64,000 nucleotides of DNA from Lutibacter sp. B2 (GTDB lineage Bacteria > Bacillota > Clostridia > Peptostreptococcales > Thermotaleaceae): positions 1 to 64,000 of the forward strand of contig JADPRS010000015.1 of NCBI GenBank assembly GCA_015686845.1, read 5' to 3'. Positions 1 to 64,000 of the stretch are shown here, in pieces. Both the position numbers and the translations under genes were made by a program. Position 1 is the stretch's first letter. Every line of letters starts with the position of its first letter. The notes beneath the pieces were generated by a model. The model did not search any database. It was not told where the DNA came from and worked only from the letters and a program-made list of their open reading frames with translations.

Positions 1-37
1 TGGTGGGTAACTGCCTGGGAGAGTAGGTCGTCGCTGG
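1..37 (+). rRNA. rrf: 5S ribosomal RNA, 3' end (partial)
   Basis: The first bases read as the 3' part of a bacterial 5S rRNA, including the conserved GGGAGAGTAGGTCGTCGC block near the molecule's 3' end. The rest lies before the window. It is followed at once by an intrinsic terminator, as expected for the end of an rRNA operon. The exact 3' end is estimated. Confidence 0.85.
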
Positions 38-46
38 TTTACTAAG

Positions 47-82
47 AACTCATAATGATGATATTCGTTGTGAGTTTTTTTG
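47..82 (+). terminator. Rho-independent terminator of the rRNA operon
   Basis: AACTCA (47-52) pairs with TGAGTT (71-76), extendable inwards with one mismatch, and runs into a tract of seven T. Its place directly after the 5S rRNA end fits the end of an rrn operon. Confidence 0.75.
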
Positions 83-130
83 TATAATTTCTAATTTATT
101 ATTATAATAAATTTCATCATATAAATAAAT

Positions 131-160
131 TTTCTGCATATATTTATTTATATGCAGAAA
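131..160. other. Perfect 12-bp inverted repeat upstream of the thioredoxin-like gene
   Basis: TTTCTGCATATA (131-142) and TATATGCAGAAA (149-160) are exact reverse complements around a 6-base loop. No T-tract follows, so it is not an obvious terminator. It lies 45 bases before the next start codon and could be an operator or a 5' UTR stem. Confidence 0.5.
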
Positions 161-205
161 TATAAGGTTGGATGGATAAACGTAATTCTATAAAGGGGGA
201 ATTTT

Positions 206-712
206 ATGAGTATTCAGGAAATTTTTGAAAAGGGAATTTCTTTTATGGAATTTGTAAATCAAGATAAAGATGCATATAAAGAAAAGACAATAGAAATATA
301 TGAACAAATTTCTATTGATGAAAATTTAGAGAAAAAAATCAAGAATATCAAAGAAGTAATAAATGTACTTGCATTTGCAGAGATTTGGTGTCCTGACTGT
401 ATGATTAATGTGCCAGCTCTTCAGAAAATATCGGATCACAATCCAAATTTTAAACTTTCTATTGTTTCTAGAGAAGGAAATGAAAGTTATATGGATGCAT
501 ATAAAGTAGGAGGAAAACCCAAGATACCAACTTTTGTTTTTTTGAATGACAAATTTGAAACAGTAGGTGTTTTTGTAGAGAGACCTAATTTTGTAAAACA
601 AGTTGAAGCAAATGGAAAAGAAACAGAGGTTATTGTAGTGAAGCGTAAATATAAAAAGGGCGAATATATTAAAAATGCAATTGAAGAGATTCTTGATATA
701 CTTAAAAAATAG
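206..712 (+). CDS. Thioredoxin-family protein
   Basis: A 168-residue soluble protein with no signal peptide. A central thioredoxin fold is indicated by the active-site motif WCPDC (about residues 61-65) after a hydrophobic strand, and by the cis-proline segment KIPTF about 48 residues later. The CPDC dipeptide differs from the CGPC of classical thioredoxin and is typical of small thioredoxin-like proteins of Firmicutes whose substrates are mostly unknown. The first 45 or so residues are a charged helical extension. A strong ribosome site (AAAGGGGG) precedes the ATG. The gene is monocistronic, between an inverted repeat and its own terminator. A role as a cytoplasmic thiol-disulfide reductase is inferred; it might serve the neighbouring ribonucleotide reductase, but nothing proves that. 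Confidence 0.8.
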   Translation: MSIQEIFEKGISFMEFVNQDKDAYKEKTIEIYEQISIDENLEKKIKNIKEVINVLAFAEIWCPDCMINVPALQKISDHNPNFKLSIVSREGNESYMDAYKVGGKPKIPTFVFLNDKFETVGVFVERPNFVKQVEANGKETEVIVVKRKYKKGEYIKNAIEEILDILKK

Positions 713-737
713 ATGGCAATTCGCCATCTATTTTTTA
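711..737. terminator. Rho-independent terminator, possibly bidirectional
   Basis: AGATGGC (711-717) and GCCATCT (723-729) form a stem with a 5-base loop followed by ATTTTTT. A run of A on the left side would make it work in both directions. It overlaps the stop codon of the thioredoxin-like gene. Confidence 0.85.
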
Positions 738-753
738 ATCTATAGAAAATATT

Positions 754-782
754 TTGACAAGCATTAATTCATTTGGTACAAT
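754..782 (+). promoter_or_regulatory. Sigma-A promoter of the ribonucleotide reductase gene
   Basis: A perfect -35 TTGACA (754-759), 17-base spacer and -10 TACAAT (777-782) lie about 50 bases before the reductase start. No cobalamin riboswitch fits in the roughly 100-base gap. Confidence 0.8.
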
Positions 783-834
783 ATATAGTACTTGATAAAA
801 ATAATTACACTAAATGTAGTTGATGGAGGCTAAT

Positions 835-3189
835 ATGATAAAGGTAATCAAAAGGAACAATAAGATAGCAGATTTTGATGAGACAAAGATTTTAAATGCT
901 ATAGAGAGAGCTATGCAAGAGACTAAAGATGGAGCAGATCATGAACTTAGCAGACAAATTGGAAAGTTAATTAAGGAAAAAATAATAGATCAAAATTCTC
1001 CAATGCATGTAGAACAAATACAAGATATAGTAGAAAATTTATTGATGTCTAGTGATAGAAAGGATGTAGCAAAAGCATACATTATTTATAGAAGTGAACA
1101 TAATAAAGTAAGAAATTCAAAGAAGAGGAAAGATGAGGGATTGTTAACAAAAGAATTTATAAGTAAATATAAACATAAGCCATCTCCCATGAATCAATTA
1201 GGAAATTTTGTATATTATAGAACATATTCAAGATGGCTTCCAGACGAAAAAAGAAGAGAATATTGGTGGGAGACTGTAAAACGTGCAGTTGAATATAATT
1301 GTAGTTTGGTACCTACTACAAGAGAAGAAGCAGAAAAGCTATACGACAATATTTATAACCTGCGTCAATTCTTATCTGGGCGTACTTTTTGGGTTGGTAA
1401 TACGTCAGTAGCTAAGAATTATCCAATGGCAAATTATAATTGCTCTTTCTTAAGAATAGAGAGCTTTGAATCATTTAAAGATTTATTTTATTTATTGATG
1501 GTAGGTTCAGGGGTCGGACTTAGAATATTAAAAGATGATGTTATAAACCTTCCAAAAATAAGGTCAGACTATGAGCTTATACACAAAGATTATATGCCCA
1601 TGCCTATGAGTGAAAGAGAAGATAACACTAGCTTAGAATTTTTCCATAATAACACTGTTAAAATTACAGTAGGAGATAGTAAAGAAGGATGGACTCAGAG
1701 TTTAGATTTCTTCTTTAAGTTATTATATAGCAATGAGTATAGAAATGTAAAAACCATAATCGTAGATTATGACCATGTAAGATCAAAGGGAGAGAAGTTA
1801 AAGACTTTTGGTGGAACGGCAAGTGGTCATGAGAGTCTTAAGAATATGTTCTTTAAAATAGATAAAGTGCTTTGTAAAAATAAAACAAGAGATGAACAAA
1901 AGAAGATTAAATTAAAGCCAATTAATTGCTTAGATATTGCAAATATTATTGGTGAAAATGTAGTTGTAGGTGGCGTTAGAAGAACGGCAGAAATGGCATT
2001 AATAGATGCGGATGATAAAGAATGTATTGATGCAAAATCTAATCTATATAAACAGATAGATGGACAGTGGATTGTAGATAAAAGTATTATTCACAGACAA
2101 ATGAGCAATAACTCAATATATTATAGAGAAAAACCTACAAGAGAAAAACTTCATTGGCAAATTGAGCGTATGAGATATTCAGGAGAACCTGGATGGGTAA
2201 ATGAAGAAGCAGGATTAAAAAGAAGACCTAATATGAATGGTGTAAATCCATGCGGAGAAATTTTACTTGATTCCCAAGGACTTTGTAATTTAACGACCAT
2301 TAATGTATATGCATTTGTAGATGAAAATGGAAAATTAGATTTAGAAGGTTTGCTTGAAGCTCAAAGATTATCTGTAAGAGTAGGATATAGAATGACATGT
2401 GTTGAGCTAGAACTTCCAAATTGGGATGCAGTACAGCAAAGAGATAAACTATTGGGATGTTCTTTAACAGCATGGCAAGATATGGTTAATGCAACTGCAA
2501 TGACAATAGAAGAACAAGGCGACGTTTTAAGAAAACTAAGAGAAACTGCTCGTGAAACAGCGGAAAGTTATGCAAATGCAATTGGCGAAAATATTCCATT
2601 ATTAATTACTACAGTGAAGCCTGAAGGAACTCTTAGTCAATTACCATCTGTATCTAGTGGTGTTCACTATTCACATTCACCTTATTTTATACGTAGAATT
2701 CGTATTAGTACAGATGATCCACTGGTAAAGGTTTGTGAGGAATTAGAGTATCCAGTATTCCCAGAGGTAGGACAAGAATGGGATACTTGTGTTACAAAAG
2801 TAGTAGAGTTTCCTGTAAAAGCGCCTAAGGGAAAAACAAAATATGATGTTTCTGCAATAGAACAGCTTGAGAATTATAAAATGTTTATGGAAAATTATGT
2901 TGATCACAATTGTTCAATTACTGTTCATGTTAGAGGACATGAATGGGAGGAAGTAGAAGAATGGGTATGGAATAATTGGGATGATGTTGTTGCACTTTCT
3001 TTCTTATCATTAGATGATAATTTTTATAAATTATTACCATATGAAGCTATTGAGAAAGAAGAATATGAAAAAAGAGTAAATGAAATGAAGCCATTTATTT
3101 CTTCTTTGCTTAGAAAGTATGAAAAGGAAGAATCAGAATTAGATATTGGAACAGAGGGATGCGAATCAGGAGCTTGCCCTATTAGATAG
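835..3189 (+). CDS. nrdJ: Adenosylcobalamin-dependent ribonucleoside-triphosphate reductase (class II)
   Basis: A 784-residue enzyme that reduces ribonucleotides to deoxyribonucleotides using a radical generated from coenzyme B12, without needing oxygen. An N-terminal ATP-cone-like region (about residues 1-95) precedes the catalytic barrel. Visible residues are C203 (YNCSF), the thiyl-radical motif NPCGEI with C473, C484 in GLCNL, and a C-terminal CX4C pair C776/C781 in CESGACPIR, the same tail type as the monomeric Lactobacillus leichmannii enzyme. The ATG at 835 is chosen because GGAGG at 825-829 sits just before it; an upstream in-frame TTG and ATG lie in or before that site. The gene has its own promoter and a strong terminator. 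Substrate level (tri- rather than diphosphate) is inferred from the tail. Confidence 0.93.
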   Translation: MIKVIKRNNKIADFDETKILNAIERAMQETKDGADHELSRQIGKLIKEKIIDQNSPMHVEQIQDIVENLLMSSDRKDVAKAYIIYRSEHNKVRNSKKRKDEGLLTKEFISKYKHKPSPMNQLGNFVYYRTYSRWLPDEKRREYWWETVKRAVEYNCSLVPTTREEAEKLYDNIYNLRQFLSGRTFWVGNTSVAKNYPMANYNCSFLRIESFESFKDLFYLLMVGSGVGLRILKDDVINLPKIRSDYELIHKDYMPMPMSEREDNTSLEFFHNNTVKITVGDSKEGWTQSLDFFFKLLYSNEYRNVKTIIVDYDHVRSKGEKLKTFGGTASGHESLKNMFFKIDKVLCKNKTRDEQKKIKLKPINCLDIANIIGENVVVGGVRRTAEMALIDADDKECIDAKSNLYKQIDGQWIVDKSIIHRQMSNNSIYYREKPTREKLHWQIERMRYSGEPGWVNEEAGLKRRPNMNGVNPCGEILLDSQGLCNLTTINVYAFVDENGKLDLEGLLEAQRLSVRVGYRMTCVELELPNWDAVQQRDKLLGCSLTAWQDMVNATAMTIEEQGDVLRKLRETARETAESYANAIGENIPLLITTVKPEGTLSQLPSVSSGVHYSHSPYFIRRIRISTDDPLVKVCEELEYPVFPEVGQEWDTCVTKVVEFPVKAPKGKTKYDVSAIEQLENYKMFMENYVDHNCSITVHVRGHEWEEVEEWVWNNWDDVVALSFLSLDDNFYKLLPYEAIEKEEYEKRVNEMKPFISSLLRKYEKEESELDIGTEGCESGACPIR

Positions 3190-3216
3190 AAAAAATAACA
3201 AATAATTACATTAAAA

Positions 3217-3268
3217 GAAAAAACCTCATCCATTAACTGGTATACTGTTAATGGATGAGGTTTTTTCT
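3217..3268 (+). terminator. Strong rho-independent terminator
   Basis: A perfect 20-bp inverted repeat, arms about 3217-3236 and 3247-3266, with a GC-containing centre (CCTCATCC/GGATGAGG) and flanking A and T runs. It ends the reductase transcript and could act on both strands. The next gene starts 16 bases later, so read-through or a promoter inside is needed for that gene. Confidence 0.9.
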
Positions 3269-3282
3269 TTAGGGGGATAGTT

Positions 3283-4008
3283 ATGAAGATAGGAATAATA
3301 TTAGTTTTTTTTATTATTGTAACGCAAGAGATCGTATGCACTTTTAAAAGAAATAAATCACAAGTATTATTTGATGCACCTATTATGTATAAATTAAAGA
3401 TAGCAGGAATATTTATGTTGGTGTTTCTTATTGTAATGATATTTATAATAGGGAAATTCATGGTAGCATTGATATTTGTTACACCACTATGGATGGGGTG
3501 TGCATGGATAGTATATGATATATATAAAGTTTTTTTCTATAAAAAAATAATCGTCAATATTGTTGAAAAAGAAGTATTAGAAGAGGTAGTATATAAGACG
3601 TTTCAAAAATATGATTATGAGTTAGAAGAAATAATAGAATATGGTGAAAGCGAATTGGTTATTAAAAATATAGGATCAAGTATTGTAATTAAGGAAAATA
3701 AAAAAGATAAGTGTACAGGAATTGAAATATCTAAATATAAAAAAATAAAACATATAGATGAAATAGTAATGAATATGAAAAAATTATTGATTGAAGAATA
3801 TAAAGTAGAAAAAGATTTTAATATTAAGAAATCCGATTTTTTAGATCCTATTATATTTCTTATAATATGGTATGGGCTTTTTATAGTTAGCGATATGTAT
3901 TCTAAAAAATTTAATCCTTTAGTAGGGGATGTTATATTCCCTACAATATTCCCTATAATAGTATATGGGATTTTCAAAATTAGGGATAAGTGTTTTAAAG
4001 AATCATAA
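3283..4008 (+). CDS. Hypothetical membrane protein
   Basis: No family recognised. The 241-residue product has a hydrophobic N-terminus (residues 1-18), two close transmembrane segments (about 43-87), a charged cytoplasmic-looking domain of about 100 residues (roughly 90-190, rich in K, E and I), and two C-terminal membrane segments (about 188-204 and 218-232). The region around residues 96-165 could be a small alpha/beta domain. A good ribosome site (AGGGGG) precedes the ATG. It stands alone, just behind the strong terminator of the reductase gene and before the AIM24 gene. Base composition resembles its neighbours. Function is unknown. Confidence 0.7.
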   Translation: MKIGIILVFFIIVTQEIVCTFKRNKSQVLFDAPIMYKLKIAGIFMLVFLIVMIFIIGKFMVALIFVTPLWMGCAWIVYDIYKVFFYKKIIVNIVEKEVLEEVVYKTFQKYDYELEEIIEYGESELVIKNIGSSIVIKENKKDKCTGIEISKYKKIKHIDEIVMNMKKLLIEEYKVEKDFNIKKSDFLDPIIFLIIWYGLFIVSDMYSKKFNPLVGDVIFPTIFPIIVYGIFKIRDKCFKES

Positions 4009-4106
4009 TATAAAAGTTTATCTAATATTTTGAAATAAACCCTAAAATATACGTTCTAAAAATGGTATAATTTATTTAAAACTACAAATAAAAGTGGGGG
4101 AAAAAA

Positions 4107-4907
4107 ATGAACTTTCAATTATCAACATACGAACAACTTACAGGAGCTACTAAACAAACACCAGCATTTTCATGTGTTGCACAAGGAGACGGATTTTTCT
4201 TTGCAAAAAAAGGAGCAATGGTAGCAGATCAAGGAAATTTTAAGTATGAAAAGATATTATTAGATCCTAATGCAGGGGCAGGATTAGCGAGAGGAATTAT
4301 AAATAGTGTTTCTCGTAGATTAACAGGCGAAAATATGGAAATAATGAAAGTAACAGGTAATGGTATGTGTATACTTGCATTTGAAGGTAGAAATGTAACG
4401 GTTGTACCTTTAGAGCCTGGTGAATCAGTGGGTGTTGAATCAGAAAACATATTAGCTTTTTCAGGAAATTTAAAATATGGTGTTAGATTTATAGGAGCAG
4501 GTGTTTTATCTCAAAAAGGATTGTTTACTACAAACTTCCAAAATAATTCAGGGCAAACTGGACATGTAGCAATTATTACAGATGGAAATGGAATTGTACT
4601 TCAAACCCCTTGCAGAGTAGATCCAGATGCTATTATATGCTGGACTGGTCCAGACCCATCACTAAAAGCGGATGTAAACTGGAAAACATTTATAGGTCAG
4701 ACTTCAGGTGAATCTTACATGTTTGAATTTAAGCAAAGTGGTCATACTGTAGTGTTACAACCTTCAGAGAGAAAAGCAGGACTAGATGTAGGAATTGATA
4801 GAGGAGCAGCAGTAGGAACTCAATCAAGTGCTATGGGAAATTCTATGGATAATACATCAGATATGATGGGTCAAGTATCAAATACATTAGGAAATTTCTT
4901 TAGATAA
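4107..4907 (+). CDS. AIM24-family protein
   Basis: A 266-residue protein of the AIM24 family, beta-sandwich proteins related to a yeast mitochondrial biogenesis protein. Recognised by the N-terminal pattern with FFAKKGAMVA, then repeated Gly/Val-rich beta strands including GAGVLSQKG and the late CWTGPDPS segment. The last 40 residues (GAAVGTQSSAMGNSMDNTSD onward) are a Gly/Ser/Asn/Met-rich tail. No signal peptide or membrane segment. The bacterial role is not established. It sits 17 bases before a TerD-family gene with a shared ribosome site (AAGGAGG), so the two are probably one operon; AIM24-like and Ter proteins co-occur in stress-response gene sets. A TATAAT at 4066-4071 may be its -10, but no good -35 is seen. 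Confidence 0.82.
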   Translation: MNFQLSTYEQLTGATKQTPAFSCVAQGDGFFFAKKGAMVADQGNFKYEKILLDPNAGAGLARGIINSVSRRLTGENMEIMKVTGNGMCILAFEGRNVTVVPLEPGESVGVESENILAFSGNLKYGVRFIGAGVLSQKGLFTTNFQNNSGQTGHVAIITDGNGIVLQTPCRVDPDAIICWTGPDPSLKADVNWKTFIGQTSGESYMFEFKQSGHTVVLQPSERKAGLDVGIDRGAAVGTQSSAMGNSMDNTSDMMGQVSNTLGNFFR

Positions 4908-4924
4908 GATAAGGAGGAAATGAT

Positions 4925-5629
4925 ATGGGATTAAATGGATTAGGCGGTCTTGGAGGATCGAATACAAATCAAAATCAACCACAATCATCAGGGGTAGCTG
5001 GATTAGGTGGATTAGGTAGTAATACAGGTACAATGGTATCTTTAAAAAAAGGTCAAAAGGTATCTTTAAAGAAAGCAGCAGCAGATGCGGGAATTGATGG
5101 TGCTACATTATCAAAAATTCATGTAGGATTAGGATGGGATACAAATAAATTTGATGGAAAAGATTTTGATTTAGATGTATTTACATTTGCAGTAAAAGTC
5201 GATGGAAAGGTAAGAGATGAAAAAGACTTTGTATTCTTTGGAAATAAGAAGCCTGCTGGCTTAGCCATAGAGTTAAGTGGAGATAATACAACGGGACAAG
5301 GAACAGGTGATGATGAGGTAGTACTAGCAGATTTGAATAATATTCCAGCGGACATAGCAAAAATAGTATTTGCCATTACAATCTATGAAGGAAAAGAAAG
5401 AGGTCAAAACTTTGGAATGGTAGAAAATGCTTTTGCAAGAATTGTAGATCAAAATACAAATCGTGAATTTTTAAGATATGATCTTTCAGAAGACTATAGT
5501 TTAGAGACTGCTGTAGTTGTTGGAGAACTTTACAGACACAATGGAGAATGGAAGTTTACGGCCGTTGGTTCTGGATTTGAAGATGGATTACCAGCGTTAT
5601 GCTCTTGTTATGGTGTAAATGCAGGATGA
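4925..5629 (+). CDS. TerD-family protein with glycine-rich N-terminal extension
   Basis: A 234-residue protein with a TerD domain (about residues 38-228). TerD proteins are calcium-binding beta-sandwich proteins tied to tellurite, phage and chemical-stress resistance. Visible hallmarks are the GLGWD turn, the Asp-rich FDGKDFDLDV calcium-site segment, FFGNKK, the GDDE loop, and the C-terminal LYRHNGEWKF. The first 37 residues are unusual: GLGGLGG repeats separated by an Asn/Gln stretch, predicted disordered, making the protein about 40 residues longer than typical TerD (about 190). Translationally close to the AIM24 gene and followed by a terminator. No other ter genes (terA, terC, terZ) are in the window, so tellurite resistance should not be assumed. 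Confidence 0.87.
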   Translation: MGLNGLGGLGGSNTNQNQPQSSGVAGLGGLGSNTGTMVSLKKGQKVSLKKAAADAGIDGATLSKIHVGLGWDTNKFDGKDFDLDVFTFAVKVDGKVRDEKDFVFFGNKKPAGLAIELSGDNTTGQGTGDDEVVLADLNNIPADIAKIVFAITIYEGKERGQNFGMVENAFARIVDQNTNREFLRYDLSEDYSLETAVVVGELYRHNGEWKFTAVGSGFEDGLPALCSCYGVNAG

Positions 5630-5630
5630 A

Positions 5631-5662
5631 AAATAAGCAGCTAAAAAAGCTGCTTATTTTTT
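5631..5662 (+). terminator. Rho-independent terminator of the AIM24-terD unit
   Basis: AAATAAGCAGC (from 5631) pairs with GCTGCTTATTT after a short A-rich loop, followed by a T run. It separates the TerD gene from the TetR operon. Confidence 0.88.
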
Positions 5663-5699
5663 TATTGTTTTTTATAAGGAAAAGGAGTAATATAGAGTT

Positions 5700-5719
5700 A
5701 AGTGAGTGAGTACTCACTT
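5700..5719. promoter_or_regulatory. Palindromic operator, probably for the adjacent TetR regulator
   Basis: AAGTGAGT (5700-5707) and ACTCACTT (5712-5719) are exact inverted repeats around a 4-base centre. Operators of the TGAGTGAGT/ACTCACTCA type are common for TetR-family autoregulators. It lies 21 bases before the tetR start, where a bound repressor would block transcription of the whole operon. Confidence 0.75.
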
Positions 5720-5739
5720 GATATGGAGGAGGGGAATAT

Positions 5740-6354
5740 ATGAAAAGGAATGCAAAAGAAACAGAAAAAAAAATACTACAAGCGGCTATAAATATATTTT
5801 CTAAAAAAGGATTTTCTGCTGCTACAACTAGCGAGATCGCAAAGGAAGCGAAGGTAGCCGAAGGAACAATATTTAAGTATTATCCGAAAAAGAAGGAGCT
5901 GCTTCATGCGGCTATGGTAGAGATGATAGAGTTATTTGGTGAATCCATTGCAATCGATAGCTTGAAAAAAGTAATACAAGAAAATGAAGATCAATCAATT
6001 GAGATCATTTTAAAGGCTATTGTACTAGATAGAATAACTCTTTTTCAAGATCATCTTCAACTAATAAAAGTGATTTTTTATGAAATGCAGTTTCATAAAG
6101 ATATAAAAGAATTATTTCTAAGCAAAGTTTCAAAAAATGGGATTCCAATATTTGCACAAATATTTGAAAAGGGAAAGAAGCAAGGACAATTTAAAGATAT
6201 AAATAGTCTTATTGCAATGAGAAGCTTTATGGGTATGATTATATTTATGCTTCTTCAAAGAGAGTTTTTGTATAAAGAAAATGCATTTGAAAATATTGAA
6301 GAGGAAGTAGATGTACTGATCGATATTTTCTTGAATGGAATAAAAAGGGGGTAA
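5740..6354 (+). CDS. TetR/AcrR-family transcriptional regulator
   Basis: A 204-residue regulator. The N-terminal helix-turn-helix spans about residues 8-54 and shows the family pattern ILQAAINIFSKKGFSAATTS followed by EIAKEAKVAEGTIFKYYPKK. The remainder is a helical ligand-binding and dimerisation domain with no recognised signature. GGAGGAGGGG lies just before the ATG. It is the first gene of an operon with an HlyD-like protein, an ABC ATPase and an ABC-2 permease, and the palindrome at 5700-5719 just upstream is its likely operator. It therefore probably represses the exporter until a ligand (drug, bile-type compound or metabolite) binds; the ligand cannot be read from the sequence. Confidence 0.88.
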   Translation: MKRNAKETEKKILQAAINIFSKKGFSAATTSEIAKEAKVAEGTIFKYYPKKKELLHAAMVEMIELFGESIAIDSLKKVIQENEDQSIEIILKAIVLDRITLFQDHLQLIKVIFYEMQFHKDIKELFLSKVSKNGIPIFAQIFEKGKKQGQFKDINSLIAMRSFMGMIIFMLLQREFLYKENAFENIEEEVDVLIDIFLNGIKRG

Positions 6355-6358
6355 GGAC

Positions 6359-7378
6359 GTGAATAAGAAATTTATAGTATGTATTTTAATGATTTGTATG
6401 TGTTTGTTATCTGCATGTTCATTTAATTCTGAAGAAGATAAAAACGTATATACTGGAACTATAGAATGTGATGATTTTAATATCAGTAGTGAAATAGCAG
6501 GTGCCATTAAAGAAATTGCTATAAAAGAAGGAGATTTTGTTAAAAGGGGAGATCTTATCGCAAGGATTGATGTTGAAAAGTTAAATATTGAATTAGAACA
6601 GACAAATTCAGGACTTACCATAGCAAAGTCAAATTTAAATAAGCTAGAAACAGGGCCAAGAAGTGAAGAAATAAAAAAAGCAATGGCAAAAGTAGAGCAG
6701 GCAAAAACCCTTTCAGAAGGAAAAGAAAAAGAGTATAATTATAGGCTTGAAAATTATAATAAATTGAAAGCATTACATGAAAATGCGGTTGTTTCTGAGC
6801 AAAATGTAAAAGATGCAAAATCTCTTTTGGACCATTCAAAGTCATTATATGAAAGTGGGAAAAAAGAAGTAGAAGCTATGCAGTATCAGCTGGATTTATT
6901 GGTAAAGGGTACAAGATCAGAGGAAATAGAGATGGCAGTGGGGCAAGTACAGAGTGCAACTTCAACGGTTGAGATGATAAAATATAAAATTTCAAAAGCC
7001 AATATAAAATCACCTATAGATGGAGTCATTGAAAATGTAAATTATAATAAGGGTGAAATAATACCTGTCTATGGAAATATTGCAAATATATTAGACTTAA
7101 AAAACATATGGGTAAAAATATATATTCCAGAAAAGGAACTTCATAAAGTTTCTATAGGTAAGGAACTAGATATAAAGGTGGACTTTATTAAAGATCAAAA
7201 ATTAAAGGGAAAGGTTATATTTATTTCTAAAGAAGCAGAATTTACGCCTAAAAATGTTGAATCAAAGGAAAATAAGCAGGAGATGGTATTTGCAGTAAAA
7301 ATAAAAATAGATGAAAGTATAGATGATTTAAAACCTGGAATGCTAATAGACGTAAATTTAGGGGGTGAAAATAAATGA
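6359..7378 (+). CDS. HlyD-like membrane-fusion lipoprotein of an efflux system
   Basis: A 339-residue periplasmic-adaptor-type protein. It starts with GTG (ribosome site AAAGGGGG overlapping the tetR end). A lipoprotein signal peptide ends in the lipobox LSAC with C20, so it should be lipid-anchored on the outer face of the membrane. Then come the first half of a biotinyl-lipoyl domain (GTIECDDFNISSEIAGAIKE), a coiled-coil hairpin (about residues 78-205, with the internal repeat TGPRSEEIKKA / KGTRSEEIEMA), the second lipoyl half (IKSPIDGVIENV), and a beta-barrel domain. It belongs to the YhiI/EmrA-like group that works with ABC-2 exporters. Its stop overlaps the ABC ATPase start (ATGA-type junction), indicating translational coupling. 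Confidence 0.88.
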   Translation: MNKKFIVCILMICMCLLSACSFNSEEDKNVYTGTIECDDFNISSEIAGAIKEIAIKEGDFVKRGDLIARIDVEKLNIELEQTNSGLTIAKSNLNKLETGPRSEEIKKAMAKVEQAKTLSEGKEKEYNYRLENYNKLKALHENAVVSEQNVKDAKSLLDHSKSLYESGKKEVEAMQYQLDLLVKGTRSEEIEMAVGQVQSATSTVEMIKYKISKANIKSPIDGVIENVNYNKGEIIPVYGNIANILDLKNIWVKIYIPEKELHKVSIGKELDIKVDFIKDQKLKGKVIFISKEAEFTPKNVESKENKQEMVFAVKIKIDESIDDLKPGMLIDVNLGGENK

Positions 7379-8157
7379 ATGGGGAAGTAGCCATTATTAC
7401 TGAAAATATCACTAAAAAATTTGGAGAATTTACAGCTGTTGATAAACTCAACATAAAAATTCCAAAAGGAAGTATTTATGGACTGTTAGGGCCAAATGGA
7501 GCAGGGAAATCTACTGCCATAAGAATGTTTTGTGGGGTTCTTACACCAACCGAAGGTAAGGGAGAGGTATTTGGACTAGATGTTTATAAGGATGCTGAAA
7601 AAATAAAGCAAAATATAGGATATATGTCACAAAAATTTAGTTTGTATGAGGATTTAACCGTAATAGAGAATTTGAATTTTTATGCTGATATATATTCAAT
7701 TCCCAAGAAGGTTAAAAATGAAAGAATAGAAGACATTATCAATATGGCAGGTCTGAATGGAAGAGAAAAAAATATAACAAAGACCCTTTCGGGAGGGTGG
7801 AAGCAAAGATTGGCATTAGGGTGTTGTCTTATGCACAAGCCAAGGCTTTTAATATTAGATGAACCTACTGCAGCCGTTGATCCAGTTTCAAGAAGGATAT
7901 TTTGGCAAATTATATATAAGCTTGCGAAACAGGGAATTACAATACTCGTAACAACTCATTATATGGATGAAGCTGAAAGTTGCGATGAAGTTGCATTTAT
8001 ATTTGGAGGCAAAATTATCGGAAAGGGAAATCCTAAAAAAATAATAGAAGAAAAAAATGCAAAGAATTTAGAGGATGTATTTATAAAGTATGTAGAAGAA
8101 CAAACAGGAGAAAAGGTGCAATCTTCATTTGATAAAATCAAATTTATTCAGTCATGA
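7375..8157 (+). CDS. ABC transporter ATP-binding protein (ABC-2 exporter)
   Basis: A 260-residue ATPase that powers export through the adjacent ABC-2 permease. Walker A GPNGAGKST (about residues 40-48), Q-loop (MSQKF), signature LSGGWKQR, Walker B LLILDEP, D-loop and the H-switch (VTTHYMDEAE) are all intact. It resembles the DrrA/CcmA-like drug and polysaccharide exporter ATPases. The start overlaps the end of the HlyD-like gene. A 145-base gap carrying a long inverted repeat separates it from the permease gene, unusual for an otherwise tightly packed operon. Substrate unknown; multidrug or lipophilic-compound efflux is the usual role of the TetR-HlyD-ABC arrangement. Confidence 0.92.
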   Translation: MNGEVAIITENITKKFGEFTAVDKLNIKIPKGSIYGLLGPNGAGKSTAIRMFCGVLTPTEGKGEVFGLDVYKDAEKIKQNIGYMSQKFSLYEDLTVIENLNFYADIYSIPKKVKNERIEDIINMAGLNGREKNITKTLSGGWKQRLALGCCLMHKPRLLILDEPTAAVDPVSRRIFWQIIYKLAKQGITILVTTHYMDEAESCDEVAFIFGGKIIGKGNPKKIIEEKNAKNLEDVFIKYVEEQTGEKVQSSFDKIKFIQS

Positions 8158-8160
8158 TAT

Positions 8161-8245
8161 AGAAAGGGTGTGATTATATAAACGTCGTTCCGGCAAGTAT
8201 GAAGATTGCAAGTCACTCCTTATTATATAATCACACCTTTTTAAA
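8161..8245 (+). other. Long inverted repeat with 41-base loop between ABC ATPase and permease genes
   Basis: GGTGTGATTATATAA on the left (ending 8181) pairs exactly with TTATATAATCACACC on the right (from 8223), extended by a G-T pair and A-T pairs; the right arm ends in TTTTT. The loop holds two GCAAGT copies 14-15 bases apart. It may be an intrinsic terminator or attenuator, a small RNA, or the remnant of a small mobile element. A weak promoter (TGGAAA 8247-8252, TATAAT 8269-8274) follows it and could drive the permease separately. Confidence 0.6.
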
Positions 8246-8302
8246 ATGGAAAGTATAAAGTTGCTTTTTATAATAAAGGTTGGTAGAGGAAGGTGAGTGA
8301 AT

Positions 8303-9436
8303 ATGAGTCTTAGAAGATTAATGACAATTGTAAAAAAGGAATTTATTCATATAAAAAGAGATAAAGCAAGCCTTGGAATGGCTATTATGATGCCGATTGT
8401 ATTTATCATGTTATTTGGATATGCAGTAAATACGGATGTTGAGAATATAAAAATAGCCGTTATGGATACGGATCATACGGTTCAAAGTAGAGAACTTGTA
8501 AGTAAATTTAAAAATTCTGATTATTTTTGTCCTGATGTTTATGTAAAAAGTACAAAAGAGCTTGAAAAATTAATAGATAATGGAGATGTAAAGGCAGGTA
8601 TTATTATTCCATCTGGGTTTTCAAAGAAAATAAAAACAGGGAAAAATCCACAAATGCAACTAATCATTGATGGAACAGATCCTACCATCGCACGGACAGC
8701 ACTTCAAAATGGAATGATGCTTACAGAAATGTACTCTGTTAAAATACAGGAAAAAGAATTAATAAAAAAAGGATTGAATAATAATAAATCAAAAAATATA
8801 GATGTCAGAACAAGGGTATGGTATAATCCAAATCTAGAAAGTACAAAGTTTACAATACCAGGACTTATTGGACTGATTATGCAAAACATTACTGTTATGC
8901 TCACTGCATTTTCTTTAGTACGGGAAAAAGAAAATGGAACACTAGAATTATTAATTGTAACGCCTATAAAATCTGCCGAACTTATTTTGGGAAAGATGAT
9001 CCCGTATATTTTCATTGGATCAATTGATTTTTTGATTGCATTATTTTTTGGCAGTTATTTATTTCAAGTACCTATAGAGGGGAGTCTTTTTCTTTTAATT
9101 GTATTAGGTTTTGGATTTGTCATTTGTTCTTTAGCCATAGGAATGCTTATTTCAACAATCGCACAAAATCAAGCACAAGCTATGCAAATGACTATATTTT
9201 TCATACTTCCAAGTGTCCTTCTTTCAGGATTTATATTTCCAATGGAAGCAATGCCTAAACTAATACAAAGTGCAGGATATTTTATACCACTCACTTATTT
9301 TTTAAAGATATTAAGAGGAATTATATTAAAGGGGATTGGTCTAAATTATTTATGGAAGGAAGTAATTATTCTTTTTAATTTTGGGATGATCCTTTTAATA
9401 TTTGCTTCTATAAGATTTAAAAAGAAATTAGATTAA
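8303..9436 (+). CDS. ABC-2 type exporter permease
   Basis: A 377-residue integral membrane protein. One transmembrane segment near the N-terminus (IMMPIVFIMLFGYAVN) is followed by a large extracytoplasmic domain (about residues 45-170), then a cluster of five membrane segments from about residue 180 to 370 containing the family motif VREKENGTLELLIVTP and the late FIFPMEAMP loop, the ABC-2 (YhhJ/YbhR) topology. The ATG at 8303 is preferred over the GTG at 8297 because AGGTGA ends six bases before it. It should form a homodimer with the ATPase encoded at 7375-8157 and dock to the HlyD-like lipoprotein. Many related systems have two permease genes; only one is present here. Confidence 0.88.
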   Translation: MSLRRLMTIVKKEFIHIKRDKASLGMAIMMPIVFIMLFGYAVNTDVENIKIAVMDTDHTVQSRELVSKFKNSDYFCPDVYVKSTKELEKLIDNGDVKAGIIIPSGFSKKIKTGKNPQMQLIIDGTDPTIARTALQNGMMLTEMYSVKIQEKELIKKGLNNNKSKNIDVRTRVWYNPNLESTKFTIPGLIGLIMQNITVMLTAFSLVREKENGTLELLIVTPIKSAELILGKMIPYIFIGSIDFLIALFFGSYLFQVPIEGSLFLLIVLGFGFVICSLAIGMLISTIAQNQAQAMQMTIFFILPSVLLSGFIFPMEAMPKLIQSAGYFIPLTYFLKILRGIILKGIGLNYLWKEVIILFNFGMILLIFASIRFKKKLD

Positions 9437-9439
9437 TAT

Positions 9440-9504
9440 TTAACATCCATTTAACAAAAGGTTCATATTCTTTTAACATTATTATTGTAAAATTAGCCTA
9501 TAAT
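9440..9504 (+). promoter_or_regulatory. PhoP-box array and promoter of pstS
   Basis: Four hexamers at exactly 11-base steps: TTAACA at 9440, 9451 and 9473, and TTCATA at 9462. A -10 TATAAT lies at 9499-9504, 20 bases after the last hexamer. Direct TTAACA-type repeats with 5-base gaps are the binding pattern of PhoP, the response regulator of phosphate starvation in Firmicutes, which replaces a -35. No PhoPR genes are in the window. Confidence 0.85.
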
Positions 9505-9551
9505 AATGATTAAGAAAACAAAACCTTTAAAAATGAATGGAGGAAAATAAA

Positions 9552-10406
9552 ATGAAAAAGTTTTTAGAAATTTCGTTAGCACTTATGTTAACAATAGGTT
9601 TATTAGGTGGTTGTGGAGCAAAGGAAGAAGCAAAAGTGCCTGAAGGTTCTACATTATCAGGTAAGATTGTAATTGCAGGTTCAACATCTGTACAGCCATT
9701 ATCAGAAGAATTAGCAGATGCATTTACGGAAAAATACCCAGAAGTATCGATTGAAGTACAAGGTGGAGGTTCAAGTGTTGGAGTAAAATCAGCGAAAGAA
9801 AAAATTGCAGATATGGGCGCTTCCTCTAGAGCGGTAAAAGAATCAGAAAAAGAATATGGATTAACAGAGTATGTTATTGCAAAGGATGGTATAGCTGTTG
9901 TTGTAAATCCATCAAATAAGGTTGATGATTTATCATTGGAGCAAATAAAGAAAATATTTACAGGAGCAATTACCAACTGGAAAGAAGTAGGGGGAGCAGA
10001 TAAAGAAATAACAGTAGTAAGTAGAGAAGATGGTTCTGGTACAAGAGGTGCTTTTGTAGAAATTACAAAAGTTTTAGATGAAAATGGGGAAGGAAAAAAG
10101 ATTGATAATACGACTAAAAATGCATTGGTTCAACCTTCTACAGGTGCTGTAAAGCAAACTGTTGCCAATACACCAGATGCAATTGGATATATTTCAATGG
10201 GTGGTATGGATGATACAGTGAAAGATGTTAAGGTTGAAGGCGTAAGTGCTACAGAAGAGAATGCAAAGGCAGGAACATATAAAATATCAAGACCATTCTT
10301 ATACTTAACAAATGGAGAAGAATCAGAAGTAGTAAAGAAATATATGGAGTTTGTTTTAAATGAGGGGCAAGAAATTGTTAAAGAAGAGTTCATTTCAGTA
10401 AAATGA
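9552..10406 (+). CDS. pstS: Phosphate ABC transporter, phosphate-binding lipoprotein
   Basis: A 284-residue extracellular phosphate receptor anchored by lipid. The signal peptide ends at lipobox LGGC with C21. Phosphate-contacting segments are visible: AGSTSVQPL, GGGSSVGVKS, MGASSRAVK, and REDGSGTRGAF, followed by QPSTGAVKQTVANTPDAIGY. The ATG at 9552 follows GGAGG at 9539-9543; an in-frame upstream ATG at 9537 overlaps that site and is rejected. A terminator follows, then a second PhoP-box promoter in front of pstC, so pstS is separable from the rest: receptor made in excess, with limited read-through into pstCAB. Induction under phosphate starvation is inferred from the promoter. Confidence 0.95.
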   Translation: MKKFLEISLALMLTIGLLGGCGAKEEAKVPEGSTLSGKIVIAGSTSVQPLSEELADAFTEKYPEVSIEVQGGGSSVGVKSAKEKIADMGASSRAVKESEKEYGLTEYVIAKDGIAVVVNPSNKVDDLSLEQIKKIFTGAITNWKEVGGADKEITVVSREDGSGTRGAFVEITKVLDENGEGKKIDNTTKNALVQPSTGAVKQTVANTPDAIGYISMGGMDDTVKDVKVEGVSATEENAKAGTYKISRPFLYLTNGEESEVVKKYMEFVLNEGQEIVKEEFISVK

Positions 10407-10410
10407 TTTA

Positions 10411-10460
10411 GAAAAGACCATGGAGGTTATCTTGATTAAGATAACTTTCATGGTCTTTTC
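10411..10460 (+). terminator. Terminator between pstS and pstC
   Basis: GAAAAGACCATG pairs with CATGGTCTTTTC (10449-10460) and inner segments GTTATCTT/AAGATAAC also pair around a 4-base loop, giving a stem above 20 bp. The T run is short, so partial read-through is plausible. Confidence 0.75.
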
Positions 10461-10486
10461 ATTATAAAAATTAACTAGATTTAAAT

Positions 10487-10540
10487 TTAACATGGATTTA
10501 ACATTGCGTTAACCTCTACATAAAGAAAGAAGAATATAAT
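10487..10540 (+). promoter_or_regulatory. PhoP-box array and promoter of pstCAB-phoU
   Basis: TTAACA at 10487 and 10498 and TTAACC at 10509, again 11 bases apart, with -10 TATAAT at 10535-10540, 20 bases after the last hexamer. The geometry is the same as at the pstS promoter. Confidence 0.83.
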
Positions 10541-10586
10541 GATGATGTAAGATGAATAAACAATGAATTTTGGAAGGAGTATTGAT

Positions 10587-11471
10587 ATGAAAATCCATGA
10601 GAAGATAATAGAAACGATTCTATTCATCTGTGCAGCAATTGCCACATTATCTGTATTATTAATTACAGTATTTATTTTTAAAGAAGGGTTGCCTGTACTT
10701 AAGAGTTATGGCGTTTTCAATTTTATATTTGGTAAAACATGGAGTCCTACAAATGAACAGTTTGGTGCACTACCTATGATCATGGGTTCTATATCAGTAA
10801 CATTAGGAGCATTAGTAATAGGGGTTCCTATGGGCATTGCTTGTGCAATATTTTTAGCAGAAATTGCGCCTAAATCAGTAGTAAAGATATTTAAGCCTGC
10901 CGTTGAATTATTAGCAGGAATACCATCTGTTGTTTATGGATTTTTTGGATTGGCTGTGGTAGTTCCAATTATAAGAACAAATATTTTGCCCATTATACAA
11001 AAATTTAATCCAGATGCTAATACGTCGGGATACAGTATCTTAGGAGGCGCTATAATCTTAGCCGTTATGATTCTTCCTACCATTGTAAACATATCTGAAA
11101 ATGCAATAAAAGCGGTTCCTTTTGAGTATAAACAAGGATCACTTGCTTTAGGTGCATCTCATTTTGAAACAATTACGAAAGTAATCATACCAGCAGCAAA
11201 ATCTGGAATTATAACTTCTATTGTATTAGGAATGGGAAGAGCCGTTGGAGAAACCATGGCAGTAATACTGATAACAGGAAATATGCCAAAGGTTCCAGGA
11301 AGTGTATTAGACTCTGTCGCTACGCTTACAGGGACTATTGCAATGGAGATGGGATATGCTGGCCCTATGCATCAAAGAGCATTATTTGCAACTGGAATTA
11401 TATTGTTTGTGTTTATTATGATGTTGAATATAATAGCGAGCACAACATTAAAAAGAGTAGGAAGGGGATAA
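10587..11471 (+). CDS. pstC: Phosphate ABC transporter permease PstC
   Basis: A 294-residue inner-membrane permease with six membrane segments. The binding-protein-dependent transport signature is visible as EYKQGSLALGASHFETITKV about two-thirds along, and LAGIPSVVYGFFGLAVVVP marks the Pst family. It forms the channel with PstA. The ATG at 10587 is chosen because AAGGAG (10574-10579) is well spaced; an upstream in-frame ATG at 10563 lacks a ribosome site. First gene of the pstCAB-phoU operon behind its own PhoP-type promoter; five bases separate its stop from pstA. Confidence 0.94.
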   Translation: MKIHEKIIETILFICAAIATLSVLLITVFIFKEGLPVLKSYGVFNFIFGKTWSPTNEQFGALPMIMGSISVTLGALVIGVPMGIACAIFLAEIAPKSVVKIFKPAVELLAGIPSVVYGFFGLAVVVPIIRTNILPIIQKFNPDANTSGYSILGGAIILAVMILPTIVNISENAIKAVPFEYKQGSLALGASHFETITKVIIPAAKSGIITSIVLGMGRAVGETMAVILITGNMPKVPGSVLDSVATLTGTIAMEMGYAGPMHQRALFATGIILFVFIMMLNIIASTTLKRVGRG

Positions 11472-11475
11472 TATT

Positions 11476-12360
11476 ATGCATGTTGTTGGCAAATTGAGTG
11501 TGAAAAAACCAATTTTTAATAGACCAAAGAAAAAAACAAATATAAAAGAGAAAATAGCCTATATCTGTATATATGCTGTAGCTTTAATAACAATGTTAGC
11601 TTTGATATCTATTATAGGATATGTACTATTAAATGGGATACAACATATCAATTTAGAATTTTTCACACAAGAACCAAGAAGCATGGGAAGAAAAGGTGGT
11701 ATATTTTCTATCATAGTAGGAACCATATATTTGACGATTGTATCAATTGCTATAGCTACACCAATAGGCATAGGTGCTGCTATATATCTAACGGAGTATG
11801 CAAAAGAAAATAAATTAATAAAGATTATAAGATTTGGTACGGAAACTTTAGCAGGAATACCATCTATTATATTTGGATTATTTGGATTTGTATTCTTTGT
11901 AATATTTTTAGGATTTAGGTGGTCTATCCTATCGGGCGGATTAACACTTGCTATAATGATCCTTCCAACATTGATTAGGACCACAGAAGAATCTATTAAA
12001 ACCGTACCCAATTCTTTAAGAGAAGGAAGTTTAGCACTAGGAGCTACAAAATGGCAAACCATTGTTAAAGTCGTTTTACCAAGTAGTATACCTGGGATAT
12101 TAACAGGTTTGATATTAGGCATAGGTAGAGCTATAGGAGAGACAGCTGCGATTATGTTAACAGCAGGAAGCTCATTAGGTATACCTGAATCTATCATGGA
12201 TCCTACAAGAACTATGTCTGTTCATGTGTATCTGTTAGCATCAGAGGGATTGTCAAAGGAAAAAACTTTTGCTACAGCTTCCGTATTGATCATATTTGTT
12301 TTGATTATAAATCTTTCAGCAAATATGGTAGCTAATAAATATATAAAAAAATTGATATAG
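11476..12360 (+). CDS. pstA: Phosphate ABC transporter permease PstA
   Basis: A 294-residue permease partner of PstC. After a basic cytoplasmic N-terminus of about 30 residues come six membrane segments. Family features include [18 protein letters not shown], the EAA-type loop [21 protein letters not shown], and [17 protein letters not shown]. The N-terminal extension is lysine-rich. GGAAGGGG lies before the ATG. It sits between pstC (4 bases before) and pstB (22 bases after). Confidence 0.94.
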
Positions 12361-12382
12361 TATATTGAAGGGGGATAAAATT

Positions 12383-13144
12383 ATGGTAAATAATACGAAA
12401 ATAAAGGTTAGAAACCTCAATCTTTTTTATGGAGAACATCAGGCGTTAATAGATGTAAATATGGATATTATGAAAAATAAGGTAACTGCACTTATTGGCC
12501 CTTCAGGATGTGGAAAATCTACTTTTTTAAGAACTTTAAATAGAATGAATGACCTTATAGATGGTGTGAAAATAAAGGGAGACGTACTTTTAGATGATGT
12601 GGATATATATGGAAATGAAAGTGATTTAATAAATTTAAGAAAAAATGTTGGGATGGTTTTTCAAAAACCAAATCCTTTTCCTAAAACAATCTATGAAAAT
12701 GTAGCATATGGACCTAAAATACATGGAATAAAGAAAAAATCAGAGTTAGATGAAATTGTTGAAAAGAGTTTAAAAGGGGCGGCACTTTGGGATGAAGTAA
12801 AGGATAGACTTGATAAGCCAGCTTTGGGATTATCTGGAGGACAGCAACAAAGACTTTGTATTGCCAGATGTTTAGCTGTTGAACCGGATGTAATATTAAT
12901 GGATGAACCTACATCTGCATTAGATCCTATCTCAACGGTTAAGGTGGAAAATTTATTAGATGAGCTTAAGGCTAAATATACAATTGTAATTGTAACACAT
13001 AATATGCAACAAGCTGGAAGGGTATCTGATTATACATCCTTTTTTTTAAACGGTAAAATTATAGAAACGGATTTAACGGAGAATATATTTTCAAATCCTA
13101 GAGATAAGAGAACAGAGGATTATATTACAGGAAGATTTAGCTAA
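12383..13144 (+). CDS. pstB: Phosphate ABC transporter ATPase PstB
   Basis: A 253-residue ATPase driving phosphate import. Walker [10 protein letters not shown] (about residues 39-47), Q-loop [10 protein letters not shown], signature LSGGQQQR, Walker [14 protein letters not shown] and switch histidine (VTHNMQQA) are all intact. Length is normal for PstB. The ATG at 12383 follows GAAGGGGG; an in-frame upstream ATG at 12365 lies before this site and is rejected. It is 38 bases upstream of phoU. Confidence 0.96.
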
Positions 13145-13182
13145 GCTATATAAGTAAAATAACTTATTGGGGGTAGAACAGA

Positions 13183-13833
13183 ATGCCAAGATTACAATTG
13201 TCAAATGAGTTAGAAAAACTACACAATGATTTATTAAAGCTAGGAAATATGGTTGAAAATGCTATCTTGGATTCAATAAAATCTTTGAAAAATCAAGATA
13301 TAAAGCTAGCAAATAAAGTGGTAGATGGAGATGAAATAATTAATTCTTTAGAAGAAGAGATTGGCGATAAATGTATTAAATTAATTGCTACCCAACAGCC
13401 TATGGCAATTGATTTGAGGGAAATATGCGCTATTTTAAGATTGATTGCAGATTTAGAAAGAATGGCTGATCATGCAGTTGATATTGCAAAATTTACAATA
13501 GAGTTAGCGGGTGAAAAATATATGAAGGCATTGATAGATATACCTAGAATGGCTGATTTATCAATAGAGATGGTAAGGAAATCTTTAGAGGCTTTTATTA
13601 AAAAAGATATTGTTCTTGCAAAAGAAACCTGGGCTTTAGATGAGACTGTTGATGATATATATAAACAAATATATAGAGAATTACTAACCTATATGATAGA
13701 AGACCCAAAAAAAATTACACAATCTACTTACTTCTTATTTATTTGTTCTCATATTGAAAGAATAGCTGATTATGCTAAAAATGTATGTGAAAAGGTTGTG
13801 TTTATTCAAACAGGCGGGTATTCTATGAAATAG
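13183..13833 (+). CDS. phoU: Phosphate signalling regulator PhoU
   Basis: A 216-residue all-helical protein with two PhoU repeats (about residues 10-100 and 115-205), each a three-helix bundle with the metal-binding pattern (ADLERMADHAVDIAK in the first, SHIERIADYAKNVCEKV in the second). PhoU restrains Pst transport and the Pho response when phosphate is plentiful. Ribosome site GGGGG before the ATG. Last gene of the pst operon, followed by a terminator. No sensor kinase or response regulator gene lies beside it. Confidence 0.94.
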   Translation: MPRLQLSNELEKLHNDLLKLGNMVENAILDSIKSLKNQDIKLANKVVDGDEIINSLEEEIGDKCIKLIATQQPMAIDLREICAILRLIADLERMADHAVDIAKFTIELAGEKYMKALIDIPRMADLSIEMVRKSLEAFIKKDIVLAKETWALDETVDDIYKQIYRELLTYMIEDPKKITQSTYFLFICSHIERIADYAKNVCEKVVFIQTGGYSMK

Positions 13834-13847
13834 GTATGAATACTAAG

Positions 13848-13879
13848 AAAACCATCACATTTTGTGAATGGTTTTTTTA
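13848..13879 (+). terminator. Rho-independent terminator of the pst operon
   Basis: AAAACCAT-CAC pairs with GTGAATGGTTTT with one bulged base and is followed by a run of seven T. Confidence 0.85.
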
Positions 13880-14021
13880 GTATTTATGGGAAATTATAAT
13901 TTTTTAAAATAAGATAAAAGAAATTAATAAAATTACTTACTTATTAAAATAATATTATACATAGAGATCGTAAAGTTGAATGTCTGATACTAGTAGAAAA
14001 AACATATTGAAAGGGCGTAAT

Positions 14022-14645
14022 ATGAATAAAAGATTGCATTTATTTTTATTAATTAGTATAATAGGCATATTTGTTTGCTCCGCAATAAATCCTCAGGATT
14101 ATCAAACATGGGCTTTAGAAGTATCGCCAAGTATCCTATTAATAGGCGTATTAATTAAAATATATCCTACATTTAAATTTTCAAATTTAGTATATGTATT
14201 AATTTGGATTCATGGAATTATAGTCATAATAGGAGCACATTATACCTATTCAAAAGTACCCGTTTTTAATTGGTTGAAAGACATACTAGATTTAAGTAGA
14301 AATCACTATGATCGGTTTGCACATTTTGTTATAGGTGCTATTATGGCTATATTTTTAAGAGAAATATTAATCAGAAAATCCCCTATAAAAAAAGGAAAGT
14401 GGTTATTTGGTATAGTGGTATCTATATCTGTAGCATTAAGTAGTATTTATGAAATATTAGAATTTATAATTATGAAGATGAGTGGAAAAGGAGTCAATGC
14501 ATTTTTAGGAACACAAGGGGATCAATGGGATGCTCAATGGGATATGCTACTTGCCTTAATAGGAACAATCATTTCGTTAGTAATCCTTCGTAATTATCAT
14601 GATCAATCAATGAAGAATATAGAAAATCAAATCAAAAAGCTTTGA
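14022..14645 (+). CDS. YjdF-like (DUF2238) membrane protein
   Basis: A 207-residue membrane protein with about six hydrophobic segments. It matches my recollection of the DUF2238/YjdF family through the loop motif NHYDRFAHFVIGA (about residue 98 on) and the late GTQGDQWDAQWDML motif, whose conserved His, Asp and Trp residues suggest a membrane-embedded active or metal site. Function is not established. The ATG at 14022 is preferred (AAAGGG eight to ten bases before); an earlier in-frame ATG at 13980 lacks a clear ribosome site. It is a single gene between the pst terminator and the asnS T-box leader. Confidence 0.78.
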   Translation: MNKRLHLFLLISIIGIFVCSAINPQDYQTWALEVSPSILLIGVLIKIYPTFKFSNLVYVLIWIHGIIVIIGAHYTYSKVPVFNWLKDILDLSRNHYDRFAHFVIGAIMAIFLREILIRKSPIKKGKWLFGIVVSISVALSSIYEILEFIIMKMSGKGVNAFLGTQGDQWDAQWDMLLALIGTIISLVILRNYHDQSMKNIENQIKKL

Positions 14646-14698
14646 CATATGATTTTCTAAATATTATAATATCATTAGTAAAAATTATATATGAAAAA

Positions 14699-14936
14699 CT
14701 GTGATGAGAAGAGTACATGTAAGAGGTAGTTATAGCGAGTCGGTGATGGTGAAAGTCCGATACGAAGCTTATATTGAAGAACATCTCTGAGTTTCTAACC
14801 GAAATCTATTGAGAGTAGGCTTAGACGGCAAAAACCGTTATAAATTTAATCAAGATGACCATTATAGTATGGTAATCAGGGTGGTACCGCGGAAAATATA
14901 GCCTTTCGTCCCTATTGGAGACGAGGGGCTTTTTAT
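14699..14936 (+). promoter_or_regulatory. T-box leader (Asn) of asnS
   Basis: A tRNA-sensing leader. Stem I carries the AGTCGGTGATGGTGAAAGTCCG block and the specifier AAC (14780-14782), an Asn codon, in the GAAG-AAC-ATCTCTGAG context. The T-box sequence AGGGTGGTACCGCGG is at 14878-14892. The terminator stem (GCCTTTCGTC with GACGAGGGGC) ends in TTTTT at 14930-14934. Uncharged tRNA-Asn should stabilise the antiterminator and turn on asnS. Confidence 0.95.
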
Positions 14937-14953
14937 ATTTAGGAGGGAAACAA

Positions 14954-16345
14954 ATGAAAACAGTATACATCAAAGATATCTATAGAAATACTGAAAAATA
15001 TGCAGATCAAACGATCAAAATTTCTGGATGGATTAGAACGTTAAGAGCATCTAAGGCTTTTGGATTTATTGAGCTAAATGATGGAACATTCTTTAAAAAC
15101 ATGCAAGTTGTATTTGAAGAAAACTTAGAAAATTTCAAAGAAATATCAAAACTTGGAATTAGTGCAGCTATTATTTTAGAAGGAAAATTAGTAGTAACGC
15201 CAGGAGCTAAACAACCTTTTGAAATAAAGGCAACGAAGATAGAAGTAGAGGGAACATCTGATAAAGATTATCCTCTTCAAAAGAAAAGACATACTTTTGA
15301 GTTTTTAAGAACCATTTCTCATTTAAGACCAAGAAGTAACACTTTTTCAGCAGTATTTAGAATTCGATCATTAGCAGCTTTCGCGATTCATAAATTCTTC
15401 CAAGAAAGAAGATTTGTTTATACCCATACGCCAATCATTACGGGAAGTGATGCAGAAGGTGCAGGAGAAATGTTTAGATTGACTACCCTAGATTTAAATA
15501 ATATTCCAAGAAATGAAGAAGGAAATATAGATACAACGCAAGATTTCTTTGGAAAAGAAACAAATCTTACTGTAAGTGGACAATTACAAGGAGAAGCTTA
15601 TGCATTAGCCTTTAGAAATATATATACGTTCGGACCAACATTTAGAGCAGAAAATTCAAATACTGCAAGACATGCAGCTGAGTTTTGGATGATCGAACCT
15701 GAAATTGCTTTTTCAGATTTAGAAGATAATATGGAATTAGCAGAAGACATGATGAAATATGTGATTCACTATGTAATGGAAAATGCGCCAGAAGAAATGG
15801 AATTTTTCAATAACTTTGTAGATAAAGGATTAATTGAAAGATTAAATAATATTGTGAACGCTGATTTTGAGAGAGTAACTTATACAAAAGCCATAGAAAT
15901 TCTTGAGAATGCAGACAAGGAATTTGAGTATCCAGTACAGTGGGGATGCGATCTTCAGACTGAACATGAAAGATATATTACAGAAGAAGTATTCAAAAAG
16001 CCAGTATTTGTTACGAATTATCCGAAAGAAATAAAAGCATTCTATATGAGATTAAATGAGGATAACAAGACAGTTGCGGCAATGGACCTTTTAGTACCTG
16101 GAATAGGAGAAATCATCGGGGGAAGTCAAAGGGAAGAAAGATTAGATGTTCTTGAAGAGAGAATAAGTGAATTAGGACTTGATAAAGAAGATTACTGGTG
16201 GTATTTAGAACTTAGAAAATACGGTGGAACGAAGCATGCTGGATATGGATTAGGATTTGAAAGAATGATTATGTATTTAACAGGAATGTCAAATATAAGA
16301 GACGTTATATCTTTCCCTAGAACAGTAAAATCAGCAGAATTTTAA
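14954..16345 (+). CDS. asnS: Asparaginyl-tRNA synthetase
   Basis: A 463-residue class IIb synthetase that charges tRNA-Asn. An N-terminal OB-fold anticodon-binding domain (about residues 1-115) precedes the catalytic core with motif 2 ([21 protein letters not shown]) and motif 3 ([15 protein letters not shown]). The [11 protein letters not shown] segment separates it from AspRS. Length is normal. The start at 14954 follows AGGAGG at 14941-14946; an upstream in-frame ATG at 14915 lies within the T-box terminator stem and is rejected. Expression is controlled by the T-box leader, and a strong terminator follows. Confidence 0.97.
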
Positions 16346-16384
16346 TATAGAGAGATATCGAAAGATATCTCTCTATATTTTTTA
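16344..16384 (+). terminator. Rho-independent terminator of asnS
   Basis: AATATAGAGAGATATC pairs perfectly with GATATCTCTCTATATT around a GAAA tetraloop and ends in TTTTTT. Confidence 0.92.
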
Positions 16385-16396
16385 AAGGAGAGGATG

Positions 16397-16831
16397 ATGA
16401 AAATGTTTTTAAAGTCTGTATACACAGGAATAAAAAAAGGAATAAAAACTACATGGACCCTTGGAAAGGTCGTAGTGCCAGTTTATATAGTAGTAACTTT
16501 TTTAAAGCACACACCTGTAATTGATTGGATTGCTAATTTATTTGCTCCAGTAATGGGTATTTTTAATCTTCCAGGAGAAGCAGTAATCGCTTTGGTAATA
16601 GGAAATTTGTTAAATATGTATGCAGGCGTAGGTGCTTTAAAGGCAATATCACTTACACCCATACAAGTTACTACGTTAGCAGTAATGTTAGGCTTTTCAC
16701 ATTCATTGCTTGTTGAAACAGCCATTGCCAAAAAACTGGGTGCTAATGTATTTACAATTGTAGGCGTTAGAATAACCCTAGGTATTGTATCTGGAATCAT
16801 AGTAGGACAGGTAGGTGGATTACTATGTTAG
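16397..16831 (+). CDS. Nucleoside-recognition (gate) domain membrane protein, subunit 1
   Basis: A 144-residue membrane protein with about four hydrophobic segments. The pattern, including GIKTTWTLGKVVVPVYIVVT, the NLLNMYAGVGAL turn and GFSHSLLVETAI, places it in the nucleoside-recognition/gate-domain superfamily shared by SpmA/SpmB, FeoB and CNT transporters. Three in-frame ATG codons (16394, 16397, 16403) are possible; 16397 gives the best spacing from AAAGGAG (16384-16390). Its last seven bases overlap the next gene, so the two halves are translated together and probably form a heterodimer. The substrate is unknown; proteins of this type are annotated as spore-maturation or nucleoside transport proteins only by analogy. 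Confidence 0.78.
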   Translation: MKMFLKSVYTGIKKGIKTTWTLGKVVVPVYIVVTFLKHTPVIDWIANLFAPVMGIFNLPGEAVIALVIGNLLNMYAGVGALKAISLTPIQVTTLAVMLGFSHSLLVETAIAKKLGANVFTIVGVRITLGIVSGIIVGQVGGLLC

Positions 16832-17292
16832 GAATTTTAAAACAAGGATTAATGGGAAGTTTTGATTCAGTATGCCAAATGGCAATTATTATTATTCCAA
16901 TTATGATTATTCTACAATTAGCCAATGATTATAAAATATTAGCTAAAATTTCAAAACCTCTTTCATTTATCACTAAATTTTTAGGACTATCTGAAAGTGC
17001 AGTATTCCCACTATTAGTAGGTTTTTTTATAGGAATATCATATGGTGCAGGCGTTATTATCGAAAGTGTAGAAGAGGGAAATATTAGTAAAAGAGATACA
17101 TTCTTATTGGTGATTTTTTTAGTGACTTGTCATGCAATTATAGAGGATACGTTAGTATTTGTAGTAGTAGGGGCAGATGGATTGGTGGTAGCATCTATAA
17201 GAATTCTAGCAGCAATATTACTTACGTATGTTATTTCTAAAAATATTAAGATGGATGATCAAGAAGTGTTAAAAAGTAAAGCTGCTAAATAA
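16825..17292 (+). CDS. Nucleoside-recognition (gate) domain membrane protein, subunit 2
   Basis: A 155-residue membrane protein and likely partner of the preceding gene, overlapping it by 7 bases. Four or five hydrophobic segments are seen. The central PLLVGFFIGISYGAGVIIES with the following charged loop EEGNISKRD, and TCHAIIEDTLVFVVVGA, are the second half-gate signature, matching the SFSHSLLVETA region of the partner. The two together look like one gate unit split into two genes, as in SpmA/SpmB. A bidirectional terminator follows directly. The transported or sensed molecule cannot be inferred. Confidence 0.77.
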   Translation: MLGILKQGLMGSFDSVCQMAIIIIPIMIILQLANDYKILAKISKPLSFITKFLGLSESAVFPLLVGFFIGISYGAGVIIESVEEGNISKRDTFLLVIFLVTCHAIIEDTLVFVVVGADGLVVASIRILAAILLTYVISKNIKMDDQEVLKSKAAK

Positions 17293-17332
17293 TAAGATAA
17301 AGAGGGTGGTTAACCACCCTCTTTATCTTATT
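17291..17332. terminator. Bidirectional terminator between convergent genes
   Basis: A nearly perfect palindrome of about 42 bases: AATAAGATAAAGAGGGTGG against CCACCCTCTTTATCTTATT with centre TTAA. A and T runs on both sides let it serve the gate-protein genes (+) and phaC (-). Confidence 0.9.
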
Positions 17333-18389
17333 TAGATCTTTCTTTGATCCATGTAGCCAGAGTAGGAGCAACATCTCTTTGAGATTTAGAACTTACATAC
17401 ATACCCACGTGTCCTACAGGAACAGGATATAGCTTAGTATCTTTGCTTGATACTAAATCATTTAAAGGAATGCTTGCTGAAGGAGGAACTAAGTGGTCAT
17501 GTTCTGCGTAAATATTAAGCAGTGGCATATTTATATTCTTTAAATCAACCTTATTTCCACCGAGTTCTAGTGTTCCTTTAATAAGTTTATTTTCTTGGTA
17601 TAAATCTTTGACGAATTGACGAATCGTTTCTCCTGCTTGATCTGGACTATCAAAAATCCATTTCTCCATTCTCATGAAGTTTTGCATAATATCAGGAGAA
17701 TCCATATTATCTACAACACCAATATATTTATCAAGCATTAATTGGAAAGGTTTAAGCATCATATATCCAGAATTCATAAGAGATCCTGGAATGTTGCCAT
17801 AAGCATCTACCATACTATCTATATTTAAATATTTTCCCCATTTAAATAACAATCCATCATTTGTATCAAAATCAATAGGCGTAACCATTGTAACTAAATT
17901 TTTAACTTTTTCAGGATGTAGTGCAGAGTATATTGTAGAGAAGGTACCTCCTTGACATACACCTATAAGATTTAATTTATCCAATTTTTTAGATTTCATA
18001 ATATAATCTGCTGCATTATTCATATATCCATTTATATAATCGTCCATTGTAAGGTACATATCTTCTGCTGTAGGATAGCCCCAATCAATAATATAAAGGT
18101 CTAAACCTAATTCTAGCAAATTCTTTATAACACTACGATCTTGTTGAATATCCATCATATACTGACGATTAACAAGTGCATAAGTTATTAAAGTAGGAAC
18201 TTTACAAGGGTTTTTAACAAGAGGTTTATAATGATAAAGTTTCATTTTATCTTCTTCATATACAAGTTCTTTTGGTGTTGCATCTACCTCAGCGTCTTTC
18301 ATATTTAACATTACATCGATTCCTTTTGCACATTTCTTTTGCATTTCAAATAGTTCGTTCATAGATTTTTCCATATTTATGCCATACAT
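17328..18389 (-). CDS. phaC: Polyhydroxyalkanoate synthase, class III catalytic subunit
   Basis: A 353-residue alpha/beta-hydrolase-fold enzyme that polymerises 3-hydroxyacyl-CoA into storage polyester. The lipase-like box has the catalytic cysteine, GVCQGG with C145, and D298 (AEHDHL) and H327 (VGHVGM) complete the triad; the spacing equals that of the class III enzyme of Allochromatium vinosum (C149, D302, H331, from memory). The short length is typical of class III or IV rather than class I/II. PhaE, its partner, lies directly upstream on the same strand, 14 bases away, and a PhaJ-type hydratase precedes that. It ends at a shared bidirectional terminator. Confidence 0.95.
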   Translation of the reverse strand: MYGINMEKSMNELFEMQKKCAKGIDVMLNMKDAEVDATPKELVYEEDKMKLYHYKPLVKNPCKVPTLITYALVNRQYMMDIQQDRSVIKNLLELGLDLYIIDWGYPTAEDMYLTMDDYINGYMNNAADYIMKSKKLDKLNLIGVCQGGTFSTIYSALHPEKVKNLVTMVTPIDFDTNDGLLFKWGKYLNIDSMVDAYGNIPGSLMNSGYMMLKPFQLMLDKYIGVVDNMDSPDIMQNFMRMEKWIFDSPDQAGETIRQFVKDLYQENKLIKGTLELGGNKVDLKNINMPLLNIYAEHDHLVPPSASIPLNDLVSSKDTKLYPVPVGHVGMYVSSKSQRDVAPTLATWIKERSK

Positions 18390-18403
18390 AGATTTACGCC
18401 TCC

Positions 18404-19510
18404 TTATTGATTGTTCACTTTAGGATTTTCTTCTTTAAAATTTAATTCATTTGTTAATGTATCGATATCTGTTTTTAAACCTCTTACTTCTCGTTTTAAA
18501 GTATAGATTGTTTTATATAGGCTATTCATATCGCTTTTAGTGGGAATAGGTAGGCATTGTAATTGTTCTTCAAGCAATGTATCAAAATTTTTCTTAAAGG
18601 AGATGCTAGCCTCTGTAAGTTGACTTAACAGCTTTGAAAAGTCATCTGTATTAAATAGGGTTTTGTAGGCTTCTTCATTTTCTTTCCACCAATAGGTATA
18701 AAATTCTTTGAATGTTTCAGGTGGGTTACCGTTTTTTATCATATCTTGATAATTCGTCATTATTTTTTCCATTGTTTCTGAACCAACACTATAGATGGTT
18801 GCATAAAATTCATTTTGAGTATTTAAATAATTGGTAAAAGAATCCATGCTATTTATTTGTTTTTCAAAATATTCGCGGCTGATCCCCATAATAGGAGCTG
18901 TAAAGAATTTGCCAAAGGTTTTATCATAATTTTCTCTGAAAAGCTTTGTATATTTTAATAAAGCGTCGTGATCTCCTAAATAGCCTTTTAAAGTTAAGTC
19001 TTGGAATGTTGTTGCATTCTCAATCCATGGGAAAGAAAACTTTTTTGTTGTGTTAAAATATGTTTTAAAAATATCTGTAGATCCTTTTAATGAGTCTTGC
19101 ATAGATTGAGGAAAGAAAGGAACAAAAGTTTCTGAGAAAATATTCATATAGTCCTTTTGCCATTGACTAGAAAACTTTGTAATTAAATCTGAATCTCCTA
19201 TATTAGCATTGCTAATGAAATTTTGCCAAAAATTATATAATTGAGCGTACGTATCTGTACTATTGGTCATCTTGTGAAAAATTTCAAAAGGCATACTTTT
19301 GCCAAATGATTTTATATTATTTTCAAGGAAATCCTTGTTTATTTTATTCAATGGATTAAAAAATTCCATAGGATTTAAAGCATCATTTGTTTTATTTTGA
19401 GTTTCATCTACATGATTAGGTGTGAAAGTTTCTTGCCATGTACTAAAGATTTTCTTTTGAGTATCAACCCATTGATTCATTGTTTCATTAAAAGTATTTT
19501 GTGAATACAT
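18404..19510 (-). CDS. phaE: Polyhydroxyalkanoate synthase, class III subunit PhaE
   Basis: A 368-residue, mostly helical, non-catalytic subunit that activates PhaC. No signal peptide or membrane segment. Family-typical points are aromatic-rich helices (YAQLYNFWQNFI, TFKEFYTYWWKENEEAY, the latter near residue 260) and a C-terminal coiled coil (about 320-360) starting after LPIPTKSDMNSLYKTIYTLK. Sequence conservation in PhaE is weak, so assignment rests on these motifs, length and position directly before phaC. It is separated by 31 bases from the PhaJ-like gene. It likely also associates with the granule surface. Confidence 0.88.
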   Translation of the reverse strand: MYSQNTFNETMNQWVDTQKKIFSTWQETFTPNHVDETQNKTNDALNPMEFFNPLNKINKDFLENNIKSFGKSMPFEIFHKMTNSTDTYAQLYNFWQNFISNANIGDSDLITKFSSQWQKDYMNIFSETFVPFFPQSMQDSLKGSTDIFKTYFNTTKKFSFPWIENATTFQDLTLKGYLGDHDALLKYTKLFRENYDKTFGKFFTAPIMGISREYFEKQINSMDSFTNYLNTQNEFYATIYSVGSETMEKIMTNYQDMIKNGNPPETFKEFYTYWWKENEEAYKTLFNTDDFSKLLSQLTEASISFKKNFDTLLEEQLQCLPIPTKSDMNSLYKTIYTLKREVRGLKTDIDTLTNELNFKEENPKVNNQ

Positions 19511-19541
19511 AATAAAATCCCCCTTTGTATTTTAAAACGAA

Positions 19542-19964
19542 TTAAGCAATTATTTTTTTGACTACAGCTTCTCCTTGGACAAGGTCAATGCCCAGTTGAT
19601 TTGTTACGATTGTTTTTAAGATTGAATAATTTTTGTCATCTTTTTTATCAACTACTTCAACGGTAGCTGTTAAGGTATCTCCTATATAACAAGGTGCTAG
19701 GAATTTCAAGTTTTGGCTTAAATATAAGGTATTTGCACCTGGTAATTTTGTGCCTAAAACTACGGAAATAAGGGAGCTAGTCAGCATACCGTGAGCTATT
19801 CTTTTTTTGAACATAGATTTAGAAGCAAATTCATCATCGATGTGGATCGGGTTAAAATCCCCTGTAAGTTCAGCAAACTGAGAAACGTCTTCTTGTGTGA
19901 TTGTCTTAGAGAAACTTGCTTTTTCTCCGATTTTAATTTGTTCATATGGAATATCTGTCACCAT
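19542..19964 (-). CDS. phaJ: MaoC-like (R)-enoyl-CoA hydratase, PhaJ type
   Basis: A 140-residue hot-dog-fold protein. The hydratase 2 motif is present: FAELTGDFNPIHIDDEFA, with the catalytic Asp and His, followed by FKKRIAHGMLTSSLISVVLG. PhaJ-type enzymes convert enoyl-CoA to (R)-3-hydroxyacyl-CoA, the substrate of PhaC, linking fatty-acid oxidation or crotonyl-CoA to polymer. Being first in the phaJ-phaE-phaC block supports that role. GGAGG-like AAAAGGAGGTAC (on the - strand) precedes the start. A general MaoC dehydratase function is the alternative. Confidence 0.88.
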   Translation of the reverse strand: MVTDIPYEQIKIGEKASFSKTITQEDVSQFAELTGDFNPIHIDDEFASKSMFKKRIAHGMLTSSLISVVLGTKLPGANTLYLSQNLKFLAPCYIGDTLTATVEVVDKKDDKNYSILKTIVTNQLGIDLVQGEAVVKKIIA

Positions 19965-20264
19965 AAGAGTACCTCCTTTTTAAATATATTTGGGTAATGC
20001 TTTTTTAAAATACACGATTATAATATGCACGATGATTTGTAAGTATGACTAAAAAATAAAATATATTTTTTTCTTCCAATATAGATAAGTATAAAAAATA
20101 TAAATTGTGGGATAATAAGGAAAATATATGGAAAAAAGTAAATATTTCTAAAATTTAAAAAAATAAAAAATGAAAAGAGGAGGAATTTAGTTAAAAAAAA
20201 TAGAATATTATTTAAAAGAGTTGTCTAAATATTAAAACTAATTTTAGAGCGAGGGGGAAATCAA
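19965..20264. promoter_or_regulatory. Divergent intergenic region with direct repeat flanking a -10
   Basis: The 300-base gap between phaJ (-) and the EF-G-like gene (+) has no ORF. At 20010-20033 the palindromic core ATTATAAT (TATAAT on both strands) is flanked by ATACACGAT (20010-20018) and ATGCACGAT (20025-20033), a 9-base direct repeat with a 15-base step. A regulator binding there would cover a promoter for phaJ. Elsewhere the gap is very A-rich, and a strong ribosome site (GAGGGGG) precedes the + strand gene. Confidence 0.5.
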
Positions 20265-22325
20265 ATGAAACACTATATAAGTGATAAGATAAGGAATGTA
20301 GCATTATTAGGTCATGGTGGTTGCGGAAAGACAATTTTAACAGAGTCAATGTTATATATTACAGGTGTAACAAATAGAATTGGAAAAATAGAGGACGGAA
20401 ATACTGTATCAGATTATGATAAACAGGAAATTGAAAGACAATTGTCTATTAATACAAGTTTGATCCCTATAGAGTGGAAAAATTATAAGTATAATATGTT
20501 AGACACACCAGGATATTTTGATTTTGTGGGAGAGGTAAATAGCGCACTCAGAATTGCAGGAGGAGCAATTATTGTAGTAGATGCGAGTTCAGGCGTTGAG
20601 GTTGGAACTGAAAAGGCATGGAAATATACATCAGATAGAAAAATGCCTAGATTTATTTATTTAAATAAGATGGATAAAGAAAATGTAAATTATGACAAGG
20701 TCATAGCTGAGTTAAGAGAAAAATTTGGAAAAGCCATTGCACCTTTTGCTATTCCATTGGGAACGGATCGTGGACTGAGAGGTTTTGTAAATGTAGTGGA
20801 TATGGTAGCAAGAGAATACAATGGAAAAGAATGTGTAGATGCTAAGATCAAAGAAGAGTGGTTAGATAGAATTCAGCCTATTCGAGATATGTTAATTGAA
20901 TCTGTTGCAGAAAGTGATGAAGCATTGATGGAAAAATTTTTTGCAGGAGAAGAATTTACGATAGAAGAAATTCATAATGGACTTCGTAAAGGCATACTTG
21001 AAGGGGATATAGTTCCTGTATTTGTTGGTTCAGCAGTTAATAATATTGGAACACATACACTACTTGACATGATCGATACGTATATGCCAACGCCAAAGGA
21101 TATGAAACCTTATGAAGGAATTAATCCTAAGAATGAAGAAAAAGAAATTAGAAATATAAATGTAAAAGATCCATTTTCTGCGTTGGTATTTAAGAATGTT
21201 GTAGACCCTTATGTAGGAAAAATATCTTTAATGAAAGTAATTTCAGGAGAATTAAAATCTGATATGGAAGTATATAATCCGGAAAAAGATGAAGTGGAAA
21301 AGATTGGACATATATTCTTGGTAAGGGGTAAAAATCAACTTTCAGTAGATAAGGTAGTAGCAGGAGATATTGCTGCAGTATCAAAATTAGAGTATGTTTC
21401 AACGGGAGATACCTTATGTGATAAACAGAAACCTATACAATATAGTAAGATATTTTTCCCACAGCCTACATTATTTATGGCAGTAGAACCTAAATCCAAA
21501 GGGGATGAAGAAAAAATTGGTGCAGGATTAAATAGATTAACAGAGGAAGATCCTACGTTCATGGTACAAAGAAATAAAGAGACAAAACAAACATTAATAG
21601 GTGGTCAAGGAGATATGCATATTAATGTTATTACGAAGAAATTGAAAAATAAATTTGGTGTAGATGTGAACTTAGTAGAACAAAAAATTCCTTATAGAGA
21701 AACGATTAAAGGGAAATCAGATGTTCAAGGAAAGCATAAAAAACAATCTGGTGGCCACGGACAATATGGAGATGTAAAAATTAGATTTGAACCAGCCACT
21801 GAAGACTTCATATTTGAAGAGAAAATTTTTGGTGGATCTGTACCTAGAAACTATATACCAGCCGTAGAGAAAGGTATAAAAGAATGCATTGAATCTGGTG
21901 TATTAGCGGGATTTCCTGTTGTTAATATGAAGGCAATATTATATGATGGTTCATATCATGATGTGGATTCGTCAGAAATGGCCTTTAAAATAGCGGCATC
22001 TATTGCGTTTAAAAAAGGAATGGAAATAGCAAAACCCGTACTTTTAGAACCTGTAATGCAGGTGGAAATCATTATGCCTGAGGATTATATGGGAGATATT
22101 ATGGGGGATATGAATAAACGTCGTGGCAGAATATTGGGCATGGAGTCTATGAGTAATGGCAATCAAAAAGTGATCGCAGAAGCGCCACAAGCTGAACTTT
22201 TCAAATATGCCATAGATTTACGTTCCATGACACAAGCAAGAGGAAGCTTTACCATGGCATTTGCTAGATATGCAGAAGTACCAGAACATTTAAGTCAAAA
22301 GATTGTTGATTCAGCTAAGAATTAA
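20265..22325 (+). CDS. EF-G-like GTPase (FusA2-type paralog)
   Basis: A 686-residue translational GTPase with EF-G layout. The G domain holds P-loop GHGGCGKT (16-23), DTPG at 80-83 and NKMD; then domain II, III and the C-terminal domains IV-V, including the EF-G domain IV loop (QSGGHGQYGDV) and YMGDIMGDMNKRRGRI. It differs from housekeeping EF-G in two visible ways: a glycine/cysteine-rich P-loop, and Y84 where EF-G has the catalytic His of DTPGH. These mark the EF-G-like paralog group, whose role is not settled. The canonical fusA starts at 63694. It is divergent from phaJ and followed by its own terminator, so the PHA link is only positional. Confidence 0.88.
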   Translation: MKHYISDKIRNVALLGHGGCGKTILTESMLYITGVTNRIGKIEDGNTVSDYDKQEIERQLSINTSLIPIEWKNYKYNMLDTPGYFDFVGEVNSALRIAGGAIIVVDASSGVEVGTEKAWKYTSDRKMPRFIYLNKMDKENVNYDKVIAELREKFGKAIAPFAIPLGTDRGLRGFVNVVDMVAREYNGKECVDAKIKEEWLDRIQPIRDMLIESVAESDEALMEKFFAGEEFTIEEIHNGLRKGILEGDIVPVFVGSAVNNIGTHTLLDMIDTYMPTPKDMKPYEGINPKNEEKEIRNINVKDPFSALVFKNVVDPYVGKISLMKVISGELKSDMEVYNPEKDEVEKIGHIFLVRGKNQLSVDKVVAGDIAAVSKLEYVSTGDTLCDKQKPIQYSKIFFPQPTLFMAVEPKSKGDEEKIGAGLNRLTEEDPTFMVQRNKETKQTLIGGQGDMHINVITKKLKNKFGVDVNLVEQKIPYRETIKGKSDVQGKHKKQSGGHGQYGDVKIRFEPATEDFIFEEKIFGGSVPRNYIPAVEKGIKECIESGVLAGFPVVNMKAILYDGSYHDVDSSEMAFKIAASIAFKKGMEIAKPVLLEPVMQVEIIMPEDYMGDIMGDMNKRRGRILGMESMSNGNQKVIAEAPQAELFKYAIDLRSMTQARGSFTMAFARYAEVPEHLSQKIVDSAKN

Positions 22326-22352
22326 AAAACGATGCATATGCATCGTTTTTTT
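22324..22352 (+). terminator. Rho-independent terminator of the EF-G-like gene
   Basis: AAAAAACGATGCA pairs with TGCATCGTTTTTT, a near-perfect palindrome ending in seven T. Confidence 0.9.
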
Positions 22353-22436
22353 GGAAAAATTAGGAACATTATTTCATGTTCTAGCATAGTATGAATAGGT
22401 AATCATCTTTTAAAAATTTTAAGGGGAGGTCTATTC

Positions 22437-23177
22437 ATGAGACTACAAAATAAGGTGGCAATAATAACTGGGGCAGGAAGAGGGATTGGAGCTACTACTG
22501 CACTAAAATTTGCAAAGGAAGGGGCAAAGATTGTAGTAGCAGATATTAATATAGAGGACATAAGAAAAAGAGTGGATGAAATTAAGGATTTAGGAACGGA
22601 AGCAATCGGGATAAAAGTAGATGTAACGAACAGACTAGAGGTTGATCAGATGATAAAAAAAACCATGGAAGCGTTTGGAACAATCGACATTTTAATCAAT
22701 AATGCTGGTATTACTCAAGATGCAAGACTTGTTAAGATGACAGAAGAACAATTTGATAAGGTAGTAGATGTGAACCTAAAGGGTACATTTAATTGTGCGC
22801 AAGCCGTTTCACCTATAATGACGACGCAAGGAAAAGGTGCCATAATAAATGCTTCTTCCGTTGTAGGCATATATGGTAATTTTGGTCAAACAAACTATGC
22901 AGCAACTAAATTTGGTGTTATCGGTATGACAAAAACATGGTGTAAAGAATTAAGTCCTAAGGGAATTAGAGTAAATGCTGTTGCGCCTGGATTTATATTA
23001 ACACCTATGACAGAAAAAATGCCTCAAAAAGTATTAGATATGATGGCAGAAAAAGCACCTATGAAGAGATTAGGTACCCCAGAAGATATTGCTAATGCTT
23101 ATGTATTTTTAGCTTCTGATGAAGCTAGTTTTATTTCAGGAGCAGTACTTGAAGTTACTGGAGGGATCATCCTTTAA
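22437..23177 (+). CDS. Short-chain dehydrogenase, FabG/PhaB-type 3-oxoacyl reductase
   Basis: A 246-residue SDR enzyme reducing 3-oxoacyl-thioesters with NADPH or NADH. The Rossmann motif TGAGRGIGA (about residues 12-20), NNAG (about 89-92), catalytic Ser in NASSVVG, and YxxxK (YAATK, about 154-158) are intact, with the C-terminal LASDEASFISGAVLEVTGG. Family members include FabG (fatty acid synthesis) and acetoacetyl-CoA reductase PhaB. Position near phaC, phaE and phaJ, and away from fab genes, favours a PhaB role: acetoacetyl-CoA to (R)-3-hydroxybutyryl-CoA for polymer. That is inference. It is monocistronic with its own terminator; the ribosome site is AAGGGGAGG. Confidence 0.85.
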   Translation: MRLQNKVAIITGAGRGIGATTALKFAKEGAKIVVADINIEDIRKRVDEIKDLGTEAIGIKVDVTNRLEVDQMIKKTMEAFGTIDILINNAGITQDARLVKMTEEQFDKVVDVNLKGTFNCAQAVSPIMTTQGKGAIINASSVVGIYGNFGQTNYAATKFGVIGMTKTWCKELSPKGIRVNAVAPGFILTPMTEKMPQKVLDMMAEKAPMKRLGTPEDIANAYVFLASDEASFISGAVLEVTGGIIL

Positions 23178-23187
23178 TTTACTTAGT

Positions 23188-23228
23188 AAAAAAGTCTTCC
23201 TTGAATTTTCCAAAGGAAGACTTTTTTT
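23188..23228 (+). terminator. Rho-independent terminator of the SDR gene
   Basis: AAAAAGTCTTCCTT pairs with AAGGAAGACTTTTT around an 11-base loop and is followed by T residues. Confidence 0.9.
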
Positions 23229-23272
23229 ATGGAAATGGTTTTCAAATATATAAAAATAGGCAAAAATAAATA

Positions 23273-23325
23273 TTGAAGATATTGTAAATTTAAATTATAA
23301 TAAACTAAAGTCAAAGAAAGTCAAA
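23273..23325 (+). promoter_or_regulatory. Promoter and CtsR operator of the ctsR-clpC operon
   Basis: A -35 TTGAAG (23273-23278), 17-base spacer and -10 TATAAT (23296-23301), then AGTCAAAGAAAGTCAAA (23309-23325), matching the known CtsR heptad direct repeat (RGTCAAA NAN RGTCAAA) exactly. The operator sits on the start-site region, so bound CtsR blocks transcription of its own operon. Confidence 0.93.
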
Positions 23326-23339
23326 ACGGAGTGGTATAG

Positions 23340-23810
23340 ATGGCAAGGATTAGTGATATTATAGAATTATTTATAAAAGAATTATTAGACGAAGCACATA
23401 ATCAAAGTGTAGAAATTCAAAGAAATGAACTAGCAAATTATTTTAATTGTGCACCATCTCAAATAAATTATGTACTTACTACTAGGTTTAGCTTAGATAA
23501 GGGGTATCTTATAGAAAGTAGAAGAGGTGGTGGGGGTTATATAAAAATAGTACAAATAAACATAGATCGGCAGCAACATATAAAGCTGATTTTAGATCAA
23601 GTAGGAAATTCTATAGGAAAAATGAAAGCAACAGGAATTATTAATGTTTTGAAGAATAGAGAACTTATAACAGAAAGAGAATGTATAATCATGAGGGCTG
23701 CAATAAGTGATAGAACCATTAATACGCCAGTAAATATAAAGGATGATATAAGAGCAAATATAGTAAAAGGAATGATTATTGCATTATTCAATGATTGTGG
23801 GAGGGAATAA
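23340..23810 (+). CDS. ctsR: Transcriptional repressor CtsR
   Basis: A 156-residue heat-shock repressor of clp genes. The winged helix-turn-helix is in the first 75 residues and includes IQRNELANYFNCAPSQINYV and the DNA-contacting wing RRGGGGYIKI. The C-terminal half is the McsB-contacting dimer domain. Ribosome site CGGAGTGG before the ATG. It heads ctsR-mcsA-mcsB-clpC; its stop is one base before the mcsA start. Heat or phosphorylation-dependent release of CtsR would raise the whole operon. The CtsR operator in its promoter indicates autoregulation. Confidence 0.96.
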   Translation: MARISDIIELFIKELLDEAHNQSVEIQRNELANYFNCAPSQINYVLTTRFSLDKGYLIESRRGGGGYIKIVQINIDRQQHIKLILDQVGNSIGKMKATGIINVLKNRELITERECIIMRAAISDRTINTPVNIKDDIRANIVKGMIIALFNDCGRE

Positions 23811-23811
23811 T

Positions 23812-24324
23812 ATGTTATGTGAAAATTGTAATAAACGGACAGCAACTGTTCATGTAACAAAGATCGTAAATGACCAAAAGGCAGAAATTCATCTTTGCGA
23901 GCAATGTGCAAAAGAAAGTGAAGACATTTTGATAGATACTCCTTTTAATATTAATAATTTTTTAACAAGTATATTAGATTCCATACAAGAGTCACCCATC
24001 AAGGTAGACTATATTAAAACCACTAAATGTGATAATTGTGGGATGGCATATGGAAAATTTAAGCAGATTGGAAGGCTTGGATGTTCTAAGTGCTATGGTG
24101 CTTTTGAAGAAAAATTACCTGGCTTAATAAAAAGAATTCAAGGACATGAAGTGCATGTAGGAAAAATACCAAAGTGTGCAGGTCAAAATATCCGCATAAA
24201 AAAAGAAATTGAAAATCTAAAAAATGAATTAAAAAATTGTATTAAAACAGAAGAGTTTGAAAGAGCAGCTCTTTTAAGAGATAAAATAAGAGCACTTGAA
24301 AGTGTGCCTAAAAATGAAGAATAG
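23812..24324 (+). CDS. mcsA: McsA, activator of protein arginine kinase
   Basis: A 170-residue zinc-binding adaptor. It has CXXC pairs in the N-terminal half (CENCNKRT, CEQCAKES) and more at about 75-100 (CDNCGMAYG, CSKCYGAF), the zinc-finger layout of McsA. A C-terminal UVR motif (KNCIKTEEFERAALLRDKIRALE) allows contact with ClpC. McsA stimulates McsB arginine kinase. The ATG at 23812 follows GGGAGGG; a longer in-frame reading upstream overlaps ctsR and is rejected. Placed 11 bases before mcsB. Confidence 0.93.
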   Translation: MLCENCNKRTATVHVTKIVNDQKAEIHLCEQCAKESEDILIDTPFNINNFLTSILDSIQESPIKVDYIKTTKCDNCGMAYGKFKQIGRLGCSKCYGAFEEKLPGLIKRIQGHEVHVGKIPKCAGQNIRIKKEIENLKNELKNCIKTEEFERAALLRDKIRALESVPKNEE

Positions 24325-24335
24325 GGGGTGGGAAC

Positions 24336-25349
24336 ATGACGAAGTGGATTGATGATTTCGGAGCAGAAGACGATGTTATAGTAAGTAGTCGAGTTAGATT
24401 AGCACGAAATATAGAAGATATACCTTTTCCGGTGGCATTGGTGAAAGAAAAGAGTCAAGGTATATTTACGCAAGTTCAAGAAGCTATAAGTGAGGGTTTT
24501 ACATTTACTTCCTTAGAAAAAACATCTGAAATGGATAGAAAAGTACTTGTAGAAAAGCATTTAATCAGTCCGAATTTAATTAAAGATTATGAAAATAGTG
24601 CAATCGTTTTAAATGAAGATGAATCTATTAGTATTATGATCAATGAGGAAGATCATATTCGTATACAAAGCTTATTACCTGGATTTCAACTAGATCAAGC
24701 TTATAAGATTGCAGATGAGATGGATGATAAATTAGAACAAAAAATCAAATATGCTTTTGATGAGAAAATAGGATATCTTACATCTTGCCCTACCAATGTT
24801 GGAACAGGAATGCGTGCATCTGTAATGGCTCATTTACCTGCCCTTACGATGACACGATATATCTCAAAGGTCCTACAGGCAGCAAATCAGATTGGATTGG
24901 CAGTACGTGGACTGTATGGAGAGGGAACGGAAGTTGTTGGGAATATGTTTCAAATTTCTAATCAGATGACATTAGGAAGAAGTGAAAGAGAAATTATAGG
25001 TAATTTAAAAGATGTAATGACACAAATTATTCAAAAGGAAAGAGATGCAAGAGCAACATTATTAGCGAATAATAAAATTAGATTAGAAGATAAGATTTAT
25101 AGATCTTTCGGAATTTTGTACAATGCAAGGATATTATCTTTTCAAGAATGTATGAAATTAATATCTGATATTAGATTAGGTGTTGCTTTAGACATATTAA
25201 AAGATATTGATAGTAATAAAATAAATCGAATAATGGTTATGTCTCAACATGCATATGTTCAAAAAAATGCAGGTAAATCTCTTGGGATAAAAGATAGCGA
25301 TATAAAAAGAGCCACGCTAGTCAGAAGATTACTTGGGAATAATGATTAA
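24336..25349 (+). CDS. mcsB: Protein arginine kinase McsB
   Basis: A 337-residue phosphagen-kinase-like enzyme that phosphorylates arginines on proteins, including CtsR, and marks substrates for ClpCP. The guanido-kinase fold is recognised by SSRVRLARNIEDIPFPV (N-terminal, nucleotide Arg), the catalytic-region YLTSCPTNVGTGMRASVM (Cys of the active-site loop), and LRGLYGEGTEVVGNMFQISNQMTLG. Ribosome site GGGGGTGG. Lies between mcsA and clpC in the CtsR-controlled operon. Confidence 0.95.
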   Translation: MTKWIDDFGAEDDVIVSSRVRLARNIEDIPFPVALVKEKSQGIFTQVQEAISEGFTFTSLEKTSEMDRKVLVEKHLISPNLIKDYENSAIVLNEDESISIMINEEDHIRIQSLLPGFQLDQAYKIADEMDDKLEQKIKYAFDEKIGYLTSCPTNVGTGMRASVMAHLPALTMTRYISKVLQAANQIGLAVRGLYGEGTEVVGNMFQISNQMTLGRSEREIIGNLKDVMTQIIQKERDARATLLANNKIRLEDKIYRSFGILYNARILSFQECMKLISDIRLGVALDILKDIDSNKINRIMVMSQHAYVQKNAGKSLGIKDSDIKRATLVRRLLGNND

Positions 25350-25377
25350 TAAGTATATATTAATGGAGGGATGACCT

Positions 25378-27816
25378 ATGGACTTGTTTTCAAAGTTTAC
25401 AGAAAGAGCTCAGAAATCAATATTACTGGCGCAGAAATTTTCGGAGGAATTAAGACATAATTATGTAGGAACAGAACATATCCTTTTAGGGCTTTTAAAA
25501 GAAGGGGAAGGAATTGCTGCTAAGGTATTAAAAACAGTAGGAATTAGTGAAGCTGCAATTGAACAGTTGATAAAAAGAATGATCGGGATTGGAAGCGAAC
25601 CGAATGTTAAGGTGTTAGGGTTTACGCCAAGAACAAAGAAAATCTTTGAGTTAAGCTTAGTTGAAGCAAAAAAATTAGGGCACAACTATGTCGGAACAGA
25701 GCATATCCTTTTAGGACTATTAAGTGAAGGAGAAGGAATTGCTGCACGAATACTAATCGATAGTGGAATTGGTCTTTCAAAGGTAAAAAACGAAGTAATG
25801 AAATTATTAGGCAGTGATCATAAGAGTGATGCATCACAAGACCATTCTTTTGAAAATAATGAGACGAAAACCCTAAATGAATATGGTAGAGATTTGACTC
25901 AAATGGCTAGAGATGGGAAATTTGATCCTGTGATTGGAAGAGAAAAAGAAATTGAAAGAGTCATTCAGATCCTTAGCAGAAGAACGAAAAACAATCCTTG
26001 CTTAATTGGTGAACCAGGGGTAGGTAAAACTGCTATTGTTGAAGGACTAGCTCAAAAAATAGTAGAGGGAAACATTCCAGAAACCATTAAAAATAAGAGA
26101 GTCGTTACACTTGATTTAGCATCTATGATAGCTGGTGCTAAGTATCGAGGAGAGTTTGAAAATAGATTGAAAAAGGTCATAGAAGAACTAAGAAATACAA
26201 AGGATGTAATTTTGTTTATTGACGAAATGCATACGATTATTGGGGCAGGAGCGGCAGAAGGTGCTATAGATGCATCGAATATATTAAAACCAGCATTGGC
26301 TAGAGGAGAACTTCAAGCTATGGGGGCTACTACAATAGATGAGTATAGAAAACATATTGAGAAAGATTCAGCACTAGAGAGAAGATTTCAGCCTATCCAT
26401 GTGGAAGAACCATCTGTAGAAGAAACCATAGAGATCTTAAAAGGATTAAGAGATAAATATGAAGCACATCATGCAGTGAAAATTACAGATGAAGCACTAG
26501 AGGCTGCAACGAAGCTTTCTCATAGATACATTACAGATCGTTTTTTACCAGATAAAGCAGTAGATTTGATGGATGAAGCTGCTTCTAAAATTCGATTAAA
26601 GATTGTAACCCAACCACATGAATTAAAGGATTTAGAAGAAAAAATAGAAGAGTTTACAAAGGAAAAAGAAGAAGCCATCAGTCAACAGAATTTTGAAAGA
26701 GCCGCTAAAGTGAGAGATGAAGAAAAGAAAATAAAGGAAGAATTAAATAATAGGAAAAACCATTGGAAAAAAACTCAAACTAAAAAAGCAACGGTAGGAG
26801 AAGAAGAAATTGCTCAAACGGTGTCACAGTGGACAGGAATACCTGTTAATAAACTTGCACAAGAAGAGTCAGAAAGATTGTTAAATATAGAATCAATACT
26901 ACATGAGCGGGTAATTGGTCAAGAAGAAGCAGTAAAGGCAGTATCACGAGCAGTTAGACGTGCGAGAGTAGGTTTAAAAGACCCAAAACGTCCTATTGGT
27001 TCATTTATATTTTTAGGTCCTACAGGTGTAGGAAAAACAGAATTATCTAAGGCATTAGCAGAGTCACTATTTGGGGATGAGGATGCAATGATTCGAATTG
27101 ATATGTCTGAGTATATGGAAAAACATGCAGTTTCTCGATTGATCGGAGCGCCTCCAGGATATGTAGGTTATGATGAAGGAGGACAATTGACGGAAAAGGT
27201 TAGAAGAAAGCCTTATTCAGTTGTTCTATTTGATGAAATAGAAAAAGCCCATCCAGATGTATTTAATATATTGCTTCAAATATTAGATGATGGAAGATTA
27301 ACCGATGCAAGAGGGAAAATAGTTGATTTTAAAAATACCGTGGTTATTATGACTTCAAATGTTGGAGCACATACGATTAAAAAGCAAAAAACACTGGGCT
27401 TTGCAGGAATGATAGCAGATGAAAAAGATAGTGAATATGAAAAAATGAAAGAAAATGTTATGGATGAATTAAGAAAAAGTTTTAGACCAGAGTTTTTAAA
27501 TAGAATTGATGAGGTAATCGTATTTCATCCATTATCCCAAGAGCATATTTCTAAAATTGTAGAGCTTATGGTTGGCGAACTAATGAAACGAATGAAAAAT
27601 ATTCATATTAAATTAGAAATTACAAACCCCGCTAAAAAAATATTGGTAGAAAAAGGATTCAATCTTGAATATGGAGCAAGACATTTAAAGAGAACGATTA
27701 CTAGAATGTTAGAAAACGAACTATCCGAAGAAATATTAAAAGGAAATATTCAAAAAGGGGATAGCGTGACAGTGAAAGTAGAAAATGGTAAAATTATTTT
27801 TAAGAAAAAGCTTTAA
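25378..27816 (+). CDS. clpC: ClpC ATPase, AAA+ protease regulatory subunit
   Basis: An 812-residue double-ring AAA+ unfoldase that delivers arginine-phosphorylated and other proteins to ClpP. Two N-terminal Clp repeats (about 1-70 and 75-145, each with [14 protein letters not shown]) precede AAA domain 1 with Walker A GEPGVGKT and Walker B LFIDEMH. A UVR-containing middle domain ([18 protein letters not shown]) follows, then AAA domain 2 with GPTGVGKT and [11 protein letters not shown]. Length and order are those of ClpC rather than ClpB or ClpA. Last member of the CtsR operon; an ACT-protein gene follows 22 bases after. Confidence 0.97.
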
Positions 27817-27838
27817 GTTTAGAGTAGGAGGTGTTTAA

Positions 27839-28276
27839 ATGGACAAGACGTTCTTAGTAGTGCACAAGAAAATTCTTCCAGATATTTTCGAAAAGGTCTT
27901 AGAAACAAAAAAACTTCTGAGAATAGGAAAAGCAAGAGGAATAACAGAGGCAACACAAATGACGGGTATTAGTAGAAGTACATTTTATAAGTACAAGGAT
28001 TTTATTTCTACACCATCAGAGATGGGCGGAGGACAAAAGGCTACCATTACGCTTTTATTAGACCATACACCAGGGATTTTATCAAAATTATTAAATGTAA
28101 TGGCAAATATTAGTTTGAACATATTAACGATTAATCAGGATATACCTATTAATGGAATAGCCCATGTAAGTATAACCCTTGATCGAGCTAGGTGTGATTT
28201 TCATATGGATAAAATTTTAGAAACAATAGAAGAAATTGAAGGAATTTCTAAAGTAGAACTTATTGGTATGGAGTAA
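27839..28276 (+). CDS. ACT-domain protein (UPF0735 / PheB-like)
   Basis: A 145-residue protein. The N-terminal part carries a helix-turn-helix-like segment (TEATQMTGISRSTFYKYKDF, about residues 38-57), and the C-terminal half (about 70-145) is an ACT domain (LLDHTPGILSKLLNVMANIS, then the strand of ITLDRARCDFHMDKILETIE). The arrangement matches the UPF0735 family, known in B. subtilis as PheB next to pheA. ACT domains sense amino acids, so a regulatory role is likely but not proven; no pheA is nearby. Ribosome site GGAGGTG. Ends at a strong terminator, so it may be co-transcribed with clpC. Confidence 0.82.
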   Translation: MDKTFLVVHKKILPDIFEKVLETKKLLRIGKARGITEATQMTGISRSTFYKYKDFISTPSEMGGGQKATITLLLDHTPGILSKLLNVMANISLNILTINQDIPINGIAHVSITLDRARCDFHMDKILETIEEIEGISKVELIGME

Positions 28277-28326
28277 AAAATAGACAGTTAGTTAATAAGA
28301 TCCTCTATAACTAACTGTCTATTTTT
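28275..28326 (+). terminator. Rho-independent terminator
   Basis: AAAAATAGACAGTTAGTTA (28275-28293) pairs with TAACTAACTGTCTATTTTT, a perfect 19-bp stem ending in T's, at the stop of the ACT-protein gene. Confidence 0.92.
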
Positions 28327-28442
28327 ATATAATAATTGAAACTTGGAAACTATATATCTATTTATTGAGCTATGGTAAAATGAAGGTATAAAATCAGAAT
28401 ATATAGGAAATAGTGGTAATAATAGTAGATTAGGAGGAAAAT

Positions 28443-29816
28443 ATGGCGAAGAAGGTAAAAACCATTTTTGTATGTCAGAGTTGTGGGTATGATAGTCCAA
28501 AATGGATGGGACAATGTATATGTGGTAAGTGGAACTCCATGGTAGAAGAAAAACCCATCCCAGCAAGTAATTATGAAAAATCACCGACGATAACAAGTTC
28601 ATCAAGACCCCAATCTATTAAAAATATAAAATCAGGTGCTCATGATCGGTTTGATACACATATAGGTGAATTAAATCGTGTATTAGGGGGAGGACTAGTA
28701 AAAGGTTCGCTTACACTTATTTCAGGAGAACCTGGTATTGGAAAATCTACTTTGATTTTACAAGCAAGCAGTACGATTGCCAAGGAATATGGTACGGTTT
28801 TGTACGTTTCAGGAGAAGAATCTGAAGAGCAGATTAAAATGCGTGCAGAAAGGTTAGATGCAATTTGTGGAAATTTAATGATTGTATCAGAAACGAATGT
28901 TGAGATTATAGAAAAATATATAGGTGAATTAAACCCAGTATTAGTGATTATCGATTCGATTCAAACACTATTTAAGCAGGATTTATCTTCAGCGCCTGGA
29001 AGTGTATCTCAAGTAAGAGAATGTGCAAATAATCTTATGAGAATTGGAAAAACAAGGAATATACCCATTTTCATTGTGGCTCATGTTACGAAATCAGGAG
29101 AATTAGCAGGACCAAGAATTCTTGAACATTTAGTAGATACAGTACTACATTTTTCAGGAGAGAGAACACAAGAATTTAGAGTTATTCGTGCCGTAAAGAA
29201 TCGTTTTGGAACGACCAGTGAAATTGGTGTATTTGAAATGAAAGAAGAAGGACTTATAGAAGTAGGAAATCCATCGCAAATCTTTTTAGAAGGACTTACA
29301 CAAGATACAGAAGGGGCTATTGCAGTGTGCTCTTTAGAAGGAACGAGACCTCTGCTTTTAGAGATACAAGCACTGGTTGCACCTACAAGCCTTGGATTTG
29401 CAAGAAGAACTGTTGTTGGCGTGGATCTTAATAGATTGAATCTAATATTGGCCGTTTTAGAAAAAAAAGTAGGCATTCCATTATCCAATCAAGATGTGTA
29501 TGTGAATGTTGTAGGAGGGATAAAACCGGAAGGTACTTCCTATGATTTAGGATTGGCACTTGCTATATATTCTAGCATGAGAGGCGTTCCTATTGAAACA
29601 ACAAAAACCATAGCTATAGGAGAAATCAGTTTGACAGGAGAATTAAGAGCTGTATCAAATCTTTCAAAAATGGTAAAGGAAGCTTCAAAGATGGGATTCG
29701 AAAAATGTATTATACCTGCTAAGAGTGTAAAAAGACTTCAGCTTACAGAAAAAATCAAATTAATTGGAGCACATTCAATACAAGATGCAATTGATCATAT
29801 GTTTTTTCAAAAATAA
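28443..29816 (+). CDS. radA: DNA repair protein RadA
   Basis: A 457-residue RecA-like ATPase that promotes branch migration in recombination. The N-terminal zinc finger has four cysteines in CQSCGYDSPKWMGQCICGKW (residues about 11-30). The RecA core has Walker A SGEPGIGKST and the RadA motif VKNRFGTTSEIGVFEM, and the C-terminal Lon-protease-like domain includes PEGTSYDLGLALAIYSS. Length is normal. Ribosome site TAGGAGG. Neighbouring disA downstream matches the common Firmicutes radA-disA pairing. Confidence 0.96.
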   Translation: MAKKVKTIFVCQSCGYDSPKWMGQCICGKWNSMVEEKPIPASNYEKSPTITSSSRPQSIKNIKSGAHDRFDTHIGELNRVLGGGLVKGSLTLISGEPGIGKSTLILQASSTIAKEYGTVLYVSGEESEEQIKMRAERLDAICGNLMIVSETNVEIIEKYIGELNPVLVIIDSIQTLFKQDLSSAPGSVSQVRECANNLMRIGKTRNIPIFIVAHVTKSGELAGPRILEHLVDTVLHFSGERTQEFRVIRAVKNRFGTTSEIGVFEMKEEGLIEVGNPSQIFLEGLTQDTEGAIAVCSLEGTRPLLLEIQALVAPTSLGFARRTVVGVDLNRLNLILAVLEKKVGIPLSNQDVYVNVVGGIKPEGTSYDLGLALAIYSSMRGVPIETTKTIAIGEISLTGELRAVSNLSKMVKEASKMGFEKCIIPAKSVKRLQLTEKIKLIGAHSIQDAIDHMFFQK

Positions 29817-29963
29817 TCATGTTTGATTTTGATTATTAAATACTATTTTTTAGGAAAAAAGAGTATAATGAATATAATATAAAAGAGTAAATAAAAGGTT
29901 GGTTTTTTTGAAATCAACGTTAGATAAAGAGATATAGGTAGGATATATGAGAGTGGGAGGGCA

Positions 29964-31058
29964 ATGGAATTGGTAAGAGATGATAGAACAAGAGAAGAAG
30001 GCATTATTGGGTCAATTCGAATACTAGCACCTGGGACCTCTCTTAGAGAGGGATTAGAGAATATTTTAAAAGCAAAGACGGGCGGATTAATTGTAATTGG
30101 CGATACAGAAGAAGTGATGAATATTGTAGATGGAGGATTTAATATAAATGTGGATTTATCTCCTGCATATCTGTATGAATTAGCTAAAATGGATGGAGGA
30201 ATTATTCTTAGTTCGGATGCTAAAAAAATATTATATGCAAACACACAATTAATTCCAGATGCATCTATTCCATCATCTGAGACGGGAATACGACATAGAA
30301 CAGCTGAAAGAGTTGCAAGACAGACAGGATTAATCGTGATTTCTATTTCTCAAAGAAGAAATATAATTACGATTTATAAGGGATATTCAAAATACATTGT
30401 TCAAGATACGAATAAAATATTAAATAAAGCAAACCAAGCCATTCAAACCCTAGATAAATATAAAAAAGTGTTAGATCAAGCAATGGCTACTTTAAGTGCG
30501 TTAGAATTTGAAGATTTAGTAACGATTTATGATGTGGGGATTGTTTTACAAAGAACGGAAATGGTCATGAGAATTGTAGCAGAAATAGATAAATACATAA
30601 GTGAATTAGGAACTGAAGGACGTTTAGTAAATATGCAGTTAGAAGAACTTGTAGCAAAGGTAGAAGAGGATGGTAAATATATAGTACAAGATTACATGAT
30701 TGAGTCGGAAGAGGATGATTATGATTCTATTTTAAGGCAGATTAGACACTTGTCATCAGAAGAACTATTGGATCTATCTAGCATTAGTAAAATTTTAGGA
30801 TACTCTGAAGGGTTAGATGGTTTATTAGATACGCCTGTTTCTCCAAAAGGGTATAGAGTACTTAGTAAAATTCCTAGACTTCCAACAAATATTATACAAA
30901 ATGTAGTCATTCATTTTAGTGATTTTCAAAAAATTCTAAAGGCATCCATAGGAGAATTAGATGAGGTAGAAGGAATTGGAGAAATTAGAGCGAGAACCAT
31001 TAAAGAAGGATTGAGAAGAGCGCAAGAACAAGTATTGTTAGATCGTCATATTAGATAG
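29964..31058 (+). CDS. disA: DNA integrity scanning diadenylate cyclase DisA
   Basis: A 364-residue protein that makes c-di-AMP while scanning DNA for branched structures. The N-terminal DAC domain spans about 1-130; the RHR motif (R110-H111-R112 in GIRHRTAERVARQTG) is intact. The other signature motif, normally DGA, is D77-G78-G79 here (MDGGIILSS), a mild change. The middle is a helical spine, and the C-terminal HhH DNA-binding domain includes LDEVEGIGEIRARTIKEGL. The ATG follows GGGAGGG. It ends at a terminator shared with the opposite-strand gene. Activity is likely intact, since glycine is the smallest change possible. Confidence 0.95.
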   Translation: MELVRDDRTREEGIIGSIRILAPGTSLREGLENILKAKTGGLIVIGDTEEVMNIVDGGFNINVDLSPAYLYELAKMDGGIILSSDAKKILYANTQLIPDASIPSSETGIRHRTAERVARQTGLIVISISQRRNIITIYKGYSKYIVQDTNKILNKANQAIQTLDKYKKVLDQAMATLSALEFEDLVTIYDVGIVLQRTEMVMRIVAEIDKYISELGTEGRLVNMQLEELVAKVEEDGKYIVQDYMIESEEDDYDSILRQIRHLSSEELLDLSSISKILGYSEGLDGLLDTPVSPKGYRVLSKIPRLPTNIIQNVVIHFSDFQKILKASIGELDEVEGIGEIRARTIKEGLRRAQEQVLLDRHIR

Positions 31059-31089
31059 AAAATAGACACCACGATGGGTGTCTATTTTT
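31059..31089. terminator. Terminator between disA and the opposite-strand gene
   Basis: AAAATAGACACC (31059-31070) and GGTGTCTATTTT (31077-31088) form a perfect 12-bp stem with T's on the right and A's on the left, so it can serve both convergent genes. Confidence 0.88.
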
Positions 31090-31483
31090 AATACAGATTA
31101 TATTTTCCTAAAGTATCCATTTGTTTGCATTGTGTATCTAAGATCGTGGATAAATTTAGGTTTAAAGAATTACATATTGATGCAAGATAGAATACGTGAT
31201 TACCAATTTCTTTTTCGACTTTATCTTTACATATAGGACAAAGAGTTCCAGAAATATGATTATCCATAAAATCTTTTAATTCATTATAGGAAATATTATT
31301 TGGGATTGTTTGCTTTTTTGCATTAATATTAATACAACCACAACTAGTAGTAGCCTTCATTATTGATCGATTTACTTTTGCACAGCTTTCTTGATATTTA
31401 GATAATGAATCTAATATACTCCGATGTCTGACTAACAAATCTGAAACCCGATTTTGAAATTTACTAAGAACCAAACCCTCCAT
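31088..31483 (-). CDS. Small cysteine-containing protein, possibly MazG-like (annotated DUF1573 in relatives, from memory)
   Basis: A 131-residue soluble protein convergent with disA. It starts with a helix-rich N-terminus (KFQNRVSDLLVRHRSILDSL), then SCGCIN at about 48-53 and GTLCPICKDK at about 79-88, giving four cysteines in two pairs. The last 45 residues (EKEIGNHVFYLASICNSLNLNLSTIL) resemble the E-x-x-E/D helix of MazG-type nucleotide pyrophosphohydrolases with the usual acidic residue replaced by Asn. Similar genes lie beside disA in other clostridia, as far as I recall. Ribosome site on the - strand is AGAGGTGA. The function is unknown; a zinc-binding, enzymatically inactive MazG-like protein is one reading. 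Confidence 0.7.
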   Translation of the reverse strand: MEGLVLSKFQNRVSDLLVRHRSILDSLSKYQESCAKVNRSIMKATTSCGCININAKKQTIPNNISYNELKDFMDNHISGTLCPICKDKVEKEIGNHVFYLASICNSLNLNLSTILDTQCKQMDTLGKYNLY

Positions 31484-31622
31484 TTAAAAATCACCTCTGC
31501 TAAATAAATTTGTGAAGATCTTAATTTAATTGTATAACACTATATTAAAAAAAGATAGGCATATAAAAATTATTTATAAAAGAATATTAATTTGGAAATA
31601 GTATGTAAGGCGTAGAAAAATA

Positions 31623-31690
31623 TTGACAACCTTATGAACGTATGATAAAATGAAAATTTTCTTGACTTGCACGCAGTGGTGTTGTATACT
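31623..31690 (+). promoter_or_regulatory. Tandem promoters of carD
   Basis: P1: TTGACA (31623-31628), 17-base spacer, TAAAAT (31646-31651). P2: TTGACT (31662-31667), 17-base spacer, TATACT (31685-31690). Both are sigma-A type, 39 bases apart, in front of carD. The rest of the 233-base gap (31484-31716) shows no gene. Confidence 0.8.
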
Positions 31691-31716
31691 AAACATACAC
31701 GAGGAGGTGTTGTTTT

Positions 31717-32193
31717 ATGTTTGGCATCGGAGATAAAATAGTGTACCCTATGCATGGGGCAGGAATTATTGAAGCAATAGAGGAAAAAGAGGTTCTCGGT
31801 AAGAAACGAAAGTACTATATTGTAAGAATGCCTTTAGGAAACATGAAAGTGATGATACCTCTTCAAAATGTCGAAGAAATAGGAATAAGAGAAATTATAT
31901 CAATAGAAGAAGTTGAACAAGTGATTGCAGTCTTGGGTGATGATATCTCAAAAATGCCGCAAAATTGGAATCGACGTTATAGAGCTAATATGGATAAGAT
32001 AAAAAGCGGAGATATCTATGAGGTAGCTATGGTTGTAAGAAATTTAATGTTGAGAGACAAAGAAAAAGGATTGTCAACGGGCGAAAGAAAAATGTTAACA
32101 AATGCAAAACAAATTTTAATCAGCGAGATCGTTTTAGCTAGAGATGTTGAAGAAGAAACCGTGGAAGAATTAATTAATGCTGCTATAAAGTGA
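31717..32193 (+). CDS. carD: CarD-family transcriptional regulator
   Basis: A 158-residue protein of the CarD/CdnL family, which binds the RNA polymerase beta subunit and stabilises open promoter complexes, especially on rRNA and housekeeping promoters. The N-terminal Tudor-like RNAP-interaction domain is residues 1-60 (GDKIVYPMHGAGIIEAI and IPLQNVEEIGIR); the rest is a helical DNA-contacting domain with NWNRRYRANMDKIKSGD and the Trp-containing wedge region. Ribosome site GGAGGTG. Has tandem promoters and its own terminator; next to yacL as in many Clostridia. Confidence 0.94.
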   Translation: MFGIGDKIVYPMHGAGIIEAIEEKEVLGKKRKYYIVRMPLGNMKVMIPLQNVEEIGIREIISIEEVEQVIAVLGDDISKMPQNWNRRYRANMDKIKSGDIYEVAMVVRNLMLRDKEKGLSTGERKMLTNAKQILISEIVLARDVEEETVEELINAAIK

Positions 32194-32195
32194 AT

Positions 32196-32225
32196 AGAGT
32201 GCTAAAAAGTACTCTTTTTTTTTTA
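32196..32225 (+). terminator. Rho-independent terminator of carD
   Basis: AGAGTGC and GTACTCT form a stem with a mismatch near its top and a TAAAAA loop, followed by ten or so T's. Confidence 0.82.
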
Positions 32226-32331
32226 TAATTAATTTACTAAAAATACAAAGTAGGTTAAAATTAGATGGTAAATAGTTATAAAATAAAGGCCATGTGGCTA
32301 TACTGTTTATAAATGGGAGGTGAAAGCTTAT

Positions 32332-33453
32332 ATGTTTAATAAAATTGTAAGAATAGCATTGACATTAGCTGGTTCTTCTGCAGGCTGGGCGATGGCAATG
32401 TTACTAACAAAATTAAGCAAGATGCAAAATATTATAAACGTACCTGAAATTAATGGACCTATTACAGCATTAGTTATTTATTCTATAGGAGCAGTTGTTG
32501 GTGGAATTATATTTTTTATTATTACTCCATGGCTAATGAAAAAAGGGTTATGTGGTGCGAATTGGATAGAGAGTGAAATTCAAAAGATTCCTACAGCAGA
32601 TGTAATAATAGGGTCTATAGGACTTATTTTAGGATTGGTAATCGCACATTTAATAAGTCAGTTATTACTAGGAATGTCTATACCATTAGTGGGGACTGTT
32701 TTATCTGTAGTTGTATATATTTTCTTAGGATATTTAGGGGTGAGTATTGCCACTAAGAAAAGAGATGATTTAGAAAATTTGGCAGCTATGTTAAAAAAGG
32801 CTTCTTCAAAGGAAAAAACAAATGTTAAAAAACGTGAAGGTGCAACGCCGAAAATCTTAGATACAAGTGTGATTATAGATGGTAGAATTGCAGATATTAC
32901 GCAAACAGGATTTATAGAGGGTGCATTAGTAATTCCAGAATTTGTACTGGAAGAGTTAAGGCATATTGCAGATTCTTCTGATAGTTTAAAAAGAACGAGA
33001 GGAAGAAGAGGACTTGATATACTAAACAAAATTCAAAAGGAATTAAATATAGAGATTCAGATTACAGATAAAGATTTTGAGGATGTTGGAGAAGTAGATA
33101 TTAAACTCCTTAAACTCGCTCAGTTTATGGGCGGGAAAGTTGTAACGAATGATTATAACTTAAATAAAGTTGCAGAACTTCAAGGGGTACCGGTTCTTAA
33201 TATTAATGAACTTGCCAATGCATTAAAGCCAGTGGTATTACCAGGAGAAGAAATGGTCGTTCAGGTGATTAAAGAAGGAAAAGAATCAGGTCAAGGCGTA
33301 GCTTATTTAGATGATGGAACCATGATTGTTGTTGAAGGTGGAAGAAAGCATATAGGTGAAACTATGAAGGTATTAGTTACAAGTGTACTTCAAACTGCAG
33401 CAGGAAGAATGATTTTTGCAAAGCCTAAAATAGTAGCAGACAGATCGGCATAA
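32332..33453 (+). CDS. yacL: PIN-TRAM domain membrane protein (YacL family)
   Basis: A 373-residue protein with four N-terminal membrane segments (about residues 1-140), then a PIN nuclease-like domain ([15 protein letters not shown], about 170 on, with acidic active-site residues) and a C-terminal TRAM RNA-binding domain ([34 protein letters not shown]). It matches B. subtilis YacL, a predicted membrane-tethered RNase of unknown target. ATG at 32332 is preferred since GGGAGGTGA (32315-32323) precedes it; the GTG at 32320 lies inside that site. Between carD and ispD as in other Clostridia. Confidence 0.92.
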
Positions 33454-33466
33454 TTTCATAATACTT

Positions 33467-33492
33467 AGCCCAGCCTTTAGCTGGGCTTTTAT
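33467..33492 (+). terminator. Rho-independent terminator of yacL
   Basis: AGCCCAGC (33467-33474) and GCTGGGCT (33480-33487) form a perfect 8-bp GC-rich stem with a CTTTA loop and T-rich tail. Confidence 0.88.
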
Positions 33493-33565
33493 ATATTTCT
33501 TGAAATTAATTAATAAAAGTGATATTTTATTCATAATGAAATCATTTACAAAGGGGTTTAGAGGT

Positions 33566-34267
33566 ATGAATACAGTCATTATTTTAGCCGCAGGAAAAGG
33601 GAGTAGAATGAAGGCGGAATTAAATAAACAATATTTAATGCTGCAAGAAAAACCGATCTTAGCTCATACCATTGAAGTCTTTCAAGAAAGCGCTATTATA
33701 GATGAAATTATCTTAGTAGTGAGTGAATCTGAGCATGAATTGTGTAAAAAAGAAATACTTGATCAATATAATTATACAAAAGTGAAAAAAATGGTAAGCG
33801 GAGGAGCAGAGAGACAAGTATCTGTTTTAAATGGTATTCATGAATTAAGTAAAGAAACGGATATCGTATTAATTCATGATGGAGCACGTCCTCTTATAAC
33901 AGAAAAAGTAATAGAAAGATGTGTTGTTGGAGCAAAAGAATTTGGTGCAGTATCTGCAGGTGTGCCTATAAAAGAAACAATAAAAATTATGGAAAAAGAT
34001 CAATTTGTAAAATATACACCTAATAGAGAGAATGTATGGGTTACACAAACACCTCAAGCCTTCAAGGTGAACATTATAAAAAAAGCCCATAAATTTGCTA
34101 TGGAAAAAGATTTCTTAGGTACAGATGATGCTATGCTTGTAGAATATATGGGTGAAAAGGTGAAGATGATCGAAGGAAATTATGAAAATATAAAGATTAC
34201 AACACCGGATGATTTAATTACAGCCGAGGCTATTGCGGCGTATAGAAGGGATGATTTCCATGATTAG
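33566..34267 (+). CDS. ispD: 2-C-methyl-D-erythritol 4-phosphate cytidylyltransferase
   Basis: A 233-residue nucleotidyltransferase of the MEP isoprenoid pathway, adding CMP to MEP. The signature [17 protein letters not shown] (about residues 8-24) and [11 protein letters not shown] are intact, along with VPIKETIKI. The ATG at 33566 is chosen over an earlier in-frame ATG at 33500 that lacks a ribosome site and lies near the preceding terminator; AAAGGGG is before it. Its end overlaps the ispF start by 8 bases, so both MEP enzymes are translated together. Confidence 0.95.
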
Positions 34268-34736
34268 AGTTGGAATTGGATATGATGTACATAGATTAGT
34301 GGAAGATAGAGAACTAATAATGGGTGGCGTAAATATTCCTTATGAAAAAGGGCTTCTGGGACATTCTGATGCAGATGTATTACTTCATGCCATTAAGGAT
34401 GCACTTTTAGGGGCAGCAGCTCTTGGAGATATTGGTAAACATTTTCCAGATACAGATCCTAAGTATAAAAGAGCATCTAGTATAAAATTGTTAATAGAGG
34501 TAAAAAATATCCTGAAAGAAAAGGGGTATATTACAAATAATATAGATGCTACTATTATTGCACAAAGTCCTAAAATGGCACCTCATATTGAAAAAATGAG
34601 AAAGAATATAGCAGAGGCACTAGAAGTAGAGATAGACACTATAAATGTAAAGGCTACAACAACAGAGGGGTTAGGATTCACAGGAACGGGAGAAGGCATT
34701 TCAGCACAAGCAATTGCAAGTATCATAAAAAAATAG
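34260..34736 (+). CDS. ispF: 2-C-methyl-D-erythritol 2,4-cyclodiphosphate synthase
   Basis: A 158-residue trimeric, metal-dependent enzyme cyclising the next MEP intermediate. The metal site shows GIGYDVHR (D and H near residue 10), [22 protein letters not shown] and GDIGKHFPD, and the late [19 protein letters not shown]. The start at 34260 overlaps ispD by 8 bases; an earlier in-frame ATG at 34233 would extend into ispD without a better ribosome site (AGAAGGGATG serves 34260). Followed by an inverted repeat that is probably its terminator. Confidence 0.95.
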
Positions 34737-34740
34737 GCAT

Positions 34741-34810
34741 AACCTTTATAAAAATATTTCGAGTTGACAAATAATAATTCATTGGATAATATTTTCATAA
34801 AGGTTTTTAT
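34741..34810 (+). promoter_or_regulatory. 17-bp inverted repeat enclosing the proS promoter
   Basis: AACCTTTATAAAAATAT (34741-34757) pairs with ATATTTTCATAAAGGTT (34789-34805) with one mismatch, with a T-rich end, a likely ispF terminator. The loop contains a -35 TTGACA (34764-34769); a -10 TAATAT (34787-34792) with a 17-base spacer reaches into the right arm. proS has no T-box. Confidence 0.65.
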
Positions 34811-34830
34811 ATGCAAAGGAGCGAGTATCT

Positions 34831-36546
34831 ATGAAAATGTCAAAAATGTATCTACATACATTAAGAGAGGTACCTAATGATGCAGAAATTCCAAGCCATC
34901 AATTTTTGCTTAGAGCTGGAATGATTAAAAGATTAGTTTCTGGGGTATATGGTTTTATGCCTCTAGGATATAGAGTAATTCGTAAAATTGAAAATATAGT
35001 AAGAGAAGAAATGGATGCAAAAGGAGCACAAGAACTTCTAATGTCTGCAGTTCAACCATCTGAGCTTTGGAAAGAATCAGGAAGATGGAATGATTTTGGA
35101 CCAGAAATGTTTAGATTAAAAGATAGAAATCAAAGAGAGTTTTGTCTTGGACCTACACATGAGGAAGTTTTTACAGACATAGTAAGAAATGATGTTAAAT
35201 CTTATAAAGAACTGCCTTTAAATATTTATCAAATTCAAACAAAGTATAGAGATGAACAAAGACCTAGATTCGGACTTATGCGTTCAAGAGAATTTATAAT
35301 GAAAGATGCCTATTCTTTTGATAAAGATTGGGAAAGTTTAGATAAGACCTACGATGATATGTATGATGCATATACAAATATATTTACTAGATGTGGACTT
35401 AACTTTAGAGCAGTAGATGCAGATACAGGGGCTATCGGTGGAAGTGGATCACATGAGTTTACAGCACTTTCGGAAGTAGGAGAAGGGGTTATTGCATATT
35501 GTAATCATTGTGATTTTGCAGCTACTACAGAAAGAGCAGAATGTGTAATAGAAGCTAAATGTGAAAATGTAGAGTTAAAAGAAATAAATGAAATACATAC
35601 ACCAAATATAAAAAGTATTGAGGAACTTCATGAATTTTTAAAGGTAGATGGAGAAAAACTTCTTAAGACTTTATTATTTAAAGCAAAAGATCAAATTGTT
35701 GCTGCAATTATTAGAGGAGATAGAGAACTGAATGAAACGAAGCTTGTAAATGCACTTAAAATTCCTGAGCATGAATTAGAGTTTGCAAGTGAAGAGGATG
35801 TAAAAAGAGTTACCAATGCAGAAGTGGGATTTGCAGGACCTATAGGTATAAAAGATGTAATTGTTATCGTAGATGATGAAGTACCTCATCTTAAAAATAT
35901 GATTGCAGGAGCGAATAAGACAGATTATCATATAGAAAATGTGAATTATGATAGAGATTTTAAGGCAGATATAGTCATTGACTTAAAATTAATGAAAGAA
36001 GGATATCCATGTCCTACGTGTGGTGAAGGCGTAAATTTAGCTAGAGGAATAGAAGTAGGGCAAGTGTTCAAGTTAGGTACAAAATATAGTGAAGCAATGG
36101 ATGCAAAATACATGGATGAAAATATGAAAGAAAAGCCTATGGTTATGGGATGTTATGGTATAGGTGTTTCTAGAACTATGGCAGCGATCATTGAACAGCA
36201 CCATGATGAAAATGGAATTATTTGGCCTATGTCTGTTGCACCGTATCATGTAATTGTATCAATTGTAAATGTTAAGAAGGAAGATCAAGTAGAATTAGGA
36301 GAAAAAATTTATAAAATATTACAAGATCAGAAGGTAGAAGTATTATTAGATGACAGAGCAGAAAGAGCTGGCGTTAAGTTTAAGGATTCTGATCTTATTG
36401 GTATTCCGATTCGAATTGTAGTAGGTAAAAACGCTGCTGAGGGTATTGTAGAATACAAGCAAAGAGATTGTGAAGATAAGTATGAATTTACCGTTGAAGA
36501 GGCCATAAACAAAGCCATTGAAGAGATTCATTCAAGTGTATTATAA
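34831..36546 (+). CDS. proS: Prolyl-tRNA synthetase (bacterial type)
   Basis: A 571-residue class II synthetase that charges tRNA-Pro. Motif 2 ([17 protein letters not shown]), motif 3 ([17 protein letters not shown]) and a YbaK-like editing domain inserted in the middle (about residues 235-390) mark the prokaryote-type ProS. C-terminal anticodon-binding domain includes [25 protein letters not shown]. Length is normal. Ribosome site AAGGAG. Starts a run of four synthetase genes with gltX, cysS and, after rnz, glnS; gltX follows 22 bases after its stop. Confidence 0.97.
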
Positions 36547-36567
36547 AATTTTTAAGGAGGATGCAAT

Positions 36568-38046
36568 ATGACAGTAAGAGTAAGGTTTGCGCCAAGTCCT
36601 ACGGGATTTGTTCATATAGGAAGTTTGAGAACGGCTTTATATAATTATTTATTTGCAAAGCAAAAAGGTGGTAAATATATATTAAGAGTAGAAGATACAG
36701 ATCGTACTAGATATGTAGAAGGTGCAATAGAAAACATGATTGAAGCATTAGCATGGGCAGGCGTTGAGCATGATGAAGGGGTTGTGCTAGAGGACGGGAA
36801 ATTAGTTCAAAAAGGAGATTTTGGTCCATATATTCAATCAGAAAGATTAGATATTTATCAAGAATATATAGATGATCTTCTAGAAAAAGGGCATGCATAT
36901 TATTGTTTCTGTACAAAAGAAAGATTAGATAAGATAAGAGAAGAACAAAAGGAAAAAGGTGAAACTTCAGGATATGATGGACATTGTAGAAATATATCTA
37001 TGGAAGAAGCCAAAGAGCGTATAGCCAATGGAGAAGATCATGTAGTAAGATTGAGATTACCAGAGAATAAAAATATTACATTCCATGATGTTGTAAGAGG
37101 AACTGTAACTGTAAATACAAATGATTTAGATGATCAAGTATTAATTAAAACAGATGGATTCCCAACATATCATTTTGCAGTAGTAGTAGATGATTATTTA
37201 ATGGGCATTACCCATGTAATTCGTGGAGAAGAATGGATTATATCAACACCAAAACACGTATATTTATATGAAGCATTTGGTTGGGAAGCCCCTGAATATG
37301 TTCATCTTCCAAATATATTAAACAGTGAAAGAAAGAAATTAAGTAAAAGACAAGGGGACGTAGCAGCGAAAGACTTTAAAGATAAAGGATACTTACCAGA
37401 AGGATTGGTAAATTATCTAGCATTAGTTGGATGGTCTCCAGAAGATAATCAAGAAATATTCAGTATGGAAGAATTAAAAGAAAAATTTGCATTAGAGAGA
37501 GTATCAAAAAGTGGTGGTGTATTTGATACAGATAAATTAAACTGGGTAAATGCACATTATATAAAAGATGCTGATCTAAAAGAAATCACAGATTTAGCAA
37601 TTCCACATTTAATAAAAGCAGGATATATTACAGAAGAAGAAGCAAAAGAAAAATATGAATGGTTATGTGATCTTGTTAAGCTTTTACAAGAAAAGGTATC
37701 CTACATGGCAGAAATCATAGATCAAGTAGATATATTCTTTAAAACAGAAATTAAGCCAGAGGATGAACAAGCAGAAGAGATATTAAAGTTAGAGCATCTA
37801 CCACATTTACTTGAAGTATTAGCTCAAAAGGTAGAAGATGCAGAAGTAATAGATGAAGTATTTGGTAAAGCAGTATTTAAAGAAATACAAAAAGAAACTG
37901 GATACAAAGGTAAAAACCTATTTATGCCAGTAAGAGTTGCATTGACAGGCGCGGTTCATGGACCAGATATGCCACTTACGATAAAAGTTTTAGGGAAACA
38001 AAGCATACTATCTCGCATAGAATATGTAAAAAACAATTTATTATAG
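36568..38046 (+). CDS. gltX: Glutamyl-tRNA synthetase
   Basis: A 492-residue class I synthetase that charges tRNA-Glu. The HIGH-type motif is in [20 protein letters not shown], and the KMSKS-like loop is [10 protein letters not shown]. The helical C-terminal anticodon domain (about 330-492) is as in bacterial GltX. Directly follows proS with ribosome site AAGGAGG. Since a separate glnS is present at 41646, this enzyme may be a discriminating GluRS; that is inference. Followed by the cysE T-box. Confidence 0.97.
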
Positions 38047-38049
38047 GAA

Positions 38050-38284
38050 AGACTTTGATTAGGAGAGTAAATTTTAAAAAGCTTACAGAGAATAGCTATC
38101 GATAGGCTGAGAGTAGCTTAAGTACTTTTTAAAGTTGAAATGCACCTATGAGTTATTACCCGAAATAATAGTAGGCGTAATCGGTTGGCAACGTTATATG
38201 CTATATAAGCTGAAGGGAAACCTTAAGCAGAGTGGAACCGCGAAAAAACTTCGTCTCTGTAATAGAGATGGAGTTTTTTTATTT
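38050..38284 (+). promoter_or_regulatory. T-box leader (Cys) of cysE-cysS
   Basis: The specifier TGC (38141-38143), a Cys codon, lies in GAAA-TGC-ACCTATGAG, the usual T-box specifier context. The T-box motif AGAGTGGAACCGCG is at about 38229-38242. A terminator hairpin (AACTTCGTCTCT with AGAGATGGAGTT) ends in seven T's by 38280. Uncharged tRNA-Cys should activate both serine acetyltransferase and cysteinyl-tRNA synthetase, coupling synthesis and charging. Confidence 0.94.
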
Positions 38285-38333
38285 TGAGCAATTGTGATAA
38301 CAATATGCGAATTTTAAAATTGGAGGTGAAAAT

Positions 38334-39014
38334 ATGATAAAATTAATGAGACAAATCAATGAAGATATTGAAACAGTATTAGAACGAGATCCAGCAGCGA
38401 AAACAAAATTAGAGGTAATTCTATGTTATCCATTTATTCTAAGTATCATTAGTCATAGAATCGCATATGGACTTAATAAAAAAGGTTTTTCGACTATTGC
38501 TAGGTTGATTTCTCAAATCAGTAGATTTTTTACTGGCATTGAAATTCATCCAGGGGCTACCATTGGAAAAGGTCTCTTTATTGACCATGGAATGGGTGTC
38601 GTAATAGGAGAAACAGCAGAAATAGGAGATAATGTAACCATATATCAAGGTGCAACACTAGGAGGAACAGGAAAACAAACAGGGAAAAGACATCCTACAA
38701 TAGGAAATAATGTAGTGATCAGTAGTGGTGCTAAGATATTAGGACCTTTCAAAGTAGGAGATCATTCTAAAATTGGATCAGGTTCAGTAGTCTTGAAAGA
38801 AGTACCAGAAAATTGTACAGTAGTAGGGGTTCCAGGAAGAATAGTAATCAAAGATAATGTAAGAGTAATAGATACGATTGATTTAGATCAAGTCCATCTG
38901 CCTGACCCTATTATGCAGGAACTAGAATGTTTGAGAAAAAGAATATCCACATTAGAAAAATCATGTAATAAAAAAGGAGTGTATAAGGATGAAAATATAC
39001 AACACATTGACTAG
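38334..39014 (+). CDS. cysE: Serine O-acetyltransferase
   Basis: A 226-residue enzyme for the first step of cysteine synthesis, acetyl-CoA plus serine to O-acetylserine. A helical N-terminus (residues 1-60) leads to a left-handed beta-helix of hexapeptide repeats ([20 protein letters not shown] onward) with the catalytic His/Asp and the [15 protein letters not shown] loop. Ribosome site GGAGGTG. Its 3' end overlaps the cysS start by 26 bases. Controlled by the Cys T-box, so made when cysteine is short. Confidence 0.95.
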
Positions 39015-40386
39015 AAAAAAAGAAGAATTTATTCCTATAACAAAAGGGGAAGTGAAAATGTATGCTTGTGGTCCAACGGTATATAATTATTTTCACATAG
39101 GAAATGCAAGACCTTTTGTAGTATTTGATACAATGAGAAGATATTTAGAATATAGAGGTTATAAGGTTACATTTGTACAAAACTTTACAGATGTAGACGA
39201 TAAGATTATAAATAAAGCAAATGAAGAAGGAATTACGCCTAAAGAAGTAGGAGAAAAATATATAGATGAATATTTTAAAGATGCCAAAGCAATAGGTGTT
39301 AAAGAAGCTACCATACATCCAAAAGTAACAGAAAACATAGATGAGATAATAGAATTTATACAAAAGTTAATAGACAAAGGATATGCATATGAAGTAAATG
39401 GAGACGTATACTATGATACGAAAAAATTTGATTCCTATGGAAAATTGTCTAAACAAGGGTTAGAAGACTTAGAAGTAGGCGCAAGGATTGAAGTGAATAC
39501 TATAAAAAAACATCCAACAGATTTTGCCCTATGGAAGGCACAAAAGCCGGGGGAAATTGGATGGGGTTGTCCATGGGGAGAAGGAAGACCAGGCTGGCAT
39601 ATAGAGTGTTCTGTAATGGCGAATAAGTACCTAGGAGAGACAATAGATATCCATGGGGGCGGACAAGATTTAATATTCCCACACCATGAAAATGAGATTG
39701 CTCAAAGTGAAGCTTGTACTGGAAAAGCATTTTCTAACTACTGGATGCATAATGGATATATTACAATTAATAATGAAAAAATGTCTAAATCAAAGGGAAA
39801 TTTCTTTACAGTAAGAGATATCCTAAAAGAATTTGATGGAGAAGTAATAAGATTTTTCTTATTATCTGCTCAATACAGAAATCCAGTAAACTTTAGTAGA
39901 GAATTAATACATCAAGCTGAAAATGGACTTGAAAGATTATATAATGCTAAAAATAATTTAAAACATTTACTTGATAATGTGAAAGATCTTGAAATGACAG
40001 AAGAAGAAAGTGAAAGATTTGTTGGATTTGAAAAGTATAGAGATAAATTCATGAATGCAATGGATGATGATTTAAATACAGCAGATGCTATAGCGGCTAT
40101 ATTTGAATTGGTGAAAGACATGAACTCTACTATAGATGCGGATTCTTCTAAGGAAATGATCAATAAGAGCATGAAATTATTTATGGAATTAGTAGAGGTA
40201 TTAGGGATTGTATCTAAGAAAGAAGAAAGTTTAGATGAAGAAATTGAAAAACTAGTACAGCAAAGACAAGATGCTAGAAAGAATAGAGATTTTGCCTTAT
40301 CGGATAAAATTAGAGATGATTTAAAGGATAGAGGAATTATCCTAGAGGATACGCCACAAGGGGTAAAATGGTCTATTAAGAAGTAA
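38989..40386 (+). CDS. cysS: Cysteinyl-tRNA synthetase
   Basis: A 465-residue class I synthetase charging tRNA-Cys. The HIGH-type motif [16 protein letters not shown] near residue 28 and KMSKSKGNF (about residue 264) are intact, and zinc ligands are visible (C28 and the later WHIECSVM and [12 protein letters not shown]). Overlap with cysE by 26 bases; ribosome site AAAAGGAG within cysE. Ends at a terminator. Expressed with cysE under a Cys T-box. Confidence 0.96.
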
Positions 40387-40390
40387 TAAG

Positions 40391-40421
40391 GTCGCCAAGT
40401 GTATTACTTGGCGATTTTTTG
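40391..40421 (+). terminator. Rho-independent terminator of cysE-cysS
   Basis: TCGCCAAGT (40392-40400) pairs with ACTTGGCGA (40406-40414), followed by six T's. Confidence 0.9.
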
Positions 40422-40443
40422 TATTGTGAAGTTATTTTTAGAC

Positions 40444-40544
40444 ATTATTTCCCGAGAAATAATTCTAAAAGTATAATTTTGTGGAATAATATCATTGGGT
40501 GTTCTTTTTCATAATTTGATGAAGATACGTTTCGGTGGTATTAT
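40444..40544 (+). promoter_or_regulatory. Palindrome and promoter upstream of rnz
   Basis: ATTATTTC (40444-40451) and GAAATAAT (40456-40463) form an inverted repeat with a CCGA centre. A -35 TTGATG (40516-40521) with a 17-base spacer to TATTAT (40539-40544) is a plausible rnz promoter. Nothing else is seen in the 233-base gap. Confidence 0.5.
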
Positions 40545-40619
40545 AGAGACAAAACGAAAAAAATATGAATACTATTAGTATTTAGGTGAAAATATACACT
40601 GAAAGGAGGTGCTAAGTTT

Positions 40620-41549
40620 ATGATGAATATTTGTTTATTAGCAGCGGGAGGAATGATGCCTCTTCCTAATAGATATTTGACAGCTATGGTTGCAAGTTGT
40701 AATGGAAGCATGATCCTTGTAGATTGTGGAGAAGGAACTCAAATATTGCTTAAAAAATTAAAATGGGGATTGAAAGCGATAGATGTTATTTGTTTTACAC
40801 ATTATCATGCAGATCATATTGCTGGACTTCCAGGCCTTTTAAGTACGGTAGGAAATTCTGATAGAAAAGAACCTTTGACTTTAATAGGTCCTAAGGGATT
40901 GAAGGAAATTGTAAAAGGGCTTACTGTAATAACGCCTGAACTTCCTTATGATATTAACTTTGTGGAACTTTCAGAGGAGGGGATGAAGGATTATATTCAT
41001 AAGGATTATGTCATAAATGCATTGCAAGTAGATCACAGTATTGATTGTATGGCTTATAGTATAGAAGCAAGAAGAAAAAGAAAATTTGATAAAAATAGAG
41101 CAAAAGATGAAAATATACCTATGAAATATTGGAATAGACTTCAAAAGGGAGAAACAATTAAAGAAGAAAATCATATATTTACGCCAGATCGGGTACTATC
41201 AGAGGAAAGAAAGGGTCTGAAAGTATGTTATTGTACAGATACAAGACCTGTTTCTGAACTTGTTGAGTTTATAAAAGAAGCAGATTTATTTATATGCGAG
41301 GGAATGTATGGGGATGATAGTTACATTCAAAGAGCCCTAGATACAAAACATATGTTATTTTCAGAAGCAGCGAGTCTTTCTAAAGAGGGTAAAGTGAAAG
41401 AATTATGGCTTACTCATTTTAGTCCTTCCCTTTATAATCCTGAGGAATTTTTATATGTAGCCCAAAGTAAATTCGAAAACTCGGTGATTGGGAAAGAACT
41501 TATGATTAAGGAATTGAAATTTGAAAATGAAGATATATATACAGAATAA
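40620..41549 (+). CDS. rnz: Ribonuclease Z
   Basis: A 309-residue metallo-beta-lactamase-fold endonuclease that trims tRNA 3' ends. The metal-binding HxHxDH motif reads THYHADHIAG (about residues 61-69), with D/H ligands following in VDHSIDCMAYSIE, CYCTDTRP and the late LTHFSPS. Length suits the short bacterial form. Ribosome site AAAGGAGGTG; ATG pair at 40620/40623. Surrounded by synthetase genes but with its own promoter region. A metal-dependent hydrolase of another specificity is a weak alternative. Confidence 0.9.
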   Translation: MMNICLLAAGGMMPLPNRYLTAMVASCNGSMILVDCGEGTQILLKKLKWGLKAIDVICFTHYHADHIAGLPGLLSTVGNSDRKEPLTLIGPKGLKEIVKGLTVITPELPYDINFVELSEEGMKDYIHKDYVINALQVDHSIDCMAYSIEARRKRKFDKNRAKDENIPMKYWNRLQKGETIKEENHIFTPDRVLSEERKGLKVCYCTDTRPVSELVEFIKEADLFICEGMYGDDSYIQRALDTKHMLFSEAASLSKEGKVKELWLTHFSPSLYNPEEFLYVAQSKFENSVIGKELMIKELKFENEDIYTE

Positions 41550-41645
41550 ATTCTTTGTTTTTGCCATATTTATGTGAATGAGTTATAATTATATTCAAAA
41601 TACAAATAATTTTAATAACTAGGAAAATAGAAAGGTTGTGTATGT

Positions 41646-43301
41646 ATGGAGAATAATACGTCATCAAACTTTATAAGAAATATTATCATAGATGACTTAG
41701 AAACGGGAAAACATAAAGAAATCATTACTCGCTTTCCACCAGAACCAAATGGTTATTTACATATAGGTCATGCGAAATCTATATGCTTAAACTTTGGATT
41801 AGGAGAAGAGTTCAAAGGAAACACCAATCTTCGTTTTGATGATACAAACCCAGTAAAAGAAGACACAGAATATGTTCAGTCTATTGAAGAGGATGTAAAA
41901 TGGCTAGGTTTTAAGTGGGATAACTTATATTTTGCTTCAGATTATTTTGACGAAATGTATCATCGTGCCATTCTTTTAATCAAAAATGCGAAGGCGTATG
42001 TATGTGATTTATCAGCAGAAGAAATGAGAGAATATCGTGGAACATTAAAAGAACCTGGAAAAGAAAGTCCATATAGAAATAGAACGGTAGAAGAAAATCT
42101 AGATCTATTTGAGCGTATGAAAAATGGAGCGTTTAAAGATGGGGAAAAGGTTTTAAGAGCAAAAATAGATATGTCATCTCCAAATCTGAACATGAGAGAT
42201 CCTGTTATTTATCGTATCGCTCGTGCAACGCATCATAATACAGGAGATAAATGGTGCATTTATCCTATGTATGATTATGCACATCCATTAGAAGATGCAA
42301 TAGAAGGAATTACTCATTCTATCTGTACATTAGAGTTTGAAGACCATAGACCATTGTATGATTGGGTTGTAAAAGAATGCGAAATGGAATGTGTGCCTAG
42401 ACAAATTGAGTTTGCAAGATTAGATATTACAAACACTGTAATGAGTAAGAGGAAATTAAAGCAACTAGTAGATGAAGGATATGTAGATGGATGGGATGAT
42501 CCTCGTATGCCAACTATATCAGGTTTGAGAAGAAGAGGGTTTACGCCAGAATCTATACGAAACTTTGCAAAAGAAATTGGTGTTGCAAAAAATAATAGTA
42601 AAGTAGATTCTCAAATGTTAGATCATTTTATAAGAGAAGACTTAAAACTAAAAGCACCAAGAACAATGGGGATTTTAAGACCCCTTAAGGTAGTTATTAC
42701 AAATTATCCTGAAGATAAAGTAGAAATGTTAGAAGCAGAAAACAATCCTGAAAATCTAGATATGGGCAATAGAGAAATTCCATTCTCAAGAGAGCTCTAT
42801 ATAGAACAAGAAGATTTTATGGAAAATCCACCAAAGAAATATTTCAGATTATTCCCTGGCAACGAAGTAAGATTAAAACATGCCTATTTTATCAAATGTA
42901 ATGAAGTGATTAAGGATGAAAATGGAAATGTTACTGAGATTCATTGTACATATGACATTGAGACAAAAAGCGGAACTGGATTTACAGGAAGAAAAGTAAA
43001 AGGTACAATTCATTGGGTAGAGGCAAAAAATGCTGTGCCAGTAGAATTTAGATTATATGAACCATTAATTTTAGATGAAGATATGGAAGAGGGGAAAACG
43101 TTCATTGATTGTGTAAATTCAAAATCATTAGAGCGTGTACAAGGATTTGTAGAACCAAATATGAAGGATATAAAGCCACAAGATAAATTCCAATTTTTTA
43201 GACATGGATATTTTAATGTGGACACCAAGTATACGACTGAAGATAAAATTGTGTTTAATAGAATTGTTTCTCTAAAAAGTTCTTTTGCATTTAAAAAATA
43301 A
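41646..43301 (+). CDS. glnS: Glutaminyl-tRNA synthetase
   Basis: A 551-residue class I synthetase. The HIGH motif is [13 protein letters not shown] (about residues 34-46); the KMSKS-type motif is [11 protein letters not shown]; the signature FDDTNP and the two-barrel C-terminal anticodon domain are visible. It is GlnRS, not GluRS: the length and PEPNG pattern differ from the gltX product at 36568. Many Firmicutes lack GlnRS and use GatCAB transamidation, so its presence is of interest. Weak ribosome site (AAAGGTTG). Ends at a terminator. Confidence 0.95.
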
Positions 43302-43306
43302 GGAAA

Positions 43307-43362
43307 AATAAAACTGTTACAGAACCGTTTATAGGGGGCTAGCAGTTTTATTTTTTTTTTTG
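43307..43362 (+). terminator. Rho-independent terminator of glnS
   Basis: TAAAACTG pairs with CAGTTTTA around a loop of about 26 bases and is followed by ten T's. Confidence 0.8.
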
Positions 43363-43478
43363 AAAATTAAAATCGACAACATTTTCAAGCGCAAAGAGGT
43401 ATACTATAAAAAGAAAGTGATTTGGTGCAAGGTTTACAGGTATTGTACAGTATAAGAGAAAATGAAGGGGGAACAGGT

Positions 43479-45461
43479 ATGAAGATTACATCAAAAATGA
43501 TTATAGGTTTTTCATTAATTATGGTTATAGTATTAGCTTCTGTTTCATCAATAGGATACTACCATGCACAAAAACAATCAATTGAAAATATCAACGAAAA
43601 AATGACAGCGATTGCAGATGGAACAAGTACAAAACTTGACGGGTGGTTATTAAATAAAGCGAAAAGAATTGAATCCATAGCAAATATAATTGAAGATACA
43701 GTAGATGCTGCTGCTGTTCCAAAAGCGTACTTGCAGGCATTTGAAAAAGATGAAGATGTATATGATATATATATAGGCTTTGAAGATGGAAGTATGTTAG
43801 CTGGAAGCGACTGGATTCCAGACGAGGGGTATGATCCTAGAACGAGAGATTGGTATGAGCTTGCTATGGAGAGTAAAAAATCTGTTTTTACTGAACCATA
43901 TATTGATGTTGATACAAACAAATATGTGGTTACTCAATCAATGCCATTAAAAAATGCTCAAGGAAATACAATAGGTGTTATTGCAGAAGATATTTTTCTA
44001 GATGTTTTAACAAAAACAATAGAAAAAATGGAAGTTTTAGATGGTGAAGGGGAAGCTTTTTTAATTGATGATAATGGTTTGATTATTACCCATTCTGATT
44101 CAGGGTTGGTTTCTAAAAATATATTGGAAAATACTGAACTGAAAGAGTTAGGAAAAGAAATGATTTCAAAGGATTTTGGTGAAAAAGAATATACTTTAAA
44201 TAAAGAAGTTAAAATGACCGTGTTTCATAAGATCAAAAGTACAGGATGGGTATTTGGGATGACGGTTCCCCGAAGTGTAGCTTATGAGGGTTTACATACA
44301 CTAAAAATAAAATATTTGATGATTAATATAATAGCCATGCTAGTAGCCATGTTATTAATATATTTATTTTCTAAATACGAAATCACAAAGCCAATTGTTA
44401 AAGTAACGAATTATGCTGAAACCATTGCTGATTTAAATATAAAAAATGATATTCCTAAAGAACTTATGCTTCGTAAGGATGAACTAGGACAACTAGCCAA
44501 TGCATTTCAATCGATTATAGGTAATTTGCGCATGTTTATTAATAAGGTATCAAATTCCTCAGACCAAGTAGCTGCATCTTCAGAGGAATTTACAGCTATT
44601 TCACAACAGTCAGCTATGGCATCTGAACAGATCGCCACATATACAGGAGCAATGGCACAAAGTAGTGAGGATCAGTTGACGAAAGTGCTTACTGTAGCTT
44701 GTACAGTGAAACAAATATCTGAAAGTGTTGAGATCGTTGCACGTAATATACATGAATGTAATGAATTAAGTAGTAAAGTACTTAGTAAATCAAATATAGG
44801 AAAAGAAGAAATTCATAAAGTACATAATCAAATGAAAAATATCACGCAAAGTTCAATGAATGCACAAAGTTCTTTATTGAATATTACAAATAGTTCTAAT
44901 AAGATGAATGAAATTATAAGTGTAATTAAAGGTATTGCAGAACAAACGAATCTTTTAGCCCTTAATGCTGCCATTGAAGCTGCAAGAGCTGGAGAGCAAG
45001 GAAGGGGATTTGCCGTTGTAGCAGAAGAAGTAAGAAAATTAGCAGAGGCGTCACAAAAGGCTACAGAAGAGATTAATGACTTGATTAATGAAAATCAATC
45101 GAAAATAGAGGAAGCCAATGATGTAATGCTTATAGGGGCTCAAAACGCAGAAAAAGGAATGAAAATTGTAAATGAAGCAGAGAATACATTTGAAGAAATA
45201 ACCAAATTAATATACAAATCAAATATTCAGATAGAGAAAATTTCAGAGGAAATTAGTCAAGTAGCAGAAGGTAGTAAGGATGTCGTTTTATCTACAAGTG
45301 AAATGGAGAAAATAAGCAAGGAAACTTCTAAGCAAATTCAAAACGTATCTCAATCAACAGAAGAACAAACACAATCTATGGGAGAAATTGCAGCTGCAGG
45401 TCAAAGTTTAGCTGAGTTAGCACAAGAATTACAAGAAGTAATTAGTAAGTTTGAAGTTTAG
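43479..45461 (+). CDS. Methyl-accepting chemotaxis protein with Cache sensor
   Basis: A 660-residue chemoreceptor. One membrane helix near the N-terminus ([21 protein letters not shown]), an extracellular dCache-type ligand domain (about 40-275, with [16 protein letters not shown]), a second helix ([18 protein letters not shown], about 287-304), a HAMP region, and the signalling coiled coil with the conserved tip [20 protein letters not shown]. The C-terminus ends in a typical methylation helix. The start at 43479 follows AAGGGGG; earlier in-frame starts lack one. No other chemotaxis genes are nearby; its ligand (Cache domains often bind amino acids or organic acids) is unknown. Confidence 0.92.
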
Positions 45462-45462
45462 T

Positions 45463-45499
45463 AACAAAAGCAAGCCTAATGAGGTTTGCTTTTGTTTTA
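45463..45499 (+). terminator. Rho-independent terminator of the chemoreceptor gene
   Basis: AACAAAAGCAAGCC pairs with GGTTTGCTTTTGTT (one wobble) with a six-base loop and T's after it. Confidence 0.88.
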
Positions 45500-45650
45500 T
45501 GTACATTATTTATTATATTTCATGAGCGATGTTGTAAAATACCTTTAATATTTTTATGATATATAGTATTATTTAGTATATGTGTACAAGGTTGTTAAAT
45601 GATTGATTATTTGATAATCTATATAAAAACAAAAGAATGAGGTATGATCA

Positions 45651-46079
45651 ATGGACAAGTCTTTTTTAGAATATATGGATATACAACCAAAAACAGAACA
45701 AGAAGTTAGATATGTAAATCCAATCGTACTTGCTTATATAGGAGATTCTGTATATGAAGTGTATATAAGAACGTATGTATTATATAATCAAGGGGGATAT
45801 GTGAATAAATTGCACAAGATATCCACAAAATTTGTACGAGCGGCAGCACAAGCGAAAGTTGTCCACAACCTAGAAGGCGAATTGAGTGAAGAAGAGTGGA
45901 CTATTGTAAAGCGAGGAAGAAATCAAAAATCGAATACTGTTCCTAAAAATGCAGACTTAAGGGATTATAAATATGCAACAGGGTTTGAAGCTTTAATTGG
46001 ATATTTGTTTTTATTAGGTAAAACAGATCGGATTAAAGAGATTGTTAAAAGAGCGGTAGAAATCATAGAAGAAAGTTAA
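45651..46079 (+). CDS. mrnC: Mini-ribonuclease III
   Basis: A 142-residue RNase III-fold enzyme lacking a dsRNA-binding domain. The catalytic helix NPIVLAYIGDSVYEVYIR and the later YATGFEALIGYLFLLG, with the usual D and E residues, are visible. It matures 23S rRNA in Firmicutes. Weak ribosome site (AATGAGG). Sits before a small membrane protein gene, thyX and rlmB, the common mrnC-thyX-rlmB-yacP-sigH order. The 190-base gap before it (45462-45650) contains only the terminator. Confidence 0.94.
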   Translation: MDKSFLEYMDIQPKTEQEVRYVNPIVLAYIGDSVYEVYIRTYVLYNQGGYVNKLHKISTKFVRAAAQAKVVHNLEGELSEEEWTIVKRGRNQKSNTVPKNADLRDYKYATGFEALIGYLFLLGKTDRIKEIVKRAVEIIEES

Positions 46080-46105
46080 AACCCTAGAATGAAGAGGTGT
46101 AATGA

Positions 46106-46480
46106 ATGGCAAAGAAAGAAAAAGTAATGTTATATGTGACCATTGCTTTAGTCCTATTTTTAGTAGGAAAAACACTCTACTTTGATGAAGTAAAGGTTAG
46201 TGGTGATGCACTTAAATTTAAGCAGTTTGTAGAAAAATCCGTAGAAGAAAATGAAAAGTATAATAATTTCTTTAAAAGACATAATTTAATAGACTATAAG
46301 GTCGTGTCGATTAAAAAAATAAAAGAGAGTGGAAAATCTCGTATTATGTATTTGAATGAAGAAAATAAATACGTAGAAGGTATTATTGCAGGTGAGTATC
46401 AAGGAAAGGTAAGAGGATATTTTCTTCATATATACCCTTATAAGGAGTTTAAAGTAAAAAGTAATTGGATCAAAGAATAA
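46106..46480 (+). CDS. Hypothetical single-pass membrane protein
   Basis: Not recognised. The 124-residue product has one hydrophobic helix near the N-terminus (MLYVTIALVLFLVGKTLYF, about residues 8-26) and a charged, lysine-rich remainder of about 95 residues with predicted beta strands (IMYLNEENKYVEGIIAGEY, VRGYFLHIYPYKEFKVK). It is either a membrane-anchored or secreted protein; no lipobox. Ribosome site GAAGAGGTG. Lies 26 bases after mrnC and 21 before thyX in the same direction, so probably co-transcribed, but not part of the usual gene set I know for this cluster. Confidence 0.65.
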   Translation: MAKKEKVMLYVTIALVLFLVGKTLYFDEVKVSGDALKFKQFVEKSVEENEKYNNFFKRHNLIDYKVVSIKKIKESGKSRIMYLNEENKYVEGIIAGEYQGKVRGYFLHIYPYKEFKVKSNWIKE

Positions 46481-46501
46481 TTTTTGATGTGGAGGATTTT
46501 T

Positions 46502-47260
46502 ATGAAAGTAAAATTAATTCAATATACGCCAGAACCGGAAAAAACAATTGCCGTGGCAGCAAAACTCTGTTATTCACCAAGTGGAGTAGAAGAAATTGAA
46601 AAAGGATTAGATCAAGAAAAGATCGAAAAGTTTATTAATATGTTAATGGGGTTAGGTCACCAATCACCAATTGAGCATATTAATTTTACGTTTGCAGTAG
46701 AAGGTGTAAGTCGAGTTCTTACCCATCAGCTTGTAAGACATAGAATTGCATCTTATTCTCAACAGTCTCAAAGATATGTAAAACTTGACCAATTTGAATA
46801 CATTATTCCTCCGAGTATAGAGGATATACCAGATGCAAAGGAAAAATTTATACAAGCTATGAAGGATGATCAAAAGACGTATGATGAGCTTGTACAAATT
46901 TTGCAAGAAAAGCATATTTCTAAATTAATGGATGAAGGTAAAAGCGAAAAGCAAGCAAAATCAATGGCGGAAAAAATGGCAATAGAAGACAGTCGATATG
47001 TTTTTCCAAATGCCTGTGAAACAAAGATTGTATTCACCATGAATGCAAGAACGCTTTTAAACTTTTTTCATCATAGATGTTGTCAAAGGGCACAATGGGA
47101 AATTAGAGAAATGGCTACAAGCATGTTAAAATTAGTAAGACAAGTAGCCCCTAACGTTTTTAAAAATGCAGGACCTAGTTGTTTATCAGACGTGTGTCCA
47201 GAGGGCACGATGACGTGTGGCAAAATAAATGAAGTAAGAGATGGATTTAAAAATATATAG
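46502..47260 (+). CDS. thyX: Flavin-dependent thymidylate synthase
   Basis: A 252-residue enzyme making dTMP from dUMP with FAD and methylenetetrahydrofolate. The ThyX signature [14 protein letters not shown] (RHR-X7-S type) lies at about residues 79-92. The FAD/dUMP region [28 protein letters not shown] is also typical. The ATG at 46502 follows GGAGG at 46491-46495; an upstream in-frame ATG at 46484 is rejected. Together with NrdJ it supplies deoxynucleotides in an anaerobic, B12-using cell. Confidence 0.96.
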
Positions 47261-47305
47261 TTTCTAGTTTGGGAAAACTAAGATAAAAATGAAGAGGTGC
47301 TAAGA

Positions 47306-48046
47306 ATGGAAGAATTAAATAAAATTGAAGGAAGAAACCCTGTAATAGAGGTTTTGAAATCCGATAGAGATATAGATAAAATTATGATTGCAAATGGTGC
47401 AGAAAAAGGGTCTATGCAAATCATTATAGGTAAGGCAAAGGATCGAGGCATTACGATTCAATATGTGGATAGAAAAAAAATAGATCAACTATCAGAAACA
47501 CATGCACATCAAGGCGTTATTGCTTTTGCAGCAGCGCATAATTATGTTGAGGTTAGTGATATTTTAAAGCGTGCACAAGATCAAGGGGAAGATGCATTTA
47601 TTATTATTTTAGATGAAATTACAGATCCACATAATTTAGGTTCTATTATTAGAACGGCAGATGCTTGTGGCGCTCATGGGATTATCATTCCAAAGAGAAG
47701 GGCAGTAGGTCTTACTGGTATAGTAGCTAAAACTTCTGCTGGAGCTATAGAATATGTACCTGTTGCAAAGGTGTCAAATATTGGACAAACCATAGATTCT
47801 CTAAAAGAACAAGGTATTTGGATTACAGGTGCAGACATGGCAGGAGAAAATAAACATTATGAGCAAGATTTAAAAGGTAAAATTGGATTAGTTATAGGAA
47901 GTGAAGGAAAAGGAATATCGAGATTGATAAAAGAAAAATGCGACTTTTTAGTGAATATTCCTATGAAGGGAAAAGTAAGCTCCTTGAATGCTTCTGTAGC
48001 TTCATCTATATTGATGTATGAGGTGGTAAGACAAAGAGAAAGTTAA
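47306..48046 (+). CDS. rlmB: 23S rRNA 2'-O-methyltransferase, RlmB/TrmH family
   Basis: A 246-residue SPOUT methyltransferase. The N-terminal substrate-binding domain (IEGRNPVIEVL) precedes the SAM-binding knot with ILDEITDPHNLGSIIRTADACG, the GLVIGSEGKGIS and NIPMKGKVSSLNASVASSI motifs. Methylates a guanosine of 23S rRNA in E. coli (G2251). Start at 47306 follows GAAGAGGTG. It sits in the usual mrnC-thyX-rlmB-yacP-sigH cluster. Confidence 0.95.
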   Translation: MEELNKIEGRNPVIEVLKSDRDIDKIMIANGAEKGSMQIIIGKAKDRGITIQYVDRKKIDQLSETHAHQGVIAFAAAHNYVEVSDILKRAQDQGEDAFIIILDEITDPHNLGSIIRTADACGAHGIIIPKRRAVGLTGIVAKTSAGAIEYVPVAKVSNIGQTIDSLKEQGIWITGADMAGENKHYEQDLKGKIGLVIGSEGKGISRLIKEKCDFLVNIPMKGKVSSLNASVASSILMYEVVRQRES

Positions 48047-48063
48047 GAATAGGGTGATTTGAG

Positions 48064-48579
48064 TTGGAAAATTATTTACTAGTAGATGGGTATAATGTCA
48101 TAAATGATTGGTCTGACTTAAAACAAATCGCAAAGACTAATTTAGAAGATGCAAGAGATGGGTTAATCGAGATCATGGTAGAATACAAGCATTATAGTGG
48201 AGATTATGTTATTGTGGTATTTGATGCACACATGGTTAAAGGAAATAATTCAAAGAAAAAAAACATTAAAGGTGTAGAAGTGATTTTCACCAAAGAAAAT
48301 CAAACCGCTGATTCATACATAGAAAAAAGAGTGAATGAACTTATGAAGAATAGAAGAAATGTTGTAAGGGTAGCTACATCTGACTGGGCAGAGCAACAAG
48401 TTGTATTAGGGAGTGGTGCTACAAGGGTATCTTCAAGAGAATTGAAGATTGAATTAGATTCAGTTATGAAAAAAATTCATACAAAGACGAAAGAAATGAG
48501 AAAAGTGAGATCTACTTTAGAAGAACGAATTAAAGGAGAGATTGTCGAAAAGCTTGAAAAATGGAGAAGAAAGCAATGA
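48064..48579 (+). CDS. yacP: NYN-domain ribonuclease, YacP/Rae1 family
   Basis: A 171-residue protein starting with TTG. The NYN (PIN-like) domain shows YLLVDGYNVINDW near the N-terminus, VVFDAHMV and TKENQTADSYIEKRV with acidic residues for metal binding. In B. subtilis Rae1 (YacP) cleaves mRNA on the ribosome; the same job is inferred. The C-terminus is a charged helix. Ribosome site AGGGTGATT. Eighteen bases after rlmB and followed by a promoter for sigH. Confidence 0.9.
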   Translation: MENYLLVDGYNVINDWSDLKQIAKTNLEDARDGLIEIMVEYKHYSGDYVIVVFDAHMVKGNNSKKKNIKGVEVIFTKENQTADSYIEKRVNELMKNRRNVVRVATSDWAEQQVVLGSGATRVSSRELKIELDSVMKKIHTKTKEMRKVRSTLEERIKGEIVEKLEKWRRKQ

Positions 48580-48584
48580 GTTTC

Positions 48585-48614
48585 TTGACGGTATACTCTT
48601 TCATGAGTTATAAT
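48585..48614 (+). promoter_or_regulatory. Promoter of sigH
   Basis: TTGACG (48585-48590), 18-base spacer and TATAAT (48609-48614), just after the yacP stop, a sigma-A type promoter. Confidence 0.75.
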
Positions 48615-48662
48615 AGGACTACGGTTTTATTAGTCTAAAGAAGTAAAAGAGGGGTTGTTGAA

Positions 48663-49301
48663 GTGAGTATGCAGGGGGAACTACATGGTAAATTTGATAT
48701 GCTCATTGATGAAGATGTAGTAAAGCATGCTAGTAATGGAAGTATGGAAGCTCTTGAATACTTGATAAAAAAATATAAAAACTTTGTACGAGCTAAGGCT
48801 AGGACATACTTTTTAATTGGTGCAGATAAAGAGGATATTATTCAAGAGGGAATGATTGGTTTATTTAAGGCAATAAGAGATTATAAATCAGATAAACTAT
48901 CATCTTTTAGAGCTTTTGCAGAACTTTGTATTACAAGACAAATTATAACTGCAATAAAAACAGCTACAAGACAAAAACATATTCCTCTAAATTCTTATAT
49001 ATCACTAAATAAGCCTATATATGATGAAGAATCAGATAGGACATTATTAGATGTAATCTCTTGTACGAGAATCTCTGATCCAGAAGATTTGATGATTGCA
49101 AGAGAAGAATTAACAACTATTGAGGCAAAAATAGGAGAAATTCTAAGTGAATTAGAGTGGACGGTTCTTATGTCCTATTTGCAAGGAAAGTCTTATCAAG
49201 AAATGTCAGCTGACTTAGATAGACATGTAAAATCTATAGATAATGCATTACAACGAGTAAAGCGTAAATTAGAAAAATATTTAGAAACAAGAGAAAGTTA
49301 A
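48663..49301 (+). CDS. sigH: RNA polymerase sigma-H factor (sporulation)
   Basis: A 212-residue sigma-70-family factor. Region 2 contains ADKEDIIQEGMIGLFKAIRDY and FRAFAELCITRQIITAI, and region 4 contains YLQGKSYQEMSADLDRHVKSIDNALQRVKRKL. The pattern and order match SigH, which acts at the start of sporulation. Start is GTG at 48663 (AGAGGGG before it); an ATG two codons later is possible. Followed by tRNA-Thr and tuf. Presence argues for a sporulation-capable lineage, not for sporulation itself. Confidence 0.95.
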   Translation: MSMQGELHGKFDMLIDEDVVKHASNGSMEALEYLIKKYKNFVRAKARTYFLIGADKEDIIQEGMIGLFKAIRDYKSDKLSSFRAFAELCITRQIITAIKTATRQKHIPLNSYISLNKPIYDEESDRTLLDVISCTRISDPEDLMIAREELTTIEAKIGEILSELEWTVLMSYLQGKSYQEMSADLDRHVKSIDNALQRVKRKLEKYLETRES

Positions 49302-49342
49302 TGTTGACTTTGACGTAGGTTAATAGTAGAATAAGTAGGAGT

Positions 49343-49419
49343 GCCCATGTGGCTCAGTAGGTTAGAGCGTCGCCTTGGTAAGGCGGAGATCGGCGGTTCG
49401 AATCCGCTCGTGGGCTCCA
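49343..49419 (+). tRNA. tRNA-Thr (anticodon GGT)
   Basis: A 77-base tRNA with encoded CCA. Acceptor arm GCCCATG pairs with CGTGGGC (one G-T), D arm GGCTCAGTAGG, anticodon stem CGCCT/AGGCG with loop T-GGT-AA, and T arm with GGTTCGAATCC. Anticodon GGT reads Thr codons. It lies just before tuf. Confidence 0.97.
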
Positions 49420-49505
49420 TAGATATAACAATAATTAAGATACACCCGGATAAGTTTACTTATATTCATAAAATATACATATAAAAATATAGAGGAGGAA
49501 TAAAC

Positions 49506-50699
49506 ATGGCTAAAGCTAAATATGAAAGAACGAAACCGCATGTTAACATTGGTACAATTGGTCACGTTGACCACGGTAAAACTACATTAACAGCAGCAAT
49601 TACAAATACACTAAACAACAGATTTGGAACTGGATCAGCAGTAGCATTCGATAAAATCGATAAAGCACCAGAAGAGAAAGAAAGAGGAATCACAATCTCA
49701 ACTGCACACGTTGAGTATGAAAGTCCAAACAGACACTACGCACACGTAGACTGTCCAGGACATGCTGACTATGTTAAAAACATGATCACAGGAGCAGCGC
49801 AAATGGATGGAGCAATCCTAGTTTGTGCAGCAACAGATGGTCCAATGCCTCAAACAAGAGAGCATATCTTATTATCAAGACAAGTTGGTGTACCATATAT
49901 CGTAGTATTCATGAACAAATGTGATATGGTAGATGACGAAGAATTATTAGACTTAGTAGAAATGGAAATAAGAGAATTATTAGATGCATATGAATTCCCA
50001 GGAGATGATACACCAATCATCAGAGGTTCAGCATTAGAAGCATTAAATCACCCAGAAGGACCATGGGGAGATAAAATCGTAGAATTATTCGAAGCAATCG
50101 ACGAATATATTCCAGAGCCAGTAAGAGATATTGAAAAACCATTCATCATGCCAATAGAGGACGTATTCTCAATCACAGGTAGAGGTACAGTTGCAACAGG
50201 TAGAGTTGAAGCAGGAGTATTAAAAGTACAAGATGAAGTAGAACTTGTAGGATTAATGGAAACACCAAGAAAAGTAATCGTAACAGGAGTAGAAATGTTC
50301 AGAAAATTATTAGATCAAGCACAAGCTGGAGATAATATCGGAGCATTAATGAGAGGTATTCAAAGAGATGAGATTGAAAGAGGACAAGTATTAGCTAAGC
50401 CTGGAACAATTCATCCACATACAAAATTCACAGCAGAAGTATATGTACTAAAGAAAGAAGAAGGTGGAAGACATACTCCGTTCTTTAAAGGATATAGACC
50501 ACAATTCTACTTTAGAACAACAGATATCACAGGAGCATGTGAACTTCCAGAGGGAGTAGAAATGTGTATGCCAGGAGATAATATCACAATGGAAATTGAA
50601 CTAATCAACCCAATCGCAATCCAAGAAGGATTAAGATTTGCTATCCGTGAGGGTGGAAGAACAGTTGGAGCAGGTGTTGTTGCTAAAATTGTTGAATAA
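49506..50699 (+). CDS. tuf: Elongation factor Tu
   Basis: A 397-residue GTPase delivering aminoacyl-tRNA to the ribosome. G1 GHVDHGKT, G3 [13 protein letters not shown]4 NKCD and the C-terminal [13 protein letters not shown] are intact. Ribosome site GAGGAGG. Many Clostridia have a second tuf after fusA, which would lie past the window end. Codon choice is strongly A/T-ending with C-ending Asn/Ile/Thr codons, as for a highly expressed gene. Confidence 0.98.
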
Positions 50700-50711
50700 T
50701 TTGATCCATTA

Positions 50712-50751
50712 ATAAGAGGACTAGGATTGATTACTAAGCCTAGTCCTCTTG
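50712..50751 (+). other. Hairpin without U-tract after tuf
   Basis: AAGAGGACTAGG (about 50714-50725) pairs with CCTAGTCCTCTT (about 50739-50750), a 12-bp stem. No T run follows on either strand. It may protect the tuf mRNA end or mark a processing or Rho-related end. Confidence 0.5.
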
Positions 50752-51024
50752 AAATGAAAGTAGATGTCAATAATTGGTTTTATAATGAGATTGTTTCAAA
50801 ATGGACAAAATAAGCATAGAGAAAAAAATAAGAATGTTTTTGTGTTTTTTTCTGTGTTCTTGTTATTTTAATAATGAATATCAAAAAAAAAGTTGTAAAC
50901 AAAAACTATATTGACATTTACGGACAAATGTGATAATTTTATTAGGTGATGATGGGATAATGAGATATCTGCGTCGACTTGCAAGGTAATTTAAATAAAC
51001 GCAAAAGCTGTAGGAGGTGTAAGC
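50752..51024 (+). promoter_or_regulatory. Gap with promoter of rpmG-secE-nusG
   Basis: A/T-rich, no gene. A -35 TTGACA (50911-50916) with a 17-base spacer to TAATTT (50934-50939) is the likely promoter for rpmG and the genes after it. A perfect ribosome site (TAGGAGGTG) lies just before rpmG. Confidence 0.6.
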
Positions 51025-51174
51025 ATGAGAGTTAAGGTGACTTTAGCTTGTACAGAGTGTAAACAAAGAAATTATCATACTATGAAAAATAAGAAAAACA
51101 ATCCAGATAGAATGGAAATGAACAAATATTGTAAATTCTGTAAAGTTCATACAACACATAAAGAAACTAAGTAA
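51025..51174 (+). CDS. rpmG: 50S ribosomal protein L33
   Basis: A 49-residue ribosomal protein, too short for most ORF filters. It reads [17 protein letters not shown]..., with four cysteines in two CXXC pairs (CTEC and CKFC), the zinc-binding form of L33, and ends KETK. Start follows AGGAGGTG. The gap to secE contains no tRNA-Trp, although some Clostridia have one there. Confidence 0.95.
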
Positions 51175-51235
51175 TCCTTTGTTTAAAATGTAGAATTTGA
51201 AGAATAACATAAAGGATAAGGATGTGGATTATTGT

Positions 51236-51454
51236 ATGGCAGTACAAACCAATGCAAATAAGTTAGATAAAACTAAAAGCAATGGAAAGTTCTTTAAGTA
51301 TGTAAGAGCGGAACTTAAAAAAGTAATTTGGCCAACTAAGAAAGAATTGACATCGTATACTTCAGTTGTAATAACTACAAGTGTAATTGCATCAGTGGTA
51401 ATTTGGGCGGCTGATACAATATTTGGAAAGGCTCTTCAGATAATCATTAAATAG
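51236..51454 (+). CDS. secE: Preprotein translocase subunit SecE
   Basis: A 72-residue membrane protein of the Sec translocon. An amphipathic helix (KYVRAELKKVIWPTKKELTS) precedes one membrane segment (SVVITTSVIASVVIWAADTIFG). Length matches single-spanning Gram-positive SecE. Start chosen at ATG 51236; a GTG at 51224 (AAAGG eight bases before) or a TTG at 51197 are possible alternatives because no strong ribosome site clearly serves 51236. nusG follows 13 bases later. Confidence 0.88.
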   Translation: MAVQTNANKLDKTKSNGKFFKYVRAELKKVIWPTKKELTSYTSVVITTSVIASVVIWAADTIFGKALQIIIK

Positions 51455-51467
51455 TGAGGGATCAAAT

Positions 51468-51989
51468 ATGTCAGAAACGGCAAAGTGGTATGTGGTACAT
51501 ACTTATTCTGGACATGAAAATAAGGTGAAAGCAAACATTGAAAAACTTGTCGAGAATAGGTGTATGGAAGATATTATAATGGAAGTAAATGTACCTACAG
51601 AAGAAAATATAGAAATTAAAAATGGTAAGAAAAAAGTTAAACAAAAGAAAATTTTCCCTGGATATGTCATTATAAAAATGATTATGAATGATGAGTCATG
51701 GTATGTGGTTAGAAATACAAGAGGTGTTACAGGATTTGTTGGACCTGGATCGAAACCGATTCCTTTAAGCGATGAAGAAGTTAAGAATATGGGGATTGAA
51801 AAAACAATCACAGAGATTGATATGATTGTAGGCGATACAATAAAAGTTATATCAGGCCCATTCGAAAGTTTTATTGGAGCTATAAAGGAAATAAACATGG
51901 AAAAGCAAACTTTAAAAGCTTTGATTTCTATGTTTGGAAGAGAAACACCTGTTGAATTAGATTTTGTACAGGTAGAAAAATTATCATAA
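51468..51989 (+). CDS. nusG: Transcription antitermination factor NusG
   Basis: A 173-residue factor that binds RNA polymerase. The NGN domain shows KWYVVHTYSGHENKVK at the N-terminus and FPGYVIIKM; the C-terminal KOW domain includes VISGPFESFIGAIKEI. Length and motifs are standard. Ribosome site GTGAGGG. It precedes rplK as in nearly all bacteria. Confidence 0.97.
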   Translation: MSETAKWYVVHTYSGHENKVKANIEKLVENRCMEDIIMEVNVPTEENIEIKNGKKKVKQKKIFPGYVIIKMIMNDESWYVVRNTRGVTGFVGPGSKPIPLSDEEVKNMGIEKTITEIDMIVGDTIKVISGPFESFIGAIKEINMEKQTLKALISMFGRETPVELDFVQVEKLS

Positions 51990-52029
51990 GTTTAAAAAGC
52001 TATTTAGCTTTTAATATAAAAAATATAGT

Positions 52030-52047
52030 TATAGTATAGATACTATA
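52030..52047. other. Inverted repeat before rplK
   Basis: TATAGTAT (52030-52037) and ATACTATA (52040-52047) are exact inverted repeats around AG, 25 bases before the rplK start. Possible mRNA stem or operator; no function known to me. Confidence 0.4.
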
Positions 52048-52071
52048 CGAAATATATGAGGAGGTGCACTA

Positions 52072-52497
52072 ATGGCTAAAAAAGTTACAGGATACGTTAA
52101 ATTACAAATTCCTGCAGGTAAAGCAACTCCAGCGCCACCAGTAGGTCCAGCGCTTGGACAACAAGGTGTAAATATCATGCAGTTCTGTAAAGAGTTCAAT
52201 GCAAAAACTGCAGATCAACCTGGAATGATTATACCAGTAGTAATTACAGTTTACCAAGATAGATCATTTACATTCATTACGAAGACACCACCTGCAGCTG
52301 TTTTACTTAAAAAAGCAGCAGGTATAGAGAGTGCTTCTGGTGAGCCAAATAGAACTAAAGTGGCTACCATATCAATTGATAAGGTGAAAGAAATTGCTGA
52401 ATTAAAAATGCCTGATTTAAATGCAGCGAATATAGAATCTGCTATGAGCATGATTAAAGGAACTGCAAGAAGTATGGGTATTATTGTAGAAGAATAA
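52072..52497 (+). CDS. rplK: 50S ribosomal protein L11
   Basis: A 141-residue ribosomal protein of the GTPase-associated centre. Recognised by [27 protein letters not shown] and the C-terminal rRNA-binding domain with [14 protein letters not shown]. Ribosome site GAGGAGGTG. Followed by rplA after 70 bases. Confidence 0.98.
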
Positions 52498-52567
52498 ATT
52501 ATTTTAAATGCAAATCGCGTGGGAGGTAATCTCATAAACCGTTAAAACCACAAAGGAGGCAAATAAC

Positions 52568-53266
52568 ATGGCAAAAAGAGGCAAAAGATATCAAGAAAGT
52601 ATAAAACTTATCGATAAAACTGCTTTGTATGATGTTGAAGCAGGATTGAAATTAGTAGTAGATACTGCTAAAGCAAAGTTCGATGAGACGATTGAGGCGC
52701 ACGTAAAATTAGGTGTTGACTCAAGACATGCGGACCAACAAGTAAGAGGTGCTATTGTATTACCACACGGAACAGGAAAGACTAAAAGAGTTTTAGTTTT
52801 TGCTAAGGGTGAAAAGGTAAGAGAAGCTGAAGCAGCTGGAGCAGATTTTGTTGGTGCAGAAGATATGATTGAAAAAATTCAAAAAGAAAACTGGTTTGAT
52901 TTTGATGTAATCGTTGCTACACCAGATATGATGGGTCTTGTAGGAAGACTTGGTAGAGTATTAGGACCAAAGGGTTTAATGCCTAATCCAAAATCTGGAA
53001 CAGTTACTTTTGATGTTGAAAAAGCAATCAACGAAATTAAAGCAGGTAAAGTTGAATATAGATTAGATAAAACAAATATCATCCACGTATCAATTGGAAA
53101 AGCATCATTTGGAGCTGAAAAGCTAAATGAAAACTTCAATGTATTAATGGAGGCTATTGTAAAAGCGAAACCAGCGGCTGCTAAAGGTCAATACCTAAGA
53201 AGTGTTGCAGTAACAAGCACAATGGGTCCTGGGATCAAAATGAACCCAACGAAAATTATGGGATAA
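52568..53266 (+). CDS. rplA: 50S ribosomal protein L1
   Basis: A 232-residue protein of the L1 stalk. [22 protein letters not shown], the [17 protein letters not shown] domain and [17 protein letters not shown] are diagnostic. Ribosome site AAAGGAGG. L1 commonly represses its own operon; the 70-base leader before it may hold that site. Confidence 0.98.
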
Positions 53267-53285
53267 TTTGCTTTTATAATAATGA

Positions 53286-53314
53286 TTGACATCTATTTAA
53301 TGAGATGATATAAT
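53286..53314 (+). promoter_or_regulatory. Promoter of the rplJL transcript
   Basis: TTGACA (53286-53291), 17-base spacer, TATAAT (53309-53314): a consensus sigma-A promoter just after rplA. Confidence 0.9.
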
Positions 53315-53349
53315 CGTTTTTGTTGTTAAGAAATTAAATACAATTATAA

Positions 53350-53458
53350 ACCGTAGACAGTAGGTACCGTAAAGGTTTAAAGATTACCTGCCTAGGTAGA
53401 ACTATAGATTCTAAGAAACTTTAGAACCTCTCTATGTCTACGGTAGAGAGGTTCTGTT
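53350..53458 (+). ncRNA. Ribosomal protein L10 leader
   Basis: Leader matching the L10 autoregulatory element. ACCGTAGACA (53350-53359) can pair with TGTCTACGGT (about 53433-53442), competing with the terminator-like stem AGAACCTCTCTA / TAGAGAGGTTCT (53422-53454) and followed by TTATTTATA. Binding of L10-L12 would shift the fold and lower rplJL. Confidence 0.88.
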
Positions 53459-53515
53459 ATTTATATGACAGAACTCACTGAGCAATTTAAAATTGCAGAG
53501 GAGGTGGACATCTAC

Positions 53516-54013
53516 ATGTCAAAAAACTTAGAGACAAAACAACAGTTTGTAGACGAAATTAAAGGAAAATTTGAAAAAGCACAATCAGCTGTAATTGTTG
53601 ACTACAGAGGTTTAACTGTGGAAGAAGTTACTCAATTAAGAAAGAATATGAGAGAAGCTGGTGTGGAATATAAAGTATATAAAAATACTTTAATGAGAAG
53701 AGCTGCAAAAGGTACGGCATTTGAAGCATTAACAGAAAGTTTAACAGGACCAAACGCTGTAGCTTTTGGATATGAAGACGCTGTAATTCCAGCAAAAATC
53801 TTAAATGACTTTGCAAAAGAGCATAAGGCATTAGAATTAAAAGCAGGAGTTATTGACGGTGAATATTACGGTATTGATACTATTAAGGAAATTGCAGAAA
53901 TACCATCTAGAGACGTATTAATTGCTAAATTCCTTGGAAGCATCCAGTCACCATTATCTAAATTTGCTTGTGTACTTAAAGCAATCGCTGATAAAAATGA
54001 AGAAGTAGCATAA
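53516..54013 (+). CDS. rplJ: 50S ribosomal protein L10
   Basis: A 165-residue protein anchoring L7/L12 to the ribosome. [27 protein letters not shown] is diagnostic. Start at 53516 follows GAGGAGGTGG; an upstream in-frame ATG at 53465 lies at the end of the L10 leader and is rejected. Controlled by the leader at 53350-53458. Confidence 0.97.
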
Positions 54014-54045
54014 TTATTATTTAAAAATTCCGGAGGTGTACTAAA

Positions 54046-54405
54046 ATGACAAAAGATCAAATTATTGAAGCGGTAAAAGGTATGACAGTTCTTGAGTTAA
54101 ATGAATTAGTTAAAGCGTGTGAGGAAGAATTTGGAGTTTCAGCAGCAGCAGCAGCAGCACCAGCAGCAGCAGCAGGTGGCGCAGCAGAAGAAAAAACTGA
54201 GTTTGACGTAATTCTAGCTAGCGCTGGAACACAAAAAATCAAAGTAATCAAAGCAGTAAGAGAAATTACAGGATTAGGATTAAAAGAAGCTAAAGCAGTA
54301 GTTGATGGAGCTCCAGGAACATTAAAAGAAGGAATTTCTAAAGATGAAGCAGAAGCTATGAAAGTGAAGTTAGAAGAAGTTGGAGCAGTTGTAGAAGTTA
54401 AATAA
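54046..54405 (+). CDS. rplL: 50S ribosomal protein L7/L12
   Basis: A 119-residue protein with N-terminal dimer domain, an alanine-rich hinge ([13 protein letters not shown], about residues 34-46), and the GTPase-contact domain ([19 protein letters not shown] and [15 protein letters not shown]). Ends at a terminator, which partly separates it from rpoBC. Confidence 0.98.
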
Positions 54406-54424
54406 TTAAATGATTAAATAATAA

Positions 54425-54467
54425 AAATAAAAAGGACTCTGGAGAAATCCAGAGTACCTTTTTATCT
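54425..54467 (+). terminator. Terminator after rplL
   Basis: AAAAAGGACTCTGGA pairs with TCCAGAGTACCTTTTT around GAAA, with one bulge, followed by T's. Reduces read-through from rplJL into rpoBC. Confidence 0.88.
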
Positions 54468-54891
54468 TTTTTACAGTTTAATAATAGGCAGTACATGCAT
54501 AAAAAATAAAGCAAGCTTTTTCAATCTTGCTTTAGAAAAATAAAATAAACATATTAAAAAACACACAACAACATTATAACACAAAAATCTATGGTTGACA
54601 ATAGTTAATGTTTATGATAGCATTATATATTGCCATGGGTGGCAAAAAAAAATTTTGTATAAGAGTAAATTTATTTGGATATAGTATGAATTATTAGATA
54701 TAGTATGCATTAAAAATTAGGATTATACTGTTATTTTTAAATAACAACCTTATATAAAGGTTGTTTATATGAATATAATTATGAAAAAAACATCTTTTCC
54801 TTATACTTGAATGAGACCGCTTTATGTATTACATAGAAGTGTTTCATATATTTTGTTAAGAGTTTTTATATTACTACAAGGGGTGAAAAAT
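54468..54891 (+). promoter_or_regulatory. rpoB leader region
   Basis: A 424-base gap without a real gene. It holds: a stem AAAGCAAG/CTTGCTTT (54508-54533) with a T run only on the - strand; a promoter candidate TTGACA (54595-54600) with TAGCAT (54618-54623); a direct repeat GATATAGTATG at 54678-54688 and 54697-54707; and a stem AACAACCTT/AAGGTTGTT (54743-54765). Confidence 0.55.
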
Positions 54892-57800
54892 ATGCCACAT
54901 CCTATTCAGGTCGGAAAAAGAACTAGAATGAGTTATTCAAAAATTGAAGAAGTAGCACAAATGCCGAATCTTATTCAAATCCAATGTGCATCGTATGAGT
55001 GGTTTTTAGAAAAAGGGCTAAGTGAAGTTTTTGAAGACATTTCACCAATACAAGATTATACTGGAAATTTAATCTTAGAATTCGTGGGATATTCACTAGA
55101 TGGAAAACCAAAGTACGATATTGCAGAATGCAAAGAAAGAGATGTAACTTATGCTGCACCACTTAAGGTTAAAGTAAGACTTATTAATAAAGAAACTGGA
55201 GAAGTAAAAGAACAAGAAGTGTTTATGGGAGATTTCCCTCTTATGACAGAAACAGGTACATTTATTATAAATGGAGCTGAAAGGGTTATTGTAACGCAAC
55301 TTGTAAGATCTCCAGGACCTTATTATGCAATGGAAATTGATAAGACAGGAAAAAAATTATACTCCACTACTGTAATCCCTAATCGAGGAGCTTGGTTAGA
55401 ATACGAGACAGACTCTAATGATATTATATCAGTGAGAGTAGACAGAACTAGAAAACAGCCTATGACAGTACTGTTAAGAGCATTAGGATTTACAACGGAT
55501 GCAGAAATACTTGCGTTATTTGGAGAAGATGAGCGCTTAATGCGTACCTTAGACAAAGATAGTACGAAAACACCAGAAGAAGGATTAGTCGAAATCTATA
55601 AGAAACTTAGACCAGGTGAACCACCTACTGTAGACAGTGCGAGATCTCTTATAGATTCATTGTTTTTTGATCCAAAGAGATATGATCTAGCAAAGGTAGG
55701 ACGTTATAAATATAATAAAAAGCTAGGAATTGTAAATAGAATTGCAGGTAAAATATCAACTGAAAATGTGATCCATCCAGATACAGGTGAAATTTATGTA
55801 GAAGAAGGACAGAAGATTACTAGAGAATTAGCTGTTAAAATTGAAAATGCTGGAATCAAGAGGGTTTCTATTTTAGATGACGAAGACAAGGTTGTAAAGG
55901 TTATAGGTAATCACTTTGTAGATATCAAGAAACATATCAATTTTAGCATAGAGGATTTGAATATTGAAGATAGAGTTCACTATCCAGTACTTAAAGAAAT
56001 TTTAGAACAATATTCAGATGAAAGTGATATCAAAGAAGCGTTAAAAGAGAGAAAGAAAGAGTTATCTCCCAAAAATGTAATTGTTGATGATATGATTGCA
56101 TCTATAAGTTATATTTTAAATCTTGGACATGAAATCGGCGTTATCGATGATATTGATCATTTAGGAAATAGAAGATTACGTTCTGTTGGAGAGTTATTAC
56201 AAAATCAGTTCAGAATTGGTTTGTCTAGAATGGAAAGAGTCGTGAAAGAAAGAATGACCATTCAAGATGTGGATGTTATAACACCACAAGCGCTTATCAA
56301 CATTAGACCCGTAGCTGCATCTATTAAAGAATTCTTTGGTAGCAGTCAATTATCTCAATTTATGGATCAAACAAATCCACTTGCAGAACTTACGCATAAA
56401 CGAAGATTATCTGCATTAGGACCTGGAGGATTGTCTCGTGAGAGAGCAGGCTTTGAGGTTCGTGACGTTCATCATTCTCACTACGGACGTATGTGTCCTA
56501 TTGAAACGCCTGAGGGACCGAATATCGGGTTAATTGGTTCACTTACTACGTACGGAAGAATCAATGAATATGGATTTATTGAAGCACCTTATAGAATCGT
56601 AGATAAAGAAAGAGGAATTGTTACAGAGGAAATTCAGTATCTTACTGCGGATGAAGAAGATGTATTCATTGTAGGTCAATCAAATGAGCCTTTAGATGAA
56701 GAAGGAAGATTTGTGAATAGAAGGATTACATCTAGAACGCAATATGGAGAAATAGATGTAGTTCCAAAAGAAGAAGTAGATTATGTAGAGGTAACACCGA
56801 AACAAATGGTTTCTGTGGCAACCGCTATGATACCGTTCTTAGAAAACGACGATGCTAACCGTGCCCTTATGGGATCGAACATGCAACGACAAGCCGTTCC
56901 TTTAGTTAAATCAGAGTCACCTATTATCGGGACGGGTATGGAGTATATTGCTGGTAGAGATTCTGGTGTAGTGATCTTAGCTAAGAATGCTGGAACAATT
57001 GAAAGAGTATCAGCAGATGAGATTTTAGTAAGAAGAGATTCTGATAAAGGATTAGACCGATATAAATTACTTAAATTTAAACGTTCTAACCAAGGAACAT
57101 GTTTTAATCAAAGGCCGATTGTTAGCAAAGGGGAACATGTTGACGAAGGAGAGCCGATGGCAGATGGACCTTCTACAGACCATGGTGAAATAGCTTTAGG
57201 AACGAATATATTAATAGGGTTCATGACATGGGAAGGATATAACTTTGAGGATGCAATTCTTCTTAATGAAAAACTAGTTATGGAGGATCGATTATCTTCT
57301 ATACATATAGAAGAATATGAATCTGAAGCTAGAGATACAAAATTAGGACCAGAGGAAATAACAAGAGATATTCCAAATGTAGGGGAAGAATCTCTAAAAG
57401 ATTTAGATGAAAGAGGAATCATAAGAGTTGGTGCTGAAGTTAAACCAGGAGATATGCTTGTAGGAAAGGTTACTCCGAAAGGGGAAACAGAACTGACGGC
57501 AGAAGAAAGATTATTAAGAGCAATCTTTGGTGAAAAAGCTAGAGAAGTAAGAGATACTTCTTTAAGAGTACCGCATGGTGAATCTGGAATTATTGTGGAT
57601 GTAAATGTATTCACAAGAGAAAACGGAGATGAACTTCCACCAGGTGTGAATATTCTTGTTAGATGTTATATTGCCAAGAAAAGAAAAATAAATGTTGGAG
57701 ATAAAATGGCCGGACGTCATGGTAATAAAGGGGTTATTTCAAGAATTTTACCAGAAGAAGACATGCCGTTTTTAGAGGATGGAACGCCACTACAGATTGT

Positions 57801-58581
57801 ACTTAATCCACTAGGGGTACCATCTCGTATGAATATCGGGCAGGTACTTGAAATTCATTTAGGACTTGCTGCTAAAAAGTTAGGATGGAGAGTTGCTACG
57901 CCTGTATTTGATGGTGCACATGAGGAAGATATTAGAAAAGCCTTAAACGCTGCAGGATATCCAGAAGATGGAAAGATACAATTGAGAGATGGTAGAACTG
58001 GAGAATATTTTGATAATAAGGTTACAGTAGGATACATGTATATGCTAAAACTTCATCACTTGGTTGATGACAAGATCCATGCACGTAGTACAGGACCTTA
58101 TTCATTAGTTACACAACAACCGCTTGGTGGTAAGGCTCAATTCGGAGGACAAAGATTTGGAGAGATGGAGGTTTGGGCACTTGAAGCATATGGTGCGGCT
58201 CATACTCTTCAAGAGATATTGACAGTAAAATCCGATGATGTGGTAGGACGTGTTAAGGCATATGAGGCTATTGTAAAAGGTGAAAATATTCCAGAACCAG
58301 GAGTTCCAGAATCATTTAAGGTTCTTATAAAAGAATTACAAAGTTTGGCATTAGATATAACTGTAATGACAAGTGATGATACTGAAGTTGAAATTAAAGA
58401 ATCAATTGACGAAGAAATAGGAAATTTAGAGGATATACTTGAAAGTGATCAATATGAATCTTATCAAGAACCTGTAGAGGAACCAGAAGAAGAAATAGAA
58501 GAAGTAGATGAAGTAGAAATAGAATTAGATGATATTAAGTTAGAGAGTTTGAATGAATATGAAACTTATGATGAAATTTAA
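54892..58581 (+). CDS. rpoB: RNA polymerase beta subunit
   Basis: A 1229-residue core subunit. The rifampicin region ([18 protein letters not shown] followed by [13 protein letters not shown]) shows the usual susceptible residues (Asp in MDQ, His in THKRR, Ser in RRLSA). The late [13 protein letters not shown] and [18 protein letters not shown] motifs are intact. The C-terminus has an acidic tail of about 60 residues rich in Glu and Asp. Start at 54892 follows GGGGTG; an upstream in-frame ATG at 54811 is rejected for lack of conservation. rpoC follows 53 bases later. Confidence 0.98.
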
Positions 58582-58634
58582 GATAAATTTTGTTGAATGT
58601 TATTACTAATCCATAACGAAGGGGGAGAAACTCC

Positions 58635-61600
58635 TTGTTTGAATTGAATAATTTTGAATCCATAAAAATTGCTCTTGCTTCACCCGAAAAAATAAGAAGT
58701 TGGTCTAAGGGAGAAGTTAAAAAACCGGAAACTATTAACTATCGTACGTTAAAACCAGAAAAAGAAGGATTGTTTTGTGAAAAGATCTTTGGACCTACTA
58801 AAGATTGGGAATGCCATTGTGGAAAATATAAAAGAGTAAGATACAAAGGTGTTGTTTGTGATCGATGCGGTGTTGAAGTAACCAAATCAAAAGTAAGACG
58901 TGAAAGAATGGGGCATATAGAACTTGCTGCCCCTGTATCTCACATTTGGTATTTTAAAGGTATACCAAGTAGAATGGGGTTATTATTAGATATGTCACCA
59001 CGTTCTTTAGAAAAGGTGCTATATTTTGCTTCTTATATTGTAACGGATCCTAAAGAAACATCTTTAAGTTATAAACAATTGTTGACAGAACCAGAATACA
59101 GAGAATATAGAGATAAGTATGGAAATGCATTTAAAGCATCTATGGGTGCAGAAGCGATTAGAGAAATTCTTAGTAATATTGACTTAGAAAAAATGTCAGC
59201 AGAATTAAGAGTTAAATTAAAAGAAAGCTCTGGGCAAAAAAGAATTCGTGCAATCAGAAGATTAGAAGTATCAGAGGCGTTTAGAACTTCAGGAAACAAA
59301 CCTGAGTGGATGATTCTTGATACAGTTCCAGTAATTCCACCAGATTTAAGACCTATGGTTCAATTGGATGGAGGAAGATTCGCTACTTCAGATTTAAATG
59401 ATCTCTATAGAAGAGTGATTAATAGAAACAATCGTTTGAAGAGATTATTAGATTTAGGTGCACCTGATATTATTGTAAGAAATGAAAAGAGAATGTTACA
59501 AGAAGCGGTAGATGCACTTATTGATAATGGAAGAAGAGGTCGTCCTGTAACGGGTCCTGGTAATAGACCATTGAAATCATTATCAGATATGCTAAAAGGA
59601 AAACAAGGACGTTTTAGACAAAACTTACTTGGAAAGCGTGTAGACTATTCTGGACGTTCCGTTATAGTAGTTGGTCCGGAACTTAAATTCTATCAGTGTG
59701 GATTGCCTAAGACAATGGCTTTAGAATTATTCAAACCATTTATGATGAAGCGTCTTGTTAGTGATGGGCATGCTCATAACATTAAAAGTGCAAAGAGAAT
59801 GGTAGAAAGAGCTAAAGCAGAAGTTTGGGATGTATTAGAAGATGTTATAAAAGAACACCCAGTACTTCTAAATCGTGCTCCTACACTACACAGACTTGGT
59901 ATTCAAGCGTTTGAACCTGTATTAGTAGAAGGGAAGGCAATTAAGCTACATCCATTAGTTTGTACAGCTTATAATGCTGACTTTGACGGAGATCAAATGG
60001 CGGTACACGTTCCGCTTTCCGTAGAAGCGCAAGCCGAGGCTAGATTCTTAATGCTTTCTGTAAATAATATTCTTGCACCTAAGGATGGAGCGCCTATTAC
60101 TACACCAACTCAGGATATGATCCTTGGTAGTTATTACCTAACTATGGAAGTAGAAGGTGAACCTGGTGACGGAATGGTATTTAAAGACATAGATGAAATG
60201 CTAATGGCTTATCAAAATAAGGTTGTAGGACTTCATGCAAAAGTAAAAGTAAGAAGAAAGTTGAGTAAGGATGATCCAGGACAACTTGTAGAAGGTACAG
60301 TAGGAAGATTTATATTTAATGAAAAAATCCCGCAAGATTTGGAAATGGTAGATAGAAAAGAACGACCTTATGATTTAGAAGTAGATTTCTTATGCGATAA
60401 GAAAAATCTAGGGAAAATTATTGATAAATGTTTTAGAAGACATGGAAATACCATTACGGCTATCATGTTAGATGGAATTAAATCTATGGGATTCCGTTAT
60501 TCTACTATAGGAGCTATTAGTATTGGTGTATCTGATATGGAAATTCCTGAGGCGAAAGCAAGATTACTTTCAGAAGCAGAGGCAGAAGTAGATAAGTATG
60601 AAAAAGCTTATAGACGTGGACTTATATCTGACGAAGAAAGATATGAACAAGTTATCAGAATCTGGTCAGATACTACGGAAAAAGTAACAGATGCACTTAT
60701 GGAAAATCTAGGAAAACTGAACAATTTATATATAATGGCACATTCAGGAGCCAGAGGTAGTAAAAATCAGATTCGTCAGTTGGGTGGAATGCGTGGTCTT
60801 ATGGCAAATGCATCTGGTCATACAGTAGAACTTCCAATTAAAGCTAATTTCCGAGAGGGATTATCGGTACTTGAGTATTTCATATCTACTCACGGTGCTA
60901 GAAAAGGGCTTGCGGATACTGCACTTCGTACTGCGGATTCAGGATACCTAACTAGAAGACTAGCTGATGTAAGTCAAGATGTAATTATTAGAGAAATTGA
61001 CTGTGGTGCTACTACTGGGTTAGAAGTAGAGGCATTTATGGATGGAAATGAGCTTATCGAGCCATTATTTGATAGAATTGTTGGTAGATATGCATTAGAA
61101 GACATCAAACATCCAGAGACAGGAATTGTTTTAGCAGAAGCGAATAAAGAAATATTAGAAGAAAATGCAGAACGAATTATTGGAGCGGGAATGACTAAGG
61201 TGAAAATAAGATCAATCCTGCATTGTAGAACGAAGCATGGTGTATGTGCTCGTTGCTATGGAAGAAACTTAGCAACAGGAAAACATGTAAATATTGGTGA
61301 GGCTGTAGGTATTATTGCAGCACAATCCATAGGTGAACCTGGAACGCAGCTTACAATGCGTACATTCCATACAGGTGGAGTTGCAGGTAGTGATATTACG
61401 CAAGGTTTACCAAGAATAGAGGAATTATTCGAGGGAAGAAAGCCAAAAGGACTTGCTATTATTGCTGAAAGTGGCGGTATGGTTACGATCAATGAAGTGA
61501 AGAGAAATAAAGAGGTTGTTGTAACTAGTAACGACGGTGAGGCTACACCGTATACAATTCCTTACGGCTCTAGAATTAAAGTAAAAGAAGGACAAATGAT

Positions 61601-62129
61601 TAAAGCTGGAGATGAAATTACTCAAGGATCTTGTAATCCACATGATGTTCTAAGAATAAAAGGAGTAGCAGGTGTTCAAGAGTATCTAGTAAAAGAGGTA
61701 CAAAGAGTATATCGTCTACAAGGTGTTGATATTAATGATAAGCATATTGAAGTTATTGTAAGACAAATGGTTTCAAAAGTGAAGATAGAGGATGCTGGAG
61801 ATACAGATATTCTTCCAGGCGGATTAATAAATATCTACGAATTTGAAGCTACCAACAAAAAAGCTGAAGAACAAGGAATAGAGGCTGCAGTTGGAAAAAG
61901 AGTACTATTAGGTATTACGAAAGCATCGCTAGCAACAGAATCTTTCTTATCTGCTGCATCTTTCCAAGAAACCACAAGAGTTCTTACGGAAGCGGCAATA
62001 AAAGGAAAAGTAGATCATTTAATTGGGTTAAAAGAAAATGTTATTATAGGTAAATTGATTCCAGCAGGAACTGGAATGGATAGATATAAGAACATCGCCA
62101 TTAAACATGTGGTAGATGAAGTTGAATAA
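58635..62129 (+). CDS. rpoC: RNA polymerase beta' subunit
   Basis: A 1164-residue core subunit starting with TTG (GAAGGGGGAG just before). The N-terminal zinc ribbon reads [20 protein letters not shown]. The catalytic [12 protein letters not shown] (Mg-binding) motif and the trigger-loop region ([19 protein letters not shown]) are intact. The second zinc site is [16 protein letters not shown]. Length is typical for Clostridia. Confidence 0.98.
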
Positions 62130-62144
62130 ATGTAATAATGTTTG

Positions 62145-62256
62145 TTGACAGTATGAACACTTAATGATAAAATGTTAGAGTGTAAAAACTAATAAAATAG
62201 TTGACTTTTTAGATGTTTTAAAAGATTATATGGCTTATCATAGCCATATAATCTTT
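62145..62256 (+). promoter_or_regulatory. Promoter and perfect hairpin upstream of the L7Ae-like gene
   Basis: TTGACA (62145-62150), 17-base spacer and TAAAAT (62168-62173) form a strong promoter. A hairpin follows with a 16-bp perfect stem: AAAAGATTATATGGCT (62219-62234) against AGCCATATAATCTTTT (62241-62256), a 6-base loop, and only a short T run. Possible attenuator for the str-type operon. Confidence 0.75.
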
Positions 62257-62283
62257 TGGATGTTTAATAAAGGAGGATACTAT

Positions 62284-62529
62284 ATGCTTGAAGAATTGAA
62301 GAATAATCAAAAACTGATTATTGGTACGAAACAATCTCTTAGAGTTATAAAAGAAGATAGAGCACAGACGTTATTTATTGCAAAAGATGCAGAAAAACAT
62401 GTCACAAGAAATGTAGAAGAGATTGCTAAAAATCATCAAGTTCAAATTGTTTATGCAGAATCTATGAAAAAGCTTGGAAAAGCTTGCGGTATTTCAGTAG
62501 GAGCTGCAACAGTTGTGATTTTGAAGTAG
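62284..62529 (+). CDS. L7Ae-like ribosomal protein (YbxF family)
   Basis: An 81-residue RNA-binding protein of the L7Ae/L30e/Gadd45 family, which binds kink-turns. GTKQSLRVIKEDRAQTLFIA and CGISVGAATVVILK are typical. Start 62284 follows AAAGGAGG; an in-frame upstream ATG at 62230 lies within the hairpin and is rejected. Common between rpoC and rpsL in Firmicutes. A kink-turn in the leader would allow self-regulation, but none is recognised by eye. Confidence 0.9.
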   Translation: MLEELKNNQKLIIGTKQSLRVIKEDRAQTLFIAKDAEKHVTRNVEEIAKNHQVQIVYAESMKKLGKACGISVGAATVVILK

Positions 62530-62593
62530 TAAGTAATAATAGTAAAATATTATTATATTTAAGTTTGTAAAATTTTGGAAGGAGGTGCATAGA

Positions 62594-63007
62594 ATGCCTA
62601 CTATTAATCAATTAGTGCGTAAAGGAAGAGAAAAAGTTGAATATAAATCAACTGCTCCAGCACTACAAAAAGGATTTAACTCTTTACACAGAAAGTCTAC
62701 TGAATCAAGTTCACCTCAAAAGAGAGGAGTTTGTACTGCTGTAAAGACTATAACTCCTAAGAAACCTAACTCAGCATTAAGAAAGGTTGCTAGAGTAAGA
62801 TTGACAAATGGAATTGAGGTAACTGCTTATATACCAGGGGTTGGTCACAACCTTCAAGAACATAGTGTTGTCTTAATCAGAGGTGGTAGAATCAAAGATT
62901 TACCAGGAGTTAGATATCATATTGTAAGAGGAACTTTAGATACTGCAGGAGTTCAAGACAGAAAGCAATCAAGATCTAAGTACGGAGCAAAGAGACCTAA
63001 AAAATAA
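62594..63007 (+). CDS. rpsL: 30S ribosomal protein S12
   Basis: A 137-residue protein of the decoding centre. [20 protein letters not shown] and [17 protein letters not shown] show the wild-type lysines linked to streptomycin sensitivity. Start 62594 follows GGAGGTG (62581-62587); a GTG inside this site is rejected. First of the rpsL-rpsG-fusA str-type operon. Confidence 0.98.
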
Positions 63008-63611
<604 letters not shown>

Positions 63612-63693
63612 TATAGATATCGTATTATATTGTTTCGTTAATTTGGAAACAATATGACATGTAGCGACATTGACAACGGAAGGAGGGAAAAGC

Positions 63694-64000
63694 ATGGCTA
63701 GAGCATTTTCACTTAAAAATACTCGTAATATAGGAATAATGGCTCATATAGATGCTGGAAAGACGACTACTACAGAGAGAATTCTTTTCTATACAGGAAA
63801 GACTCATAAAATAGGAGAAGTACATGATGGCGGAGCAACAATGGACTGGATGGAGCAGGAACAGGAAAGAGGTATTACTATTACTTCTGCTGCTACAACA
63901 GCTCAATGGAACGGTCATAGAATTAATATAATAGATACACCGGGCCACGTGGACTTCACTGTAGAGGTAGAAAGATCTTTACGTGTACTTGATGGATCGG
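63694..64000 (+). CDS. fusA: Elongation factor G, N-terminal part (cut by window end)
   Basis: The first 102 codons of EF-G. P-loop [15 protein letters not shown], the switch I area [14 protein letters not shown] and G3 DTPGHVDF (catalytic His present, unlike the paralog at 20265) are visible. Ribosome site GGAAGGAGGG. Third gene of the str-type operon; a second tuf may follow beyond the window. Confidence 0.98.

Follow-up and report, generated by a model that had tools for sequence, protein, structure and literature searches.

The analysed stretch of DNA (the window) comprised the 64,000 bases 1-64000 of contig C62, from a genome of 3.24 Mb in 77 contigs that its relatives place in the Clostridia. 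On its + strand, pstS, pstC, pstA, pstB and phoU follow one another from 9552 to 13833, and each exceeded its own NCBIfam cut-off. The list of open reading frames gives 9537 as the start of pstS; an ATG at 9552 is preceded by GGAGG. Nearest to PstC among named genomes, from which four relatives were recovered, were the proteins of Anaerophilus nitritogenes and Thermotalea metallivorans (77% each). At 5740-9436 of the window, a TetR-type regulator is followed by a membrane fusion lipoprotein, an ABC ATPase and an ABC permease (translations read by eye), and this efflux system stops just short of the pstS promoter. The features of the locus are:

9440..9478, + strand: pstS array, four slots at 11-base steps (TTAACA 9440, TTAACA 9451, TTCATA 9462, TTAACA 9473)
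9488..9493, + strand: candidate -10 of pstS, TAAAAT, gap 9 after the last hexamer; position conserved in relatives
9499..9504, + strand: second candidate -10 of pstS, TATAAT, gap 20 after the last hexamer
9552..10406, + strand: pstS, phosphate-binding lipoprotein (TIGR02136, 231.9 bits, cut-off 206.6)
10411..10460, + strand: terminator-like hairpin (predicted fold) with a short U run, downstream of pstS and upstream of the pstC promoter
10487..10525, + strand: pstC array (TTAACA 10487, TTAACA 10498, TTAACC 10509, degenerate slot 4 ATAAAG 10520-10525)
10535..10540, + strand: -10 of pstC, TATAAT, gap 20 from slot 3 and gap 9 from slot 4
10587..11471, + strand: pstC, permease (TIGR02138, 309.7 bits, cut-off 196.45)
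11476..12360, + strand: pstA, permease (TIGR00974, 312.1 bits, cut-off 193.45)
12383..13144, + strand: pstB, ATPase (TIGR00972, 424.1 bits, cut-off 343.2)
13183..13833, + strand: phoU (TIGR02135, 222.3 bits, cut-off 130.25)

The earlier note had reported TTAACA-type hexamers in exact 11-base steps before pstS and pstC, and a motif search of the window found both arrays. Slot 3 of the pstS array (9462) is a poor TTCATA with two mismatches to TTAACA. Three-hexamer arrays with ≤2 mismatches occurred three times in the window (two overlapping frames at pstS, one at pstC), against a chance level of 0.025 per window on both strands (200 first-order Markov resamples). With ≤3 mismatches, a step control over steps 7-21 gave three arrays at step 11 and three at step 13; for two hexamers with ≤1 mismatch, step 21 tied with step 11 at four each. 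The weight of the arrays lies in near-perfect matches and position rather than in loose counts.

Both arrays, 11-base direct repeats upstream of a -10 box as in a Pho box of the PhoP/PhoB type, were present in 13/13 distinct relatives. In this set, each of the pairs L048/L063 and L049/L064 counts once, since the stretches shown match exactly; L055 (contig end) and L065 (53% identity, different cluster) were excluded. Slot 4 of the pstS array reads TTAACA in all 13 relatives, and slot 3 reads TTTATN in 12 and ATCATC in one. These slot counts demanded exact slots 2 and 4, and a looser rule recovered the same arrays.

Both arrays were said in the earlier note to share one geometry, each ending 20 bases before a TATAAT. 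Within the window this stood, with TATAAT at gap 20 at 9499 and at 10535, but the pstS half of the identity may be wrong, as the -10 of the relatives lies at gap 9. There it was found in 13/13 distinct relatives (TATACT in 12, TATAAT in one), and a TAnnnT box at gap 20 before pstS was found in 0/13. Counted from slot 3, the TAnnnT box of pstC stands at gap 20 in 11/13 distinct relatives and at gap 31 in L061 and L063. Since the window carries both boxes (TAAAAT at gap 9, TATAAT at gap 20), its pstS promoter fits both geometries, and transcription of pstS is about equally likely to start at ~9500 (from TAAAAT at 9488) or at ~9511 (from TATAAT at 9499). A matrix built from 27 promoters (gap-20 subset) outside this genome scored the pst sites at 30.0, 29.6 (the pstC-array frame without the -10) and 26.7, and the rest of the window at ≤11.3. 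Its preference for 9499 over 9488 (30.0 vs 11.2) is partly circular because of the gap-20 training subset. Should pstS use the gap-9 box, its promoter and that of pstC would share a frame with slot starts 48, 37, 26 and 15 bases upstream of the -10. In this frame the weak slot of pstS is slot 3, which holds for all 13 relatives; at pstC it is slots 3 and 4 that fall off, with L050 and L051 showing the least weakness in slot 4.

For the order, the three-hexamer pattern with ≤1 mismatch matched in 65/148 genomes. There were 121 matches against 24 for the reversed pattern in 146/148 genomes; both counts include overlapping frames, and two genomes full of tandem repeats were dropped. Many tandem TTAACAATRGT-type 11-base units inflate motif counts in G039, G126 and G303. 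The order sample consisted of 30 loci and 53 places hand-picked among the matches listed, with near-copies skipped (L082-L164 minus the tandem-repeat locus L090: 89 rows, 88 distinct). Among the matches listed, a Pst or NptA gene lay downstream in the right orientation for 52/88 arrays, a phosphate gene lay only in the reverse direction for 6/88, and 30/88 had none. Five of the six reverse arrays share their region with a forward array; the reverse array without a strict forward partner (L108) has weak forward ones at four mismatches.

Distances to the -10 were collected for the 44 non-redundant Pst/NptA arrays that remained among the matches listed after unlabelled and near-identical rows had been removed. 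A TAnnnT box (≥4/6 matches; ~1.6 per position expected from shuffles) stood at gap 20 in 27 and at gap 9 in seven (binomial 5e-28 and 0.001, respectively), at gaps 7 and 18 in six each, at gap 16 in none and at gap 17 in two. Gaps 7 and 18 also exceed the expected number, and many boxes there may reflect TATA-rich sequence next to a box at gap 9 or 20. By gene, gap 20 was found in 12/24 NptA, 8/12 PstS and 5/5 PstS2 arrays among the matches listed. The 20-base distance is thus a real preference within the order. A phylum scan gave a match in 38/199 genomes and 30 loci (L003 and 29 new), including ten arrays with a recognised Pst gene. The preference is shown for the order only, because the TAnnnT gap in these ten was 15 in four, 9 in three and 20 in three.

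In the window's own genome, the array with ≤3 mismatches was not enriched (16 matches vs 24 for the control), nor was the two-hexamer pattern with ≤1 mismatch (four places vs six for the control). The best match genome-wide was the pstC array (one mismatch); the pstS array (two mismatches) tied with a match on contig C73. As further PhoP targets, the C73 match was rejected on its position within a kinase-like reading frame, C74:3185 on its position opposite an sbcC-like frame, and C52:47052 on finding no frame of at least 100 codons that starts within 250 bases downstream (control 6 vs 4). The other 12 matches (L007-L018) all have three mismatches, and 8/12 lie inside a stop-to-stop stretch of at least 100 codons. 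On C74, nptA is preceded by TTAACA-N5-TTAACA-N20-TATACT with zero mismatches, which makes it a likely further PhoP target. Of the many hits before Pho genes that the genome scan suggested in the earlier note might yield, pstS, pstC and nptA stood out, but no others.

A second pst cluster with pstS, two permeases and an ATPase (by eye) lies on contig C54 of the same genome, G000 (L043:6989-10401, - strand). No PhoP array was found at this cluster. Its pstS matched the PstS model below the cut-off, and no phoU was seen beside it. The short region before this pstS contains AATAAACCGAG twice. Two relatives, G012 and G013, have arrays at most ~4 kb from their second pst cluster.

The OmpR/PhoB-type DNA-binding domain gave 20 matches in the genome, and 10 of the 20 regulators were scanned against NCBIfam. 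A two-component pair on contig C13 (L046) consists of a response regulator and a kinase of 590 aa. The regulator scored 270.7 bits with the PhoB model (cut-off 296.2) and 275.7 with YycF/WalR (cut-off 340). Because the curated PhoB cut-off was not reached, the name PhoP for it rests on gene neighbourhood and identity. It is 77% identical to the regulator upstream of pstS in L048 (Anaerophilus), 75% in L049 (Thermotalea), 64% in L050 and 62% in L051, and in these four loci the C13-like regulator is followed by a kinase matching that of C13, upstream of pstS. The C-terminus of this kinase stands just upstream of pstS in 9/12 family loci, counted apart from the window's own locus and the distant L065. 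The contig of L055 breaks off and the L059 stretch has only 17 bases before its array, which leaves 9/10 informative loci; L056 is the only informative family locus without the kinase end. In the window's genome, phoPR lies on C13, apart from pst, and pst is preceded by the apparent ABC efflux operon (by eye). The earlier note had staked its reading on a PhoP homolog in the genome; by synteny and identity, the C13 pair is a PhoP-PhoR (PhoB-PhoR) pair.

The hairpin at 10411-10460 has a predicted folding energy of -33 kcal/mol (z -9.9), and 0/200 shuffles were as good. The hairpin of the terminator proposed for this position is thus borne out as a predicted fold, though with a short U run. A hairpin was predicted at the same place in 12/12 distinct loci in which a pstS stop was found (folds taken without shuffle control; L059, with no pstS stop found, and L055, with its contig end, left out). 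The split of pst is conserved in relatives, with a second array and a predicted hairpin separating pstS from pstC, so the hairpin and the two promoters appear to be long-standing features of the locus. A separate expression level for pstS, as the earlier note had proposed, is plausible since the hairpin is conserved.

Both arrays are very probably PhoP boxes, through which the C13 PhoPR pair would drive two promoters, one for pstS alone and one for pstCAB-phoU. PhoP control of both units, likewise put forward in the earlier note, draws support from the identity of the genes, the PhoPR pair, the conservation of the arrays and their association with phosphate genes; PhoP-PhoR orthologs adjoin pstS in relatives, and arrays precede phosphate-transport genes (here pstS, pstC and nptA). 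From these observations we infer the following course of binding, activation and termination. Under phosphate shortage, the C13-encoded PhoR kinase would phosphorylate PhoP, which would align head to tail on the 11-base repeats along a single helix face. PhoP would then recruit RNA polymerase to two promoters without a correctly placed -35. Action of PhoP from a single helix face would fit both the 11-base repeats and the preference of the -10 for multiples of the step. Promoter 1 would give a pstS-only message that mostly stops at the 10411-10460 hairpin, and promoter 2 a pstCAB-phoU message. The level of the binding protein could thereby differ from that of the membrane transporter, while both would answer the same signal.

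Three other readings of the arrays were weighed against control by the C13 pair. The regulator of a second PhoB-like pair, on contig C18, might act on the arrays in its stead: its best model is TIGR02154 PhoB (238.6 bits, below cut-off) and a kinase adjoins it. This regulator is however more distant from the pst-linked regulator in 4/4 loci that show one (59, 59, 56 and 55% for L048, L049, L050 and L051), its kinase is shorter (469 vs 590 aa), and the neighbours of the pair are unlike phosphate genes by eye (L047:5599-7745, beside an apparent tripartite-tricarboxylate-type transporter). It was rejected on these grounds as a very improbable regulator of the arrays. Recognition of the arrays by WalR (YycF), a cell-wall regulator, was rejected as highly improbable. 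The WalR box has the consensus TGTWAH-N5-TGTWAH, to which the opposite strand, reading TGTTAA-N5-TGTTAA, conforms; one regulator of the genome passes the YycF cut-off (351.3 vs 340 bits), and for the C13 regulator the YycF score slightly exceeds the PhoB score. The two systems thus share hexamer direct repeats with an 11-base step, but they differ in orientation and target genes. At both pst promoters the coding strand reads TTAACA, the genes behind these two sites serve phosphate uptake rather than the cell wall, order arrays precede phosphate-uptake genes, mostly in one orientation (52 forward vs 6 reverse of 88 among the matches listed), and PhoPR adjoins pstS in relatives.

Spacing speaks against the reading of the hexamers as repeated -35 elements of ordinary promoters. 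TTAACA is one base off TTGACA, and gap 18 occurs in 6/44 order promoters among the matches listed. An ordinary spacer would be 16-18 bases, but the gap in the window is 20, and in the order the peaks lie at 20 (27/44) and 9 (7/44), with 0, 2 and 6 of 44 at 16, 17 and 18. In addition, a lone -35 has no need of phased repeats. The reading was rejected as highly improbable.

For the promoters taken as PhoP-driven, a further proposal is tentative and has somewhat less than an even chance of being right. The distance from array to -10 in the order would mostly move by the 11-base repeat (9, 20, sometimes 31), so that a promoter could gain or shift its -10 by a whole step and keep PhoP control. The pstS promoter of the window would then have been caught mid-change, with the old -10 at gap 9, where relatives have their sole one, and at gap 20 a newer one of consensus sequence. 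The identity of the weak slots (slot 3 for pstS, slots 3 and 4 for pstC) might set the output ratio of binding protein to transporter.

PhoP of Firmicutes such as B. subtilis binds TT(A/T)ACA-type repeats in an ~11-base register; Liu and Hulett 1998, a reference in PMC6232261, reportedly describes the B. subtilis boxes. Like the Pho regulon of B. subtilis PhoPR, the system described here has ~11-base direct repeats before pst and a PhoP-PhoR pair. It differs in its two PhoP-type promoters within pst with a hairpin between them, and in its phoU, which B. subtilis lacks according to PMC4415409. The same paper gives the Pho box of the PhoB/PhoP family as 11-base repeats bound head to tail, and the E. 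coli PhoB box as two 11-nt direct repeat units with the core CTGTCAT (PMC4415409). The 11-nt unit and tandem head-to-tail binding of a PhoB-type regulator, predicted here from sequence, agree with that account, whereas the core differs from CTGTCAT and three or four slots stand here against two there. In S. aureus, pst and nptA answer to phosphate and PhoPR according to PMC13170248, as predicted here for both; that system has in addition the transporter PitA and the regulator PitR (PMC13170248). Pho boxes of Clostridia were not found as a topic in the open-access titles and abstracts searched. The locus is a known phosphate-starvation system, an ordinary Pho regulon with some conserved layout details. 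Of these, the conservation of two promoters and the -10 positions in 11-base steps may be less known.

The arrays provide a phosphate-starvation motif with which a little-studied order of Clostridia can be searched, and the favoured distance to the -10 can sharpen regulon prediction. They also display a conserved split of pst into two putative PhoP promoters. Further possible targets are nptA here, and chemoreceptors and a phosphonate-binding protein in other genomes. Among the matches listed, arrays precede genes with dCache and/or chemoreceptor signalling domains at eight order loci (L102, L123, L140, L129, L132, L160, L161 and L163; L129 below the Pfam cut-off), which suggests that chemotaxis may be under phosphate-starvation control in the order. 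A -10-like box stands at gap 9, 20 or 31 in 6/8 of these loci, and 4/6 also have boxes at other gaps (raw counts). Back-to-back arrays adjoin nptA in L091, L101, L111, L133 and L136. Away from nptA, these five loci showed no clear gene (L133 has a doubtful 103-aa frame), and the array on that side may belong to a small RNA or be an upstream activation site. In L119:503-1540, an array with TATAAT at gap 20 precedes a phosphonate-binding ABC protein (PF12974).
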